From Rhodocollybia butyracea (Eukaryota > Basidiomycota > Agaricomycetes > Agaricales > Omphalotaceae), in assembly GCA_015501585.1 (NCBI GenBank), contig JADNRY010000091.1, forward strand, positions 124,001 to 188,000: 64,000 bases of DNA, read 5' to 3'. The translations under genes were made by a program, and so were the position numbers. Positions 1 through 64,000 of the stretch are shown here, in pieces (position 1 is the first letter of the stretch; every line of letters starts with the position of its first letter). The notes under the pieces are model-generated. The model was not told where the DNA came from and searched no databases. It was given only the letters and a program-made list of their open reading frames with translations.

Positions 1-840
1 ATAATCTGGTTTTATTTGTGTTCCTGATATATGCACAAAAGCCTTACATCATGACAAAAGACACATCTTCATTGTACGGCCGAGAGTCCCTCGCCCATGG
101 AACCTCAATCGGTTTGATCTTGTTGGGTTCTATCCTTCTGACATGAGTGAGGGATGGAGAAAGGGGACTATGGCCATGTTGGAAAAGGAATTTCGACCCA
201 CGCATTTCGATTAATAGGACAAGGTCATATGTAATGTGCTCGTTGTGCGACCAAGCTTGTCTGAGATACATAAATGGAGTATTGTTGATAGTGTTGAGAA
301 GTTTATACCACGGAGCTCCGACGAACTAATTGTATAGCTCAACTGAAACTCAGAAGATCCACGTTCAAGGAAGAAGCGGCTTTGACTTCAGGAACGAAGA
401 GGTGAGTTTTGCTTATACGGGTAGGTGGCCTTTCCTGTCGTTGAACAAACAAAAGGCAAATTAGCTTGATTTGGAGATTCTCAAGAGAGCTAGAGAGTGT
501 ACCGGCACCGAGAGTTTGACAATATAAGTGACTGGGGTTGTGAGCTCGAGCAAAGCTCGAGTGATAGAAGATCGTGACGAGAAGTAGGCGGACCGTGCGG
601 GGGAAGAGTCATGCACATACTCGAGTTCTCATTGACATCACCTAGCGGATCCAGTTCACGTACTTTCAAGTTTCCCTGTCGTCCGAGCTTGCTGTCGTCC
701 GTAAAATCCAAGCAAATTCATCAAATCAAAGTTAGCCACGAACTAACAAGCGCCAGAAATAATTGCTCATGATCACGTGAACTAAGTTTAGCGCTTATGA
801 TTACTTTGTTCGTCTACTACATAGTACCTTTGAACTCATC
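1..840. other. Left-edge region, no gene recognised
   Basis: No convincing coding sequence was found here. The stretch at about 440-640 resembles 43,865-44,060: both hold a run reading agcttgatttggagattc or close to it, then GATCGTGA and a block ending in GAGTCATG. The stretch at about 345-400 resembles 51,260-51,295 (TTTGACTTCAGGAA). It is therefore an old copy of the DNA that precedes the Cys-rich gene remnant at 44.4 kb. Position 761-800 matches the flanks of the 28,739-29,937 transposon without containing it. Confidence 0.5.
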
Positions 841-870
841 TCCTCAGGACTCGAACTACGACCTGCGTCA

Positions 871-1135
871 TTGACAACTTTACATACAACTGACGTCAGT
901 TCTAGGCCTAAAGCTGTTTACCACTGTCAACACCCGGAACGGAGTAACGTCTGGGGCTCGCCTTGTCGGATTGACCAATGTCAAGAGGTGAGTACTTCTC
1001 AACCTAGTATTGGCATCTCCACTGATCTTCATGAACTCTATGTCAGGATCTTGCACCGCGCCACCAGAAACTCCTCTTTGTGTTGCTCCATGCGGTATAT
1101 CTGATGTGTGCACGCATTGTCCATACATTGAGTGG
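871..1135 (+). pseudogene. Cys-rich protein gene fragment, copy 1
   Basis: The reading frame here contains CRIDQCQEVSTSQP, then STDLHELYVRILHRATR. It is clearly related to the segment at 30,593-30,790 (CQVDQCQEVSTSQP, STDLHEFCVSILRRATR) and more weakly to 44,900-45,010. In the fuller copies this part follows a CPDEGNG/CQMNRDKQC segment. That pattern resembles the Cys-rich secreted or membrane-anchored proteins common in agaricomycetes, but the family call is from memory. Only the 3' part survives here, and the N-terminal half is absent. A decayed fragment is likelier than an active gene. Confidence 0.4.
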
Positions 1136-1189
1136 ATGAATTCTTAGAGAGACCCACCTTTTTGTAGAGTCATCACTTCCCCAGCATGT

Positions 1190-3470
1190 CATGCCTCCGT
1201 GTTATGCCTCAATGCAAACTGTACGAAAGGTGGATACTCATCATATCAGGAAAGACGTAAGTAATCTCGTTGAAAACCTTGTCCTTTCCCTTTTTCATTA
1301 TTATTCTTATTCGTGGGCTCCAACAGATACTCCTATGTATTGGAACTCTAGTCCGTCAGAACGATATCATCGCTAGGGCGAACCCAAGAGTCACCACGAA
1401 CGAATACGAGACGTTTACTGTTGATAAGGAAGGCAATATGGCCCTGCACAATTCGCGCTTCAAAACTCGTGTCCGCATCAGTAATCAGGTGTGTCTGCCA
1501 TTGATACGAAGTAAAGGCCACCGCTGATGTATCTACCACTTTCCGAGGTAGTGGGTTGGTCCAGGCCAGTGACGCGAGCAGATTTCAACTTGTCCCTCAG
1601 TGTTTTCTGGAATTGAACCGTTGTGGTCCTCCCGTGAACCTTGACAGCGTTGCCTTGCTGGTGACCTTCCAGGATCAAGATAAACTCCTTGATAGATTTC
1701 GTACAATATATTTGGCCCCCGAACAAGGATGATACTCTGCTCTTGAATGACCGCTTGACAACGCCCTCTTGCATCACCTCTTTACCAACGTACATCACAC
1801 ATCTGAACAACTCGCAGCGTAACATCGTCGCTGCGATGGTATCTCATAATCTTATAGTCATTGTTCACAGTGAGTTCGCGCCAGCGACGCTATTTTAGTT
1901 TTGTCTTATCATACATTTTTAGGACCACCGGGTCCTGGCAAGACCACGACTATATCTGCCGCTGCTGAAATATGCTCCAAAGTATACTCGGCCATTAGAA
2001 TGTTTCCGTTAAGAACATCGCTGAGAAACTCATGAAGCGACAAGTCGACTTTCAGCTGATTGTATCGAAAGAGTTTTATGTAGAATGGTACGTTATAGCT
2101 TTAGTCCCCGCCCTCCCTGTAAAAAATCTTGTTTCGTTCCATGGTGTTAGACTGAGTGATAACCGATGACACTATTAGGCACGAGCATATATATTGTGAG
2201 ATACAAGAAAGATTAATCCGTACAGACAAGCTACCTCACGACTCCATTGGATTAAGAGTAGGGTTATTGAGAGTTACCGAGTTATCTTGTCGACCCTTGG
2301 GCTCCTTTCGAATCCCGCGCTTGACAATAATAGAATGTTCAAGATTATAGCCTTTGAACGACTCATCGTGACAAGACCAAGTATCTAAGATTTGTTTTTG
2401 TTCAAGATAAATGTTTTTGAACTCATGGTGCTTATACCTCTTCCTCTTCTTAGGCTGGTAAACTAACCTGGAATCCTTGCCCGTCTTTTAGCATATCTTC
2501 TACAAATTCAGAACATCACTGATAAAGCTGCGCTTTTTCGGTGATCCTAAACAATGTGAGCTTCCTTTCGAAGATTTTTCTTCCTTTTACTCTTATTTCC
2601 ATCTCTCTTTCTAGTACCCCGTTTTGGTCAAGAGAAAGCAAAAACACTACAGAGCATTTTCGAGGTTGAGCATTTGAAGAAAACTAGTTACTTTTTGCAA
2701 TGTAAGTCTTCGCGTACCTATCTCTCTCTATCATTCCATTGTCTAACGCGATATCTGGATACCCAGATTGCATGCCGGTACCCCTTGGAAGCTTCATTTC
2801 ATCACATCGTCGATACGCCTTGGGGATCAGAGGAAAGAAGCGGGTTTAACTGGATAGTGAGTGTTTTTCTTTCATCGAAGCCCATCGAAGTGACTAATAC
2901 AATATCTGATATTCATCTACTTAGAATGAAGGTGAAACTAAAACTATCGTGGACCAAACGCGTCATTTTGTATCATCACTCCGCACGATGGCCAACGAGC
3001 TGCGATTGAGAGGGCGTGGAAGCTGGAGGGGCGTCCATGTTGCGTCCATCGGAGAATGTATTCAATGTGGATAGTTTTCAAGGTTAGAGATTATTGTGTA
3101 TATCGTCTTATCTGCTCGATCAACTAGTTTTGGCCATAATCACCTAGGGAATGAGCGCGACTATGTCCTCCGTCGTACGCTCAGACCATGTTGGATTCCT
3201 GCATTCGCGGCAGTGCATGAACGTCATTGGAACGTCATGCTTACCCGATGTCGTCAAGGAATGGGCGTCATATCCAGCAAATCCTTCAAATTACTCCTTT
3301 CTATGTCAGGCCTGCACGCCCACTTTCATGCGGGAGAGTCTTCACAATACGTCGGCCATGTGGTGATTCGCGGCGGCGCGCGCCCATGTCTTTACGGACT
3401 TCAGGTAAGTGAGCTGAGCAATCACACAGGCGTTTTCAGTCTAACACTCAAGGGGTATTCAAAAATTTAA
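1190..3470 (+). pseudogene. SF1 (Upf1/IGHMBP2-like) helicase pseudogene
   Basis: Several superfamily 1 helicase signatures occur in order on the plus strand but in shifting frames. LNNSQRNIVAAMVS (about 1812-1853) is followed, after an intron-like gap at 1870-1920, by the Walker A motif GPPGPGKTTT (about 1922). Next comes NIAEKLMKRQVDFQLIVSKE (about 2010-2073). The Walker B/Q-loop region FFGDPKQ (about 2538) is split by an intron from LPRFGQEKAKTLQSIFEVEH (about 2614). MPVPLGSFISSH (about 2770), CIITPHDGQRAAIERAW (about 2968) and finally NERDYVL with NVMLTRCRQGM (3149-3263) complete the motor. Upf1/IGHMBP2-type proteins carry the same order. Frame changes in the 3,150-3,260 segment and stops between motifs indicate decay. 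An hAT-like element follows at 3,449. Expanded helicases of this kind are frequent in agaricomycetes. Confidence 0.7.
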
Positions 3471-3973
3471 GCGCTGACATGACCTTGGGGGGGGGGGGAG
3501 TCTAAATTTGGCTTATGGCCAAAAGTTCCGACCTTACATAACTGTGTTCTAATGGTGATTAAATGATGCACAAATGCTTTTTGTAGCCTTTTAACACATA
3601 TTTGGGTGTAACCAGCCTAAAATGTAGTCAGAAAAGACCAAAAACCAAGTTTCCTTCTTAATTGGGCTTTGAACATGGTACTAATGACTCTGAACTTGCT
3701 GCCAAAAAAGTTGACTGTGCAACTGATAGCTATAATACCACTCAAATCTTCATGTCACAGATAGGTAATTGTCAAAACATGCCTACACTGCTGGTAATAT
3801 GGCATGCCAGGTAGTGCTGGCGCTGACAAATACTACATGCCGGCGATGCCGACTACTAGGGGTGGGAAAAATTTTCTATATAAGGAGCGGGGGGAGGGGG
3901 GGGGGGGGCCTAAAAATTCCTTATGGCCGAAAAACAAGGTCATGTCTGGCCTTAAGATTTTGAATACCCCTTG
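3449..3973. mobile_element. 525-bp non-autonomous hAT-like element
   Basis: The ends are inverted repeats: CAAGGGGTATTCAAAA at the left and its complement TTTTGAATACCCCTTG at the right. Similarity continues inward (GACATGACCTTG, then CTTATGGCC near a long G run at each end). An 8-bp target duplication, CTAACACT, flanks it at 3441-3448 and 3974-3981. Eight-bp duplications and ends of the CA(A)GGG type fit the hAT superfamily. No transposase is encoded. The homopolymer G runs at about 3487-3499 and 3890-3908 lie just inside the two termini. Confidence 0.8.
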
Positions 3974-3981
3974 CTAACACT

Positions 3982-5094
3982 GCACAGTGCAAAATGTTTC
4001 GCTACTACGTCTATGGCTTTCCGGATTTGTACACCTCTTGACTAAGATTTCAATATATGCAGTCATATGTATAGTGAAGTTCCAGTTTCCACACCTCTAC
4101 TCTAGCTGCTGGCTTCACCACTTATATCCTGCACCATCAAGATCGCAGTAGACTCAGTTGAAGTGCAGCAAACCATGAGAATCTATCAGAACACTCAAAC
4201 TTGTGTTCTGGTTTACACTAGCCTGAGCACTAACCTGAGCACTAGTAATATGGGGTAATGAATTTCCGCGTTTTGCACTTCGTTCTACATCACCGAAATA
4301 AAGCAATGCTTGTGCATTTACTGTATCAGGTGAGGTCAGGATTCAGGGTGAATTAGATTTAGCACTGACAGTCTCAACTCCATGATGAACAAAGGAGCAG
4401 AAGGAGGTAACAGAGTTGATGTTGAACAGCTACTTATGGTAAATCTGGGTGGGGTGCCGCTGTGCCGCACTGTGCAGTGACTGCTGGACAGCGGCTTTCA
4501 GTTCACCCGCACATCGCTGAGAGACCCTGTCTGCACTATATCAGACAATCTCTATATTAAAAAAATTCCGTGTATACCCTCAGCGAAAACACAGCAGACG
4601 CTCAAGATAGTATGCCCAGCAACCAAAACAGGCGGTGGCAACCTCTAAGAATAAGCATTGGACTTATCAGTTGGAGCTGTGCCCCGAAGGAGCTCGGACA
4701 AACCTCTGTCGGCTTATCGTTCCTAACATTCTGGCATGTAACGGATTTGCCCGTCGATCTTGGCAAACTGAGTCCGATCATCATAGCACAGCATGCATGT
4801 TTTGTTGACGTTTTCCTGTTATGTGTCTTTGGCTATACAGTATCATCATATTTGTTTGTTCAGTGATGCATAACGCGGATTCCTTGAACGAGGAAAAATC
4901 GGGATCCATAACGCGATGGCCCGATCTCTTCATTGTCCAAAATCTGGCTATAATGCCACGCATGGAGTTCATCAAGCGTCCGTTTTTAGAGATTAAATAA
5001 GCCATCACCAGAGACTTAGTATCACTCAAAAGGACTGAGCTCGGTGGTGAATTGTATGATTACTAGTATTCACGCGTGTCCATCTTTCCTCTCC
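3982..5094. other. Unassigned region before the microexon gene
   Basis: No family was recognised. One plus-strand stretch at about 4878-5001 reads openly as DSLNEEKSGSITRWPDLF and ends in FLEIK and a stop, so it may be a remnant exon. Another open stretch lies at 4570-4866 without recognisable motifs. The segment 4441-4500 holds CCGC/GTGC-rich sequence that includes CTGTGCAGTGACTG, also found in the solo LTR near 20.4 kb. Confidence 0.3.
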
Positions 5095-8000
5095 ATGGCT
5101 TCAAAAAGTAACTTTTCTACATTTGCAGCATCTCATCCCCAAGGAATGTTCTCGGGTGCACATGGTTTCCAGATATTTGGAAGCACATTTCAAGTCGTTT
5201 GCAATAATACATGTTTGTACTGTGCTTGGTACCGACTTTACTCGCTAGCTGACCGGCCGTGGCTTTCAAACATTTCCTTATGTTTGGAAAGTGGTATTTT
5301 CTTTAAATGAAGGTGCCATTTGGACAGTCACACGTTCCATAGATTCTTTGCTACGTCAAAGGGCGCTTGCTCTCTGGTCCCCCTGATTACTACACCGTTG
5401 GTTGTATCACACCAGGAAACCCTGGCGAGACTTCGCTTATTGTCCGAAGGTTTGGGAGGGAGGAAGACCGAGATTGTTTCGAAATGTGCCTACAAAAACA
5501 TGGGTAAGTTTTGAGTTCTCCGGAAGAAATCACACATGAAACCCTTTCTTTTTTAGATGGGCGACATTTACAATGAAACCACTAGGAAGACTCATTATAT
5601 TTGGGGACCCATGTCTAGTTGTATCTTCTGCAGGTACTACTAATCTATTTAACTGCCACGCTAAACTCTGATCAAGTAGGAAAAGCTTTGTACACATGGA
5701 AGGACATGATAGGGGTTCACAATGCAAGAAACGTATGGGAAAAGGGGTGCCAACTAGTGAGATTTAGATTTATGCTCCCGAGTTTGTGCGTCCTGACATG
5801 ATGATAAAGTTTCTTAAGGTTTCGGTATAGCAAGCATATCAGAGTGTATGGAGGTCAAACTAATCATGCTTTAGTCATTCTTCATGCAGAACCTAGAGAT
5901 TTATCCTGGAAAATGGGAGTGGAAGCTAATTTGGAATGGGGATGATTCATATGATAATGTGAAACTATTTGATTATGAGGGAAACCTTACGATGGACCTG
6001 GAATTGCTAGAGTCCTGTGGGCTGGTTTATCAAGACCGTTCACAATTTTTGGTATGAGTTGTGCTTTGCTGATCCCTCTGATCCTCATTTATATATGAAA
6101 AGAATAATAGCAACAACTTTTATTCCACTGCAAGAACATGGGTAGATGTGGTAACAACAAGATTGGGTAGGTGTGCATGTATCATGTGGCCAAGCTGTGT
6201 CAAGAGCGCATATTGGTTATAGGGAAAGTCAGTGTTGATAGATTGATATATGGTCATATAAAGGAAAAAGAAGTAAGCTGGACAAAAACATTTATACTGT
6301 CACAAAACTTAAGCTAATATATATCCTGCTACACCCTTCAGTTTGTGAGCTCCCTCCATTGGGCACATGCAGTCTTACTTCTAACGATCCACTAATTTCA
6401 TCCTTATCACTCGAGCTTGTGAGTTGTGAGCTCCTCTCAGCTGCCCAACAGCTGCCGCTAGTCTCCTAGTATTCCATTCACTTTACACCTTGTAGGATGT
6501 GAGTTCTTCTGCCTCTGTGCAGGATTTCATTTGCTTCAAGGGTGTCTTTACTAATGCAACTCTACACTGCTTAGATTGTGCGTCTGTCCATAGTACTCTA
6601 GTGTCTACCCTCCACTGACTTTTTTACCCTTCTGTTCATAAGGGTGTGGGTACTTCCACTGCTCCCCTTCAGTCTCTTCTCTGCTTGACAATTCTTACTG
6701 TACACTGTAGGATGTGAGATCTCTTTTTCACTCTCTATCAGCCTCTGCCTTCGAGTAATTTTCTTATCCCTCTCATGCTCTCCAGCTTGTGAGTCTGTCT
6801 CCCTCTTCCCGTCCCTCACTTTGCCCTCACTCACCCTCAGCCTTCCATACCTTTCAGGATGTGCGTGTTCACTACTTCAGTCACAGGCTCACACTCCTGC
6901 CTATTCTCATCCACATGCATCAGGATGTGAGTTCGGGGTCCAGACCTCCATTTATCATGATGGACTTATTTTATTCCTTCATGCTTGTCAGGTCGTGAGT
7001 ATTCCTAGCCCCATCCGAGTTTGTCTTAGGCTTCACCCCTTAACACACTTTAGCTTGTAAGTCAAGCTATGTGGCTTACTATGTTCTACTTCCACAAACT
7101 GTACCCCGACCCTCAGCGTGTGAGCTCTCTTTGCCTACCTTTAGTGATGTCTTACTTGATTTCTTCACTTCACCCTTCAGGATGTGAGTCTCCTCTGCCA
7201 CTTCCTTGCCACTGCCAGTCCCTTAGTATTTACTTATGTTCATTTCCTTTACATGCAGCTTGTGAGCAATACCAACCAGCCATGTCCAGTCATTTAGTTG
7301 TTTTTATTTCCTTCACATTTTTTAGCTTGTGAGTTTTCTACATAGTACAGATATGTTCCATTGAGTTTCATTTCCTTTGTATTCCGCAGGTTGTGAGTTT
7401 CTTGCCTTCTCCTTCCACTTTCATTTTGATGCATTCCAAATATCCAGCTTGTGAGATCCCTTGGGCCTTTAGCCACGTCTCTATAGTTATTGACTCCCCC
7501 CATCCACTGCTTCCAGGATGTGAGTTCCTCTTGGCCAAGTAATACAGTCTTCCACTTACTTAGTGTTGTGCCGGCTGGGGCCCGGCTCAGAAGCCCCGGC
7601 TACGGCTCAAAAGCCCCGGCCAGGGCTCGTCAAAAATCCGAGCCGGGCCCTAGCCCCCACGAAGGGCCGGCTCAAAGCCGGCTTAGGCTCAGGCCGGGGC
7701 CCAAGCGCTTAAGAGACATGTCTTGAGGCGCTAAGCTCCCTGTCCTCGGTGGACTCTACACCATGATACTTTTGGCTTTCTGGTTGCTTTCTGAGTGTGT
7801 GCAGGTTATACACCTGCTTTTTGAGATGATTTAAATCTGTAAGGCCAATTCAATACATTCATCAGATAGGTGGAACAAATTGTTTGACACTAATGGAGCC
7901 TTTTTTCAGCCTGGTTAATATTTCTGGAAACGATGAGTGTAAAATTGGGCATAAGTGATGATACATGTAGTGTAATTTTTGGTGTGCTGCTCTATGCTTC

Positions 8001-9697
8001 ATTAAGCGCTGAGCTCCGGCTCAGGCCCCGGCCCAGGGCTTTGAGAATTCTGAGCCGGGCCTTGAGCCCCCCTGAGCCCTATGACGGCTGGGGCTAGGCT
8101 AGGCTCAAAGACGGCCGGCTTTGGGGGCTCAACGGCCCTGAGCCGTAGCCGGCACATCACTACACTTACTTTCCTCCCCTCACACTGTTCAGATTGTGAG
8201 TCCTCTCAAGCATCTCTGATACACTGCAACATCTGCTGACTAGTGTTACCAATATGAAGGGCGTAAGTCTCCTCACCTGTCTCCTGCCTTTTGCTAACTA
8301 TCATGATCCCCTTACACTCTTTGGCAGGATGTGAGCTCCTCGTTTGTCAGCCATTACTAACACCTACTGACTACTATTGCCTTCTGATTGTCCAGCCTGT
8401 GAGCCCCTCCTCTTTGTGACTCCTAGTAGAATAACAACTTATGTTGCCTTGATATTCTCTAGGATGTAAGTCCACCCTAGCACCCCCCGGTTGATTACAT
8501 GTTTTTATTACTTTTCTTCAGGATGTGAGTCTGGCTTTCTCACATGCAGTCTCATGCTTCTACTGAAGGTTGTTCTCATTATGCTCTTCAGTTTGTAAGC
8601 TCCACTCAACTTCCTTCAGCTCCGATTTACTGCTCTGATATATCACACTCTCCAGGATGTGAGTCTTGGCCTTCTCTAATAGTATTTTACCGCTTTTTCC
8701 TTAATCTCCTGCAGCTTGCGAGTACCTTGCAGCTATTCCTAGTCCCCTAGCTGATCTCATTCCTTGCACACTGCTTAGCTTGTGAGTGCCTTCTATGTTG
8801 GGTCTTGTTGAGTCTTTTACATACCTGACCTTTAACCTTAGCTGGTGAGTTCTTAGTCACCTCAGTGTTTTACTTACTTCCATCAACTTTGAGATTTCCA
8901 GGATGTGAGTCTGTTCCTCCGCGTGACTTACTTACTTACACCATTTTTTGCAGCTGGTTGGTCCCTACTACCCCTCCAGTCTCTCACTCCTACTTATTTT
9001 CTCATCCAGGGTGTGAGTCATCCACCAACCCAGATTAAATATTTCACTCCTACTGATTGCTTTCCCTTTTTAATATTCCTTAGATTGTGAGGTCCTCCTT
9101 GTCCCTTTAATTATCTTATTTACTAACCTTATTTACCATTTTCATACATTTCAGCTTGTGGGTTCACTCAAGCATCACTTTCATCACATTTTATTTACAT
9201 AACAGGCTCTAGGATGTGAGTCTCTCTTGGAGCCTCTTTCCCCCCTCTAGTTATCTAGATTCTACTTGATTCCTCATGGTGCTCCTCAGGTTGTGAGTTT
9301 ATCTTGTCCATCACACGTCTCCCATATCCACTTAATTTAATGTCCTTTATGAGCTTGACAACACCCATGATGGCACCCGATTCCAGGAGATACCATTTGA
9401 TGAATCATCTGACATTGAGATGGAAAACTCACCTGATTATAAATGCAATGATTCCGACTTCATGGATGTTGATCAGCATATCACTATTAACTCTGGTAAG
9501 AAATCTAAACCTGCTTTCTTTTTCCAAAATTTGTTGTACTCAGTTGCATTCATTATCCAGCCTTGTGTTCCAAGAGTTACCATGCTCAGAGACAAAAATC
9601 TCCTATTTGGCCTTCAGGGAACATTTTTTGATGCAGGTGTTTTCCTGGTTATTTTCTGTGCCAATTTTTTTCAAAACCATTCACAGATCAAATTTGA
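5095..9697 (+). CDS. Unknown protein with a microexon array
   Basis: The function is not recognised. ATG 5095 sits in the strong context CTCTCCATGGCT and starts MASKSNFSTFAASH, then MFSGAHGFQIFGSTF, which recalls a short motif in many agaric signalling-type proteins. Proposed exons with matching phases: 5343-5503, 5557-5633, 5677-5732, 5768-5818, 5890-6051, 6103-6166 and 6205-6272. Then come 36 three-base exons (6342-9292), followed by 9354-9495, 9544-9636 and 9687-9697 (stop TGA). The join from the first exon to 5343 is not resolved. Exon text includes PPDYYTVGCITPGNPGE, NLEIYPGKWEWKLIWNGDD and, after the array, an acidic part (DESSDIEMENSPDY). The exon before the array ends in phase 0 and the one after begins in phase 0, so the array adds whole codons. 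Introns of 35, 38 and 43 nt in the model are short and need checking. A transposon-borne gene remains possible. Confidence 0.55.
6342..9292 (+). repeat. Array of 36 three-base microexons
   Basis: Thirty-six times the sequence reads pyrimidine-rich tract, AG, three bases, then a donor (mostly GTGAGT/C, some GTAAGT, one GCGAGT). The triplets begin at 6342, 6416, 6496, 6575, 6643, 6711, 6786, 6858, 6924, 6992, 7054, 7117, 7181, 7259, 7326, 7390, 7448, 7517, 8193, 8260, 8338, 8396, 8463, 8522, 8592, 8656, 8715, 8779, 8842, 8902, 8954, 9010, 9084, 9155, 9213 and 9290. Spacers are 49-77 nt and unlike each other, except the 18th, which carries a transposon and is 63 nt without it. No triplet is a stop. 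Units 1-18 would read FLDIGDLDDVLRDLLVLD. Units 19-36 would read IGDPDDFDLLLDLGILDV. Weakest units: 8260 (poor tract), 8715 (GC donor) and 8954 (donor GTTGGT). Confidence 0.65.
7561..8162. mobile_element. 602-bp GC-rich hAT-like element in an intron
   Basis: The ends are TAGTGTTGTGCCGGCT at the left and AGCCGGCACATCACTA at the right, an inverted repeat with one mismatch. An 8-bp duplication CACTTACT flanks it at 7553-7560 and 8163-8170. Both ends carry GC-rich subterminal repeats (GGCTCA, GCCCCGGC, GAGCCGGGCC), while the middle is AT-rich. There is no transposase. It sits between the 18th and 19th microexon of the host gene. Removing the element plus one duplication leaves an intron of 63 nt, within the range of its neighbours. 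Confidence 0.85.
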
Positions 9698-9926
9698 TTG
9701 TGAAGTGCTAGGGTGGAGGAATGTTCATAGATAGAGTCACACTACAGCCGTGCTTTAAACTTTGGCATACAAAAATCAATCCCTGGGGGGAAAAGGCCGC
9801 AGCTGCGGCGAGGGCCGAACCTTTTTTTGTACTATAAGATTTTTGTTTGTTGCATTGTAATGATTGAGCTGTATAGCTACGTACATCTGAGTCCCTACTT
9901 GACAACATACAAGTGAAGTACTTTAC
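9698..9926. other. 3' flank of the microexon gene
   Basis: No gene was seen. If the last intron were retained, a reading frame could run to TAG at about 9732. A palindromic CCGCAGCTGCGG lies at about 9797. The 8-bp target TACTTTAC of the next transposon is at 9919-9926. Confidence 0.4.
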
Positions 9927-10616
9927 TAAAGATGTCCACGAGTCCGGGTCAAGTAGTACCCGGATCCGTTGCACGGGTACTCGTGGCCCTCAAGGGGCTA
10001 CCCGTGACCTGTATGTATCCGTGGGAAACGGATACCCGGATCCGCAGGTAGTTTAGCACAAGTACTTGCGGGTACTTGCGGATCCCAGCCAACACAGGTA
10101 CTCACAAGATACTTGTGAGTATCTGGAAGTATTTAGTACTTACAATAATAATAAAATGGTTACTACATGCAAGGTATGAGTGTGAGATACTCAGTAGGTG
10201 CCTAGTGCATAGAATAGAGCATGATGTAGGTAGAGAACAGTAGTCCTTGACTGATACAAGTCTAGAAGCTAAAGAGGGACTATATTCATTATAGTGTACT
10301 ATAGTGCATATAGCCACTTATAACTTGCTACATGCTAGGTGGACACATGAGCTGCTCAAACAAGGTCTATTGCATAGAGGAGAGCATATTTCATCCTTTA
10401 TTTGTGGGAAAAAAATATATTCTTGCCCTCCCACAAGGTCCTTTTGGCTTCTTGCAAGTACCTGCAAGTAGCTTAATTTTTATGAAGTGATACCCGTGAC
10501 CCGCTGTGATCCGTGGGAAACGGATACCCGGATCCGCGGGTAGTGATACCTGCGAGTATTCCCATGGCTCCTACCTGCGGGTACTTGGGTGGCACTTGGA
10601 CTCATGGACATCTTTA
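9927..10616. mobile_element. hAT-like element, GATGTCCACGAG family, copy 1
   Basis: The left end is TAAAGATGTCCACGAGTCC and the right end is the complement of TAAAGATGTCCATGAGTCC. The target duplication TACTTTAC lies at 9919-9926 and 10,617-10,624. Inside each end are short hairpins of the form TATCCGT-GGGAA-ACGGATA plus GATCCGC repeats, as in the copies at 15,361 and 23,702. No transposase is encoded. The 8-bp duplication supports the hAT superfamily. Confidence 0.85.
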
Positions 10617-10624
10617 TACTTTAC

Positions 10625-11529
10625 TGGGCAGCTGAAATACGACCTCTGTTATTAGTGTGAGATTCTATCATGAGGAGTCAGATGGCAAATCTTACACTAA
10701 TAAGGACCTCATCACTGCTCGGGACTGTATCCTCCAGAAAGATCAAGGGGGTCTGAAAAAAAAAAAATTTCATACTGGGGGTTGGAAAAATATTTTCAGC
10801 CTCGGGGATCGAACCAACCTAACCACCACGTGATTTTCCCCATATGGTAATTATGAGTAATATATTGAAGGTTGTGAAATACTTAGTGAATTATTGGTGG
10901 AATTTAAGTGCTCGCTAGTTGTGGGGGTAGTTCTTAATTATGTTGAACTGGGTCCCTTGAGCCTATATTTATAGGGATAAACTAGTACATGGGAAACTAC
11001 TTAATAAGCTTGCTGCGGAATGCTGCGGAATGACTGTGCATTGCTGCGCATGACTCTACATGACTAGATATGACTCAATATGACTTTACTTAACTAGCTA
11101 TGACTTATGTTGTAAGGCCCTTGGGCTGTGAAGCAAAGGGCCTGAGAGCGGGCTAGCTGATATAGCAAGATAAGAGCAGGTAAGGCTGAAAGCTTAGCTG
11201 ATAGCAGCTAAAAGAGTCCTTAAATCCTACCAAGTGCACACAACCCAATTCTATTGAGAGTACACATGAAGTGGCAGGAAGGAAAGGAACTAAAGATTAC
11301 ATAATAAGCGCTATTGATAATAACCAAAGCGGCGCCAATTCCGTAGCCGTTACATATGTCCAATGTATCAAATACCGTGAACCGAATATGAGTCATAATG
11401 ACTTGCCGTGACTCCACATGAGTTGATAGGATAGTTTCCGTTGATATTACAACATAATACTCTCTCCTAATTTTATGAGAGAACATACAAGCTACATAAG
11501 TAAGTAACACAAAACCAATTTCCGAAGTT
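10625..11529. other. Unassigned remnants, LTR-like and tRNA-like motifs
   Basis: A plus-strand stretch at about 10,645-10,757 reads openly (ISVRFYHEESDGKSYTNKDL), a possible orphan exon. On the minus strand at about 10,805-10,830, GGTTCGATCCC is a perfect tRNA-type B box, but no full tRNA folds around it. The segment 10,985-11,105 (repeated TGCGGAATG and ATGACT motifs, with a TATA-like run at about 10,962) resembles part of the solo LTR at 19,371-20,597. An 8-bp stem AGGCCCTT/AAGGGCCT lies at 11,115-11,143. A minus-strand open frame at 11,220-11,510 shows no known motif. Confidence 0.35.
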
Positions 11530-14500
11530 GTGACTTTGGAAGTTCAGTTTCCGTCTGGCGAGCTGCTACCTCTGGCATTTTATGTCACTTCTCTGGACTC
11601 ATCTTGTAAAGCTGTTTTAGGATACAGTTTCTTGTCCCACTACAATCCATTGATTGACTGGCTCACCAGAACCATTACTTTCCGTAACACCAAGCACTCT
11701 GTTTCCGCTCAGATGTCTTCGCTTTTCGGATCTGTGTTAGGACTGAAAGCACCGGTTTCCTCCTCAGAACCACCTACTATCCCGATTTCACCGGCACCTT
11801 CACCGCTGACTCAAACTCGCTCTCGCCAACCTCGTCCTCTATCGGACAGGTTTCTTTTCGAACCAATCTATTCCTACCCTTTGGTTGCGCAAACGGCTTT
11901 GCGTTTGGAGACTCCTGAAGTCGATATCGCATTAGTCGGCTGTAACGCCTCCGCCTCTCCATAATCACCACTGACTGTATCCAGCAATACGGTCATCCTA
12001 GACGCAGCCGATAGACCAAACGGTCTATCTGATTGTTCTATTTATTATTAATTATATAATAAATCTGTTACTATAAGTATCGTACAATTACTTAAGAGTC
12101 TAGTTAGTCTTTTATACCATCATACACACAATAGTATCCTATTTGTCGTGTTCACCGGTGTTCTTAAGGACTTTGCCCATAGGGCGCGTTATATTGGCGC
12201 CGCCGCCTTCCATAGGGCTTGTCAAGATTCAGGTAGGGAACCGACTCTTCTCCGGGTTATTGACCCCAAAGTGTCAGCACACTATGCAGCATCTGGTCCT
12301 TTGGCCAGGAGTTCTTCTTCCAAGGCACTTCCGATCCCTGCAGACTACCTTGACTTTGCCAATGTTTTCAATGAAGTCACGTCCGAGGTTCTTCCCAAAC
12401 ATTGTTCTTTTGACCTCAAGATTGATTTGGTAGAAGGTGCTGAGCCCCCGCTTGGTCGCCTTTACCCTCTCTCTCCAACAGAGCAGCAGGCTCTTTGCAA
12501 TTTCTTTGATAAGCAACTCGCTACCGGTGTCATTTGACCCTCATCCTCTTTGCATGGTGCTCTGGTCCTCTTTGTACCAAAGAAGGACGGTAAACTTTGG
12601 CTTTGTGTGGACTTCCGAGGATTAAACAAGATTACCAAGAAGGATTGCTACCCACTGCCTCTAATCTCGGACCTTTTGGATGCTCCAAAAAAAGCTAAAA
12701 TCTACACCAAACTTGACCTGGCTCACGCCTATCACCTCGTCCGAATTGCCGATGGCAACAAATGGAAAACTACCTTTCAGACCCGATGGGGTTCCTATGA
12801 ATGGTTATGCCCTTCGGTCTTACTAATGCCGCTCCCGCGGCTTTTCAAAGGTTCATGAACAACATATTCTCGGACATGCTCAATGTCTGCGTCATAGTTT
12901 ACGTGGACAACATCCTCATCTATTCCGACAATCCAGAACAGCACTTGGAACATGTTTGCAAAGTCCTTCGGTGGCTCCGTGCTAATGGCCTTTTTCTCAA
13001 TCCTGTGAAGTGCTTCTGGTTGGTCAATACGGTTGAATATCTTGGTTACATTCTCTCTATGGCAGGATTGACCATGGCAAAAGATAAGGTTAAAGCTATT
13101 GTTGACTGGCCGGTTCCTTGTAAAGTCAAAGACATCCAATCTTTTCTCGGTTTTGCTAATTTCTACCAATGTTTTATTTATAATTATAGTGACATCATCG
13201 TACTGATGACTCGGCTTCCCGGAAGGGTGTCGCATGGCTCTGGTCTTTGGCATGTCAGGATTTCTTTGAAGAACTCAAGTATGCCTTCACACATGCACCC
13301 ATTCTCACACATTGGGAACCAAATTGTCCACTTATCGTGGAAACCGATGCTTCTGACTATGCCTTAGCGGCTATCCTCTCAATCCAACTCTCAGATGGAG
13401 AAATCCATCCAATGGCTTTCCTCTCTCGGACCTTTCAGGCCGCCGAGCTTAGCTACGATACTCACAACAAAGAGCTCTTAGCCATTTTCAAGGCTTTTAA
13501 AGCCTGGCGGCACTACCTCGAAGGCTCTGGAGACCTGATTGATGTTGTTACCGATCACAAGAACCTTGAGTATTTTTCTACTACTAAGTACTAACTCGGC
13601 AACAGGTTCGGTGGTCTGAATACCTTCACACTTTTAACATGATCATTCAGTTCTGACCCAGAAAGCTTGGTGAGAAGCTGGACTCCATCACTAGACGTCC
13701 ATTCGGTCTTCCCTTTTGCTCAATCCTCAGGCAGTACAAGGTCTTGAGCTTGCAAAAGCTCCGACCGAGTCCCGATGGAAACTAGGTTCTGATGGTCTAT
13801 TACGATTAGACAATCAGATATTTGTTCCCGATCATTCTGATCTGCGACTTCAGGTTTTACAATACTTTCACAATCATCCTCTCTCTGGTCATTTCGGTCA
13901 AAACCAGACCCTAGAGGCTATCCAGCGCCAATACACTTGGCCCAAGATTCAGACCTTTGTCAGGGACTATGTTTCTTCTTGCACTGTATGCGGTCGAATT
14001 AAGTCTCGCCGACATCGGCCATACGGACTACTCAAACCTCTCCCGGTCCCGACTCAACCTTGGGATTCAATTTCTATGGATTTCATTGAACAACTTCTGG
14101 ACTCCGATGGCTACACCGCTATCTTGGTTATTGTGGATTGCAATTCAAAGCAAGCCATTTTTATTCCTACTTACGACACTATCACCTCTGAGCAAATTGC
14201 CAAGTTGTTTGTCTTGCATGTTTTCTCTAAGCACGGAGTTCCTTCACACATTACATTGGATCAAGGTTCCGAATTTGTGTCTGCATTTTTCCAAGCTCTT
14301 GGAGAAGCTCTCTCTATGACACTTCACTACACTTTGGGTTACCATCCGGAGGCCGATGGACAGACAGAACGAGTCAATCAGACTCTGGAGCAATACATTC
14401 AGATCTACTGTTCCTACCAGCAGGATGATTGGGCTAACTCTTGGCTATTCCGAGTTTGCTTACAACAATGCTCCAAATGCCTCAACCAGCATTTCTCCCT

Positions 14501-15145
14501 TCTTCGCTAACAAGGGCTATCATCCCAACATCACCATCTGTCCTGAGATCGACATTCGGTCCGATCTTGCACAAGATTTTGTGGTCAATCTAGATGAGCT
14601 TCATTTCTTCCTCCGAGATTAGATACTTAATGCACAAAAACACTATAAGGAACAAGCCAATCAGAAACGTATTCCTCATCCTGAATTTCCGATTGGATCT
14701 GAGGTCTTTGTTTTGGCAAAACACATCCAAACTACTTGGCTGACTGAGAAGTTTGCCAAAAAGTATCTTGGTCCTTTCAAGGTCCTTGAGCGCTCTGGCT
14801 CCCTTTCCTACAAGCTCCAACTGCTGAACTACCTTCGCCGAATCCATCCGGTTTTCCATGTATCACAACTTGAACCTTCAATTCTGAACTCGATTCCAAA
14901 TCGGATTCAGCCACCTCCCCCACCAATCGAAGTTGATGGTGAAGAAGAATACAATGTGGCAGAAATCTTCGACTCGAAGATCGACCAAAGATACAAACAC
15001 TGTCCTCTTTGATACTACATCCAATGGGCTGGTTATGAAGGAACCGACAACGAGTTTGCTTGGATTGCGGCTGACAAGCTACATGCCGATGAGCTAGTTC
15101 CAGCCTTCCACCTTTGGTATCCGAGCAAACCTGGACCTACTTAGT
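11530..15145 (+). mobile_element. Chromovirus (Ty3/gypsy) pol remnant, copy A
   Basis: Domains occur in the usual order in several frames. A retropepsin end comes first (LGYSFLSHYNPLIDW at about 11,612). Reverse transcriptase lies at 12,194-13,150, RNase H at about 13,247-13,590 (VETDASDYALAA) and integrase at 13,716-14,500 (His-His/Cys-Cys zinc region, then SMDFIEQL and DQGSEF). A chromodomain-like tail is at about 14,940-15,135 (YYIQWAGYEG). It belongs with the Tf1/Tf2-like chromodomain elements. It is inactive: TGA stops RT at 12,535-12,537, frameshifts separate RT, RNase H and integrase, and the YVDD box reads YVDN (12,900-12,911). A 253-bp repeat splits protease from RT. No gag or 5' LTR was found. 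Confidence 0.9.
11941..12193 (+). repeat. 253-bp repeat, copy 1
   Basis: This segment, starting TGTAACGCCTCCGCC and ending GGGCGCGTTATA, recurs in the opposite orientation at 28,264-28,515. It interrupts the retroelement between the codons for ..IALV and GAAAFHRACQ.., which are adjacent in related elements (recalled). Its first and last bases form a short imperfect inverted repeat (TGTAACGC/TATAACGC). A small palindrome TAGACC-AAAC-GGTCTA lies at about 12,015. No target duplication could be fixed. It is probably a miniature transposon. Confidence 0.6.
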
Positions 15146-15360
15146 CCTTCATGCGTACTTATACTTGCTCATTTTTACATCACTTTTCTGAGCATCCAAC
15201 AATGGACGTCGGAGGGGTTTGATTGCCGTGATAGCAATTTGAGTGATCACCCCTTCTCTTATCATTTTTCTTCAAAGTCATTTCGACTTTGGCTGCATTT
15301 AAACTCACTTCAATCCTTACATTTCACTCAATTTTAAAAAGCAAAGTGTTTTCTATATTA
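15146..15360 (+). other. Retroelement 3' non-coding part
   Basis: This is non-coding sequence between the chromodomain end and the hAT-like insertion. It matches 22,890-23,110 in copy B, including GGACGTCGGAGGGGTT/GGATGTCGGAGGGGTT and GTGATAGCAA. It holds the target CTATATTA (15,353-15,360) of the next transposon. Confidence 0.6.
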
Positions 15361-16288
15361 TAGAGATGTCCACAAGTCCGGATCCAAGTATACTTGTGTT
15401 GAGAACGGACCACCGGTCCGACAACGGTTGTTTCGGGCTCAAGTAGCACCACCGGCATGATACCCGCCACCCCGTGTCTTACTGTATTTGTTATTACTTT
15501 ACTATTTATATTGACTACCGTACTTCCAATAAAGGGATCGTTTGCGCCCCTTGTTTCCGCGCCCCATAAATTCTGTCTGATAAGCTTTTGCTTATTATCG
15601 CTTCTGGACCTATCGCTCACAACTTGGATCCGGCGCGCAAGTACCTGTGGCCCAAAAGCCTTGACTTGTGACCTGCGGAAGATCCGTGGGAAACGGATCT
15701 TTGACTCGCAGGTAAATTACCTGCGAGTTCGGAAGTACCTGTAGGTATTTGTGTATTTATGCCAAAGAGTGTACTAATAATCATTAATAAAGTACTTACC
15801 TGTTTTATGATACATACCATTTATAAAAATTGTACTGTAACTGTCTACTATTATTTCATACTTAGTTATGAAGTAAATATGTACTGACACAAAGGTTTTA
15901 CATTGTAGACAGCTCACGGCGATGGGGCGCTTAAATTAGCGCCAAACCTCGTGAGCTGTCTACAACCTCAAACATATGTGCCAGTACTTGATAAGTACTA
16001 TAATAAACCTGATACTATGAATTACTGTAAGTTTTGAGTGTTAACTGACAAATATTGTTGCTTGTACTATAAATTTTGAGCACTAATTAACAAATGTATG
16101 GGTTTACATTGCTTGTACAAGTCATAAAAATACCCGCAAGTCAGCTGAAATTCTCCAAAGTCTGACCTGTGACCTGCGCCGGACCCGTGGGAAACGGATC
16201 CTGGGATCCACGGGTCACATACTCGCAGGTTTTCCCACGGATCTTACCTGCGAGTACCTGTAGAGACCTGGACTCGTGGACATCTCTA
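15361..16288. mobile_element. hAT-like element, GATGTCCACGAG family, copy 2
   Basis: The left end is TAGAGATGTCCACAAGTCC and the right end is the complement of TAGAGATGTCCACGAGTCC. CTATATTA is duplicated at 15,353-15,360 and 16,289-16,296. Internal hairpins include GATCCGT-GGGAA-ACGGATC at about 15,680 and long arms GACCCGTGG/CCACGGGTC at about 16,182-16,217. A separate 63-bp foldback sits at 15,903-15,965. Copy B of the chromovirus lacks this insertion at the matching place (about 23,110-23,120), which serves as the empty site. Confidence 0.88.
15903..15965. repeat. 63-bp foldback inside the hAT-like element
   Basis: The arms TTGTAGACAGCTCACG (15,903-15,918) and CGTGAGCTGTCTACAA (15,950-15,965) are perfectly complementary over 16 bp. 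Between them is a second inverted pair, GGCGCT and AGCGCC, around TAAATT. It would form a two-part cruciform or hairpin. It is absent from the other two copies of the family as far as can be read, so it may be a later insertion, although no target duplication is evident. Confidence 0.6.
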
Positions 16289-16422
16289 CTATATTATATA
16301 TACAAATATTTTATGCCCTTACGGGCTGACAGCTTCCTGTACAATAAAACAAAAAAACCAAAAAACTACAAAGTCCAAAAAATTATTACAAGGGTCCGAA
16401 GCTTCGGCCGATGGTTCTCTCC

Positions 16423-17447
16423 CTACTCTTCCTCTCCCTCTCCATCTTTGTCACCTCCTTCCTCCAGATCCTTCTCTCCCGTTTCCTTCTCCCTCCCTTT
16501 TCCCTTTGACTTGGGCTTTGGCCTTCCCTCCTCCTGAAAGCCCCGGCACATACCAACTAAGAAACATCGGAGGGCCAACAGTTCCGCCGTCAGGCCTCCG
16601 ACCTGTGTCTCCAACATGCTCAAGAGCCAATCAACCTCTGCTTGTAGTCCCGCTACCTCCGCCAATAAACCCTCATTCTCTTCCTCCACCTTCCTTTGGC
16701 CTTCCTGGCTGATGAGCAAACACTTCACCTTTGAAGTATTGCACTCGGAGCAGGCCTCAGTCTTCCCGCCTCACCGAGTACAACCCAACTCCTTTGCCTC
16801 ACACCGAACACTCTTTGTCCTGCTCTTCTTTGGCTTCTTTGGCTCTGGTTTGTTGTTGTTGTTGTCATTGTTGTCATTGCCATCGTCGGGGGATGGAGGA
16901 TCATCCTCAGGACCTGAATCGGGGACCTACGATGGATTAGAAACAAAAAAACATTCAAGTCCCAAACGGCCTCACCCTCATGGCTGACTTTGGCGCCGCT
17001 CTCTTCCTCTTCAACCCACTTGGGGTACTTGGCCCTGCAACATTTTCCTTCTCCCCTTCCTGCTGGCGCCATCCTTTTCTCTCTCTCCTTCTTTGCCTTT
17101 TCATTGGCCGCCGCTACCTTGGACTTGGCAATCTCATAAGTGCGGAGAGTCTTGGCCATCCGCTTTTCCTTGGCCTTCCTCTCTTGCTCAGCCTTTTTGC
17201 TGGCTTCCCTTGCTGCCCACTTGGCCGCTGCCCTCTCTGCCTCCCTCTGCTGCTCTTGGATGAAAAAATGGAGCTGCTCGGCTTCCGCTGCTGCCGCGGC
17301 CTCCTCCTGTTTCTTTTTCTCCTTCTTTGCCGCCCGCTTGGCTGCCTTCCTCTCGAGTAAAGCCTTTGCTTCCGCTGCTACTTCCTCGGCCTTCCTGAAT
17401 TCCTCATCGAAGTTGTTGGATACGTGAGAATTGGCAGGAGAAGTCAT
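16423..17447 (-). pseudogene. Antisense coiled-coil/Zn2Cys6-like gene, copy A
   Basis: The gene runs against the retroelement, between pol and the 3' LTR. ATG at 17,447 opens MTSPANSHVSNNFDEEFRKA, followed by a long Lys/Ala/Glu-rich helix. A probable 49-nt intron (about 16,932-16,980, donor GTGAGG, acceptor CGTAG) leads to an acidic Asp/Asn-rich linker. A cysteine cluster comes next, then a leucine-rich coil (EEENEGLLAEVAGLQAEV). Copy B shows the full spacing C-x2-C-x6-C-x9-C-x2-C-x6-C typical of fungal Zn2Cys6 domains. Here the first Cys is Ser and a TGA interrupts the cluster, so this copy is probably dead. The product may be a retroelement accessory DNA-binding protein; that role is inference. 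Confidence 0.6.
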
Positions 17448-17690
17448 TGTAATAGTAAAAATGATGGGGGTACTTAGGGAAATTTTGGATTTTGGCACAA
17501 CCTTATAGTATACCCAGGCACTTAGACTCTATAGGATCACAGGAACGGTATCAGAGATCTCGGTGATGTCTTAGAATCTTCTAGACTTTCTCACATCACA
17601 GTGACCCTGACTCTCGGCCGACATTCTATCAGTCCGACTTCAGCTCTGCACTTAGAGGCTTTCAAAGGCTCAAGCCTAAGAGGGGGATAC
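17448..17690 (+). other. Leader and polypurine tract of copy A
   Basis: This non-coding strip separates the antisense gene start from the 3' LTR. It ends in CCTAAGAGGGGGATAC, a polypurine tract placed directly before TGTTAC. The same strip and tract recur at 26,044-26,285 in copy B. The promoter of the antisense gene should lie here or in the LTR. Confidence 0.6.
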
Positions 17691-18300
17691 TGTTACAATC
17701 ATGCCACATCAGCATCTCTCGGATCATCGCCGGATCACCTCTACTATCATGCCAGCACCATTCCAATTCCATTCCGTCTATTTCCGTCATCTTATCTCTT
17801 TTTGTTATCTTCCTATCTTATCTCCTATCTTCATCCAATGTCGCACCGCCATTGGACCTTTCGGATTACTTTCTAATTGGTTCTTATTATCTTTTGATTA
17901 TATTCCCTTCCCAAACTATTGAGTATTATTGTCTTATGATTGTATTACTTACTTCGGTCTTCCGTATATGTTTCCGACTATTGTCTTCTACCGATCCGGA
18001 AGCCCTGGACTCCTAGTATATAAGTAGTACAACCTTGTACAGTAGTCCTCAGTTTAAATATCAACTTGGATAAACCAGACCTTCTGTCTGAGTAAGTTTT
18101 GCCTTAGTCTATCCTTCTTCCTTCTTACTCGTCGGCCGGTGCATTGTCCAAATCTATCTTTGTCTCTTGAACTTCATCTTGGGACTATTTGGCGTGACGA
18201 GGGTCTAGCTAATAGCTATACCGCACATCCCACTTCATCTTCGATCTCCGATATCAGTCCGAGACCTACTTTGTCAATCTATACTTTTCGGACACCGATC
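17691..18300 (+). repeat. 3' LTR of copy A (right end unclear)
   Basis: It starts TGTTACAATCATGCCACATC immediately after the polypurine tract and matches the start of copy B's LTR (TGTTACGATCATGCCACATT at 26,286). It is pyrimidine-rich, with a TATA-like run AGTATATAAGTAG at about 18,016. No CA end with a duplication could be fixed. Sequence passes into the RNase H-integrase linker of copy B by about 18,310, so the LTR is probably truncated there. Confidence 0.6.
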
Positions 18301-18472
18301 TGATACCTTTTGTCTTGCACAATCTTAACATCCGGCCCAGGAACCTCAGTGAGAAACTGGACTCTATCACTAGATGTTGGGATGTCTACCCAAAAGAGGG
18401 GGATAACGGCTATGCGCAAGTTAATCCACACAACTTCAGACCTATGTTTACTAACAAGCAATTGACCATGTC

Positions 18473-19303
18473 TGTTACATTCATGCCTTTCCATCATTAT
18501 TCCAAGATGTTCCGACTCATTCCGAGACTCTCCGAGACTCCCTTACCTTCTCTCATGGTCTCTCACGGCTCCGATAGTTCCCACGGCCACTGGCAGCTCC
18601 GAAACTCCATTCTCTATTTTATCCCTTCTGATATACCTTTGGACTTCACAAATTCACTCCTACTTTGGCACTCACATTTCCGACGCCTTTATCGGCCATA
18701 CCTTCGGCCCAATATATCGGCAGACTCTTTTGGTACTCATTACTTTCCCACAGTGGTCTGCAGTGCGCCAACATTCATCTCTTTTGTCTTTTCTACTCTA
18801 TTGCTTATTGTTTTATCATTTGTATTGATTCCACCTTGTTCCGGCCTTGGCACTACCTTGGTCCGACTTTATTGTCTTTATTTAACAATTAGGTCACTTG
18901 TATATAAGCTAGGTACTTTGTACTATTGTTCCTCAGAGTAATCAAGCTATACCAGTTATTGCACACTTTTCCAGTGAGCTTTCCTTAAGTCTTTCTTTGT
19001 TCCTTATTCTCACTGTTCTGTCCGATACCGGCCGACTCGGCTCGGTCCTTACCTCGGACATACCTCGGACTATTTTCACACCTATACCTCGGCCCAATCT
19101 CGGCAATTTCTTGCACTTTACTTCCTTTCCTTCTGGGACAACCTTGGTGGTGTGTTGGGGGTGTTGCTAATAGCTTCACCAAAGTCCCACCGTTTCCTTG
19201 GCCTTGTAGTCTATTCCGGATATTATTCCCACGATCCTGATCCTGCCTTTCGGCCCTATGCCCGCTCCGCTTCCATTCTGGCCTAGGTTGCATGACCTTG
19301 TCA
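18473..19303 (+). repeat. Solo LTR, family 2, copy 1
   Basis: It starts TGTTACATTCATGCCTTTCC and ends GCATGACCTTGTCA. The same 830-850-bp unit occurs inverted at 20,702-21,530 and 25,128-25,976. Flanks are ATGTC at the left and GCGTC at the right, so the 5-bp duplication is imperfect. A TATA-like TATATAAGC lies at about 18,900. It interrupts the RNase H-integrase linker of copy B. Plus-strand open frames inside it (for example 18,665-18,892) are shared by the copies but show no known motif. Confidence 0.75.
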
Positions 19304-19370
19304 GCGTCGCTCCGAGCTAGTACCTTCCTTGAAGGACCAGCTCTCCAAGCTTCCATAGTTATGGACATCA

Positions 19371-20597
19371 TGTTATGACTCGATCAATAGTCTCGTCCAA
19401 ACCTTCACAGTACGTAACTCGGTGGTAACAATGATAAGAGAAATTAATGGAGATTATAGAGCAAGCCTTTCCGTTTGATGAAACCGCTAGGCAAAAAATA
19501 TATACTCAAACAACTAGGCTCAAGTAAAGTTAGTAACTAGTTTGTAATACAAAACTCACAGAAGTTATTATTTGGAGATAGCTCGACAAATAATAATAAG
19601 ATTACCCTTGGAGATGGCTCGACAAGCAGTAATATGAATCAGAACTAATACTCGGAGATGGCTCAACAAGTAGTAGTGAGTGTGGTGTCTAATACTCGGA
19701 GATAGCTCAACAAGTAATAGTGAGTGTGGTGTCTAGTACTCGGAGATAGCTCAACAAGTAATAGTGAGTGTGATGTCTAATACTTGGAGATAGCTCAACA
19801 AGTAATAGGAAGTTGCAACTCGGAGATAGCTCAACAAGTGGCAATTAAAGAAGTATTCACTAGGAGATAGCTCAACAGGTGAATATTAGTGGATACAACT
19901 TGGAGTTAGCTCAACAAGATGTATAAATGTGTATTGTAACTTGGAGATAGCTCAACAATATACAATGAGTTGGTCTGGTGATTCACACAAGTGATAACAG
20001 CAAACAAGTGGGGGTTTGGATTTAAGAAAAATAATACGTCTAACGTACATTGGTAAATCTAGACTACTTATATACTGTGCAATGTGTACTAGTTAGGAAA
20101 TGCTGCGGAATGACTAGATTTGAGTCATAACTGCGGAAATACTGCGAATGAGTCAGTCTGACTATGTAATGCTGTGCAATGACTAATATTGAGTCATGTA
20201 TGCGGAACCGTAGTTGACTCAGATATCTGGCTGTGCAATGACTGATATTGAGTCATTGATGTAAAGAGGCTATGCAATGATGTCATAGCTGTGGAGCAGT
20301 GATGTCATAGCTGTGGAGCAGTGATGTGATATCATAACTGCGGAGCAGTGGAATGACATCATGATTGTGGAGTAGCAAGATGACATCATAGTTGTGGAGC
20401 TAGAATGATGTCATGACTGTGCAGACTGTGCAGTGACTGTTAATGGTGTTCTGGAAGAATGTGTGCAGCATTAACCCAAATGGTGTTGAATAACTAATGA
20501 ATGTAAAATGTTAAGTAGAAGTATTAATGATAGTGTTCATAGTTGGTTACAGAAGAAAAAAGATTGGGTGTATAGGATTTAGATCCAGGTCATAACA
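19371..20597 (+). repeat. Solo LTR, family 3, with hairpin array
   Basis: It starts TGTTATGACTCGAT and ends CCAGGTCATAACA, with CATCA duplicated at 19,366-19,370 and 20,598-20,602. This is the structure of a 1,227-bp solo LTR. It contains the ten-hairpin array at 19,565-19,969. It also holds several TGACT-ATATTG-AGTCA palindromes (20,110-20,260) and tandem TGATGTCATAGCTGTGGAGC-like repeats (20,275-20,410). Part of the TGCGGAATG sequence recurs near 11.0 kb. No internal retroelement region for this LTR is in the window. Confidence 0.8.
19565..19969 (+). repeat. Ten hairpins with constant core, varying arms
   Basis: The 14-base core GGAGATAGCTCAAC (variants with GATGG, CTCGAC, GTTAG) occurs ten times. 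Each core is flanked by arms that pair with each other but differ from unit to unit. Examples are TTATTATTT/AAATAATAA (19,565-19,596, perfect), TTGCAACT/AGTGGCAA (about 19,812), ATTCAC/GTGAAT (about 19,854), ATACAACTT/AAGATGTAT (about 19,893) and ATTGTAACTT/AATATACAAT (about 19,933). Units 3-6 share CTAATACTC-like arms and look like recent tandem copies. Stems pair at about 7-9 of 9 positions. Confidence 0.75.
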
Positions 20598-20701
20598 CAT
20601 CAACTCACTTCACCAGTCCATTTGGTCTTCCCTTTCACTCGATCCTCAGTCAGTACAAGGTCTTGAGCTTGCAAAAGCTCCGACCAAGTCCTAATGGAAA
20701 C

Positions 20702-21530
20702 TGACAAGGTCGTGCAACCTAAGCTGGAACGGAAGCGGAGAGGATGTAGGGCCGAAAGGCAGGATCAGGATCGTGGGAATGATATCCGGAATAGACTACA
20801 AGGCCAAGGAAACGGTGGGACTTCGATGAAGCTATTAGCAACACCCCAACACACCACCAAGGTTGTCCCAGAAGGAAAGGAAGTAAAGTGCAAGAAATCA
20901 CCGAGGTCGGACCGAGGTATGAGCATGAGAATGGTCCGAGATATGTCCGAGGTAAGGACCGAGCCGAGTCAGCCGGTATCGGACAGAACAGTGAGAATAA
21001 GGAACAAAGAAAGACTTAAGGAAAGCTCACTGGAAAAGTGTGCAATAACTGGTATAGCTTGATTACTCTGAGGAACAATAGTACAAAGTACCTAGCTTAT
21101 ATACAAGTGACCTAATTGTTAAATAAAGACAATAAAGTCGGACCAAGGTAGTGCCAAGGCCGGAACAAGGTGGAATCAATACAAATGATAAAACAATAAG
21201 CAATAGAGTAGAAAAGACAAAAGAGATGAACGTCGGTGCACTGCAGACCACTGTGGGAAAGTAATGAGTACCAAAAGAGTCCGCCGATATATCGGGCCGA
21301 AGGTATGGCCAATGAAGGTGTCGGAAATGTGAGTGCTGAAGTAGGAGGGAATTTGTGAAGTCCAAAGATATATCAGAAGGAATAAATAGAGAATGGAGTT
21401 TCGGAGCTGCCAGAGGCCATGGGAACTATCGGAGCCGTGAGAGACCATGAGAGAAGGCAAGGGAGTCTTGGAGAGTCTTGGAATGAGCCAGAACATCTCG
21501 GAATAATGATGGAAAGGCATGAAGGTAACA
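20702..21530 (-). repeat. Solo LTR, family 2, copy 2 (inverted)
   Basis: As written it runs TGACAAGGTCGTGCAACC to GGCATGAAGGTAACA, the reverse complement of the 18,473 unit. GAAAC is duplicated at 20,697-20,701 and 21,531-21,535. Copy A carries the uninterrupted site ATGGAAACTAGGTTC at about 13,777, which confirms the insertion and its exact borders. Confidence 0.88.
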
Positions 21531-22900
21531 GAAACTAGGTTCTGATGGTCTATTATGATTAGACAATCGGATATTTGTTCCTGACCATTCCGATCTGCGA
21601 CTTCAGGTTTTACAATACTTTCACAATCATCCTCTCTCTGGTCATTTCGGTCAAAACCAGACCCTAGAGGCTATCCAACGCCAATACACTTGGCCCAAGA
21701 TTCAGACCTTTGTCAGGGACTATGTTTCTTCTTGCACTGTATGCAGTCAAAATAAGTCTTGCCGACATTGGCCGTACGGACTACTCAAACCTCTCCTGGT
21801 CCAAGTCGACCTTGGGATTCAATTTCTATGGATTTCATTGAACAACTTCTGGACTCCGATGGCTACACCGCTATCTTGGTTATTGTGGATTGCACTTCAA
21901 AGCAAGCCATTTTTATTCCTACTTACGACACTATCACCTCCAAGCAACTTGCCGAGTTGTTTGTCTTGCATGTTTTCTCTAAGCACGGAGTTCCTTTGCA
22001 TGTTACATTGGACCAAGGTTCTGAATTTGTGTCTGCATTCTTCCGAGCTCTTGGAGAAGCTCTCTCTATGACACTTCACTACACTTCGGGTTACCATCCG
22101 GAGGCCGATGGACAGACGGAACGAGTCAATCAGACTCTGGAGCAATACATTCGGATCTACTGTTCTTACCAGCAGGATGATTGGGCTAAACTCTTGGCTA
22201 TTCCGAGTTTGCTTACAACAATGCTCCAAATGCCTCGACCGGCATTTCTCCCTTCTTCACTAACAAGGGCTATCATCCCAACATCACCATCCATCCCAAG
22301 ATCAACATTCAGTCTGATCTTGCACAAGATTTTGTGGTCAATCTAGATGAGCTTCATTCCTTCCTCCAAGATGAGATACTTAATGCACAAAAACGCTACA
22401 AGGAACAAGCCAATCAGAAACGTATTCCTCATCCTGAATTTCCGATCCGATCTGAGGTCTTTGTTTTGGCAAAACACATCCAAACTACTTGGCCGACTGA
22501 GAAGTTTGCCGAAAAGTATCTTGGTCCTTTCAAGGTCCTTGAGCGCTCTGGTTCCCTTTCCTACAAGCTTCAACTCCCAGACTACCTTCGCTAAATCCAT
22601 CCTGTTTCCATGTATCACAACTTGAACCTTTGATTCCAAACTCAATTCCAAATCAGATTCAGCCACCTCCCCCACCAATTGAAGTTGATGGAGAAGAATA
22701 CAATGTGGCGGAAATCCTCGACTCAAAGATCAACTGAAGATACAAATGTTGTCCTCTCTGATACTACATCCAATGGGCTGGTTACAAAGGAACCAATGAC
22801 GAGTTTGCTTGGATTGCTGCTGACAAGCTACAATCCAATGAGCTAGTTCCAGCCTTCCACCTTTGGTAGCCGAACAAACCTGGACCTACTTAATCCTTCG

Positions 22901-23141
22901 TGCATACTTATACTTTCTTATTTTTATATCACTTTTCCGAGCATCTGACAACGGATGTCGGAGGGGTTCAATTGCCGTGATAGCAAATTGAGCGATCACC
23001 CCTTCTCTTATCACTTTTTCTTCAAAGTCATTCCAACTTTTCCGATTCCAGCTTCAGCTGCATTTAAACTCACTTCAATCCTTACATTTCACTCAATTTG
23101 AAAAACAAAACTTTTTCTATATTATATATACAAAAGAATTT
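22901..23141 (+). other. Non-coding 3' part of copy B
   Basis: This matches 15,141-15,360 of copy A, followed by the sequence that in copy A lies beyond the hAT insertion (ATATATACAAA, ATGCCC..GGGC). It therefore shows the undisrupted arrangement. No gene was seen. Confidence 0.6.
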
Positions 23142-23701
23142 TTATGCCCCTATGGGCCAACAGCATTCTGTACAATACAAAAAACTACAAAGTCCAAAAA
23201 ATATTATAAGGGGTCCAAGGCTTTGGCCGATGGCTCTCTCCCTACTCTTCCTCTCCCTCTCCATCTTTGTCACCTCCTTCCTCCAGATCCTTCTCTTCCG
23301 TTTCCTTCTCCTCCCTTTTCCCTTCAACTTGGGCTTTGGTCTTGATGGAGTCCGAGCTGGCCTTCCCTCCTCCTGAAAGCCCTGGCATGTACCAACTAAG
23401 AAACATCGGAGGGCCGACAGCTCCACTGTCAGGCCTCCGACCTGTGTCTCCAATGTGCTCAAGAGCCGAGTGACCTCCGCTTGCAATCCCGCCACCTCCA
23501 CCAATAAACCCTCGTTCTCTTCCTCCACCTTCCTTTGGCCTTCCCGGCCAATGAGCGAACACTTCACCTTTGAAGTGTTGCACTCGGAGCAGGCCTCAGT
23601 CTTCCCGCCTCGCCAAGTACAGCCCAACTCCTTTGCCTTGCACCAAATGCACTTCTTCCCGCTCTTCTTCGGCTTCTTTGGTTCCGGTTCATCATTGCCA
23701 T

Positions 23702-24577
23702 TAAGGATGATCACGAGTCCAGGTCTCCCGCCGGTACCTGCGGGTCAGACCCATGGGAATACCTGCCGGTATCTGACCTGCGGAGCCTGGTACCGGTTTT
23801 GCACGGGTCTTAACCGGTTGCAGGTCAGTACCTTGCATTTTTTTGGTGACCTGCAATGACCTGCCGGTATTTGGTGCTTAAATTTTTTACGAGGCAACCT
23901 GGTGGTTTATGGTCACTTAAACACCATGAAATATCTGTTATCTTGCAAAATACATATTGAATAGTTGGTATATAGTACTGACAATTTTAACTGGGATATC
24001 AATCTAAATCATCATGATTTGAACTTGATATGTCACTCAGTAACAGGCACCAGAACAACAAGCCACTTTGATCCCTAAAACCAAAGTTATAATAACTTGT
24101 AATGTAAAAATGAATTATAACAATATCTGCACCCTCCCTTGCTGCTAGCCCTATTTGATACTGGATGATGTCATGTCAATCCCAACTGTTTTCAGTCTGG
24201 ATAGTGATGATGTTATTACTTTTCCTTGATGTTTAGCCGGTGTACAACTTGATTGGCCTAGTGTATGTGCATGAAGACATCTGATTATTGTACTTTGTAC
24301 TTTGTAGTGTAGTCTTATGGACTCCCTTTCTAAAATTTATTTATAAGGAATTTTATTAACCTAGTATGAATATTCAGACAGGTACCTGCGGGTCTACCTG
24401 CAGGTACCTGTATTGACCTGTGCCATAGGTACCTGCAGGTCAACCAGCGCAAATACCTGCGGTTCCCAGTCATTATTCTCACAGGTCTTGGACCGGATAC
24501 AGGTCAGGCTGTGAGAGGTCCGGATACCTGTGCGGCGGGTCCAGGTCAACCAGGACCCGGACTCGTGATCATCTTTA
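23702..24577. mobile_element. hAT-like element, GATGTCCACGAG family, copy 3
   Basis: The left end is TAAGGATGATCACGAGTCC and the right end is the complement of TAAAGATGATCACGAGTCC. Flanks ATTGCCAT (23,694-23,701) and GTTGCCAT (24,578-24,585) are an 8-bp duplication with one change. The ends are rich in CCTGCGGGT/GACCTGC repeats. It is inserted in the antisense gene's acidic linker; copy A has the empty site at about 16,860-16,885. Confidence 0.8.
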
Positions 24578-25127
24578 GTTGCCATTGTCATCGTCATTGT
24601 CGCCATTGTTGGGGGATGGAGGATCATCCTTGGGACCTGAATCGGGGACCTACAATGGGTTAGAAAAGAAAAAATGTTCAAGTCCCAAATGGACTCACCC
24701 TTGCGGCCAACTTCGGCACCGCTCTCTTCCTCTTCAACCCACTCAGGGTACTCGGCCCCGCGACATTTTCCTTCTCCCCTTCCTGCTGGCACGGTAAGGC
24801 AGCCGCCATCCTTTTCTCTCTCTCCTTCTTTGCCTTTTTGTCAGCCGCCGCTGCCTTGGACTTGGCAATCTCATACGCGCGGAGAGTCTTGGCTGTCTGC
24901 TTTTCCTTGGCCTTCCTCTCTTGCTCAGCCTTGTCGCTGGCCTCCCTTGCTGCCTGCTTGGCTGCTGCCCTCTCTGCCTCCCTCTGTGCTCTTCAACAAA
25001 TAAACGGAGCCGCTCGGCTTCCGCTGCTGCTGCCGCTGCGGCCTCCTCCTGTTTCTTTTTCTCCTTCTTCACCGCCTGCTCAGCTGCCTTCCTTTCAAGT
25101 AAAGCTTTTGCTTTGGCTGCTGCTTCC

Positions 25128-25976
25128 TGACAAGGTCATGCAACCTAGGCCAGAATGGAAGCAGAGCAGATGTAGGGCCAAAAGGCAGGATCAGGATCAT
25201 GAGAATAATGTCTGGAATAGACTACAAGGCCAAGGAAATGGTGGGACTTTGGTGAAGCTATTAGCAACACCCCCAACACACCACCAAGGTTGTCCCAGAA
25301 GGAAAGGAAGTAAAGTGTGAGAAATTGCCAAGATTGGACCGAGGTATAGGCGTGAAAATAGTCTGAGGTATGTGCAAGGTATGTCCGAGGTAAGGACCGA
25401 GCTGAGTCGGCCGGTATTGGACAGAACGGTGAGAATAAGGAACAAAGAAAGACTTAAGGAAAGCTCAGAAAAGTATGCAATAACTGGTATAACTTGGTAA
25501 TTCGTGTAACTCGTGATTTTTGGCTGAGGAACGATAGTATAAAGTACCTAGCTTATATACAAGTGACCTAATTGTTAAATAAAGACAATAAAGTCGGACC
25601 AAGGTAGTGCCAAGGCCGGAACAAGGTGGAATCAATACAAATGATAAAACAATAAGCAATAGAGTAGAAAAGACAAAAGAGATGAATGTCGGCGCACTGC
25701 AGACCGCGTGGGAAAGTAATGAGTACCGAAAGAGTCCACCGATATATTGGGCCAAAGGTATGGCCGATAAAGGTGTCGGAAATGTGAGTGCCAAAGTAGG
25801 AGTGAATTTGTGAAGTCCAAAGGTATATCAGAAGGGATAAAATAGAGAATGGAGTTTTAGAGCCGCCAGAGGTCGTGGGAACTATCGGAGCCATGAGAGA
25901 CCGTGAGAGAAGGTGAGGGAGTCTCGGAATGAGTCAGAACATCTCAGAATAATGATGGAAAGGCATGAATGTAACA
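25128..25976 (-). repeat. Solo LTR, family 2, copy 3 (inverted)
   Basis: As written it runs TGACAAGGTCATGCAACC to GGCATGAATGTAACA. CTTCC is duplicated at 25,123-25,127 and 25,977-25,981. Copy A has the empty site (GCTACTTCCTCGGCC at about 17,375). It interrupts the antisense coiled-coil gene. Confidence 0.88.
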
Positions 25977-26285
25977 CTTCCTCAGCCTTCCTGAATTCCT
26001 TGTCAGAGTTGTCAGATTTGTGAGAGTTAGCGCGAGAAGTCATTGTGATAGCAAAATGATGGGGGTACTTAGTAGGGAAATTTTGGATTTTGGCACAACC
26101 TTATATACCCAGGTGCTTAGACTCTATAGGATCACAGGAACGGTATCAGAGATCTCGGTGATGTCTTAGAATCTTCTAGACTTTCTCACATCACAGTGAC
26201 CCTGACTCTCGGCTGACATTCTATCAGTCCAACTTCGGCTCTGCACTTAGAGGCTTTCAAAGGCTCAAGCCTAAGAGGGGGATAC

Positions 26286-26440
26286 TGTTACGATCATGCC
26301 ACATTGGCATCTCTCGGATCATCACCGGACTACTATCATCCCGGCACCATTCCAATTCCATTCTGTCTATTTCCGTTATCTTACCTCTTTTCATTATCTT
26401 CCTATCTTATCTCTTATCTTTGTCTGATGTCATACTGCCA
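26286..26440 (+). repeat. Truncated 3' LTR of copy B
   Basis: It starts TGTTACGATCATGCCACATT directly after the tract CCTAAGAGGGGGATAC and follows copy A's LTR for about 150 bp. It then stops at about 26,440, where unrelated sequence begins. The rest of the LTR is missing. Confidence 0.65.
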
Positions 26441-27188
26441 TTGCACCAGTAGCAGTAGCTTTATTTAAATAAAACCTGATAAGTTATCGGCAGTGTATTA
26501 TAATAAAACCCGATAAGTTATCAACCAGCCAAAGTCAGGTGAAAGTCACGTGATTATTTTATCGCACATTTGGCCAGCAGAGCGAAAATGGCTTATTTGA
26601 CTGCCTATTATGGGTATTTCTTGCTAGGTAGCTAGCCCAAAAATGATTATTTGCTATCTAGTAATATTTGGTAACAAAATTTCGGCACAGGTGGCACTGC
26701 AATGGGGTGGATTGACCAAAATAGTCTGGATAACCTTCGGTCAAAGCTGGGTTTATTACTAAATTGAGAATGACAAAAAAGCAGCCTGAAAAGCATGCTT
26801 GTACATTAGGTTCTCTGCATAGAAATGGTCTAGAAAGAGCAAATAGATACATAAGAAGGACCTGAGGCGAAATTAGAGCAATCCTATGGTGGGAAGGGGG
26901 TGGATTGCTGATTTTTTTCTGGATTACCTTGGGTGGCTGTGCGAAAAAAAAAAAAAAAAAAAAGTCGAAAAAAGGTTGCTATTCCTGCATAAAAGTAAGC
27001 TAGCTGTGGTCCTAGACTATAGAATAAATGCCTGAAGCGAAATTATGACAGTACTGTGGTTAATACAGGCCCTGCTTCGAAGATTCTATCTGGTGGCTGT
27101 GCTAAAAAAGCGAAGCAAAAATGAAACAAATGGGTGATATTCTGTATACTAATGGTACCAGCATGTTTCTTACATGCAATACATATGC
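26441..27188. repeat. Diverged direct repeats, AT-rich
   Basis: A 40-bp motif around AAAACCTGATAAGTTATC appears twice at about 26,470-26,522. Further on, units of about 160 bp share CTGAGGCGAAATTAGAG-like text at about 26,866, 27,030 and 27,187, and GGTGGCTGTGC followed by an A-rich run at about 26,930 and 27,090. A run of about 20 A lies at 26,943-26,962. No gene was seen. Confidence 0.5.
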
Positions 27189-28095
27189 CTAAAGCGAGAT
27201 CAGAGTGATTTGTGTACCTTTGCTTCTAGGGTCATATAAATGTGCAGGTGTAATAATATTGGGTACCATTGGCGCCCTTGCAGTAGGGAAGTACATTGTA
27301 CTTTCCTGTGGTGGTATCACTACTACCTGATTGAAATTACGAGGTAACTTCGGTTCACTTTTAATGTTCACCACGCTTTGTGGTGAGCAAGATTTGGTCA
27401 CCGGTAATGACCTGGGACCTCGCAGTGTCAGAGACGCTGCCTCCGCATTGGGACTCTGTCTCATGCGGGATGTGTAGATGGGTGTCGGTATAGTTACTGA
27501 CACTGGTGCGTATTCCTGTCGGAATACAGGAACATGACGGGGTGACTTGGTCATCCCTTGTGAATACTGTTCGTCCAACAGTGATTGTTGGACTGACGGT
27601 GCCTTGGGCACAGTCTCATGCCATTGGCGTACCGAGTTGTTTGCCTCGGTAGGAACAGATGGTGCTGCATTGTGCAATACCGCGGTGTGACAGCAGGCTG
27701 TCTCGGTGTGGGTGCAGCAATAGTGATTCTATTGCTGTTTCTTGATGAAGAAGATCTTTCTTCATTAGATCAGATGCTAGATGCATCCCATTTCTCAGTT
27801 ATATTGAGAATATGATTGAGTACTGGCATACTCTTGTCGAGTGATGCCGCTACATTTTGTAGCGCAGAAGAAATCTCACTTAAACCCTCTCAGGTTGGCT
27901 GTTTCTTACAAATAGTCATAGACTGTTCATTCGGTGGACTCTTGTCCTGCCTGTAGTGCCGTCCTTCAGACGACGTACGGAATGAGTCGCTGATGCAACT
28001 GAATAGATTGAGTGTGGTGACACGTCACCACGAATGGAAGGTGCACGATCGCGCACACTCTGATATGACTTCTCTGATTGATTTTGAGAGGTCAT
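27189..28095 (-). pseudogene. Gag-like or unknown ORF, frameshifted
   Basis: ATG at 28,095 opens MTSQNQSEKSYQSVRDRAPS, and the frame ends after about 60 codons. Coding-like text continues in other frames (EISSALQNVAASLDKSMPVL at about 27,860, then APTPRQPAVTPRYC at about 27,700). The last 162 codons (27,189-27,677) are open: Pro/Ser-rich, with KAPSVQQSLLDEQYSQGMTK. The low-complexity, Pro/Ser-rich N-terminal style suggests a retroelement gag, but no zinc knuckle or other diagnostic motif was found. The 253-bp repeat lies upstream of its start. Confidence 0.3.
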
Positions 28096-28263
28096 AGGGA
28101 CAGTGAATGATATAGCGGGAAGGAAAAATGGAGCGGGTTTGTATAGATTGTGTAGCGAGTTGGAATAATGGTTGTTATACTTGGTAGTATAACTGTTTTT
28201 AGCTTGTTAAACTAATAGCTTTGTGTTATTCACACAATAGTAATTTTTTGATGTTCAAAAAAG

Positions 28264-28515
28264 TATAACGCGCCCTATGGGCAAAGTCCTTAGGAACACC
28301 GGTGAACACGACAAATAGGATACTATTGTGTGTACAACGGTGTAAAGACTAACTAGACTCTTAAGTAATCGTACGATACTTATAGTAACAGATTTATTAT
28401 ATAATTAATAATAAATAGAATGATAAGATAGACCGTTTGGTCTATCGGCGGCGTCTAGGATGACCGTATCGCCGGATATGGTCAGTGGTGATTATGGAGA
28501 GGCGGAGGCGTTACA
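28264..28515 (-). repeat. 253-bp repeat, copy 2 (inverted)
   Basis: This is the reverse complement of 11,941-12,193 with a modest number of changes, including the conserved palindrome AGACCG-TTTG-GTCT at about 28,430. Here it is not inside a recognised gene. The flanks differ from those of copy 1, so both ends of the repeat are defined by the comparison. Confidence 0.65.
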
Positions 28516-28735
28516 TACAAGCTGAATAACAAAGGGCAAACATCAAGGCAAAGATGGGTCTATGTGGCCACATTTGATACTTTTGAACTGTGAAAATGGA
28601 TGTAAAGCCAAGGTTTTGCTGAGATATTGAGCTCCAAGAATATTGGTGTTCAAGGGATATAACTACTTCGGAGTGGATGGTAACTAAAAGGCCACAAAAT
28701 AACTTAAACAAGCGCCAGAAATAATTAATGATTGC
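28516..28735. other. Short unassigned spacer
   Basis: No gene was seen. The last 30 bases (ACAAGCGCCAGAAATAATT) match 749-768, the flank shared with the copy-1 Cys-rich locus. Confidence 0.4.
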
Positions 28736-28738
28736 TCA

Positions 28739-29937
28739 CACCGGGGGCAAGGACCGGCGCAGTTGATTTCCCACTGCCATTAACGCAGTGGTCAATGCAG
28801 GGGGCAACGCAGTTGATTTTTTTGATGATGTCATCTATTGAAACGGCGTCCCAGCATTGATGCCTAATGATGGATCTTTCCCACCACATTATCGGTGATT
28901 GTACACTACTTCTTGCAAGGTTTCTAAGCTAGCAGTGATAGAAGGCCCTGTTAGAATACACAGACTTTGAGCATAGTTGTTCGGCAGTTGCTTATGTACA
29001 TAGTTTACTTATGAGTACACTTTGCACGCAGATCATAATCTTGTTATAATTCTAATTTGCTCTTGCGTTCTTACCCCCATATTGTTGCGATTCCGCTTGC
29101 TATGAGTGTTTACAATTCAGCATGCCTCAACAGGTCCAGCATTTGATGCCAAAATCTCAGACACCATGCTAAATATTTGACAACTCACTGCAATTGATAC
29201 ACCAATTGTTAAGCTCAAATACTATTATCAAAGGTGTGCAGCTCCAAATTCTTGTAACTGCTTAGCAGTGGTGTAAGAAGCCTGGAGGGCCTGGAGGGCA
29301 CAATGGTAGCCCATACTAGGCTTGCTGTGAGCTTATTATTTGAGACTGATATTAGATCTTGCACATGTAGGATTCTAGAGACTACAATACTACTGCTATG
29401 TAGTACTTTTCTATTAGCCATGAAGCCCTTGGTTCCATGTCCTTTTGAATGATTAAAATGGCATTGGAAATAACCATTTATTGGCATTGACCTTGGGAAA
29501 AATTCTCAAAATAATTGTTTTATAGCTACATATTGTATTGATAAATGTTTTGTTGAGCAAAAGTTAGAGGATACACTTTCTTGTTCATGTGGTATAAAGA
29601 GGAACATTGAAGATAAGGTGGTTGTGAGAAAGAATTAGGCGCATACGACATATGGGCGCCGTAATTATCAATGTACAGATTCTGGTGTTTTCGAATGCTG
29701 CTTGGTTTAACAGTGAGATGTAAGCACATATGGCCACATCTTGAAGTGGGACATAAATAAGAAGTAGTGGTACGCAACTTTTTGCAGTGGGAAGGTATCA
29801 ATTCGGCATCAATCAAAGTGCCGGCTTCAATTCAATATAATGACATCATCAAAAAAAAATCAACTGCGTTGCCCCTTGCGTTGACCACTGCGTTAATGGC
29901 AGTGGGAAATCAACTGCGCCGGTCCTTGCCCCCGGTG
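28739..29937. mobile_element. 1.2-kb element with ~97-bp terminal repeats
   Basis: The left end 28,739-28,834 starts CACCGGGGGCAAGGACCGGC and the right end 29,840-29,937 is its near-perfect inverse, with a few changes in about 97 bp. Weaker inverted similarity runs further in. TCA flanks both sides (28,736-28,738 and 29,938-29,940). The paralogous site at 44,345-44,360 reads TTTGCTCACGTGGAC without the element, which supports a 3-bp duplication. No transposase motif was found in its short open frames. CACTA-type and PIF/Harbinger-type elements make 3-bp duplications; the class is not settled. Confidence 0.85.
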
Positions 29938-29997
29938 TCACGTGAACTCAGTTTAGCGCTTATAATTACATTTTGTTTGTCTGCTCTTTGAACTCAT

Positions 29998-30800
29998 CTC
30001 TTCGGCTTTTGTGATCAGGACTCGAACTCTACACTAGCGCTACGCGCGAATCTCACACATGCATGAAGTCCTGCATTGCAAGTTCTGCAAGTTCCTCATT
30101 CACTTTCAACTCGTCACTTGGCGTACACACTCTTCTCAAGTTCTTCTGGCCGACGTCCGGAGAATCATGCATTCATATTCCATCTCGCAAAACCATCTTA
30201 ATCCCAGCTGCTGGAGAGACGAGTTTCCCTCCGGTTATACCGCTGCCGACGCTCTTTCTCTGCTTTGTCCACCAGAATCGCTCTTCCCAGATGAAGGAAA
30301 TGGATGTCGGGCTCAAGTTAGTGCCGGTGGTGCGTGCCAGATGAATAGAGACAAACAGTGTGCTCGGGCAGTCCTAGTCAATTGGCAAGACTTTCCAGGT
30401 TTGTGTAACTTTTATGGCTTGATTTTTTTGCACTCCGTATGCACGCGAGTAGTTCGAACTCATTTCAGGTTTCGACTCCCTGTTGAATACGCGAACGCGA
30501 CTACGGCCAGCGTCATTGACAACTCCACATACAACTGACGTCAGTCCTGATACATAGGGCGTCGATACCTCTCCTATGGCCGAGATGGTCTGGTGTATGA
30601 ACGGAGTAATGTCTTGGACTCGTCTTGTCAGGTTGACCAATGTCAAGAGGTGAGTACTTCTCAACCTGACATCTCCACTGATCTTCATGAATTTTGTGTC
30701 AGTATCTTGCGCCGCGCCACCAGAAGCGCCTCTTGTGTTGCTCGATGCGGTATATCTGATGTGTGCACGCATTGTCCATGCGTTGTCTAAGTAGAGGCAT
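29998..30800 (+). pseudogene. Cys-rich protein gene, copy 2 (decayed)
   Basis: One frame contains SLLCPPESLFPDEGNGC followed by GGACQMNRDKQCARA (about 30,260-30,370). After an intron-like gap at 30,395-30,466, text continues to DNSTYN and a stop. A second block at 30,593-30,790 holds SNVLDSSCQVDQCQ and CVARCGISDVCTHC. The N-terminal part is out of frame with these. The CPPGSFCPDEGNG..CQMNRD pattern recalls a large agaricomycete family of secreted or membrane-tethered Cys-rich proteins (recalled). Compared with copy 3 it has lost Cys residues (PPESLFPDE against PPGSFCPDE). Confidence 0.45.
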
Positions 30801-30991
30801 TCCCAGCCCGGATTTTTTATATTCTCACTGCTCTCCTCTTACACAGATTGCCAGAGAAACCTCTTTCAGGGCGCAGATTCCATCTGAAGTTTTCTCAAGT
30901 GCCAATGGTCGAACAGTTCTTGGTTTCTTACTCGGTCCTACTAGTCCCACTACAATGAACAAATCGAGAACGTGCAAAAGACTGCAAGAGA

Positions 30992-32701
30992 TTACGGAAG
31001 ATCAAGCGTATAATATCTAGAGGACGATGGAGACAGCAATACTTCGCATTCCCGTAGGGTGCGCCCTTTTCGAGTTCCATGACCATTGCCTGTACTTTGA
31101 CTCCTGCTGTCGACGAACCTCTGTAGGCCTCCAAGAGATACACCCATATTCTCTAGCTGGGTCTCAAACCCATCTGATACCAAGAATCTAGATACAACAA
31201 ACCGGAATATTTTGAGACTAGGACAGATATCGACGTCAACGGAATCGTGCTTTCGGGTTAGGAGATCGAGATGAGAATCCCGCACGGTATGTCCGCACAT
31301 CATGCCTGTCCTATTGAACTCCACTTGGCCTAGATCAACAATTTCTAGAATACGAAGGCTTGAAGGAAGGTGAATGAGGCACTCTGTTAGAGCTCTAGAA
31401 GTCATGGATACCTCGAGCTTCAACTCCCGCAACTGATCAATTCGAGATATTCTGGGATTTGATGGAGATAGCCAGGGGAGAAAGGGAACCTCAGTCAAGG
31501 ATGGTATTCCGGCATAGACAATGCAGAGTGTCTTTAGGGAAGGACAGAATATGGATTTAAATAAACGATGGATGTCGGGATCAGGATGGGCGTGTAAGAT
31601 GTCGTTTGGTGGAATAATGAACTGGAGCTTCAAGTGCAGAAGGGAAGGGAGATTTAACACAGAGCTGGAACGCTGCAATGAGCGATGAATAGGATATATA
31701 CTGTTAAGTGTTACCGCTGCATGGAATGAATGAAGGTGCGTATTTTGCGACAGGATAGACAGTATGTCTGCAGGCCCGAAGGGCGAATTGTCAAGTACTG
31801 ACATGCTGGCTAATATAAAGTGTTTGATGTTAGGAGACCAGTTATGAGTCCGAGTGAGATGACTGATAACCGGGGAACTGAAACCATCGAGGTAAAGTTT
31901 ATGAAGTTTTGGCATTAACTTTTCCGATATTGGCATGAGGGTGGAAAGTCTTCCTTCAATATGGTCGCCCCCAGCAGTCCAGTGCACTATACTCATTGAC
32001 TCGAGTGCTGGAAACCTTGTCCCTAAGATGGCTGCGGACTGTGAAAAGTCGCACATGGTTGACAGTGAAAAGATTGTAAGGTCTACAAAGCGTGAGCTGT
32101 ATCGCATCAAAAACGCAACAAGATCAAATGTATCGTTCTGGAAGTCGACCAATTCAGGCTTTGGTTCATGACGAATTATGAGTGATAGAGACAAGGGAAA
32201 TGAACCTGCACGATTCAGCCGTTGTTTAATGCCATGGCGTTGTTTTTTAAGTTCCTCGTCGAGTAAGCGGTGATAGGAGGTCGGAAGACTCATACGGAGG
32301 GAACCCCACAGTTCTGGCGTAAGACGAATACGAGGTGAGTTCCACAGTTGTGCCGTGCTAAGCGCAACAGCTCTCCACTTTTGACAGACAAACAGCAACG
32401 CAAGAGGCGCTTCCATGATCAAGGAGGGTGGCAATATAGTGAACTCTGAGGGTAGACAGTGAGGAAATATTTGGAGTAAAAGCTCAACAGGTAAGCTGCG
32501 CCAGCCGTCGGATGAGATTAGATTAGCACCTGAGGGAGTTCGAGAGCCTCGGGGAGCTGGGAGAACATCAACTTGGGTGGACGAAACTGGATTACCATTT
32601 CTGCTGGCCTGAGAACTAGAGGGAGCCAGTTCATCTGCCGCACCATTCAGCCCTCCCCACAACGTCGATGTACTAGAATTTCTGTAGGTTGTGGAATCCA
32701 T
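30992..32701 (-). CDS. F-box-like protein with leucine-rich C-terminus
   Basis: This is a single-exon frame of 569 residues starting MDSTTYRNSSTST. Residues 66-120 form an F-box-like domain: WRSLPVELLLQIFPHCLP, then LLFVCQKWRAVALSTAQLW. The rest has irregular leucine-rich segments (for example LMPKLHKLYLDGFSSPVISH, LHLKLQF, IDQLRELKLEV), as in substrate adaptors of SCF ubiquitin ligases. That role is inferred from the family, and no substrate is known. The start lies after an acidic/Ser-rich, low-complexity head of about 60 residues. The frame is intact, unlike its tandem relative at 45,711-47,381. The 3' end abuts the Cys-rich remnant on the other strand. Such genes are strongly expanded in agaricomycetes. 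Confidence 0.85.
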   Translation of the reverse strand: MDSTTYRNSSTSTLWGGLNGAADELAPSSSQASRNGNPVSSTQVDVLPAPRGSRTPSGANLISSDGWRSLPVELLLQIFPHCLPSEFTILPPSLIMEAPLALLFVCQKWRAVALSTAQLWNSPRIRLTPELWGSLRMSLPTSYHRLLDEELKKQRHGIKQRLNRAGSFPLSLSLIIRHEPKPELVDFQNDTFDLVAFLMRYSSRFVDLTIFSLSTMCDFSQSAAILGTRFPALESMSIVHWTAGGDHIEGRLSTLMPISEKLMPKLHKLYLDGFSSPVISHLTRTHNWSPNIKHFILASMSVLDNSPFGPADILSILSQNTHLHSFHAAVTLNSIYPIHRSLQRSSSVLNLPSLLHLKLQFIIPPNDILHAHPDPDIHRLFKSIFCPSLKTLCIVYAGIPSLTEVPFLPWLSPSNPRISRIDQLRELKLEVSMTSRALTECLIHLPSSLRILEIVDLGQVEFNRTGMMCGHTVRDSHLDLLTRKHDSVDVDICPSLKIFRFVVSRFLVSDGFETQLENMGVSLGGLQRFVDSRSQSTGNGHGTRKGRTLRECEVLLSPSSSRYYTLDLP

Positions 32702-32719
32702 AGTAAGTACCAGTAAGCG

Positions 32720-33344
32720 GTGGAAGGTCTATATCAAAATATTATCACTATCTGTGTATGCTGCCAGAAGACTGGTGTAAGTACCTCTAGGTCGATACCA
32801 AAGTATCGATCGAAGATATACAGAACAAATCGGGTACTGCAACTGCGTAGTCTCTCCAGAGAAGTTGTTAGAATCTACTTAGTCGGCACAAGCACAGTGC
32901 AACAGAGTAAGACAAGCTTTCTATCCTGGTCGATGCTTGAATAGATGGCAGGACAGTTGACATAGATTGCAACGATGGGGGATAAAGGCGGCTTAGAAGA
33001 TCAAGGCTAAGTATGTACCGTATACTAGTAAGCTACATACATAATTGGCGGGACGACCAAGCGACTACGTACAATGTAACAGTTGATCAGTACTTCTGGA
33101 CTGCGAGGATCACAAGGGCAATGCAGAGCCAAACCTCGCCGCGTGTAAAGCATGAAACCGCCTCGAAGCTTAATCGCAAGCCGCATGCATGTTTGCTGCA
33201 GATTTCTGAATCTGTGAACTGTATCCGGCAGCATAATCACTCCAGTAAAGAGCTGGCAACCTTCTCAAATCTTGAGAAACCAGCAAACACTCACAGTAGT
33301 GAGTGGGATTATTTCACACAATCAAATCGCATAGGTGTCTGATA
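32720..33344. other. Upstream flank of the F-box gene, duplicated
   Basis: No gene was recognised. The segment matches 47,400-47,800 in patches: TTAGTCGGCACAAGC then CAGTGCAACAGAG, CAACG..GGGGGATAAAGGC, and GTACTTCTGGACTGCGAGGATCA against GTACTTCTGGATTGCGGGGATCA. It probably contains the F-box promoter. Confidence 0.5.
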
Positions 33345-33668
33345 TCACCAGGCCAGTGGGTGGCTCGGAAATGCCCACAGAAATGATTTACCAAGAGTTC
33401 GGTTTGCAAGGGTCATCTTGGAGCATGTAGCTTGAGGATGTTTTGCATCAGCCCCTTTGATGCGTGCTGTCCAGAGGCCTTCTCTGGATTGGCAGTGCTG
33501 GTTCCGACTGAGTTTGCTGCCTGAGAGCTCCATCCGCTTTTTTTTGCACTGCCTGAGCTCTGAGACGCCACTAACGTATAGATTCTGTGCCAGTCCCCAA
33601 CCATACACAACCCATTGTCCCTTACACGTTGTAGCTACCCAAGGCGCACCGACATATTTTTTAATCAT
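33345..33668 (-). pseudogene. Small ORF, possible dsRNA-binding remnant
   Basis: The open frame begins MIKKYVGAPWVATTCKGQWV and continues VYGWGLAQN. The spacing of WVAT, a glycine-rich turn and a basic tail is loosely like a double-stranded RNA-binding domain, but the conserved KKxAK helix is not present in one frame. The same text is found, more decayed, on the minus strand at about 47,990-48,150 (GVAQNHV). It may equally be a spurious frame. Confidence 0.2.
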
Positions 33669-33689
33669 TTGTAGTCCAACTAAATTAAG

Positions 33690-34140
33690 CTACCCAATCG
33701 AAGACGTACATCCTCCTCGTGGCTATGCTTGCTGAAACACGTCCAATTTTAGCATGAATGATTTCCTGCCTTGCTCGTCCTGATGAGTTCGAAAAGATAC
33801 TTTGCAGTAATTCTTTCCATACTCCCAACTCGATCAGCCGTTCTTTTAAGTGATGATAATTAGGATATATGTACCACGAATGATAAATACGCAATAGACT
33901 TAATTCCATCACATAGATAGGTGAATAGATGCGGTAGGATTCGAGGAGTACAGAAATTTGGAAGGAAGGAAGGAAAGAAGGAAGGAAGGAAGTGAATTAC
34001 TCGGCGCGGTCCAAGATCTGAACGTGAGCCCGGGGCAGCCGAAGCTCCCATGGTGCGGCGCAAACACCATGGTCTCAAGTATTCCGTCAGACAGGAACGA
34101 GCTCGCAACTAGCTCCAACGCCGTGCGCTAGCCACCACGG
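33690..34140. other. Remnant of a CVNH gene 3' end, microsatellite
   Basis: At 33,855-33,930 the sequence (TTAGGATATATGTACCACGA, GAATGATAAAT, GATAGGTGAATAG) matches the 3' flanks of the CVNH genes at 36,900-36,970 and 48,955-49,030. A CVNH gene copy may therefore once have followed here. A GAAG-type microsatellite lies at 33,961-33,992. The CVNH coding part is absent. Confidence 0.45.
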
Positions 34141-35338
34141 ATGGACATGATGAAAAGCGCTGGAAATGAGGCCTGAGGATGTAGGCGAGGATTTGGTGGA
34201 AGACGGAAGTTTAATTACACGTCGGCAAGATATGTTTACGAACTCCCTTGAATAACATAACGGTCAACAATTTCATTCTCCTCAGGTCCGTCAGAAGGAG
34301 CACAGCGCCTATGGAACGAGGTCTAGCCACTGGCAAGAGTTTTATAGAAGAGTTTTCTAGAAGGACTCAACGCCGATACCAGATGCTGCACGCCACATAG
34401 AACAACGACTTATACGAAACTCTGCCATCAACTGTCCTTTACATGTTTGTGAGGGAAACCATTCTGTACTATGACGATATTTTGTCTATCGATAGTGTGG
34501 GCTACAGGTTTGTAGTGGATTTGGAGGGTCACTTACCAGGGGATATGAAGGTCGTTCGCAAAGGCAAGCACTGCACAAATAAAATCAGATGATCGAAGAC
34601 TTGGGATTGCCCGCTCTGACTAGAGTCACTAGACTCGGAATTCCCGATTTTAAAGGACTCAAGGTCACAACTGGCACAGATTGCGAGGCGCCACTGCAGT
34701 ACTACGTCTGCAGTCAACCTATAATATATTCAAAAGTCACATTGCCATAGTGTCCCAGCTTACGCCGCAGTATTGGTAGAGTGGCAAGATATTGTCTTGG
34801 CGCACTTATGAGCGAATGCCGCAAGAAACTCGATTAGTTCGTTGACGGCTCTGCATGCGCAATACAATGCCCTCCCGAAGGCAAGATAGGAACCCGTTTT
34901 CTCTTCGTCATTCTGTGTGCATGAGGTACTGTCCCTCTAAATACCAAGATTGAGTGAGCAACTGACCGGTCTACAATATCGTCCAAAGTCTTGACATCTG
35001 TTACAAAATCAGCAATCAAAGCATCTCATCTCCACAAAACCGAATGAATATCATTTTCGGCACCATAAACACGCATTCGGAAGGGCAAGGTAGGAACCCG
35101 TAACCTCCTCATTCTGTACCATCCTTCCAAACGACATTCGTTACAAAATCAGCAATCAAAGCATCTCATCTCCACAAAACCGAATGAATATCATTTACGG
35201 TACTATACATAGTACTGCATTCGAAGAAACAAGGGCAACTGTCTATAGTCCTTAAAAACCTCTGGTTCGAAAGTTTTCCATCCGTCAAGCCCCAGAGCTC
35301 CGATCGATTCTTCACCGTCGATTCTTCAATCCTACATA
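34141..35338 (+). other. Unassigned coding-like fragments, direct repeat
   Basis: Plus-strand stretches at 34,166-34,230 (MRPEDVGEDLVEDG) and 34,283-34,590 read openly but are interrupted by stops. The latter holds GLATGKSFIEEFSRRTQRRY, a stop, then LPSTVLYMFVRETILYYDDI. The family is not known. The first is repeated at about 36,745-36,790. A direct duplication of about 65 bp beginning GTTACAAAATCAGCAATC occurs at about 34,998-35,062 and 35,139-35,203. A start-proximal promoter for the 35,339 gene should lie at the right end. Confidence 0.35.
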
Positions 35339-36051
35339 ATGGTCAATGTCCTCACCAACCTCACTGCCATCGCAGCAGCCGCCACCGGTCCCTTCTTCAT
35401 CACAAATACCGCCGGGAATCAAGCGATGGACATTGCTACCCATCTATGTACACAATTGCAACCTATCCAGATGTTCATAGAAGGCAACTCGGCGGCCAGT
35501 CAGCTAGTAGGTTATGGCACTACTTTACTAATTACTAGTTATATAATGATTGTTTCAACAGTTTAATCTTGCTTCGGAGACTACCAAGGGGGGTACGCAA
35601 TACCAAGTAAGTCCAGTCTATTTTTTTTGAGTAATGTATACATCCGAGTCTATGTTAACGTTTATGGTATCTCAGTTTCAGAGCAACAATTGCGCAGGGT
35701 TCTCTGTCAGCTATCCTGGCGAAAAAACCGGCGCCCAGGCTCTTCGGGCTCAGACGGTCCTTCAGCCAGAGTCTCAGGTATTCTTCACGGTCACTCCAGG
35801 GACACCTGGAGTGAATAGTGGGCCGTTCAAGTGAGTTGTTCGCTTACTTACTCAGTTGTTGCTTGCTGAGTCCCATTGCTCATCATGGTCACAGTATCAT
35901 CTTCGAGAGCCCCAGCCAAGGGCCTTTGTATCTGACAGGATGGAACCCTGACGTTAGCTTCAGCCAAACCGGGCCCGTATGTGTTTTTCTCAAAAATTCA
36001 TCCCATCCTAGCTCTGACGGGATGTACCGTATTATTGATCCGGGTGTTTAG
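35339..36051 (+). CDS. Unknown small protein, four exons
   Basis: The family is not recognised. Exons with matching phases are 35,339-35,506, 35,562-35,606, 35,676-35,830 and 35,895-36,051, giving 174 residues. The product starts MVNVLTNLTAIAAAATGPFF and ends DGMYRIIDPGV. Internal text such as NNCAGFSVSYPGEKTGAQAL and GPLYLTGWNPDVSFSQTGP suggests a beta-rich, probably cytosolic fold with no signal peptide or membrane helix. The frame continues after the terminal TAG (36,049-36,051) as LTFELENIGDSRQEWLFV, so the stop may be a recent nonsense change in a longer protein. A 35-nt intron-like piece in the last exon (GTATGT..CCTAG) would shift the frame and was not used. Confidence 0.55.
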
Positions 36052-36979
36052 TTGACCTTTGAGCTTGAAAACATTGGTGATTCGCGCCAGGAGTGGCTGT
36101 TTGTTCGTATGTTTATCTGTCTATTTCTAGTATCATTTCGGAACTGAAGCTGCTCCTTGGTATAGCGGGCTGAGATGTACTCCCAAGAACGCACTACTTA
36201 TTTCAGAAAGTGAAGGAACGTTTCGTGACTCAGTTTTTGTCCTTCGATTTGAAATCCTTCGATGCACTTGTATGTACTGGAAAGGAAGTGAGAAAGGAAT
36301 GGTTTACTTATCATGTAAATATATAAAATGAAAATACTCGTTGTACATTGGAGGCGCTCGTACCAGGTGGACCATAAGTGGATCAAGACATCCAATAGAA
36401 ACTTCCTTTCTTCCTCTCATATAGTAGATACTAAGGTCCAAGATAGCACTTGCGCTTATGTAGTAACTGTGCAGTGACCTGTACGGAACTGTATGGCCCA
36501 GTAAGTAGAGTCTGTAGCGGTCCGTATCAGGGTGACTGTAAATGTTCAGTGGCCATGCAACACCAACCTGGCGTTGTGTCTTTGTAACTTCAGCTAAGTG
36601 AGTGGGTAATCGCGCTGAAGTTTTCTGTCCAAAATTGCAAAATATCTAGCTACTACGTTTAACAACTCCCATACAATTCTCCGGGGCATGAAGCTCGGCT
36701 AGTGATGGCTTTTACAACCACACATGGACGCGACGGCTAGAGCTGGAAATGAGGCCTGAGTATGTAGGCGAGGATTTGGTCGAAGGCGGAAATTAAATAA
36801 CATGTCCTGGATACTCCTGCAGAAAAGCTCAAGTTTTCTTCGTCGACAGTGAAAGTTGTAACTTTTAAACAAGTTGTGTAAACGACTAATATATGACAGT
36901 TAAGATATATGTACCATGAATGATAAATGCAAAATAGGCCTTCAATAAATCGATCCAATAGATAAGTGAATGTCAACTC
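36052..36979. other. 3' flanks of two convergent genes
   Basis: The first part continues the reading frame of the preceding gene to about 36,115 and again in another frame at 36,130-36,330, ending in a stop. The last 80 bases (ATATATGTACCATGAATG and on) are the CVNH 3' flank shared with 33,860 and 48,955. The stretch 36,735-36,800 repeats 34,160-34,225. Nothing else was seen. Confidence 0.4.
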
Positions 36980-38041
36980 CTAGTGCTTTCCGTTTACCAG
37001 TGAAACCTCCTTTATCTCCATCTCCTTGACATCCCTGCTCACCACAACATCTTCGCCAAACACATGCAACTTCGACCCGGTGTTAACCGAGGAGTGCACC
37101 TGCGCATGTGCACTGACACCCTGCACCATCACCTCCATGCTCTGCGATATATGCTCATACGCAGACTTCGTCACTACCTCGATTGCTCCTGCGATAGCCA
37201 GCGCCATGATAGAGCTCATCTGTGCGGTGACATGCTCCACCGTCGAATGGGCGATCTTGTTCATAGTGGCTTGCATGACAGGGTGTGTAGCGATGACGGA
37301 AAAGTCGGGCTCAGCAACGACTTTGAACTTCATCCAAGGGACTTCGCTGAGCATGGTCGAGAGGGATTCGTTGTACTCGATGACGACGATGACACCGTTG
37401 TCGGAGCGGAGTCTAGCGGCGAGGTCGAACCAGCACTCTTTGATTGTTCGTCCGTCGGTGAGTTTGCATTTGGCGAAGAGTTTTGTTCCTTCGATTCGGA
37501 AACCCTCGGATGTACGGTGGAAGTCTTTGAAGCCCCACTTCAACTCGCCGTTGATGTTACCGAGGTACTTGTGGAGGTCGAAGGTGGAGACTTTCCAGTG
37601 TTCACCATCGGCTAGAAGACACTCGGCTGAGAGAATACCTTCAGCTGAGACATGGTGTTTCCTGGTGCTCTGTGCGAAGGACATTGTCATTGTCCTGTAT
37701 GAAATATGTCAATATTAAATAATAATTAAAACACAGGCAGATTGACTGACCTCACGCTCTTAAAGCTTGACTTCGTTTCAGAGTGGTACTCTGAAAAGTA
37801 TTGGGTCTTCTCGGAAACAGCGGTGGAAACAGCAGTGGAACTGCTGCTTGCGCTCATACTAGCTGTCTTAACGGCCATGGTAGAAGCGATGTCAATTTTC
37901 AAATCTTCGGCACTACATGGGTTGGAAGTAAGTTCGTATATGCAACTAGATTTGAAACTATAGCACTCACGCTTTCACTGCGTCAAGTACAGCGGGCTTG
38001 GCTTGGGACTGGGGAGTTTTCACAGAGTTGGTAGAAGACAT
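36980..38041 (-). CDS. CVNH (cyanovirin-N homology) protein 1
   Basis: Three exons: 37,971-38,041, 37,751-37,912 and 36,980-37,694; phases agree, giving 315 residues. The head MSSTNSVKTPQSQAKPAVLD and a Ser/Thr-rich stretch precede a CVNH domain at about residues 88-180. That domain has two half repeats (GILSAECLLADGEHWKVSTF..LGNINGELKW and GFRIEGTKLFAKCKLTDGRTI). The tail has a helical part (MNKIAHSTVEHVTAQMSSIM) and ends in KEVSLVNGKH. Fungal CVNH domains are small glycan-binding lectins; binding here is inference. The first Cys of each half-repeat disulfide appears replaced, and there is no signal peptide, so the protein is probably intracellular. Shares a TATA box and upstream motif with two paralogs. 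Confidence 0.8.
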
Positions 38042-38219
38042 CGTGTTTCTTGTTGGGCTGGTATCGTATCAGACAGTAAGTTGTAAGAGCGTTTGTCTCG
38101 ACATACCTGTGGTGTGAGATATAGAGCTGAAGTTGCCTAATGAAGAATGGGGGATGTGAGAGAATGATTTAGGATTGAAGTTCTGTGAACTGAGGAAAGG
38201 ATGGCGTTTCTCACTGACC

Positions 38220-38330
38220 TTTATACCTTTTGAGATTTTACTATGTGAAGCTAATAACCGGGTCGATAATCTCTGGATGAGGGCTAGATTGTCAGGTTCC
38301 TTGGTCATGAAAGTCCCGAGTCCCGACGCA
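38220..38330 (-). promoter_or_regulatory. CVNH 1 promoter: TATA and shared motif
   Basis: On the minus strand TATAAA (38,220-38,225) lies 184 bp before the start codon within GGTATAAAGG. About 90 bp further up is ATGCGTCGGGACTCGGGA (complement of 38,314-38,330). Both recur at the same order and spacing in CVNH 2 and 3. A third shared block (TTCAGGGGAGTGTGTTGAG, plus strand) is at about 38,353. Confidence 0.55.
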
Positions 38331-38434
38331 TACATATGGTGCAGGGCGTGATATTCAGGGGAGTGTGTTGAGAAGAGACGGTGCTGAACCATGTCCGTTG
38401 TTAAAATTACCTTCAGGACGCTTGACGCAGTCAA

Positions 38435-40244
38435 GGAGAATACAGGGCATACTATAGTGAGAGAATTTGTATGAGCGTTATGCGAAATGTGGTGAAGGGT
38501 GCCATCTACTCAACATTAGTGCCTGACCTTGTTCTCGATCTCTGGCGACGTTAGTTTCAGGAGCGCAAGGAACACCCATAATAAGACCCTGGTTGAGGGC
38601 GAGATTATACAGGATCATATTCGATTTGACCTGAAATGAATTTAGGTTTCGCTGTGATTATCAGGGTCCTGGAGTGTCTATTTATTAGTGCCACGTCCCA
38701 ACAGGTCCCAACTTCCAAGCAGCGGCGCCCCATAGTCGGCATTGATTGACATTCTATCCTTCTGACTGTCGGTTCCTGCTAGTCAACCGGCTTCGAACCT
38801 ACTTATAGATACCGTGTTGTAGCTTGAGTCGGAAACATCACTGTGATAAACTGATGCTGGGGAAGGATTCTACGGTACATTTGTGGTTCGCCTACCTCCC
38901 GATGACGAGTCGAGTGTCAGGAAATTACTTGAGCTTGAAGTTGAGCGTTGAACGCGTTGAACGCCGGATTTGAAAGTTCCCATGGGTAACGGAATCGGAG
39001 GATGGTCTTCACCGACTCATCGATCTGTACAAATGAATAGTTGCGCTTAGTACGGATTTAAGTGAAAGACTGTTGCGATTCAATCTGTCGATCATTGAAT
39101 ATACCATTGTTTCCGTTTAGAATGATTCAGTTGACTTAGGCTTCAGAGCATGAAACGGAGAAAGTTTGGAATAAAAGTTCTTCATGTGTATTGATATACG
39201 ACGCCCTTTGTGTCGTCGAGCGCAAGAAAGGATGAGTTCGAACACTTCCAATTCACAATGGCATTTCCCAGATTTTTGCTCCTAGTGGCGAGTACTAGAT
39301 TATCAATGCATTCTCGTTCCGACAAGGTACGATAAGCAGTGCATTCGGTAGAGAGAGACAAGCACGTAGTGGTGAGTAGAATGTACTACGGGCATAGGTG
39401 GTCTGGACGTAGCTGATTTGGATTGTGACCTCGAGGTGGACTGGAGTTCGTGCTGGAGAAGTTTTTGTCGCCCTAGCCTCTCACACACCAAAATAGTATA
39501 CACCTCTTTATATTGCCACAGAGCGATAGTAGAATAGTTAACAGAGGAATTTGGGTACTTGAGCCGTACGCGTAATACTCCAAATGGATGCAGAAAAAAT
39601 TGGCTACCATAGCAGCAGGATAGACGAGCAGAAACGGACAAAAATGACACCGGTTACATCGATAAATTGGCCGTGATTTTGGGATGTTGCTTCTATGAAC
39701 TGACTCAGTTCATAGAAAGACTTGAACGACGCTTCACTCACCATGGCGCCATCTGCGAATTTCCCCAACTTCTCGAATCCCAGTTACTCAGGCTAATTCC
39801 CAAATTTCCCACCTGTTGACGGAAGTTATTGGAGGTATCCGAGTATTGAGCTTCATATAGGTGAGTATGTCCAGCTGTGGAAGAGATGAGAGGATAAAAG
39901 CTAAGCTTGACGTGGCGAGTCAGAAAGAGTGGTGGACATTGGCGGCCCGTCCCGTCCGTCCGTCCCATGTGAATCTTGAGGGCAATACCTCGGAATTTGG
40001 AATCGTGACGCTATAGCAGCTCGGCAGTTAGCTTGAGAAGTTAATATTTTAATTTTTGAATTGGGCTTCACGTTCCCTCCGAGTTCCTTCGTGAAGCCAG
40101 GATGTATCTGAGTTGGTCCCCGCGAGCCACTGTGCACTGCCTTTTATAGCCATTTCACGTCCCATCGATATCTCTCAATTAAACGCCTCTCACGGCCACA
40201 TTAAACATTATCGATACAGTAAAGTTATAACCTAGAATCGCAAC
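38435..40244. other. Upstream region of CVNH 1, duplicated in part
   Basis: No gene was recognised. The part 38,640-39,060 matches 50,730-51,190 (AGCGGCGCCCC, ATTGACATTCTAT, CGGAGGATGG..TCACCGACT) and, over its last part, 43,600-43,640. Open frames on the minus strand at 39,303-39,650 and 39,738-40,137 have no known motif and biased composition. Confidence 0.45.
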
Positions 40245-42869
40245 TCAAATTCCCTTGATAATCGCCAACAAAGCTGCCCCGTAATTGAGGCTAGTCTCCC
40301 CCCGGACCCTCTCCTCGAGAGTTGTTGGATACTTCTTCGTGCTATATTTCGTGCTATACGCTGTTTTGATTGCCTCAAAGCGCGGTGCATCCCAGTGGTA
40401 TCGCACGATCCTGTACCAAGACACAGTCAGACCCAGGTTATATACTAAAAGCCAGTGAACAACTGACCTCCTGACGAGCTGCGTGTCATTAGTTCCTGCA
40501 CCCTTCATCGATGATTCAAGCATCTTCGCGTCGCGCCATACGCCCGCCTCCATACCATGCTTCGACTTTGCCCATTAAGAATAAACAGCATAGCGTGTTG
40601 CATGTGGCCCGCGGGGCTAGGTCCCAAGAATCAGATCGAATCCATGTTACCACTAGTAGGGGAATACTTACAATTCCGACTTGATGACCTTTGTTAGGGA
40701 TTTATATTTCTTTCCGTACGCGTTGTATCTATAGATAATGTTAGCAAAGTGCGGAAGGACGAATATTGAGTTCATTATAAACTTACAATGCAGCTAGATG
40801 AGCCCTTGACCTGTTGATGATAATTTCGAAAAATACGAGCTAGGATTACAGATGGTGAGTGCGTATCGACAGCAGACAAAATCTATAGCTGACCTCGTCC
40901 ACTCCGGCTTTTCCTTGACCTGCTTTGTATAATGCAGTCACGTCGTTGTCAACCTGATGGGGATCAACAGGTGCATTCTCAGGTGGCGGATTTGCTGATA
41001 GAATCATCTTGAACACTATCAAAGTTCGATGAAATTGGTCCGTCGATAAGTAAATAAAGAGAGTGTTACTGACTCTTGTTAGTCTTTTCGCCGAGTTTCA
41101 TATCAGCTTGAAGATCCTTCCCGTGGCGCATCTTGTAGCCATCAACAGGAGTTTACGGTCTGAGGGAGTACGATTGACGAGAATTTCGGTCAAAATTGGG
41201 TCATCGGTCCTGACAAAAAATTAATTGGCCTATCATTCAAGGACAGAACAAACACTTACTTTGCTATCCTCATTGCACTTTGGACAAGCTCGACATCAAA
41301 CCAAAGCGGGCCTAGAACAAGGGCATGGAGAATTTCTCTGAAAATAATTGTTAAGAATGGCCATACGTTGACATAGGAACTTACTCCAAATGACTCGTCC
41401 CAATCCAACTCGTGATCTCGCTCTTCAAAAGCACAACAAGACTCTGGCCCATTCTTGCTTTGAAGGCAGCAGATAAAACAGCCATAGGAAGGGGACCAAG
41501 ATGAACGAGAACCGTGATTACTTGTGAACCAGATTCAGTGCCTATAAAGCCTTGGAATATTTAAAAAAACATACGAGAAGCCTCGTTCTTTTCCGATCCT
41601 TTTGCGAATTTAATGATCTTGTCGATATCGAGCGTGGGGTTATATCCCGGAGCAATCTCTCCCTGCAGAGCGATATCATAGCCAGGAGCTGGAATCGCGG
41701 TATTGAGATACTGCACGATTGACCCTTGTTTGAGCGTAGGTTGGGTTACGGGTGGTTGAGGTGGGGTTGCTGTTTGTGTAGGGGTAGGTTCGGTTACAGG
41801 CGGCGGGGCCGGAGGTAGGACTGCTACTCCAGACGGAGGGAGGGCATCTTTGACATCCGTGATCGACTTAACATTCTCGCGGATGATCTGCAACTTGGAC
41901 GCCGCGTTGCTCGACGAGTGCACCTGTGCCATTTCCGCTGATCCCCTGCAACATCACCTCCATGCTCTGCGAGATATGCTCGTACGCAGATTTGGTCACT
42001 ATCTCGACGGATCCTGCGATAGCCAGCGACATGATGGAGCTCATTTGCGCGGTTACATGCTCCACCGCCATATGGGCGATCTTGTGCATGGTGGCCTGCA
42101 TAACAGGGTGTGCGGCGATGATGAGAAAAGTCGGGCTCGGCGACTACTTTGAACTTCATCCAAGGGACCTCGCTGAGCATAGTCGAGAGCGATTCATTGT
42201 ATTCAATGACGACGATGACACCGTTGTCGGAGCGGAGCTTGTTGGCAAGGTCGAACCAGCATTCTTTGAATGTTCGACCGTCGGCGAGTTTGCATTTGGC
42301 GAAAAGCTTGGTTCCCTCGATTCTGAAGCCTTCGGATGAAAGGTGGAAGTCTTTGTAGCCCCATTTCAACTCGCCGTTGATGTTGCCGAGGTGCTTGTGT
42401 AGGTCGAAGGTGGAAACTTTCCAGTGTTCGCCATCAGCCAGAAGACATTCGGCTGAGAGAACACCTTCAGCTGAGATATGGAGTTTCCTGGTGCTTCGAG
42501 AGAAAGGACATTGTCATAGTTCTTTTCGCATGAAAGAGGTCAGCATCCCACAGGTAAAAAAAAAACAGATTGATTAACCTCACGCTCGTGAAGCTGGACT
42601 TTGTTTCAGAGTAGCTCGAATCTGAAAAGTGCTCGCTCTTGGAAACAGCGGTTGAGCTGTTGCTTGTGCTCATGCTAGTGGTTTTAACCACTGAGTCAAC
42701 GTTGCTCTGAACAGAGGCGACATCTATTTTCAGGTCGTCGGCACTATATAAATACATAGTGAGCTCGTTTATGAAGCCAGAGTTTATAGAGAACTCACGC
42801 TTTCACGGCATCAAGCTCAGCGGACTTGGTTTGGGGCTGAGGAGTTTTCACAGCGTTGATCAAAGCCAT
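40245..42869 (-). pseudogene. CVNH-annexin fusion gene, frameshifted
   Basis: First exons are 42,799-42,869 (MALINAVKTPQPQTKSAELD) and 42,579-42,743. A CVNH exon like those of CVNH 1 and 3 follows from about 42,521. It runs on through SITDVKDALPPSG, a Pro/Thr-rich linker and YNPTLDIDKIIKFAKGSEKN into annexin repeats. Annexin exons: 41,385-41,541, 41,260-41,337, 41,074-41,209, 40,894-41,015, further exons near 40,790-40,845 and 40,680-40,735, then the last repeat (MLESSMKGAGTND, ERVRGETSLNYGAALLAIIK) to a stop at 40,245. Annexins bind acidic phospholipids in a calcium-dependent way. Compared with its paralogs, one-base changes break the frame near 42,500, 42,130 and 41,935, and another lies near 41,150 in the annexin part. 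It is either a pseudogene or has assembly indels. Confidence 0.7.
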
Positions 42870-42983
42870 CATCTTCTGTTTCGAGTTGATATCGTATCAG
42901 ACAACAAGAGGAAGACAGGCTGTGATTTGTTGAGTCAGAATACGAGAATGTGAAATGACTATCTGGGCGTTGAAGTTCTGCCC

Positions 42984-43115
42984 TTTATACCTTTCGAGAC
43001 TTTCTGTCAAGATTAAGAAAATTTGCCAAGGGCAACCAATGGGTCTGCCTAGGGATAGCCCAAAAAGCTAGATCGTCAGGTTCCTCACTAGAGAAAATCC
43101 CGAGTCCCGACGCAT
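42984..43115 (-). promoter_or_regulatory. CVNH 2 promoter: TATA and shared motif
   Basis: Minus-strand TATAAA (42,984-42,989) is 120 bp before the start. The shared upstream motif ATGCGTCGGGACTCGGGA is the complement of 43,098-43,115. The ATTCAGGGGAGTGTGTCGAG block lies at about 43,132. Confidence 0.55.
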
Positions 43116-43184
43116 GTGATGCAGGGGCAATATTCAGGGGAGTGTGTCGAGAGGAGTCGGTGGTGAACCTTTTCCGTTGGTACA

Positions 43185-44400
43185 AATTATTAGAACGCTT
43201 GAACCATTCAGGACCAGGGCGGTCCAGGAGAGGACAGGTTCAATGTTTACTACGGTGAGAGAGTTTGTAGGTATGGACGATATGAGAGGTGATATGGAAG
43301 GTGCCACCTACCTAGTAGTTGTGCCTGGCCTTCGTTTTCAGGAGCGCAGAAATCCCTGATAATGAATATCTCAACCGTTTATGGGAAGTTGTTTTAGGTC
43401 CCCGGTTGAGGACGAAATGATACCCAAGTTTGACTGACAATGGACTTAAGCTTTGATCAGTGGTTAAACTCGTGTCTTGGCTAACCCAAATGATGGTTAA
43501 GTAGTTTCCCGCCTGCCAGTATTTATTCAATGTAGAGTCAACATAACCTTGAACATCGCTGAGTATTATTGATTCGTGAACATAGGTTTGTTTTGACAAT
43601 GACCCTTAGGCAACCCGGTCGGAGGATGGTCATCACCGACTTGTCAATATATATGGATGTCCAAGTCTGCCGGTTCAGAATTGGAATGAATGAATGAATC
43701 TTGCGTGATTAGTAAAGTTTACAGGTAACATTCTACATATCGCTCAAGACATGAATTGTGGCGATCCCCGATTTGAGATGTAATAACTTTGATTTCTGGA
43801 ATGAAGAAGATTGAATTTTGCCAATAAGTACGAGGAGCCTTTATAACTTGTCATCGAGCAACGAAAGGCAGCTTGATTTGGAAGATTTCTAAGAGAACTA
43901 GAGAGCCATGTACTGGCACGGAGAGCGTAGCGTCAGAGCGAAAGAGTTGAGTGGTGGATTGGGTTGTCAGCTTTAGTTCAAGCAAAGTTCAAAGACAGTA
44001 GATCGTGAGGGAGAGTAGACGGGCTGCGAGGGGGAGAGTCATGTATATGTGTCCCCAGTTCTCATCTGAATACATGTACTTGTTGTCATCCAATGACTCA
44101 AACGATTTGTCCATTACAGAGAGTTTTCTCTGGAGACTTTTGAATATAGCCGAAGAAAGACTCCGAGAACTTAAGAGCCTGAGAGTCAACTGAGAGTTGG
44201 GAAAAGCTCTGTATTCTGGACCACGGTTGATACTTTCGGATTTCAAGAATGAAAACAAAGAATGCAAAGTCAAGACCAGTGTTCAAACGTTCAAGGCATC
44301 ACCGAAGCGGAATAACAACGTCAACATAACAAGCGCTTAGCGCCGCCATTTGCTCACGTGGACGACACTTTAGCGCTTAATTACATTCATTGATTCAAAG
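43185..44400. other. Spacer between CVNH 2 and the Cys-rich copy 3
   Basis: No gene was recognised. 43,600-43,640 repeats the TCGGAGGATGGTCATCACCG block found upstream of CVNH 1 and 3. 43,865-44,060 matches 440-640. 44,335-44,370 (TTGCTCACGTGGACGACACT) is the transposon-free counterpart of the 28,739-29,937 insertion site. Confidence 0.45.
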
Positions 44401-45170
44401 TTGTTCTTTTCTTCAAGAATCTCGCAGCTTTTTCCGCCACTTGCATATGCGGGTACTTCTGGACCTGGAGAACCATGTTATGTCTCCCGAAATCATCTTG
44501 ATCCCAACTCGCACAAGCTCATTTCTGACTGCTCTGAACTCGGTTGCTGTTCTGGATCCGTAAACGGGACTTGCGTTCCGAGAACTCGGCGGAGAGTCGA
44601 GTTTCCTTTCGACGCTCTTCCTCTGCTTTGTCCACCAGGATCATTCTGCCCAGATGAAGGAAATGGCAAGTTAGTGCCAGTGGGACGTGTCAGATGAATA
44701 GAGAGACGAACGGTGCGTTCGGGCAGTCAATTGGCAAGACTTCACGAGTTCGGATAACTTTCATGGTTGCACTTCCCACCCACGCAAGTATTTCATCCCG
44801 GACTTTGACTCCCTGCTGAATATACTTTCATGATCAGGTAGCGACTACAATTGACAACACCGCATACGCTGACATCGGTTTTAATGGGCAATTGTTTACT
44901 AGGTAGTGTCGGCGTCTCTATTGATCTTCACGCGCAGCGAAATTGCGTGTCTGTATTCTGCACAGAACCTCCGGAGACGCCTCTTCGTGTTGCTCCATGG
45001 CAGTATGTCCTCACAGCGATCTGTATTGCGGGCGGTACGTTTCACTATTCTCGAGCCGTACACATGTCGATTCATGGCTTTTTAGCAGCAATGGTGTCAA
45101 CTTGCTTGTTGGTCAACTCTTATTCATAAATTTCATTGTCTAAAGCGGTATATGGAGCTGCGAGAGTACT
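44401..45170 (+). pseudogene. Cys-rich protein gene, copy 3
   Basis: This copy keeps the best N-terminal part: GEPCYVSRNHLDPNSHKLIS, then DCSELGCCSGSVNGTC and LLCPPGSFCPDEGNGKLVPV. A stop at 44,695-44,697 cuts the frame, but the next frame continues CQMNRETN as in copy 2. A weaker block at 44,850-45,010 corresponds to the STDLHE part (SIDLHAQRNC, CCSMAVC). The series of Cys pairs suggests an extracellular, disulfide-rich domain. No signal peptide is visible upstream in frame. Because of the frameshift it is called a pseudogene; splicing around it cannot be excluded. Confidence 0.45.
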
Positions 45171-45710
45171 TCCACGTATGTTTTTCCTTCGATTGCCTTC
45201 AATTTTCATTTAAACAACTATTCTTCACAGTTTGCGAAGTTGAATTATGGCGTTACACTCTGCTGCTGCGGGAACAGAACCAAGGCTTGATAGTAAGCCC
45301 AAATAGTGGCGCCTCTTCTTATTTTGTTACTTTGTAGTTTTGAATCGATGACTGTGACTCGGACACGCTTGCGTCACATCACGCAGGAAACACATGACAT
45401 CTCATAACGTGAGTAAATGACAATGTTCCGATTTATGGATAAGTCTTTGAACTTTGAACTGGCTGAAGAGCTAGTGAAACTTGATCTCTTTCTCTTTATA
45501 GTAATATGGATGTCACTGGCTTCTTGAGAGCCCAATGTGTATGTTTTCTCTGTTGCGCAATTTTTCCTTTCAAACACTGGCTCAGACTTTAGTTTCAATT
45601 ACAGCATTAAAAATTCTTGTCCAAGATTGTTCAAAATAGAGACACTTGAGCTTAGTCCTACTAGTCCTGCTACAATAAACTAGAGAATTCGTGCTCGAGC
45701 TTGTGAGATA
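45171..45710. other. Spacer between Cys-rich copy 3 and F-box gene
   Basis: No gene was recognised. The end (GTCCTACTAGTCCTGCTACA at about 45,655) matches GTCCTACTAGTCCCACTACA at 30,936, the joint between the Cys-rich and F-box units in the first duplicate. Confidence 0.45.
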
Positions 45711-47381
45711 CTACGGAAAATCAAGCTTATAATATCTAGAGGAAGATGCGGAATTAGAAGCACGACGAGTCGGGAAGGAAGATACCAGGTATTCAGAGAT
45801 GATGAGCCGTAACGTTTTCAGACTGGGACAAATATCGAGGTGATCGCTATCGCGGGAATCGGACCTTCTGGCTAACATACCTAGATGAGAATCTTGCACG
45901 GTACGGCCACACATTATACCTGTGCTATCGATCTCAATTCGGCCCAGATCAACAATTTCTAGAACACAAAGGCTTGATGGGAGGAGAAGGAGGCACTCTG
46001 TTAGAGCTGTCGGAGTCATGGATGCCTCGAGGTTCAGCTCCCGCAGATTATCAATTCGGGACACTCTAGGATCCGATAAAGATAGCCACGGGAGAAATGG
46101 AACCTCAGTGAGAGAGGGTATTCCGGCATAAGTAACACAGAGAGTTTTTAGCGAAGGGCATGATATTCATTTGAATAAACGATGCATGTCAGGATCAGGA
46201 TGAGTATGTAAGGCATCGTGTGGCGGAATGACGAACTGGAGGTTCAAGTGCAGAAGAGAATGGAGGTTTAACACAGAGCTGGACAGCCGCAGTAAGCGTT
46301 GAATAGTGTCAAAGCTGTTGAGTGTTACCACTGCGTGGAACGAGTGAAGCCGCATATTTTTCGACAGGATGCGCAGTATGTCCGCAGATCCGAAGGGCAA
46401 GCTATCAGGTACCGACATGGTGGAGGAAGGACCTAATATGAGATGCTTAATGCTAGGAGACCAGCTGTGAGTTCGAGTGAGATATCTGATCACTTCGGAA
46501 TTGAAACCATCGAGGTGAAGGCTCTGAAGTTTCGACATCGACTTTTCTGGTATTGGGATGAGGGTAGAGAGTTTACTACCTTCGCTAGAGTACATCCCAG
46601 CAGTCTGATGGACTATTCTCATCGATTGGAGTGCCGGGAATGCAGTCCCTAAGATGATTATGGATCGTGAAAAGTCGTACATGGTTGACAGTGAAAATAT
46701 TGTAAGGTTTACAAAACGCGAGCTGCTTTGCATCAAGAATGCAATGAGTTCAAAGATATCGCTTTCGAGGTTCGCCTGTTCAGGCTGTGATGGAGATGCT
46801 GTGTAATACATTCCTCCTCTCTCTCCATGATGAATCACAAGTGATAGGGACAAGGGAAGAGAACCTGAACGGTTCAGCCATTTTGTGATGCCATTGCGAC
46901 GTTGTATCAGTTTTCCATCGAATAAGTGGTTGGAGGATGGAAGACTAATACGGAGTGAGCTCCACAGTTGGGGTAAGCTAACTGCAACGGCTCTCCACTT
47001 TTGACAAACAAACAGCAACACAAGAGGTGCTTCCATAATCAGGGAGGGTAGTGGGGTGAGCATCGAGGGTAGACAGTGAGGAAATATTTCGCTCAAAAGT
47101 TCAACAGGTAAGCTGTGCCAGCCGTTGGATGGAATTAGACTGGCACCCGAGTGAACTCGAGAGGCACTGGGAATTTGGAGAGCATCAACTTGAGTGCCAG
47201 TGCGAGTTACTAAGCGCAAGGACGAGTCACAAACTCTGTGAGCTAGTGAGACCTGTGTCTGCAAAATAGCATTCTTCCTAGCCCTGGGGCTGGGGCGAAC
47301 CAGTTCATCTGCTGCATCATTTAGCCCCTCTCCCAAGGTTGAGGCACAATTTCGGTATGTTGTGGGATACAAATGGCTCAT
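45711..47381 (-). pseudogene. F-box-like gene with one nonsense codon
   Basis: It is paralogous to the gene at 30,992-32,701 along its whole length. The start is MSHLYPTTYRNCASTLGEGL. The F-box-like domain reads WHSLPVELLSEIFPHCLP and LLFVCQKWRAVAVSLPQLW. Leucine-rich segments follow to MHRLFK, where TGA (46,167-46,169) replaces a serine codon of the paralog. The same frame then continues with CPSLKTL and IDNLRELNLEASM to the natural stop at 45,711. Apart from this codon the frame looks preserved. The first 404 residues, with the F-box domain, could still be made. It has an insertion of about 30 residues between the head and the F-box relative to the paralog. Confidence 0.75.
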
Positions 47382-49028
47382 AGTACCCCAGTAGTGCTGG
47401 AACGCCTATTCTGCGGATGCTGCCCGAAGATCTGCGTAATATCTCTAGATCAACAACAAAGTATCCATTCAACTTCCAAGAACATACAGAGCAAATCGGG
47501 TGCGACCCCAGTAGCCTGTACAGCCAGAAATATCCTTAGTCGGCACAAGCGCAGTGCAACAGAGAGTGAAAGGCTTTGTATTCTGGTCAATTTCAGACAG
47601 CGGGATGGACCCTGCTTGGTGGAGATTCCAACAACGGGGGGTAAAGGCAACACGCGAAAGACCAATGAAAGCTCAACTGTACATCCCAATTAGATATTTA
47701 CATAAATGGCTAAGCAACTACGCACAGAACAGTCGATAAGTACTTCTGGATTGCGGGGATCATAGAGCAATGCAAAGGAAAGAAGGAGGGATTTATTACA
47801 CGGCAGGCATGGTAAAAAAGTTGAACGCCTCAACCTCGTGTTCAAGCATGGAACAGATTCATCGATGAAGGTTAACCTTGAAGCGCTATCTTTTTCCCAC
47901 GTCCAAAACACCTTCCTTTCATCATCTTCGTCCTCAATGGCCGTACGGTGCTGGTTCTGACTGAGTTTTCTTTTTCAGAGCTCTATATGCATTTTGCCTT
48001 GTTTGGGACACTGACATTGCAAACGGACGTGATTCTGCGCCACTCCACAACTCCCCCTTATGCACGCATTGGAGATATGGCTACCAGATAGGCTGAACCA
48101 CCGATAGTCAGATGTTTCAATAATTTCCAGACATGGCCAATTAAATTTTACTCTGCGAATGAGAAGTGGCATGTTGCTCGCAGCTTCCTTGATGTACTCC
48201 TTCAATATAAAGAGTCAACTAGATAGCGAGTAAAGGAGGAAAGTGCCCAAAACTACAACCGTAAGACTATCAGGTCGGGTAAGCAGTTTCTCCATCTCTA
48301 CTGGGATTCTCTAGGGGGAAAGGACAGTGAATCAAGAGTATGAGCGAAAGCGCCACAGAGCGTACCCCGTCTACTGGGGTCTACTATCCGATGCTTGTGT
48401 TGTAAATACTCGGCGCAGGGAACTGAATAAGCCGTGAGGCTTGAGAGATAGAGGAGAACTGGATAACTACTATAGATACTGGCTTTGGAGAGAGCCTTAT
48501 ATACTGTACATACTGTATAATATTGCGATCCGGCTACCTAATCTCCGGAGTTGCCACATCGGCAATATACAACAGCTTGCTCCTCCTTGTCAGTGTGGCA
48601 GCATTTTCTATGCAAGCTATATTTTCAATAAATCTAGTCATAGGTTGTCCGAGCTGGAAGGAACTAACTTGAATCGCGTTTGACTTGATCACATTAATAT
48701 ATCTCTCGTCATCTTATATTCATGGTGGGATATCGTGAATCAATGTATCAGCCTGTCTCGCAAGAGCGGTGTGTAGCACTCTTGGTGTAAAGTAAGTAGT
48801 GTCCACATCATGTATTGCTACGCCAGGAAGAAAGGATCTAGAGAGTTCATGCGTCATAGATGAGCTCAAGATAATTGATGCAGTAATCCTTGCCTACTTT
48901 CTACCCAATCAAGCGTGAAATTTTTGATATGAATACTTCAGCTAGTACATGACAATTAGGATATATGTACCACGAATGATAAATGCACAATAGGCCCTCA
49001 ATAAATCGATCAAATAGATAGATGAATA
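47382..49028. other. Duplicate of the 32.7-33.9 kb segment
   Basis: 47,400-48,000 follows 32,740-33,540 in patches. 47,990-48,200 keeps a decayed form of the small ORF at 33,345-33,668. 48,220-48,950 has no recognised gene. 48,955-49,028 is the 3' flank of CVNH 3, matching 33,860 and 36,900. Confidence 0.45.
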
Positions 49029-50087
49029 CTAGTGCTTTCCGTTCACCAGTGAAACCTCCTTTATCTCCATCTCCTTGACATCCCTGCTCAACACTATATC
49101 CTCGCCAAAGACATGCAACTTTGACCCGGTGTTAACCGAGGAGTGCACCTGCGCATGTGCACTGACACCCTGCACCATCACCTCCATGCTCTGCGATATG
49201 TGCTCATACGCAGACTTTGTCACCACCTCGATTGCTCCTGCGATAGCCAGAGCCATGATAGAGCTCATCTGTGCGGTGACATGCTCCACCGTCGAATGGG
49301 CGATCTTGTTCATAGTGGCTTGCATAACGGGGTGTGCGGCGATGATGGAAAAGTCGGGCTCAGCAACGACCTTGAACTTCATCCAAGGGACTTCGCTGAG
49401 CATGGTCGAAAGGGATTCGTTGTATTCAATGACGACAATAACACCGTTGTCGGAGCGGAGTCTAGCGGCGAGGTCAAACCAGCACTCTTTGATTGCATGG
49501 CCGTCGCTGAGTTTGCATTTAGCGAAAAGTTTTGTTCCTTCGATTCGGAATCCCTCGGATGTACGGTGGAAGTCTTTGTAGCCCCACTTCAACTCGCCGT
49601 TGATGTTACCGAGGTACTTGTGGAGGTCGAAGGTAGAAACCTTCCAGTGTTCGCCATCTGCTAGAAGACACTCGGCTGAGAGAATACCTTCAGCTGATAC
49701 ATGGTGTTTCCTGGTGCTCTGGGCGAAGGACATTGTCATCGTCCTGGAGGAAAGATGTCAATGTCAAACAATAAATGAAAACATAGTTTGACTAACCTCA
49801 CGCTCTTATAGCTTGACTTTGTTTCAGAGTAGGACTCTGAAAAGTATTGGCTCTTCTCGGAAACAGCAGTTGAACTACTGCTTGAGCTCATGCTAGTGCT
49901 TCTGGCTATTGAATCAACGCTGCTCTTAGCAGAGGTGTCGACTTTTAAATCTTCGGCACTACATGGGTTGATCGTAAGTTCAAATACGGAACTCGAGTTG
50001 AAGACATATCACTCACGCTTTCACAGCGGCAAGCACGGCGGGCTTGGCTTGAGGTTGAGGAGTTTTTACAGAGTTGGTAGAAGACAT
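49029..50087 (-). CDS. CVNH (cyanovirin-N homology) protein 3
   Basis: Exons are 50,017-50,087, 49,797-49,958 and 49,029-49,743, with the same exon lengths as CVNH 1 (71, 162 and 715 nt), giving 315 residues. The CVNH part is nearly identical to CVNH 1 (GILSAECLLADGEHWKVSTF, GFRIEGTKLFAKCKLSDGHA), and the tail again ends KEVSLVNGKH. The near identity of exon 3 against more divergent introns and flanks suggests recent duplication or gene conversion. A glycan-binding role is inferred from the domain only. No signal peptide is seen. The frame is intact and the promoter motifs are shared, so it is probably expressed. Confidence 0.82.
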
Positions 50088-50255
50088 CGTGTTTCTGTTT
50101 GAGCTAATATCGTATCAGATGACAATATGCAAGCGTCTCTATCAACGTACCTAGGATGTGAGATGTAGAGCTGGAGTTGCTGAATGAAGAATGGGGGATA
50201 TGAGATGGGGTTGAAGTGCTGTGAACTGAGGAAAGACTGTTGTTTCGTGCTGACC

Positions 50256-50366
50256 TTTATACCTTTTGAGAGGCAATGAATTCTGTATTAAAGAGGTCGA
50301 AAATTTCTGTATGAGGAGGTTAGATCGCCGGGTTCCTCAGCAGAAAATGTCCCGAGTCCCAATGCA
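50256..50366 (-). promoter_or_regulatory. CVNH 3 promoter: TATA and shared motif
   Basis: Minus-strand TATAAA (50,256-50,261) lies 169 bp upstream of the start. The shared motif (TCCCGAGTCCC on the plus strand) is at 50,350-50,360, followed by TTCAGGGGAGCGTGTTGAG at about 50,384. Order and spacing match CVNH 1. Confidence 0.55.
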
Positions 50367-50399
50367 CTTGAAGCAGCTGCAAATTCAGGGGAGCGTGTT

Positions 50400-52283
50400 G
50401 AGATGCGTCGGTGGTGAACCTTTTCCGTTCATATCAATTACTCTAAGAACGCTTGATACACTCAGGAACAGGGCGGTCCAGGAGAGAACAAGTTTCTACT
50501 GTAGTGGAAATTTGTATGAACGATATGAGAAGTAGTATGAGAAGGGCCATCCAATTAGCAGCTGTGCCTGAGCTTTGAGCCTAATCAGTTCAGGACCTTG
50601 CTTTCAGGAGCGCGAGGATCCCTGATAATGGAATCTATTGAGAACTCGAATCATTAACTTTTGACCGAAGATTTGGCCGTCCTCCATGGGCAGTTGTTTG
50701 GAGGTTGCAGGTTGAGGGCGAAATGATACCCAATTTTGACAAACAAGGATTTAGCCTTCACTACGATTATCAGCTCTACTGTGTATTAGCGCCACCCACA
50801 GCGGCGCCCCAGAACCGGTAACATTCATTATTGACATTCTATACATTGTCATCTCAGGTGCCAATTCAACGACGTATAAGTACCAACCTAGTACAGATAC
50901 GATGGAGGTGCTCGCTGTCCTTGAGAAATGTAGATATGAACTTTGAAACGTGATTATATCTCAATAAAGGTTGGGACAGAGGAGAAATAATTTGCGTTGA
51001 CGATGTCTTGCCTACTAACCCAACGACGGTGGATGTCTAGGGCGCCAGTATGTATTTGAAGGACCTAGTATGACCTTGAACGCCGCTACTTAACAGTTGG
51101 TTCGCGATTGGCCTCGAAAGTTCCCCTTAGGTAACTGAATCGGAGGCTAGCCATCACCGACTTGTTAATGTATATACTTAGTTGCGCCAAGTTCGGAGTT
51201 ATGATGAATACTTGCATGGACTATCATTCAATGAGTAAAATTGCGATTTGGAATGTGATACCCAGCTTTGACTTCAGGAATGAACGAAGACAAGAGTTTT
51301 CTTGACGGTAGTATACGACATTTCGTGTCAATGAGCAAATGTGAATCGTTTGAACATCCCCGAGTAGAAACAAGCGTGTTCAGTGTCCTCATTCATAGCA
51401 AGTGAATCGCGAGAGCTACTTTGTAACGGGACAGAGAGCATCATGTGGGCGCAAAGGAGTTCAGCGATTTATTTGGACTGTAAATTCAAGGTAGACGGGA
51501 GATCGTGGCAGAGAGGTACATGTTCCTGTGTTCCTCTCTCTAGATCTGGCCGTGTAGCTATAGGACCGAGATCGTGTACACATACAACTGGTGGGGACTG
51601 ATATCAATAGGAATGACACTGGCTGCAGTAAGTCCCATCTTGAAGGCGATCTTGCGAAAACATGGGTCAGAGATAACTTGAAAGTATCGTCCCACTCACC
51701 GTAATGCCTTTTGTAAAACCTCCAATCTAGGCGACTTTTCTAATCCAAGTACCCCATTTCCCTATTATCCGTTGCATACTATTGCTGTATATGAGCTTTA
51801 TGCGAGAGATTTTCGAGTCCTTTGGGCGACATGGTGGGAGCGGAAGAGCATTGATTCCGGCCGGCACTCTCATCCGGAACGATATCCCGATCCTGACTGC
51901 AGTGTTTACACTTGGAATCTTGCACGCACTGATTCGCGCGGTGCGAATACATGTACTAGAAGTAATTTATCCGTATTTATTCCGAGTAATTCAGCCTTGG
52001 ACATTGTTCGGAAGTTTAATAGTCAGAAATGTTTTTCACTTTTCGCCTTCTAGACCTCACCCGTTAAGAACGTATAAAAAACAAAGAGAGGATACTTGAC
52101 AGAATCTACGAGACCTTTCCTAGAGCAATCACAAGATTATAACACTTTGTACTGAAACCGAGTATAAGACCATAGGTATGCCGAATTTTCATGGGATCAT
52201 CTTGGGACGATAAGTCGCACTTGAACCGAATCCAGAACCGCTGCCAGCTCCCAAACGAGAATCAAGTTCATATTTGTGGTATC
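50400..52283. other. CVNH 3 upstream region and unassigned sequence
   Basis: 50,730-51,190 duplicates 38,640-39,060. 51,260-51,300 resembles 345-400. A plus-strand stretch at 51,772-52,099 is open in two frames, and part of it (GGGAGCGGAAGAGCATTGA) resembles sequence at 55,380-55,420. No family was recognised. Confidence 0.4.
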
Positions 52284-54017
52284 CTAAATAAACTCCATAT
52301 GCACGTCCAAGTCGGGTATATCATAAATTTCCCTGATTTCCCGGATTTCATCTGTGCTCTCAACCTCTGTCAGGACCACCTTCTGCAATCGAGCAACAAC
52401 CTTTCCATCGGTTTCTTCCTCGCCTCGAATGCGCGATAGAATCATAGGCACTATCTCCGAGGGGCATTCCCAGTCGAGTCCATATATGGAATCGGTAGCA
52501 CGCAATACAAGGTGGGTGATATACGGAAGAATAAGAGGTTGACCTCTGGTGTAGGTCATCGCTTTGATGAGAACGGCCAACCGGACAAATTCGTCTAGCC
52601 TCATCCCAAAAGAACGAACGGAAGGACAAGCGGCTAGTATTGGCAAGACTCTGCTTGAGAAAACTTCGTTATCGGATATGGGAAAGTCTACGAGTTCCAG
52701 AGACCGCAAGGTGATCGAGGAGCGCACTTGAAAATCAACCAAATCGGAAGCATCAGCAATGTAGCAGTACGGAGCGTCGCATCTAAGCGCTAGATGTTCA
52801 AGCTTTGGCGCTGTGATATATTGCAAAAGGCTGTTACTGGCCTCCCAGATCACCTTGTTATAGGAGAGCTCTAGTGAGCGCAGATGAGGGAGAGATGAGG
52901 AGAGATTGGGCAGGGATCTAAACACTGAGTGGTACTCTCCAATGAGAATCTCGAGGGTAATGAGATTCCGACATTCGGATAACACTTCAACGAAGCCGTT
53001 TAGTGGTAGACCCTCAGACACACCATCCATCTTCCTCAAATCGAGTCTAAGTGATGTAAGTTGAGCAAGAGGTACGTGGAAATCATCCAGTACCGGTCGG
53101 AATGCGTTGGCAGGCTCGACGACTCGAACATCACGAAGTTTGGGCGCCTTGAGAAGGGTGAGGGGAACGTAAGGGCCAAAGGCTTGGATACTTTCGATGA
53201 CTATGGTCAACGAGATTGTTTCCAAGAGAGGAAACTCCAACTCATTGAAGCAAGTAAGCAGAGCAAACATCTCCGCAGATGCTGTTATTTCAATCGAGCG
53301 AATTTGTGGGGAAAATTCGACGAGTGAATCAATAACGCATCTGGCCTTGTGCATAAGCGCTATGTTCACTACTGGAGGCCAAGAACTCGCAAATCTGGAC
53401 TCGGGATCATCATCGACAACCTGGGTAGTCAAGACTAACTCGATGTCTAAAGGCATACCGAGACTTCGACTGAACCATTGTTTGACCGAGGGAGCATCGT
53501 CATCCAGAAGAATCCTCCAATGCGAACGAATATCGAGATATAATCTCGACCAGACACGTGGAGTAGCGTAGAGAGCATTCCTCCACGCTTTACAGGCGCC
53601 GCCCACAGCCAAAATATACCCAGGATCATATTCAATATAGTTCGTAAGACAAACAAGCTCGAAGATCAAGGAAAGGATCTCGAGTGGCACACGGCGGATA
53701 GGTGAAAGGATGTTCCGGTGCATAGCGATGACAGTGCTTAACTGTTGCATCCACCCATCGATTTTCGCAGCAATTTCAGGTGATTTTGAGCCGGTCATCT
53801 GCATCAGCATCTGGTCTATATGATGTGTCTGGGCTAGCAGAACTTCGAATTCGGATAGAGAAGTTTGGAGACAAGATATATCGGAGTGTGTGAGATTTAC
53901 CGGCCATTCGATTTGCGCAAGACCAAGATAGTATCCGACTGCATGGCTGAAGGGCATAGGTTCCAAGCTCTTTGAGTAGAATGCAGATGAAAGACAAAGG
54001 AAACGGATTAAAAACAC
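52284..54017 (-). CDS. F-box-like/leucine-rich protein
   Basis: This is a single-exon frame of 577 residues. The annotated start gives MFLIRFLCLSSAFYSKSLEP; a start at residue 22 (MPFSHAVGYYLGL, 53,954) is equally possible. After a helical N-terminal part (DISCLQTSLSEFEVLLAQTH) the F-box-like domain begins at about residue 105: PIRRVPLEILSLIFELVCLT, then GGACKAWRNALYATPRVWSR. The rest is leucine-rich (for example LPHLRSLELSYNKVIWEASN, APKLEHLALRC). Families of this architecture act as SCF ubiquitin-ligase adaptors; the target is unknown. The frame is intact. Two damaged copies lie downstream at 55,682 and 61,895. A CACGTG box (54,034-54,039) lies just upstream and is conserved at 62,783. Confidence 0.85.
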   Translation of the reverse strand: MFLIRFLCLSSAFYSKSLEPMPFSHAVGYYLGLAQIEWPVNLTHSDISCLQTSLSEFEVLLAQTHHIDQMLMQMTGSKSPEIAAKIDGWMQQLSTVIAMHRNILSPIRRVPLEILSLIFELVCLTNYIEYDPGYILAVGGACKAWRNALYATPRVWSRLYLDIRSHWRILLDDDAPSVKQWFSRSLGMPLDIELVLTTQVVDDDPESRFASSWPPVVNIALMHKARCVIDSLVEFSPQIRSIEITASAEMFALLTCFNELEFPLLETISLTIVIESIQAFGPYVPLTLLKAPKLRDVRVVEPANAFRPVLDDFHVPLAQLTSLRLDLRKMDGVSEGLPLNGFVEVLSECRNLITLEILIGEYHSVFRSLPNLSSSLPHLRSLELSYNKVIWEASNSLLQYITAPKLEHLALRCDAPYCYIADASDLVDFQVRSSITLRSLELVDFPISDNEVFSSRVLPILAACPSVRSFGMRLDEFVRLAVLIKAMTYTRGQPLILPYITHLVLRATDSIYGLDWECPSEIVPMILSRIRGEEETDGKVVARLQKVVLTEVESTDEIREIREIYDIPDLDVHMEFI

Positions 54018-54039
54018 GAGGCCAAAGATAAATCACGTG

Positions 54040-55681
54040 GGAAGGTCAATGGTACGATATCCCTTTAGCGTTTACCCTAGCGAGTGCTAGTCAGAAAGAC
54101 GGAGTCCGTTATTGAAGAGTCTCAGAGAACGTACCTGTTGAATATTAGGCGTACTGACTTTCCGACAGTTCTTCAGTAAAAGACGACAGGTTGCCAGTCA
54201 TTGAAAAGTAGAGATGATGTACAATCAGTACATTATAACCAACCAATGCGTCCTGGTGGCATATTAGTACAAAGTCTCTAATACGTCCATGAGAAACGGT
54301 AATCTAATAACACTCGTGGAGGGATCCAAACCTTCGATGAGAGCACATATACATTCATATACCATTCCGTTATCGAGTTACCGAGAGAGCGTCTTCTTCG
54401 AGAGGGATTGGTCTTGGATATGGGGGTCATGCAACAGCCTAAAGCACATCATACATGATGAGTGGTTTGATAAGCTAGAAAAACGAAAAACACGAACATG
54501 AATCATTGCTCTTTCAAGTTCTAGAAGGAACGCTGCTCCTGGACCAGTGTCGAGCGAAAACACTTTGAACATGCAGTTATCCAGCCGTCCTGGAGGTTTA
54601 TTGTGTGAAGCATGAATCCAGTCGTAGAAGAGAGTCTATAGCGATATTAGTTGATTATGGCGCATCAAGGTAAGATGTCTGGAGTCACCTGTGCTGTTGG
54701 TCGCCACCAACCACGTCGTACAGATTGAGGAAATAAAGCAAGAAGAAAGTCGCATTTGATAGTGAACATTTGAACGGTGGCCAAAAGAAGGCATAGAATG
54801 AGCGCTCCCAGTGCCGGGGAAGCTTTGAAGTGTCATTGAGCAACAACGTAACGAACAGAAACAAGTGTACTATAGTGGCGTGTAGGTTATCGGTGGATTC
54901 TCCTTCCCATACCCGACAAGATCCAACAAGTGGACGGAGAGACTCAGAGAGCTTCGTTGTACCGGCACAGAGGATACTATAGTGCGACCACGCGAAGGTT
55001 TCATTGGAACGTCGAGTTGGACCGTGATGGAAATTAGGTGGAATGACGGAGAGGTACGTTCCCAAGCTCTTCTCCTTGGCCCGAGATCATGAACACATCC
55101 AAATGGTAGAAAGTATTAGCGCTGCGGTAGCCTTGAAGCTAAGGAGACCTTCTAAAATTATATAAGTCGGAGAAAACTTGGAAGTATTGCCTTACGCACC
55201 ATGGCTTTGTAAAGAAAAAAAAACACTACGACTTTTCAGTACTCAATTACCATTTTGTCTTCTCTTTACAAGGTACAGTCACATAATGATATTATTGCTG
55301 AATATGAGCATTACGCCGCGTGAGTAATTCTTCCGGTATCCAGATATCCAAGGGCTGTAGAAGAAGAGATGGTGGTAAAGATGGTGGACTCCGGGAGCGG
55401 CGCTTTGGTCGGTCCGTTACAGCCGGATTTCTCCATCCGATAGACGTTTTGCGACATCGCTATAACGCGTGTTTAGATCTACGCAGGTGATATTGCTCAA
55501 TTAAGTCATTCCGAACTTCTTATAAACCAGAGTACTAAATAGTCTGGGAAGGATAGGTCGCACTTCAGCCAAGTTGTTAGTTCTCAAACGAGCGTCAAGT
55601 TTATATTTCATTGTATCCCATCTGTCATGAATTGTCACACTGCATACTGAATATGAATATTTGAATACCGAGTACTGAGGC
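54040..55681. other. Flank of the F-box gene, duplicated at 62.8-64 kb
   Basis: 54,060-55,080 corresponds to 62,815-63,560 (CTTTAGCGTTTAC, ATGTACAATCAGTACATTAT, CGATATTAG..TGATTATGG, GTGCCGGGGAAGCTTTGAAG) and 55,190-55,420 to 63,625-63,850. Open frames such as 54,685-55,065 on the minus strand are shared by both copies (DNLHATIV, SMPSFGHRS), but they show no known domain. Confidence 0.45.
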
Positions 55682-56065
55682 TTAACCTACATCCTCCGGA
55701 GGGAAAATTTCGCATGCACGTCTAAATCGAAAATATTGTAAATTTCTCGGAACGCCTCTGTTCTCACAATGTCTGTCAGGACCACCTTCTGTAATCGAGA
55801 AACTACCACTCCATCGGTCTCTTCTGCACCTTGAATGCGCGATAGAATCATATGCACTAGCTCCTGGGCCGACGAAGGGCATTCCAAGTCAAGTCCATAT
55901 TCTGACTCGGATGCACGCAACGAAAGGTGGGTGATATACGGAAGGATAACAGGTTGACATCTGGTGTAGATCATGGCTTGGGCGAAAGCGATAACTGGCC
56001 GGACATATCCTCTCAAAAAGTGAACCGAGGAACAAGCTGCTAGTCCAAATGCTTCTGTTAAAATT
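55682..56065 (-). pseudogene. 3' fragment of an F-box/LRR gene
   Basis: This matches the C-terminal 120 residues of the 52,284-54,017 gene: PVILPYITHLSLRASESEYG against PLILPYITHLVLRATDSIYG, then TDGVVVSRLQKVVLTD against TDGKVVARLQKVVLTE. The domain-bearing N-terminal part is missing; upstream sequence is unrelated from about 56,070. A stop-free frame covers 55,687-56,016. Confidence 0.75.
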
Positions 56066-56069
56066 CTGG

Positions 56070-57229
56070 CATTGGCTGGAGCTCTTCTTTACACCGTACT
56101 AATTGGGAACATAGAGAAAGGCACAGTCGAGGAAGGACACTTGGCGGCTGACCACATCTGCCTCGTAAAACAACCAACTCCACCTCATAATAACCAGGCG
56201 CAAAGTGGTGGATGGCTTCACGGGACTAATGTATCGACACACTATGATATTGTTAATAAAAACTGCGTGTCGAGCTCTAAAAACCCCCCTCCCTAATCTC
56301 AAATATCCAGACTATCATCAGGGCATATAATAATTTCAGTCACAAACAAGCGAGATTGTCTATATGTTTCATGTTTGAGCAAAAATTGGAAGCTAGTAGC
56401 TTCATAGGAACCTTGAACTCACAATCCCCGGAACCGTCCTAGCTCTCCGACCCAAGGGGATCACCCTACTTCAAGACCTCAACACACTGCTTACGCCGGA
56501 GCAAGCCAGCAGCATAATTTGAATAATGCCCAGGTCTTGATGTGCAGTATAGTGTGCGCTCAGCTCGGCTAGTAAGACCCCGTTCTCCTTTCCGTCGGTT
56601 TGAGCTCGTTCCTCGGCACCCCGAGTCATACATTGTCATTTATTCGATCTCTAGACTCCTATTTTCCTTGTATCTACTATTTATATTCTGGGAGCCGCAG
56701 TAGATTCAAGTTTTCCCTTGTCTAACTTGACTGTGAGCTCTCAGGTAAATTGTTTCTACAAAGTTTTCTCTATTTTCTAACTTGACTGTTACACACAGCT
56801 ACTTACTAGCCATTTTGGTCTGATTCTACGCTACCCACCCACCTTCACCCTATTTTACATTCCCTCCTATCATATGAACAATGTACTACAGTAACCATGC
56901 TCCGTGCTAATACATCCTCCCAGAAAGTCATCGCTGTCTTCAGGACGTCTCCCGTGTCTGCCGCTGTGTCTGTCTAACTTCCTTCGGGGAACAAAATGGC
57001 ACCTCGTTGATTAGAAGAATCAAACACTCGTTTGCCTACAAGACCCTACCTTCCCTGGTCAGAGTCAGGGCTTGACAACGACCGAGAACTGTTCATTGAA
57101 GAAAAAATGGTTGGGATAGTAGTCTGTAGAGACCAGTACATGTCCATATTGTATTTGTACACAGCTTGTTAACATAGGATAAGTATCTTGAGCTTCTTGG
57201 CTGGATTGCTAAGCTTTGTACTCGACAGT
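56070..57229. other. Unassigned region
   Basis: No gene was recognised. The part 56,620-56,800 is AT-rich with two CTAACTTGACTGT motifs (about 56,723 and 56,776) and pyrimidine runs, which could be LTR or promoter sequence. No termini or duplications were found. Confidence 0.3.
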
Positions 57230-59176
57230 CTATTTATGAGCGTAACTGACTTGGACCAGCCTCTTTCTGCATAGGCACAAATCTGATTGGCCCTTTCTCA
57301 TCATCGTATATCTGGAGCACCGGAAGCTGTCAGCTAAAAGACTGTAGTAGTAAGTCAGTGATACCACTGAACTCACCACAGGCACTAGTGTGTTCAACGG
57401 ATCCACTGTGTTGTCTGGGATCTCCAATTCAATATCCGCAACTGACATATAAACCCCTCGCTTGACTTCGGTTTCAATCTCGTCTACATTGTCCCACTGA
57501 TTATAGTCCAATGGAGCCCCAATGTTACCAAGAAATCGGTTCTCAGCAAAATCAAGCGTGCTAAGTGGAGGGGCAATTGCATTGGAGGGGCCTTCACTAG
57601 AGTGTTGGATGGTGCGGTTAGAAAAAGCACGAAGGTTGAGGACAAAATGAATTATTAAGATATTTGCTAGGCTGGAAAAGTATGTTGTTGGGATGACTAG
57701 TTTCAATGATAGTACACGTACACGCTGAGAAACGGGTCAATAATGTCTTCAAACTCTAACCATGTATTTGACATCTATACAACATTTCAATTTTCAAAAT
57801 GTTCGCTCTCCAACAAGAGGGTTAGCTTACTGTTCCTGGAAAGATGGATGCCTAGATTGGAGGTTAGAAGGATTAGCATGGTAAGTCAAATAAGACTCCC
57901 AAATGCAAAAGCCATGTCAAGACCTGCAATTATGAAGATAGTGCTACGGGTTGACAAGGTTCTATTTTAGGCTGTCACAAAAACTTCAATAGTAAGGGGC
58001 TTACAAGAAGTACAGAGTGCCTATTCACAATGTTCCATGTTAATAATCGCCCTGCATTGTGACAATAATTCACTAACCATCACATAGGACTACTTCGGCA
58101 ATGCTATGAATACCAGCTTTTCGGGATTGCATGAGGTGACCAGCAGTTTTGACCAAAATTAAAATGAAAATAGTAGTGTCAAAAGTCAATTGGAGGAAGG
58201 GAGAAATAACAGCCACTATGTAGTATGATGGAGATGGTTGACCTGGAGCTATCACGCCAGTCAATAGAAGACTCACAACTGGCATGGAAAAGATAGAGCA
58301 ATCAGTACAAGGGATAGATAAGAGAAAGAAATGATGGATATGCTGACATTTCAGTCTCAAAACCCCCACCCGAAGACAAACACGGTGCAAATGGCTCAAG
58401 ATATGTTCCTTGGGTGTTTATGGTTGGAGCCGAGAACCATATCTACATAATCTCAATGTAGTTGGTCAAACCTATGATAAAGGGCATACCAAGAAGCCAC
58501 CAACAACATCCGCAATAATAAATGGGCATAACAGAATAAGCAGGGGTCGCTTCTGACCAAACAGTGCATAAACCCTCAAGACGGAAAGTACTACAGCAAA
58601 CAATTCTCAGTCAACCTATTTTGATCCGGATAGAGAGTCGAGATGACATACATTTCATTGCTGCATCGCTAGTACTACCAGTAACACGTCCTACAAAACT
58701 GAGATCTCTACAGCTGTGCACACCACACAAACACCGCACAATATATTTCTGAGTCAAGCTGAAGCAAATACAAAGGGAAAATAAACCTTATATCTGTTAA
58801 GGTTTGTCCTGGGAGTCCGAAGTCGAGAGCCAGATCCAAAATCAGAGTCAGCATAAAACAATAGCGTGCCAGAATAAACAGCATAGAGGTGCCTGTGAGC
58901 CGACGGGCCCATATCATTTGAAGTTCAGTTGGGATTGTGAGGAAGAAGTTGTAAAATAATAAAACTGCAGGTTATGAACTCAAAGCATAAGCAAGATACA
59001 TTCACTTTCTGGAGTTTGAATAGAGACCAATCTGACCAGAGGAAGATAGCACCACGTAGTTGTTCAACCTATAATATATGGCAATGTGACATGTTGATCT
59101 TCATACGAAGCCTTGGTTGCTCAACTTACTTGTCTTCTTTAGCGAGTGCCTGGTCAAGGCTGGATGAGTTTGGCAT
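57230..59176 (-). CDS. Seven-helix membrane protein, DUF6533-like
   Basis: Exons 59,130-59,176 (MPNSSSLDQALAKED), 59,028-59,068 and 58,787-58,964 join in phase. They read LNNYVVLSSSGQIVLLFYNF, then TIPTELQMIWARRLTGTSML and ILARYCFMLTLILDLALDF. This TE-x-MIWARR..RY pattern is that of the agaricomycete DUF6533 seven-helix family (recalled), whose function is unknown and often called receptor-like. Later parts lie at about 58,500-58,650 (LFGQKRPLLILLCPFIIADV), 58,100-58,330 (VVSLLLTGVIAPGQP, LTFDTTIFILILVKTAGHLM) and 57,300-57,700 (LIIHFVLNLRAFSNRT and an acidic cytosolic tail). The middle exon borders were not resolved, so whether the gene is intact is open. Confidence 0.55.
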
Positions 59177-61900
59177 GGGGGTGAAAGACTAGAGTGCTGT
59201 TCATCAGTTTTGAAGACATGAGTATAAGTAGAAACTTGAGGCAGGGTCTGGGACTTCGAATAGATAGATACAAGGGGTATGCCGAAGTCAATTGTAGCCT
59301 CTACAGCTATTGTCAATTATTGTTCATGTTCAGATGGTTGATGATTTCAGCGAGCAACGACCCCCTGTCTGGAAATAAAGCTTGAATATACTGACTGTGC
59401 TGCGCAATATGTGCCAAACTGTTTTGATCACGGAGCCTCGTACTAAGTTCGGAAGGGAATTTGGAAAATGCGGCTGTGCTAGTACTGGAAAGAACAACGG
59501 CAGAGGTTCCCCTTAACGCCTTCTCAAAGTTCCGTAAAGAAAATGATTGATGATTTCTGATGATTTCTGGAGATTAGATGGTGTTGCCAAGGTGGACAAC
59601 TGATTGAGAAGTCTTGACATTCGCACAGGTTCATCAAGGTAAAATAAATGGTTTTATAACACAGTGTTGACATAGTAGCACTGCAAAGTTTGACCGGGGT
59701 CTTATTTCAAATTGGGCTTTATTTTCAAAAGATAGCAATTCTTGGATGGGTTACTTAGCAGTCGAATATATCACTGCCTAGCCAGCATAGTACAGCATAT
59801 TGTAGCTATATAATATATATATATGTTAACAAAACATCTGATCTTGAGAAAGGAGTCAGCAGACCGTCGAAAGTGCGGGGTTCGACTCCCTTAAGTGCAA
59901 CTTTAATGCCCCCATGTGACCACTCAGAAATTGGGCATAACCCTGTTCTGAGACTGGGGGACGGAAGACCCGAAGCAGAAGCTCCTGCTCAGAGTGGCAA
60001 CCTGACAGCTAACCCCTGTTTAGGATCAGATGTAAGTGATAAGTGCCACACTTATTCTCAACTTATTCTTAACATGACAAGGTTTGGTGGACCCACAGAG
60101 GCTATATTGCTATATCGAGTGATGGATGGTGAGATATGGTATGATCTTGTAATGATCGGCCCGGATATCTCGGACTTGACCAAGTCACTGCTCAAGGTCT
60201 AACAATATACCGTTGGCAGCTGCTACATACGATGTTGTGCCTTGCTAGTAGGATACAGTAGATTTTCTGGGGAAAGGACTCCCAATGGAGCCATAGGTGG
60301 TGAACGAAAACCAGAACATTGAAGACTGGCAGAGGGATAGGTGCTTCAGTTCGTGACTCATGCGCTCACTGAACTTGGCTGGCAGTTTTACTAGCGTATA
60401 CATAATTCCAGCTTTCAAGAATGCTTCGGCATTCTTTGACCATACAGCCTTACCCGTGCTCTCTGGTCACCGCGGTATTTTCACTGTCGCCAGCTATGAT
60501 AACACTGTTGACGGTGACTCGTGCCTACATTGATGTTGACCCTCTATGGTATCTGAAGATTTATCCGCCGTTGATCTGCCCGCAACTTTGTGATGGGATT
60601 TACGATTACTTACGATCACGGCCAGGAAAGACGGCTAGGCTCGGTGTGGGCCTCATCGATTGTGCTATGCTGATGATATCACCCGCATCGTTCAAGAGAA
60701 GCACCATAGCCTTCATGAATTCTCGGAGATGTCGGATAAATGCGTGGACTTGTCTTGATACCTTGGATTGTAAAGTAAGCGTAGGTAAGTGTGTCTCATG
60801 TACGGGTCATCGATCATTCCCAGTGGCATAGTTATGGTTGGGACGGCCCCCGAATTTCCAAGGGCCGCAAGTGAACTGGTACAATGTGTAGGCCACACCC
60901 ATGTCCTATACCCGTCTGCATCTCAATTGTTATGGGCCACGTTCCCATTTCATCGTGGCAGGTCCAGGTTAGTATGGGAATGAAATCCGTTCACGATCGA
61001 CGAGCCTTCTTAGAGTGTCTTGAAGCTTTTAAAGACGTTTGTAGTTTGAAATGAAACATCTGTTGGATTGCAAAGGAAACCCATCTTACTTGTACTTGTT
61101 CAAGTTTGTACATCGATTCGGACCGTCAGATGCAACAAAGGAACTCGAAAAATTGGTCAATTGAGCGATCGCAGTTATTTCAGCCTGCTCACAACAAGTA
61201 TCTACGTCTCTTCCGTCCCCACTTGTCTTTGGATTCCTTCACTAATGACTCCCTAAGATTTCCAGCAAGCAAAGCAGGTGCAAACACTGAGGGTGGCGCC
61301 CGTATATTGATCCCTTTCGCTTTAACGTCGACATCATCAGTGGTCAGCTCAAAGGCTGTGCTTTCGGTTTACTAAAAAAACTCCGGAAAGTCAATAGTGA
61401 GGTTTTTCGAGTGTTACAATGAGGTCAGGGCGTTACATGCAGTTGTAACTCATCATAGGACTTGATGCGTTTCATGTACAATGGCCTAGGGAGGAGGCCC
61501 GGGGAAGTTTTTGTACCCATTTAATATGTGTAAACGTCACCGAGAATTCATTCACCATTGTTGACCTCGAGGGAAGATTTCCAAGCACCCATTCAAGAAC
61601 GCCATTTTAAATGACGAGCTGTGATGAGAGTGTCGGACCGCCGTGCAGAGGAAACCACCAGTTGTGCTCCTTCCCGTCCTCTCCAGTAAACACTCCTTGT
61701 CTATAAATATGTTCATCAGATGAGGTAACATCAGTTTTTGGTAGTATTCACTGGCCCCTGGCACGAAATCCATGCTTGCAAAGAAAGTTCCTGGTGCTTC
61801 CCGACCTATCTCAAACTGCTACTTTGAGATCATTTGTATCGACATCCTCGTCGCCACATAGCCACCACTAGGAAGCAAGAGATTACCTAGGGTACGCCTA
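59177..61900. other. Unassigned region with coding-like remnants
   Basis: A tRNA-type B box (GGGGTTCGACTCCC) lies at 59,877-59,890 without a tRNA fold. The plus-strand frame 59,873-60,202 ends in FGGPTEAILLYRVMDGEIWY. 60,420-60,980 reads as one protein in shifting frames (DHTALPVLSGHRGIFTVASY; GIYDYLRSRPGK; IVMVGTAPEFPRAASELVQ; THVLYPSASQLLWATFPFHR), evidently a decayed gene of a family I do not know. 61,552-61,773 on the minus strand is open without motifs. Confidence 0.35.
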
Positions 61901-62760
61901 CATCCTCCAAGGAAAAAGCTTTACATGCACTTCCGAGTCGGGAATATTATAAATTTCTCGGAACGCCTCTGTTCTCGCAACTTCTGCCAGGACCATCTTC
62001 CACAATCGAGGAACTACCACTCCATCAGTCTCTTCTGCACCCTTGGGTGCGCGATAGAATCATATGCACGAACTCTGAAGGGCATTCAAAGTCAACTCAT
62101 ACTCGGACTCGGAAGCACCTAACGAAACGTGGGCAACATATCTTTTTTCAGTATCATCTCAAAAGAATGAACCGAGGGACAAGAGGCTAGTATTGGTATA
62201 AGAAAAATCCGTCATCGGATATTGGAAAGTCTACGAGTTTCAAAGACTGCAAAGTGATCGAGGAGCGGGTTTGGGAATCAACCAAGTCAGAAGCATCAAC
62301 GAGGAAGTAGTGTGGAATGTCACATCTAAGAGTTAGATGTTAAGTTTTTGGCGCTGTGATATATTTCAAGAGGCTGTTACCAGGATAACATTATGATAGG
62401 AGAGCTCTAGTGAGCGCCGATGTGGAAGATGTGGGGAGAGAGTGAGCAAGGATCTAAACACTGAGTGATACTTTCCAATGAGAATCTCGAGGGTAGTGAG
62501 ATTATGACATTCGGATAGAACTTCAACGAAGCCGTTTAGTGGTGGACCCTCAAACCGACATTTGGTCTATATGATGTGTCTGCTAGCAGAATTTCGAAGT
62601 CGGATAGAGAAGTTTGGATACAAGATATATTGGACGATATGAGATCTACTGGCCATTCAATTTGCACAAGAGTATCCTACTGTATGGCTGAGGGGCATAA
62701 GTTCCAAGCTATTCGAGTAGAATGCAGATGAAAGACAAAAGGAAACGGATTAGAAACACG
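61895..62760 (-). pseudogene. F-box/LRR pseudogene with internal deletion
   Basis: In minus-strand order the 62,550-62,720 part matches the N-terminal region of the 52,284-54,017 gene (53,810-53,960). 62,200-62,550 matches the leucine-rich middle (52,650-53,030). 61,905-62,140 matches the C-terminal end. The F-box domain and about 770 bp are deleted at about 62,555, where GAAGCCGTTTAGTGGTGGAC runs directly into the N-terminal part. Many stops and small indels are present. Confidence 0.75.
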
Positions 62761-64000
62761 AGTGACGAGGCCAAAGATAAGTCACGTGGTAAGGAGTTAA
62801 TATCCCTTTACAGGCTTTAGCGTTTACTCTAGCGAGATTCAGAAAGATGGAGTTGCCTGTCATTGAAGTCGAGACGATGTACAATCAGTACATTATATCC
62901 AACCAATGCCGTCCTGGTGGCATAGTACATAGTACCTTTGAAGTCTCTAGTACGTCCATGAGAAACGATGAGAGCATATATGCATTCATATACCACCCCA
63001 TTATCGAGTTACCGAGAGTGCGTCCTCGCCGAGAGGGATTGGTTTTGGATATGGAGCATCATGCATCAAAGCCTAAAGCACATCATACATGAATGGTTTG
63101 ATACGCTAGAAAAACAAAAAAACACGAATATGAATCATTTACTCTTTCGAATTCTAGAAGGAACGCTGATCCTGGACCAGTGTCGAGCGAAAATTCAGTC
63201 GTAGAAGAGAGTCTATAGCGATATTAGCTGATTATGGTGCATCAAGGTAAAATGCCTTGAGTCACCTGTGCTGTTCGTCGCCGCCAACCACTTCATACAG
63301 TTGAGGAAATTAAGCAAGAAGAAAGTCGCATTTGGTAGTGAACGTCTGAACGATGGCCGAAAGAAGGCATAGAATGAGCGCTGCCAGTGCCGGGGAAGCT
63401 TTGAAGTGTCATTGACTCAGCAACAACGTTATGAACGTTGAACAAGGGTACTATAGTGGCGTGTAGGTTATCGGTGGATTCTCCATGGTGCGAACGCGCA
63501 AAGTTTCGGAACATCGAGTTGGACAGACTGAGATCGTGAGCAAATGGCGGGGAGTGATAGCGCTGCGGGAACGTTCTGAAGCTAAGGTGATTTTCCAAAA
63601 TTAGGTCAGAGGGAACTTGACATACTGCCTTACGCACCATGGCGCGCTTTGTAAAAAAACACTCTGACTTTTCAGTACTCAATTGCCATTTTGTCTTCTC
63701 TTCATACATATTATTGTTGAATATGAGCGTTACGCCGCGTGAGTGATTCTTCCGGTATCCAGCTATCCAAGGGCTGTAGAAGAGATGGTGGTGAAGAAGA
63801 GATGGTGGGACTGGCACTTTGATCGGTCCGTTACAGCCGGATGTCCCGATAGACGCTTTTGGGAGGGCGACATCTACGCAGGTGATATTGCTCAAGTATA
63901 GATTAAGTCATTCCGAGATTCTTACGAACCAGAGTACTAAATAGTCTAGGAAGGATAGGTCACACTTCAGCCAAGTTGCTAGTTCTCGTTGGTCAAACGA
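62761..64000. other. Second copy of the 54.0-55.4 kb flank
   Basis: This follows 54,030-55,420 with small deletions and includes the CACGTG box (62,783-62,788). The minus-strand open frame 63,293-63,895 spans duplicated sequence and starts MSNITCVDVALPKASIGTSG; no domain was recognised. The block continues to the window edge (63,895-64,000 resembles 55,495-55,600). Confidence 0.45.

Follow-up and report, generated by a model that had tools for sequence, protein, structure and literature searches.

Thirty-six putative one-codon exons in tandem in a gene of Rhodocollybia butyracea, with triplet order kept in a diverged paralogue

The locus and its array of probable three-base exons

The window, that is, the whole 64,000-nucleotide stretch of Rhodocollybia butyracea DNA that was analysed, contains a gene with 36 consecutive units that read as one-codon exons (Table 1). 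Each unit comprises an AG, exactly three bases and then a GT (GC in one unit), and all units lie on the plus strand; an earlier note on this DNA had described the same anatomy, which is confirmed here. Further AG-NNN-GT/GC matches occur between the units, and the count of 36 follows from allowing a single unit for each intron-sized step. Each unit pairs a codon with an intron of about 64 nt, and the introns of the array, an inserted element excluded, total about 2.3 kb for 108 coding bases. The range of 49–77 nt given earlier for the spacers holds for every array intron except intron 18, which measures 673 nt (63 nt without the inserted element). The donors are 26 GTGAG, 4 GTAAG, 2 GTGCG, 2 GTGGG, 1 GTTGG and 1 GCGAG; a few of them are weak. 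On translation, the triplets encode FLDIGDLDDVLRDLLVLDIGDPDDFDLLLDLGILDV, with the same 12 Asp and 11 Leu residues among 36 that had been counted before.

Table 1. Features of the gene and its array (positions in the window)
Feature	Position	Strand	Details and basis
Upstream exons, by-eye model	5095..6166	+	5095-5212, 5292-5293 (2-nt exon), 5343-5503, 5557-5633, 5680-5732, 5783-5824, 5875-6051, 6103-6166
Exon directly 5′ of array	6223..6272	+	Ends in phase 0 (..HIKEKE), donor GTAAGC; open frame, aligned with paralogue exon
Intron leading to first triplet, 69 nt	6273..6341	+	Sequence reading
Array of three-base exons	6342..9292	+	n = 36; first triplet TTT 6342-6344, last GTT 9290-9292
AG starts of units (triplet begins two bases later)	6340, 6414, 6494, 6573, 6641, 6709, 6784, 6856, 6922, 6990, 7052, 7115, 7179, 7257, 7324, 7388, 7446, 7515, 8191, 8258, 8326, 8394, 8461, 8520, 8590, 8654, 8713, 8777, 8840, 8900, 8952, 9008, 9082, 9153, 9211, 9288	+	
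Inserted element with inverted ends, about 600-610 bp, in intron 18	7562..8162	.	Inverted repeat and target-site copies
Final array intron, 61 nt, acceptor GAG	9293..9353	+	Sequence reading
Long exon 3′ of array	9354..9495	+	Starts in phase 0 (LDNTHDGTRFQE..), donor GTAAGA; open frame, aligned with paralogue

Read unspliced, the array contains 45–52 stops in every frame. The upstream exons, the 36 triplets and the next exon together form a single open frame of 331 codons, and the phase 0 that the earlier note had assigned to the flanking exons is borne out by the open frame across the joins at 6272 and 9354. The small-exon boundaries in the upstream model are tentative, and homology to the paralogue was shown with a slightly earlier model. 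Against an expectation of 2.8, the window contains 28 copies of the motif AGNNTGTGAG, and 24 of these are inside the array, all on the plus strand; because none of 100 shuffles reached 28, the array is not due to chance. When exon lengths of 1–15 nt were scanned with GTRRG donors, clusters of at least three appeared in the array at length 3 only, and in the rest of the window the same scan gave only four small groups, each of three (at lengths 3, 5, 5 and 8).

Intron 18 owes its length to the insertion of an element with inverted ends. The inverted repeat (7561–7581 and 8142–8162) is 86% complementary, and the element sits between two CACTTACTT copies (7553–7561 and 8163–8171), its target-site copies; the stretch appears to be mobile-element-like. 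This intron was left out of the intron-similarity and AG-depletion statistics, which cover 35 introns, and was used minus the insertion in the length-correlation and branch-site tests.

The Pfam search returned a single sub-threshold match (E = 0.072; cut-off, 25 bits) and the PDB search one match with E = 0.63. In the protein collection, the full paralogue protein gave 2099 candidates, none at an E value of 10 or better, a single exon as the query found no homologue, and the gene thus had no match beyond its own genome in these searches. From these Pfam, protein-collection and PDB matches, the gene seems assignable to no family.

A diverged paralogue keeps the order of the triplets

The same genome carries a diverged paralogue (L015), with 48% identity at the protein level. 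It is present on C515 and C764, contigs that are nearly the same; the two copies differ in one donor (GTACTA at 6576 of L015, GTAAGT at 6911 of L014, the other copy) and in one intron insertion. Its array has 37 triplets in the same place and phase as the window array. An AG-TCT-GC at 7094 of L015 was counted initially (38 triplets) and then excluded, because the introns would be 32 and 39 nt long and the second would start immediately 5′ of a CTAAC branch-like site; units with weak donors at 5148 (GTAAAT), 6158 (GTCAGT) and 6576 (GTACTA) were retained.

When the two arrays are aligned from their 3′ ends, the 36 window triplets pair with 36 paralogue triplets without a gap, and the spliced proteins of the two copies align gaplessly through the 36 triplet residues. 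In this one paralogue pair, on which the order comparison rests, 12 of the 36 triplets are identical, compared with 4.6 in shuffles (p about 1e-4), as are 13 of the 36 residues (p about 6e-4), and the BLOSUM62 sum over the paired triplet residues gives p = 0.0015. The 12 identities, at offset 1, are found with or without the unit at 7094, and at the remaining offsets (14 tried) identical triplets never exceeded 6. Bases 1 and 2 alone reach weaker significance (35 of 72 identical versus 24.3; p = 0.007). At 21 control positions in the introns, a few low p values were also obtained (0.034 and 0.046 for identical trinucleotides; 0.008, 0.023 and 0.049 for sites).

Introns paired along the same diagonal showed no excess similarity and no shared order, and intron lengths in the window and the paralogue were not correlated. 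The earlier note had proposed that conservation of the triplets be compared with that of the spacers; between these paralogues the order of the triplets is kept and that of the introns finds no match. Triplet order and number that persist while introns diverge are as expected of translated triplets. The kept codon order suggests that the triplets are really spliced into the message, and on this comparison their presence in the mature mRNA is likely. The earlier proposal of real one-codon exons adding an Asp/Leu-rich segment thus gains from the kept order and number, and stays conditional as regards inclusion in mRNA. The exons of the two copies also show a codon-position pattern (70%, 82% and 53%), common to both, that is typical of protein-level selection.

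Splice signals and intron similarity

T occupies the third base in 63 of the 73 triplets of the two arrays, including 32 of the 36 in the window; in exons the figure is about 29%. Since no stop codon ends in T, the bias alone explains the lack of stops, so that the earlier observation of 36 triplets without a stop is true and weak as evidence. Part of the triplet composition is a by-product of the third-base T. A T at position −1 is an unusual donor context, and a search with the Rfam U1 model for a variant U1 that would explain it gave no U1 match at all. The bias is plain in the counts, and its cause would be either a splicing constraint or a relic.

Branch-like CTNAY sites are present in 27 of 36 window introns, versus 16.9 when shuffled, and in 31 of 37 L015 introns, versus 17.6; for CTRAY the window excess is modest (12 of 36 versus 5.9). 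AG is depleted in the last 25 nt upstream of the acceptors, with 7 compared with 16.9 expected across the 35 window introns and 1 compared with 17.1 in L015. Between the acceptor and the last AG upstream of it, the median spacing in the window (31.5) did not differ from that in shuffled introns (32.7).

Spacers that the earlier note had described as sharing no sequence are in fact weakly similar to one another and to the paralogue introns, above shuffled introns. The L015 units form a repeat family with a 71-nt consensus unit (mean pair score +7.1 versus −2.3 shuffled). For L015 units that share a triplet, the preceding introns are slightly more alike (p = 0.016) and the following introns are not (p = 0.197), which hints weakly at an origin by unit duplication. 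Similarity between introns showed no fall-off with distance along the array.

Other loci in the genome

Elsewhere in this genome, a laccase gene aligns gaplessly to solved laccases on the condition that it has a 3-nt exon between introns of 58 and 55 nt, so the spliceosome of this fungus probably handles exons of this size.

Genome matches number 97 for AGCTTGTGAGT and 76 for AGTTTGTGAGT; bar rejected pairs, array-like clusters lie at C515, C764 and C1283 (the window) only for the former, and at C515 and C764 only for the latter. AGGATGTGAGT occurs at 259 places, of which 100 are among the matches listed. Arrays of another make-up may therefore exist in this genome. Neighbouring motif matches on C735, C532 and C428 (pairs on the first two) were checked as further loci and are without an array. 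Two weak protein matches are likewise short N-terminal-like stretches without an array, one on C449 upstream of a laccase gene (E = 0.0034, 36% identity, 2 stops) and one on C925 (E = 0.074, 46%, 1 stop). Searches with consensus DNA and a 3-mismatch pattern matched C515 and C764 only, with a short reach because they missed the window array too; a model of the array units, run on seven sources, matched nothing but arrays. Searches with the spliced proteins showed no processed intronless copy: where a match ran into array residues, it continued a flanking-exon match at one of the array genes.

Interpretation

We consider it probable that the 36 one-codon exons belong to a coding gene, predate its duplication and are normally all spliced in, encoding an ungapped 36-residue segment. 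The shared array and triplet order show that the array is older than the duplication that yielded the window gene and its C515/C764 counterpart, and local amplification of an intron-plus-codon unit is its probable origin. Judged from conservation, the mRNA would normally include every triplet, placing an acidic-hydrophobic segment between two long exons. Because 3′ and 5′ splice-site complexes cannot share a 3-nt exon, neighbouring introns would, on established splicing knowledge, be excised one after another. Coding information would reside in codon positions 1 and 2, with T at position 3 held by splicing or by descent.

It is possible, although unlikely, that the gene is decaying, the array having functioned in an ancestor and the window copy being no longer correctly spliced. 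The insertion in intron 18 could hamper splicing of this copy, its branch sites are weaker and its introns faster-diverged than those of L015, single donors in its array are odd, and the gene end beyond 9495 is not placed. However, all 36 units retain AG, three bases and GT or GC, the open frame runs from the upstream exons through the triplets into the next exon, and the codon-position pattern speaks for protein-level selection, though it is common to both copies.

Rather improbable is the prediction that the one-codon-per-exon segment, by regulated or stochastic skipping of frame-neutral units, comes in a very large number of variants that differ in length and sequence, and that the unusual T|GTGAG donors perhaps have a dedicated recognition. 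As a rival to constitutive inclusion, regulated or random skipping that yields many length variants of the segment is predicted with little confidence: since every exon of the array has a length divisible by three, the frame survives any skipping, and three consecutive microexons give rise to RPS24 isoforms (PMC11162997), but the kept number and order of triplets are equally expected if all are constitutively included.

The alternative raised in the earlier note, a ladder of splice sites by which one long intron is removed stepwise or whole, 6272 being joined to 9354 with the triplets absent from mRNA, is disfavoured and seems quite doubtful. Even without the triplets the flanking exons meet in phase 0, so direct joining keeps the frame, and long animal introns are removed via zero-nucleotide AG|GU relay sites (PMC13149111). 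Three bases nevertheless separate AG from GT at each site, so stepwise use would leave the triplets in; the 6272–9354 interval, about 2.5 kb minus the insertion, is not long by animal standards; and the paralogue keeps the triplet order and not the introns, although triplets that never reach mRNA have no evident reason for a kept order. An intronic tandem repeat that is noncoding and carries a conserved DNA motif unrelated to splicing would suit the L015 repeat family but is very improbable given the branch-like sites, AG depletion, exact 3-base spacing, phase 0 flanks and triplet-order conservation, which are features of splicing and coding.

If transcripts confirm that the one-codon exons are included, this would be the most extreme exon fragmentation found in our literature search, with 36 codons in 36 exons kept since an old duplication. 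The gene would offer a natural test bed for the spliceosome on exons below its own footprint, for the order and accuracy of intron removal at each junction (one RNA would have 36 of them, all similar) and for the local multiplication of introns, with the differences between C515 and C764 as ready-made internal controls. A gene of this kind is hardly predictable by annotation software.

Comparison with known systems

A literature search found no described array near 36 one-codon exons, in agreement with the earlier note. Exons of three bases or fewer are spliceable, as in Fusarium CYP621A (1 nt; PMC12940212), plant APC11 and VPS55 (1 nt; PMC8831610) and Drosophila homothorax (3 bp; PMC7392893), one case being fungal; in these accounts they are single exons, not arrays. 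P450 genes of the basidiomycete Phanerochaete chrysosporium combine very short exons with introns of 45–55 bp, but their shortest exon is 6 bp, and the accessible text mentions no one-codon exon array (PMC1184071).

Recursive splicing likewise removes intron pieces stepwise in one transcript, but there AG stands directly on GU, or an RS-exon is removed again (PMC13149111, PMC6224609), whereas in the window array three bases separate AG from GT or GC in 36 of 36 units and remain at each step. Fungal introner-like elements and stwintrons are sequence-similar intron families that multiply in genomes (PMC4457414, PMC12403724). Here, similar introns are found in one array per gene only, each with full splice signals; in place of near-identical introns dispersed over many genes, matches were at C515 and C764 only, in a search of short reach, and by our reading no internal intron splits an outer donor, branch site or acceptor, as every unit comes with a donor and an acceptor of its own, separated by a full codon.

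Human RPS24 has three adjacent microexons (3, 18 and 22 bp), proven by RNA, and shares with the array a 3 bp unit among neighbours; it differs in having three units of unequal length rather than 36 of one codon (PMC11162997). The micro-exon genes of Schistosoma mansoni resemble the array in having long runs of short exons, most of them of a length divisible by three and so skippable in frame, but they have 10–20 short exons, mostly of 15 bp with a minimum given as 6 bp in the text and 3 bp in the abstract, and introns of 0.1–5 kb (PMC10526429). The window array has 36 exons, all of 3 nt, and introns of about 64 nt, all but one below the schistosome range. With several tiny internal exons separated by introns that bear splice signals, the gene is probably a microexon gene in the general sense, and an extreme one.

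Structure of the array and its host gene

Between the exon end at 6272 and the exon start at 9354, reading of the window sequence gives 36 successive units of acceptor AG, three bases and a donor, as the earlier note had described. When exon lengths of 1 to 15 were scanned, clustering inside the array was found at length 3 only, and AGNNTGTGAG, which is tenfold over-represented in the window, has 24 of its 28 copies there. Across the unspliced array the three frames contain 52, 45 and 47 stops. The array of one-codon units is real. The spacer range first reported (49–77 nt) holds for 35 introns but not for intron 18, in which an insertion had been overlooked.

Features discussed in the text, with coordinates
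Feature	Sequence	Position	Details
One-codon exon array	window	6342–9292 (+)	donors GTGAG 26, GTAAG 4, others 6; introns 49–77 nt, intron 18 673 nt
Candidate 2-nt exon	window	5292–5293	TG; frame fit, by eye
Candidate 2-nt exon	L015 (paralogue, contig C515)	first intron	CC; frame fit, by eye
Inverted ends of intron 18 element	window	7561–7581 and 8142–8162	element about 600 bp; ends 86% complementary
Target duplication of intron 18 element	window	7553–8171	9 bp; one copy of CACTTACTT each side
Insertion in one array intron	L014 (paralogue, contig C764)	about 5811–6175 (L015 about 5840)	about 365 bp; palindromic ends
Donor differing by a 4-base gap	L015; L014	6576; 6911	TTC/GTACTA; TTC/GTAAGT
Repetitive stretch	window	about 9930–10600	recurring ACCCGGATCCG-like and inverted motifs, by eye
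Broken reading frames	window	about 11500–15012	from ORF list
Laccase 3-nt exon	L056 (contig C449)	4421–4423	ACC; introns of 58 and 55 nt each side

The upstream exons (5095–6272), the 36 triplets and one downstream exon form a single open frame of 331 codons, which covers the exons up to 9495, where the gene model ends; the upstream exon model was made by eye, and some of its small exons, the 2-nt exon included, are tentative. In both copies of the gene, the frames of exons 1 and 3 can be joined only through an intervening exon whose length is 2 nt (modulo 3). Pfam assigns the protein to no family above the cut-off; the protein collection searched yielded no homologues, and solved structures gave no match of note. 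The last predicted exon of the paralogue closes with a hydrophobic stretch that, by eye, resembles a C-terminal membrane anchor.

Triplet order in a paralogue

Protein searches of the assembly (95.6 Mb, 1,381 contigs) recover the gene on C515 and C764; beyond these, C449 and C925 each give one weak fragment. Given their near-identity (differences at 0 of 1,056 exon sites and 9 of 2,297 intron sites), C515 and C764 were taken as two haplotypes and counted once, as L015. C449 and C925, each of which holds a short N-terminal-like stretch of the array gene's family, are also near-identical where read, and such sequence pairs suggest that, for some regions, both haplotypes are present in the assembly.

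L015 has an array in the corresponding position, also in phase 0, in which we read 37 one-codon exons. The spliced window and L015 proteins align by BLASTP with 152 of 319 residues identical (48%), without gaps through 36 triplet residues, and the first L015 triplet, GAA, aligns with the last codon of the window's pre-array exon. When the arrays are paired from the 3′ end, so that window triplet i meets L015 triplet i+1, 12 of 36 triplets are identical, against a mean of 4.6 in shuffled window orders, and at least 12 were reached in 1 per 10,000 of 100,000 shuffles. Among the 14 offsets tried, all others gave at most six identical triplets. Residues are identical in 13 of 36 pairs (p = 6 × 10−4), the BLOSUM62 sum has p = 0.0015, and with the first two bases only, 35 of 72 sites agree, against 24.3 expected (p = 0.007).

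Introns of the window and L015 that lie on this diagonal resemble each other no more than other pairs do (local excess −0.25, s.e. 0.37, 35 introns) and their lengths are uncorrelated. As controls, 21 trinucleotides around the triplet were scored. Counted by identity, two fell below p = 0.05 (one at the donor, 0.034; the other 0.046); counted by matching sites, three did (0.008 and 0.049, and 0.023 at the donor). None of these lies near 10−4; a little residual homology around the triplets is possible. In this alignment the order of the triplets is preserved and the surrounding introns are not. Translation of the triplets is the simplest explanation. At the level of sequence comparison, selection on the triplets is well supported and their presence in mRNA appears likely.

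A second case concerns a laccase piece on C449, whose best matches are laccases, many of them basidiomycete enzymes; with the gene structure, this points to a fungal genome, probably that of a basidiomycete. With its 3-nt exon included, the piece shows no gap against laccases in any of the five alignments displayed. Of the 57 PDB sequences matched, 33 span all of its 65 residues at equal length; without the exon, a conserved stretch is one residue short. Judged from this protein conservation, the fungus probably splices 3-nt exons.

Codon structure

Over 181 codons of the long exons, window and L015 agree at 70% of first, 82% of second and 53% of third positions, the usual mark of protein-level selection. 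The array pairs match at 18, 17 and 28 of 36. Of the 73 array triplets, 63 have T as their third base, against 31% and 27% in exons, and Asp is always GAT (21 of 21), against 13 GAT and 12 GAC in exons. The donor-adjacent third base thus reflects a nucleotide constraint or a relic of the founding unit. None of the window's triplets is a stop, as first noted, but the prevalence of third-base T explains this.

Introns, inserted elements and origin

CTNAY branch-like sites are over-represented relative to shuffled introns (27 of 36 against 16.9 in the window; 31 of 37 against 17.6 in L015), as are CTRAY sites (12 of 36 against 5.9; 25 of 37 against 6.1). Over the 25 nt that precede the acceptor, AG is rarer than in shuffled introns (7 against 16.9 in 35 window introns; 1 against 17.1 in 37 of L015). 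Between the acceptor and the nearest AG upstream of it, the window introns show an ordinary median distance (31.5, shuffled 32.7) and those of L015 a moderately long one (41, shuffled 33.8). The L015 introns group into a single family, with a consensus unit of 71 nt, and are equally similar at all tested distances along the array; being related, they do not provide independent counts. Run at E up to 10, a sequence model of the units gave 19 matches in the window, every one of them inside the array on the + strand and seven with E < 0.05; four other loci gave none. Genome-wide DNA searches found no dispersed copies, though they missed the window's own array too. Most economically, we infer, an intron-plus-codon unit multiplied locally in an ancestor of both copies.

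The intron 18 insertion, presumably a small nonautonomous hAT-type element, leaves an intron of 63 nt when removed; the unit was therefore already complete before insertion. The insertion in the C764 array intron is absent from C515. Downstream of the array, the repetitive stretch is perhaps, from its motifs, another small mobile element, and the broken frames resemble the pol region of a Ty3/gypsy-type retrotransposon.

Possible splicing and known systems

A 3-nt exon could not hold the complexes of both adjoining introns simultaneously, so the introns would be removed consecutively, as proposed for plant microexons (PMC8831610). With each removal, the following donor would gain a joined exon as its normal upstream flank. 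Inclusion of every triplet would add 36 residues rich in Asp and Leu (Asp, Phe and Leu in L015). The frame would survive occasional skipping of a unit, perhaps the reason that such an array can persist, and a putative regulated, combinatorial use of units is possible.

No one-codon-exon array was found in the open-access library searched on microexons, recursive splicing and introners, which most subscription papers lie outside; single tiny exons are reported in it. Rice has a case of two adjacent microexons (PMC8831610), RPS24 has three (PMC11162997), and schistosome genes are described with 10–20 short exons (PMC10526429).
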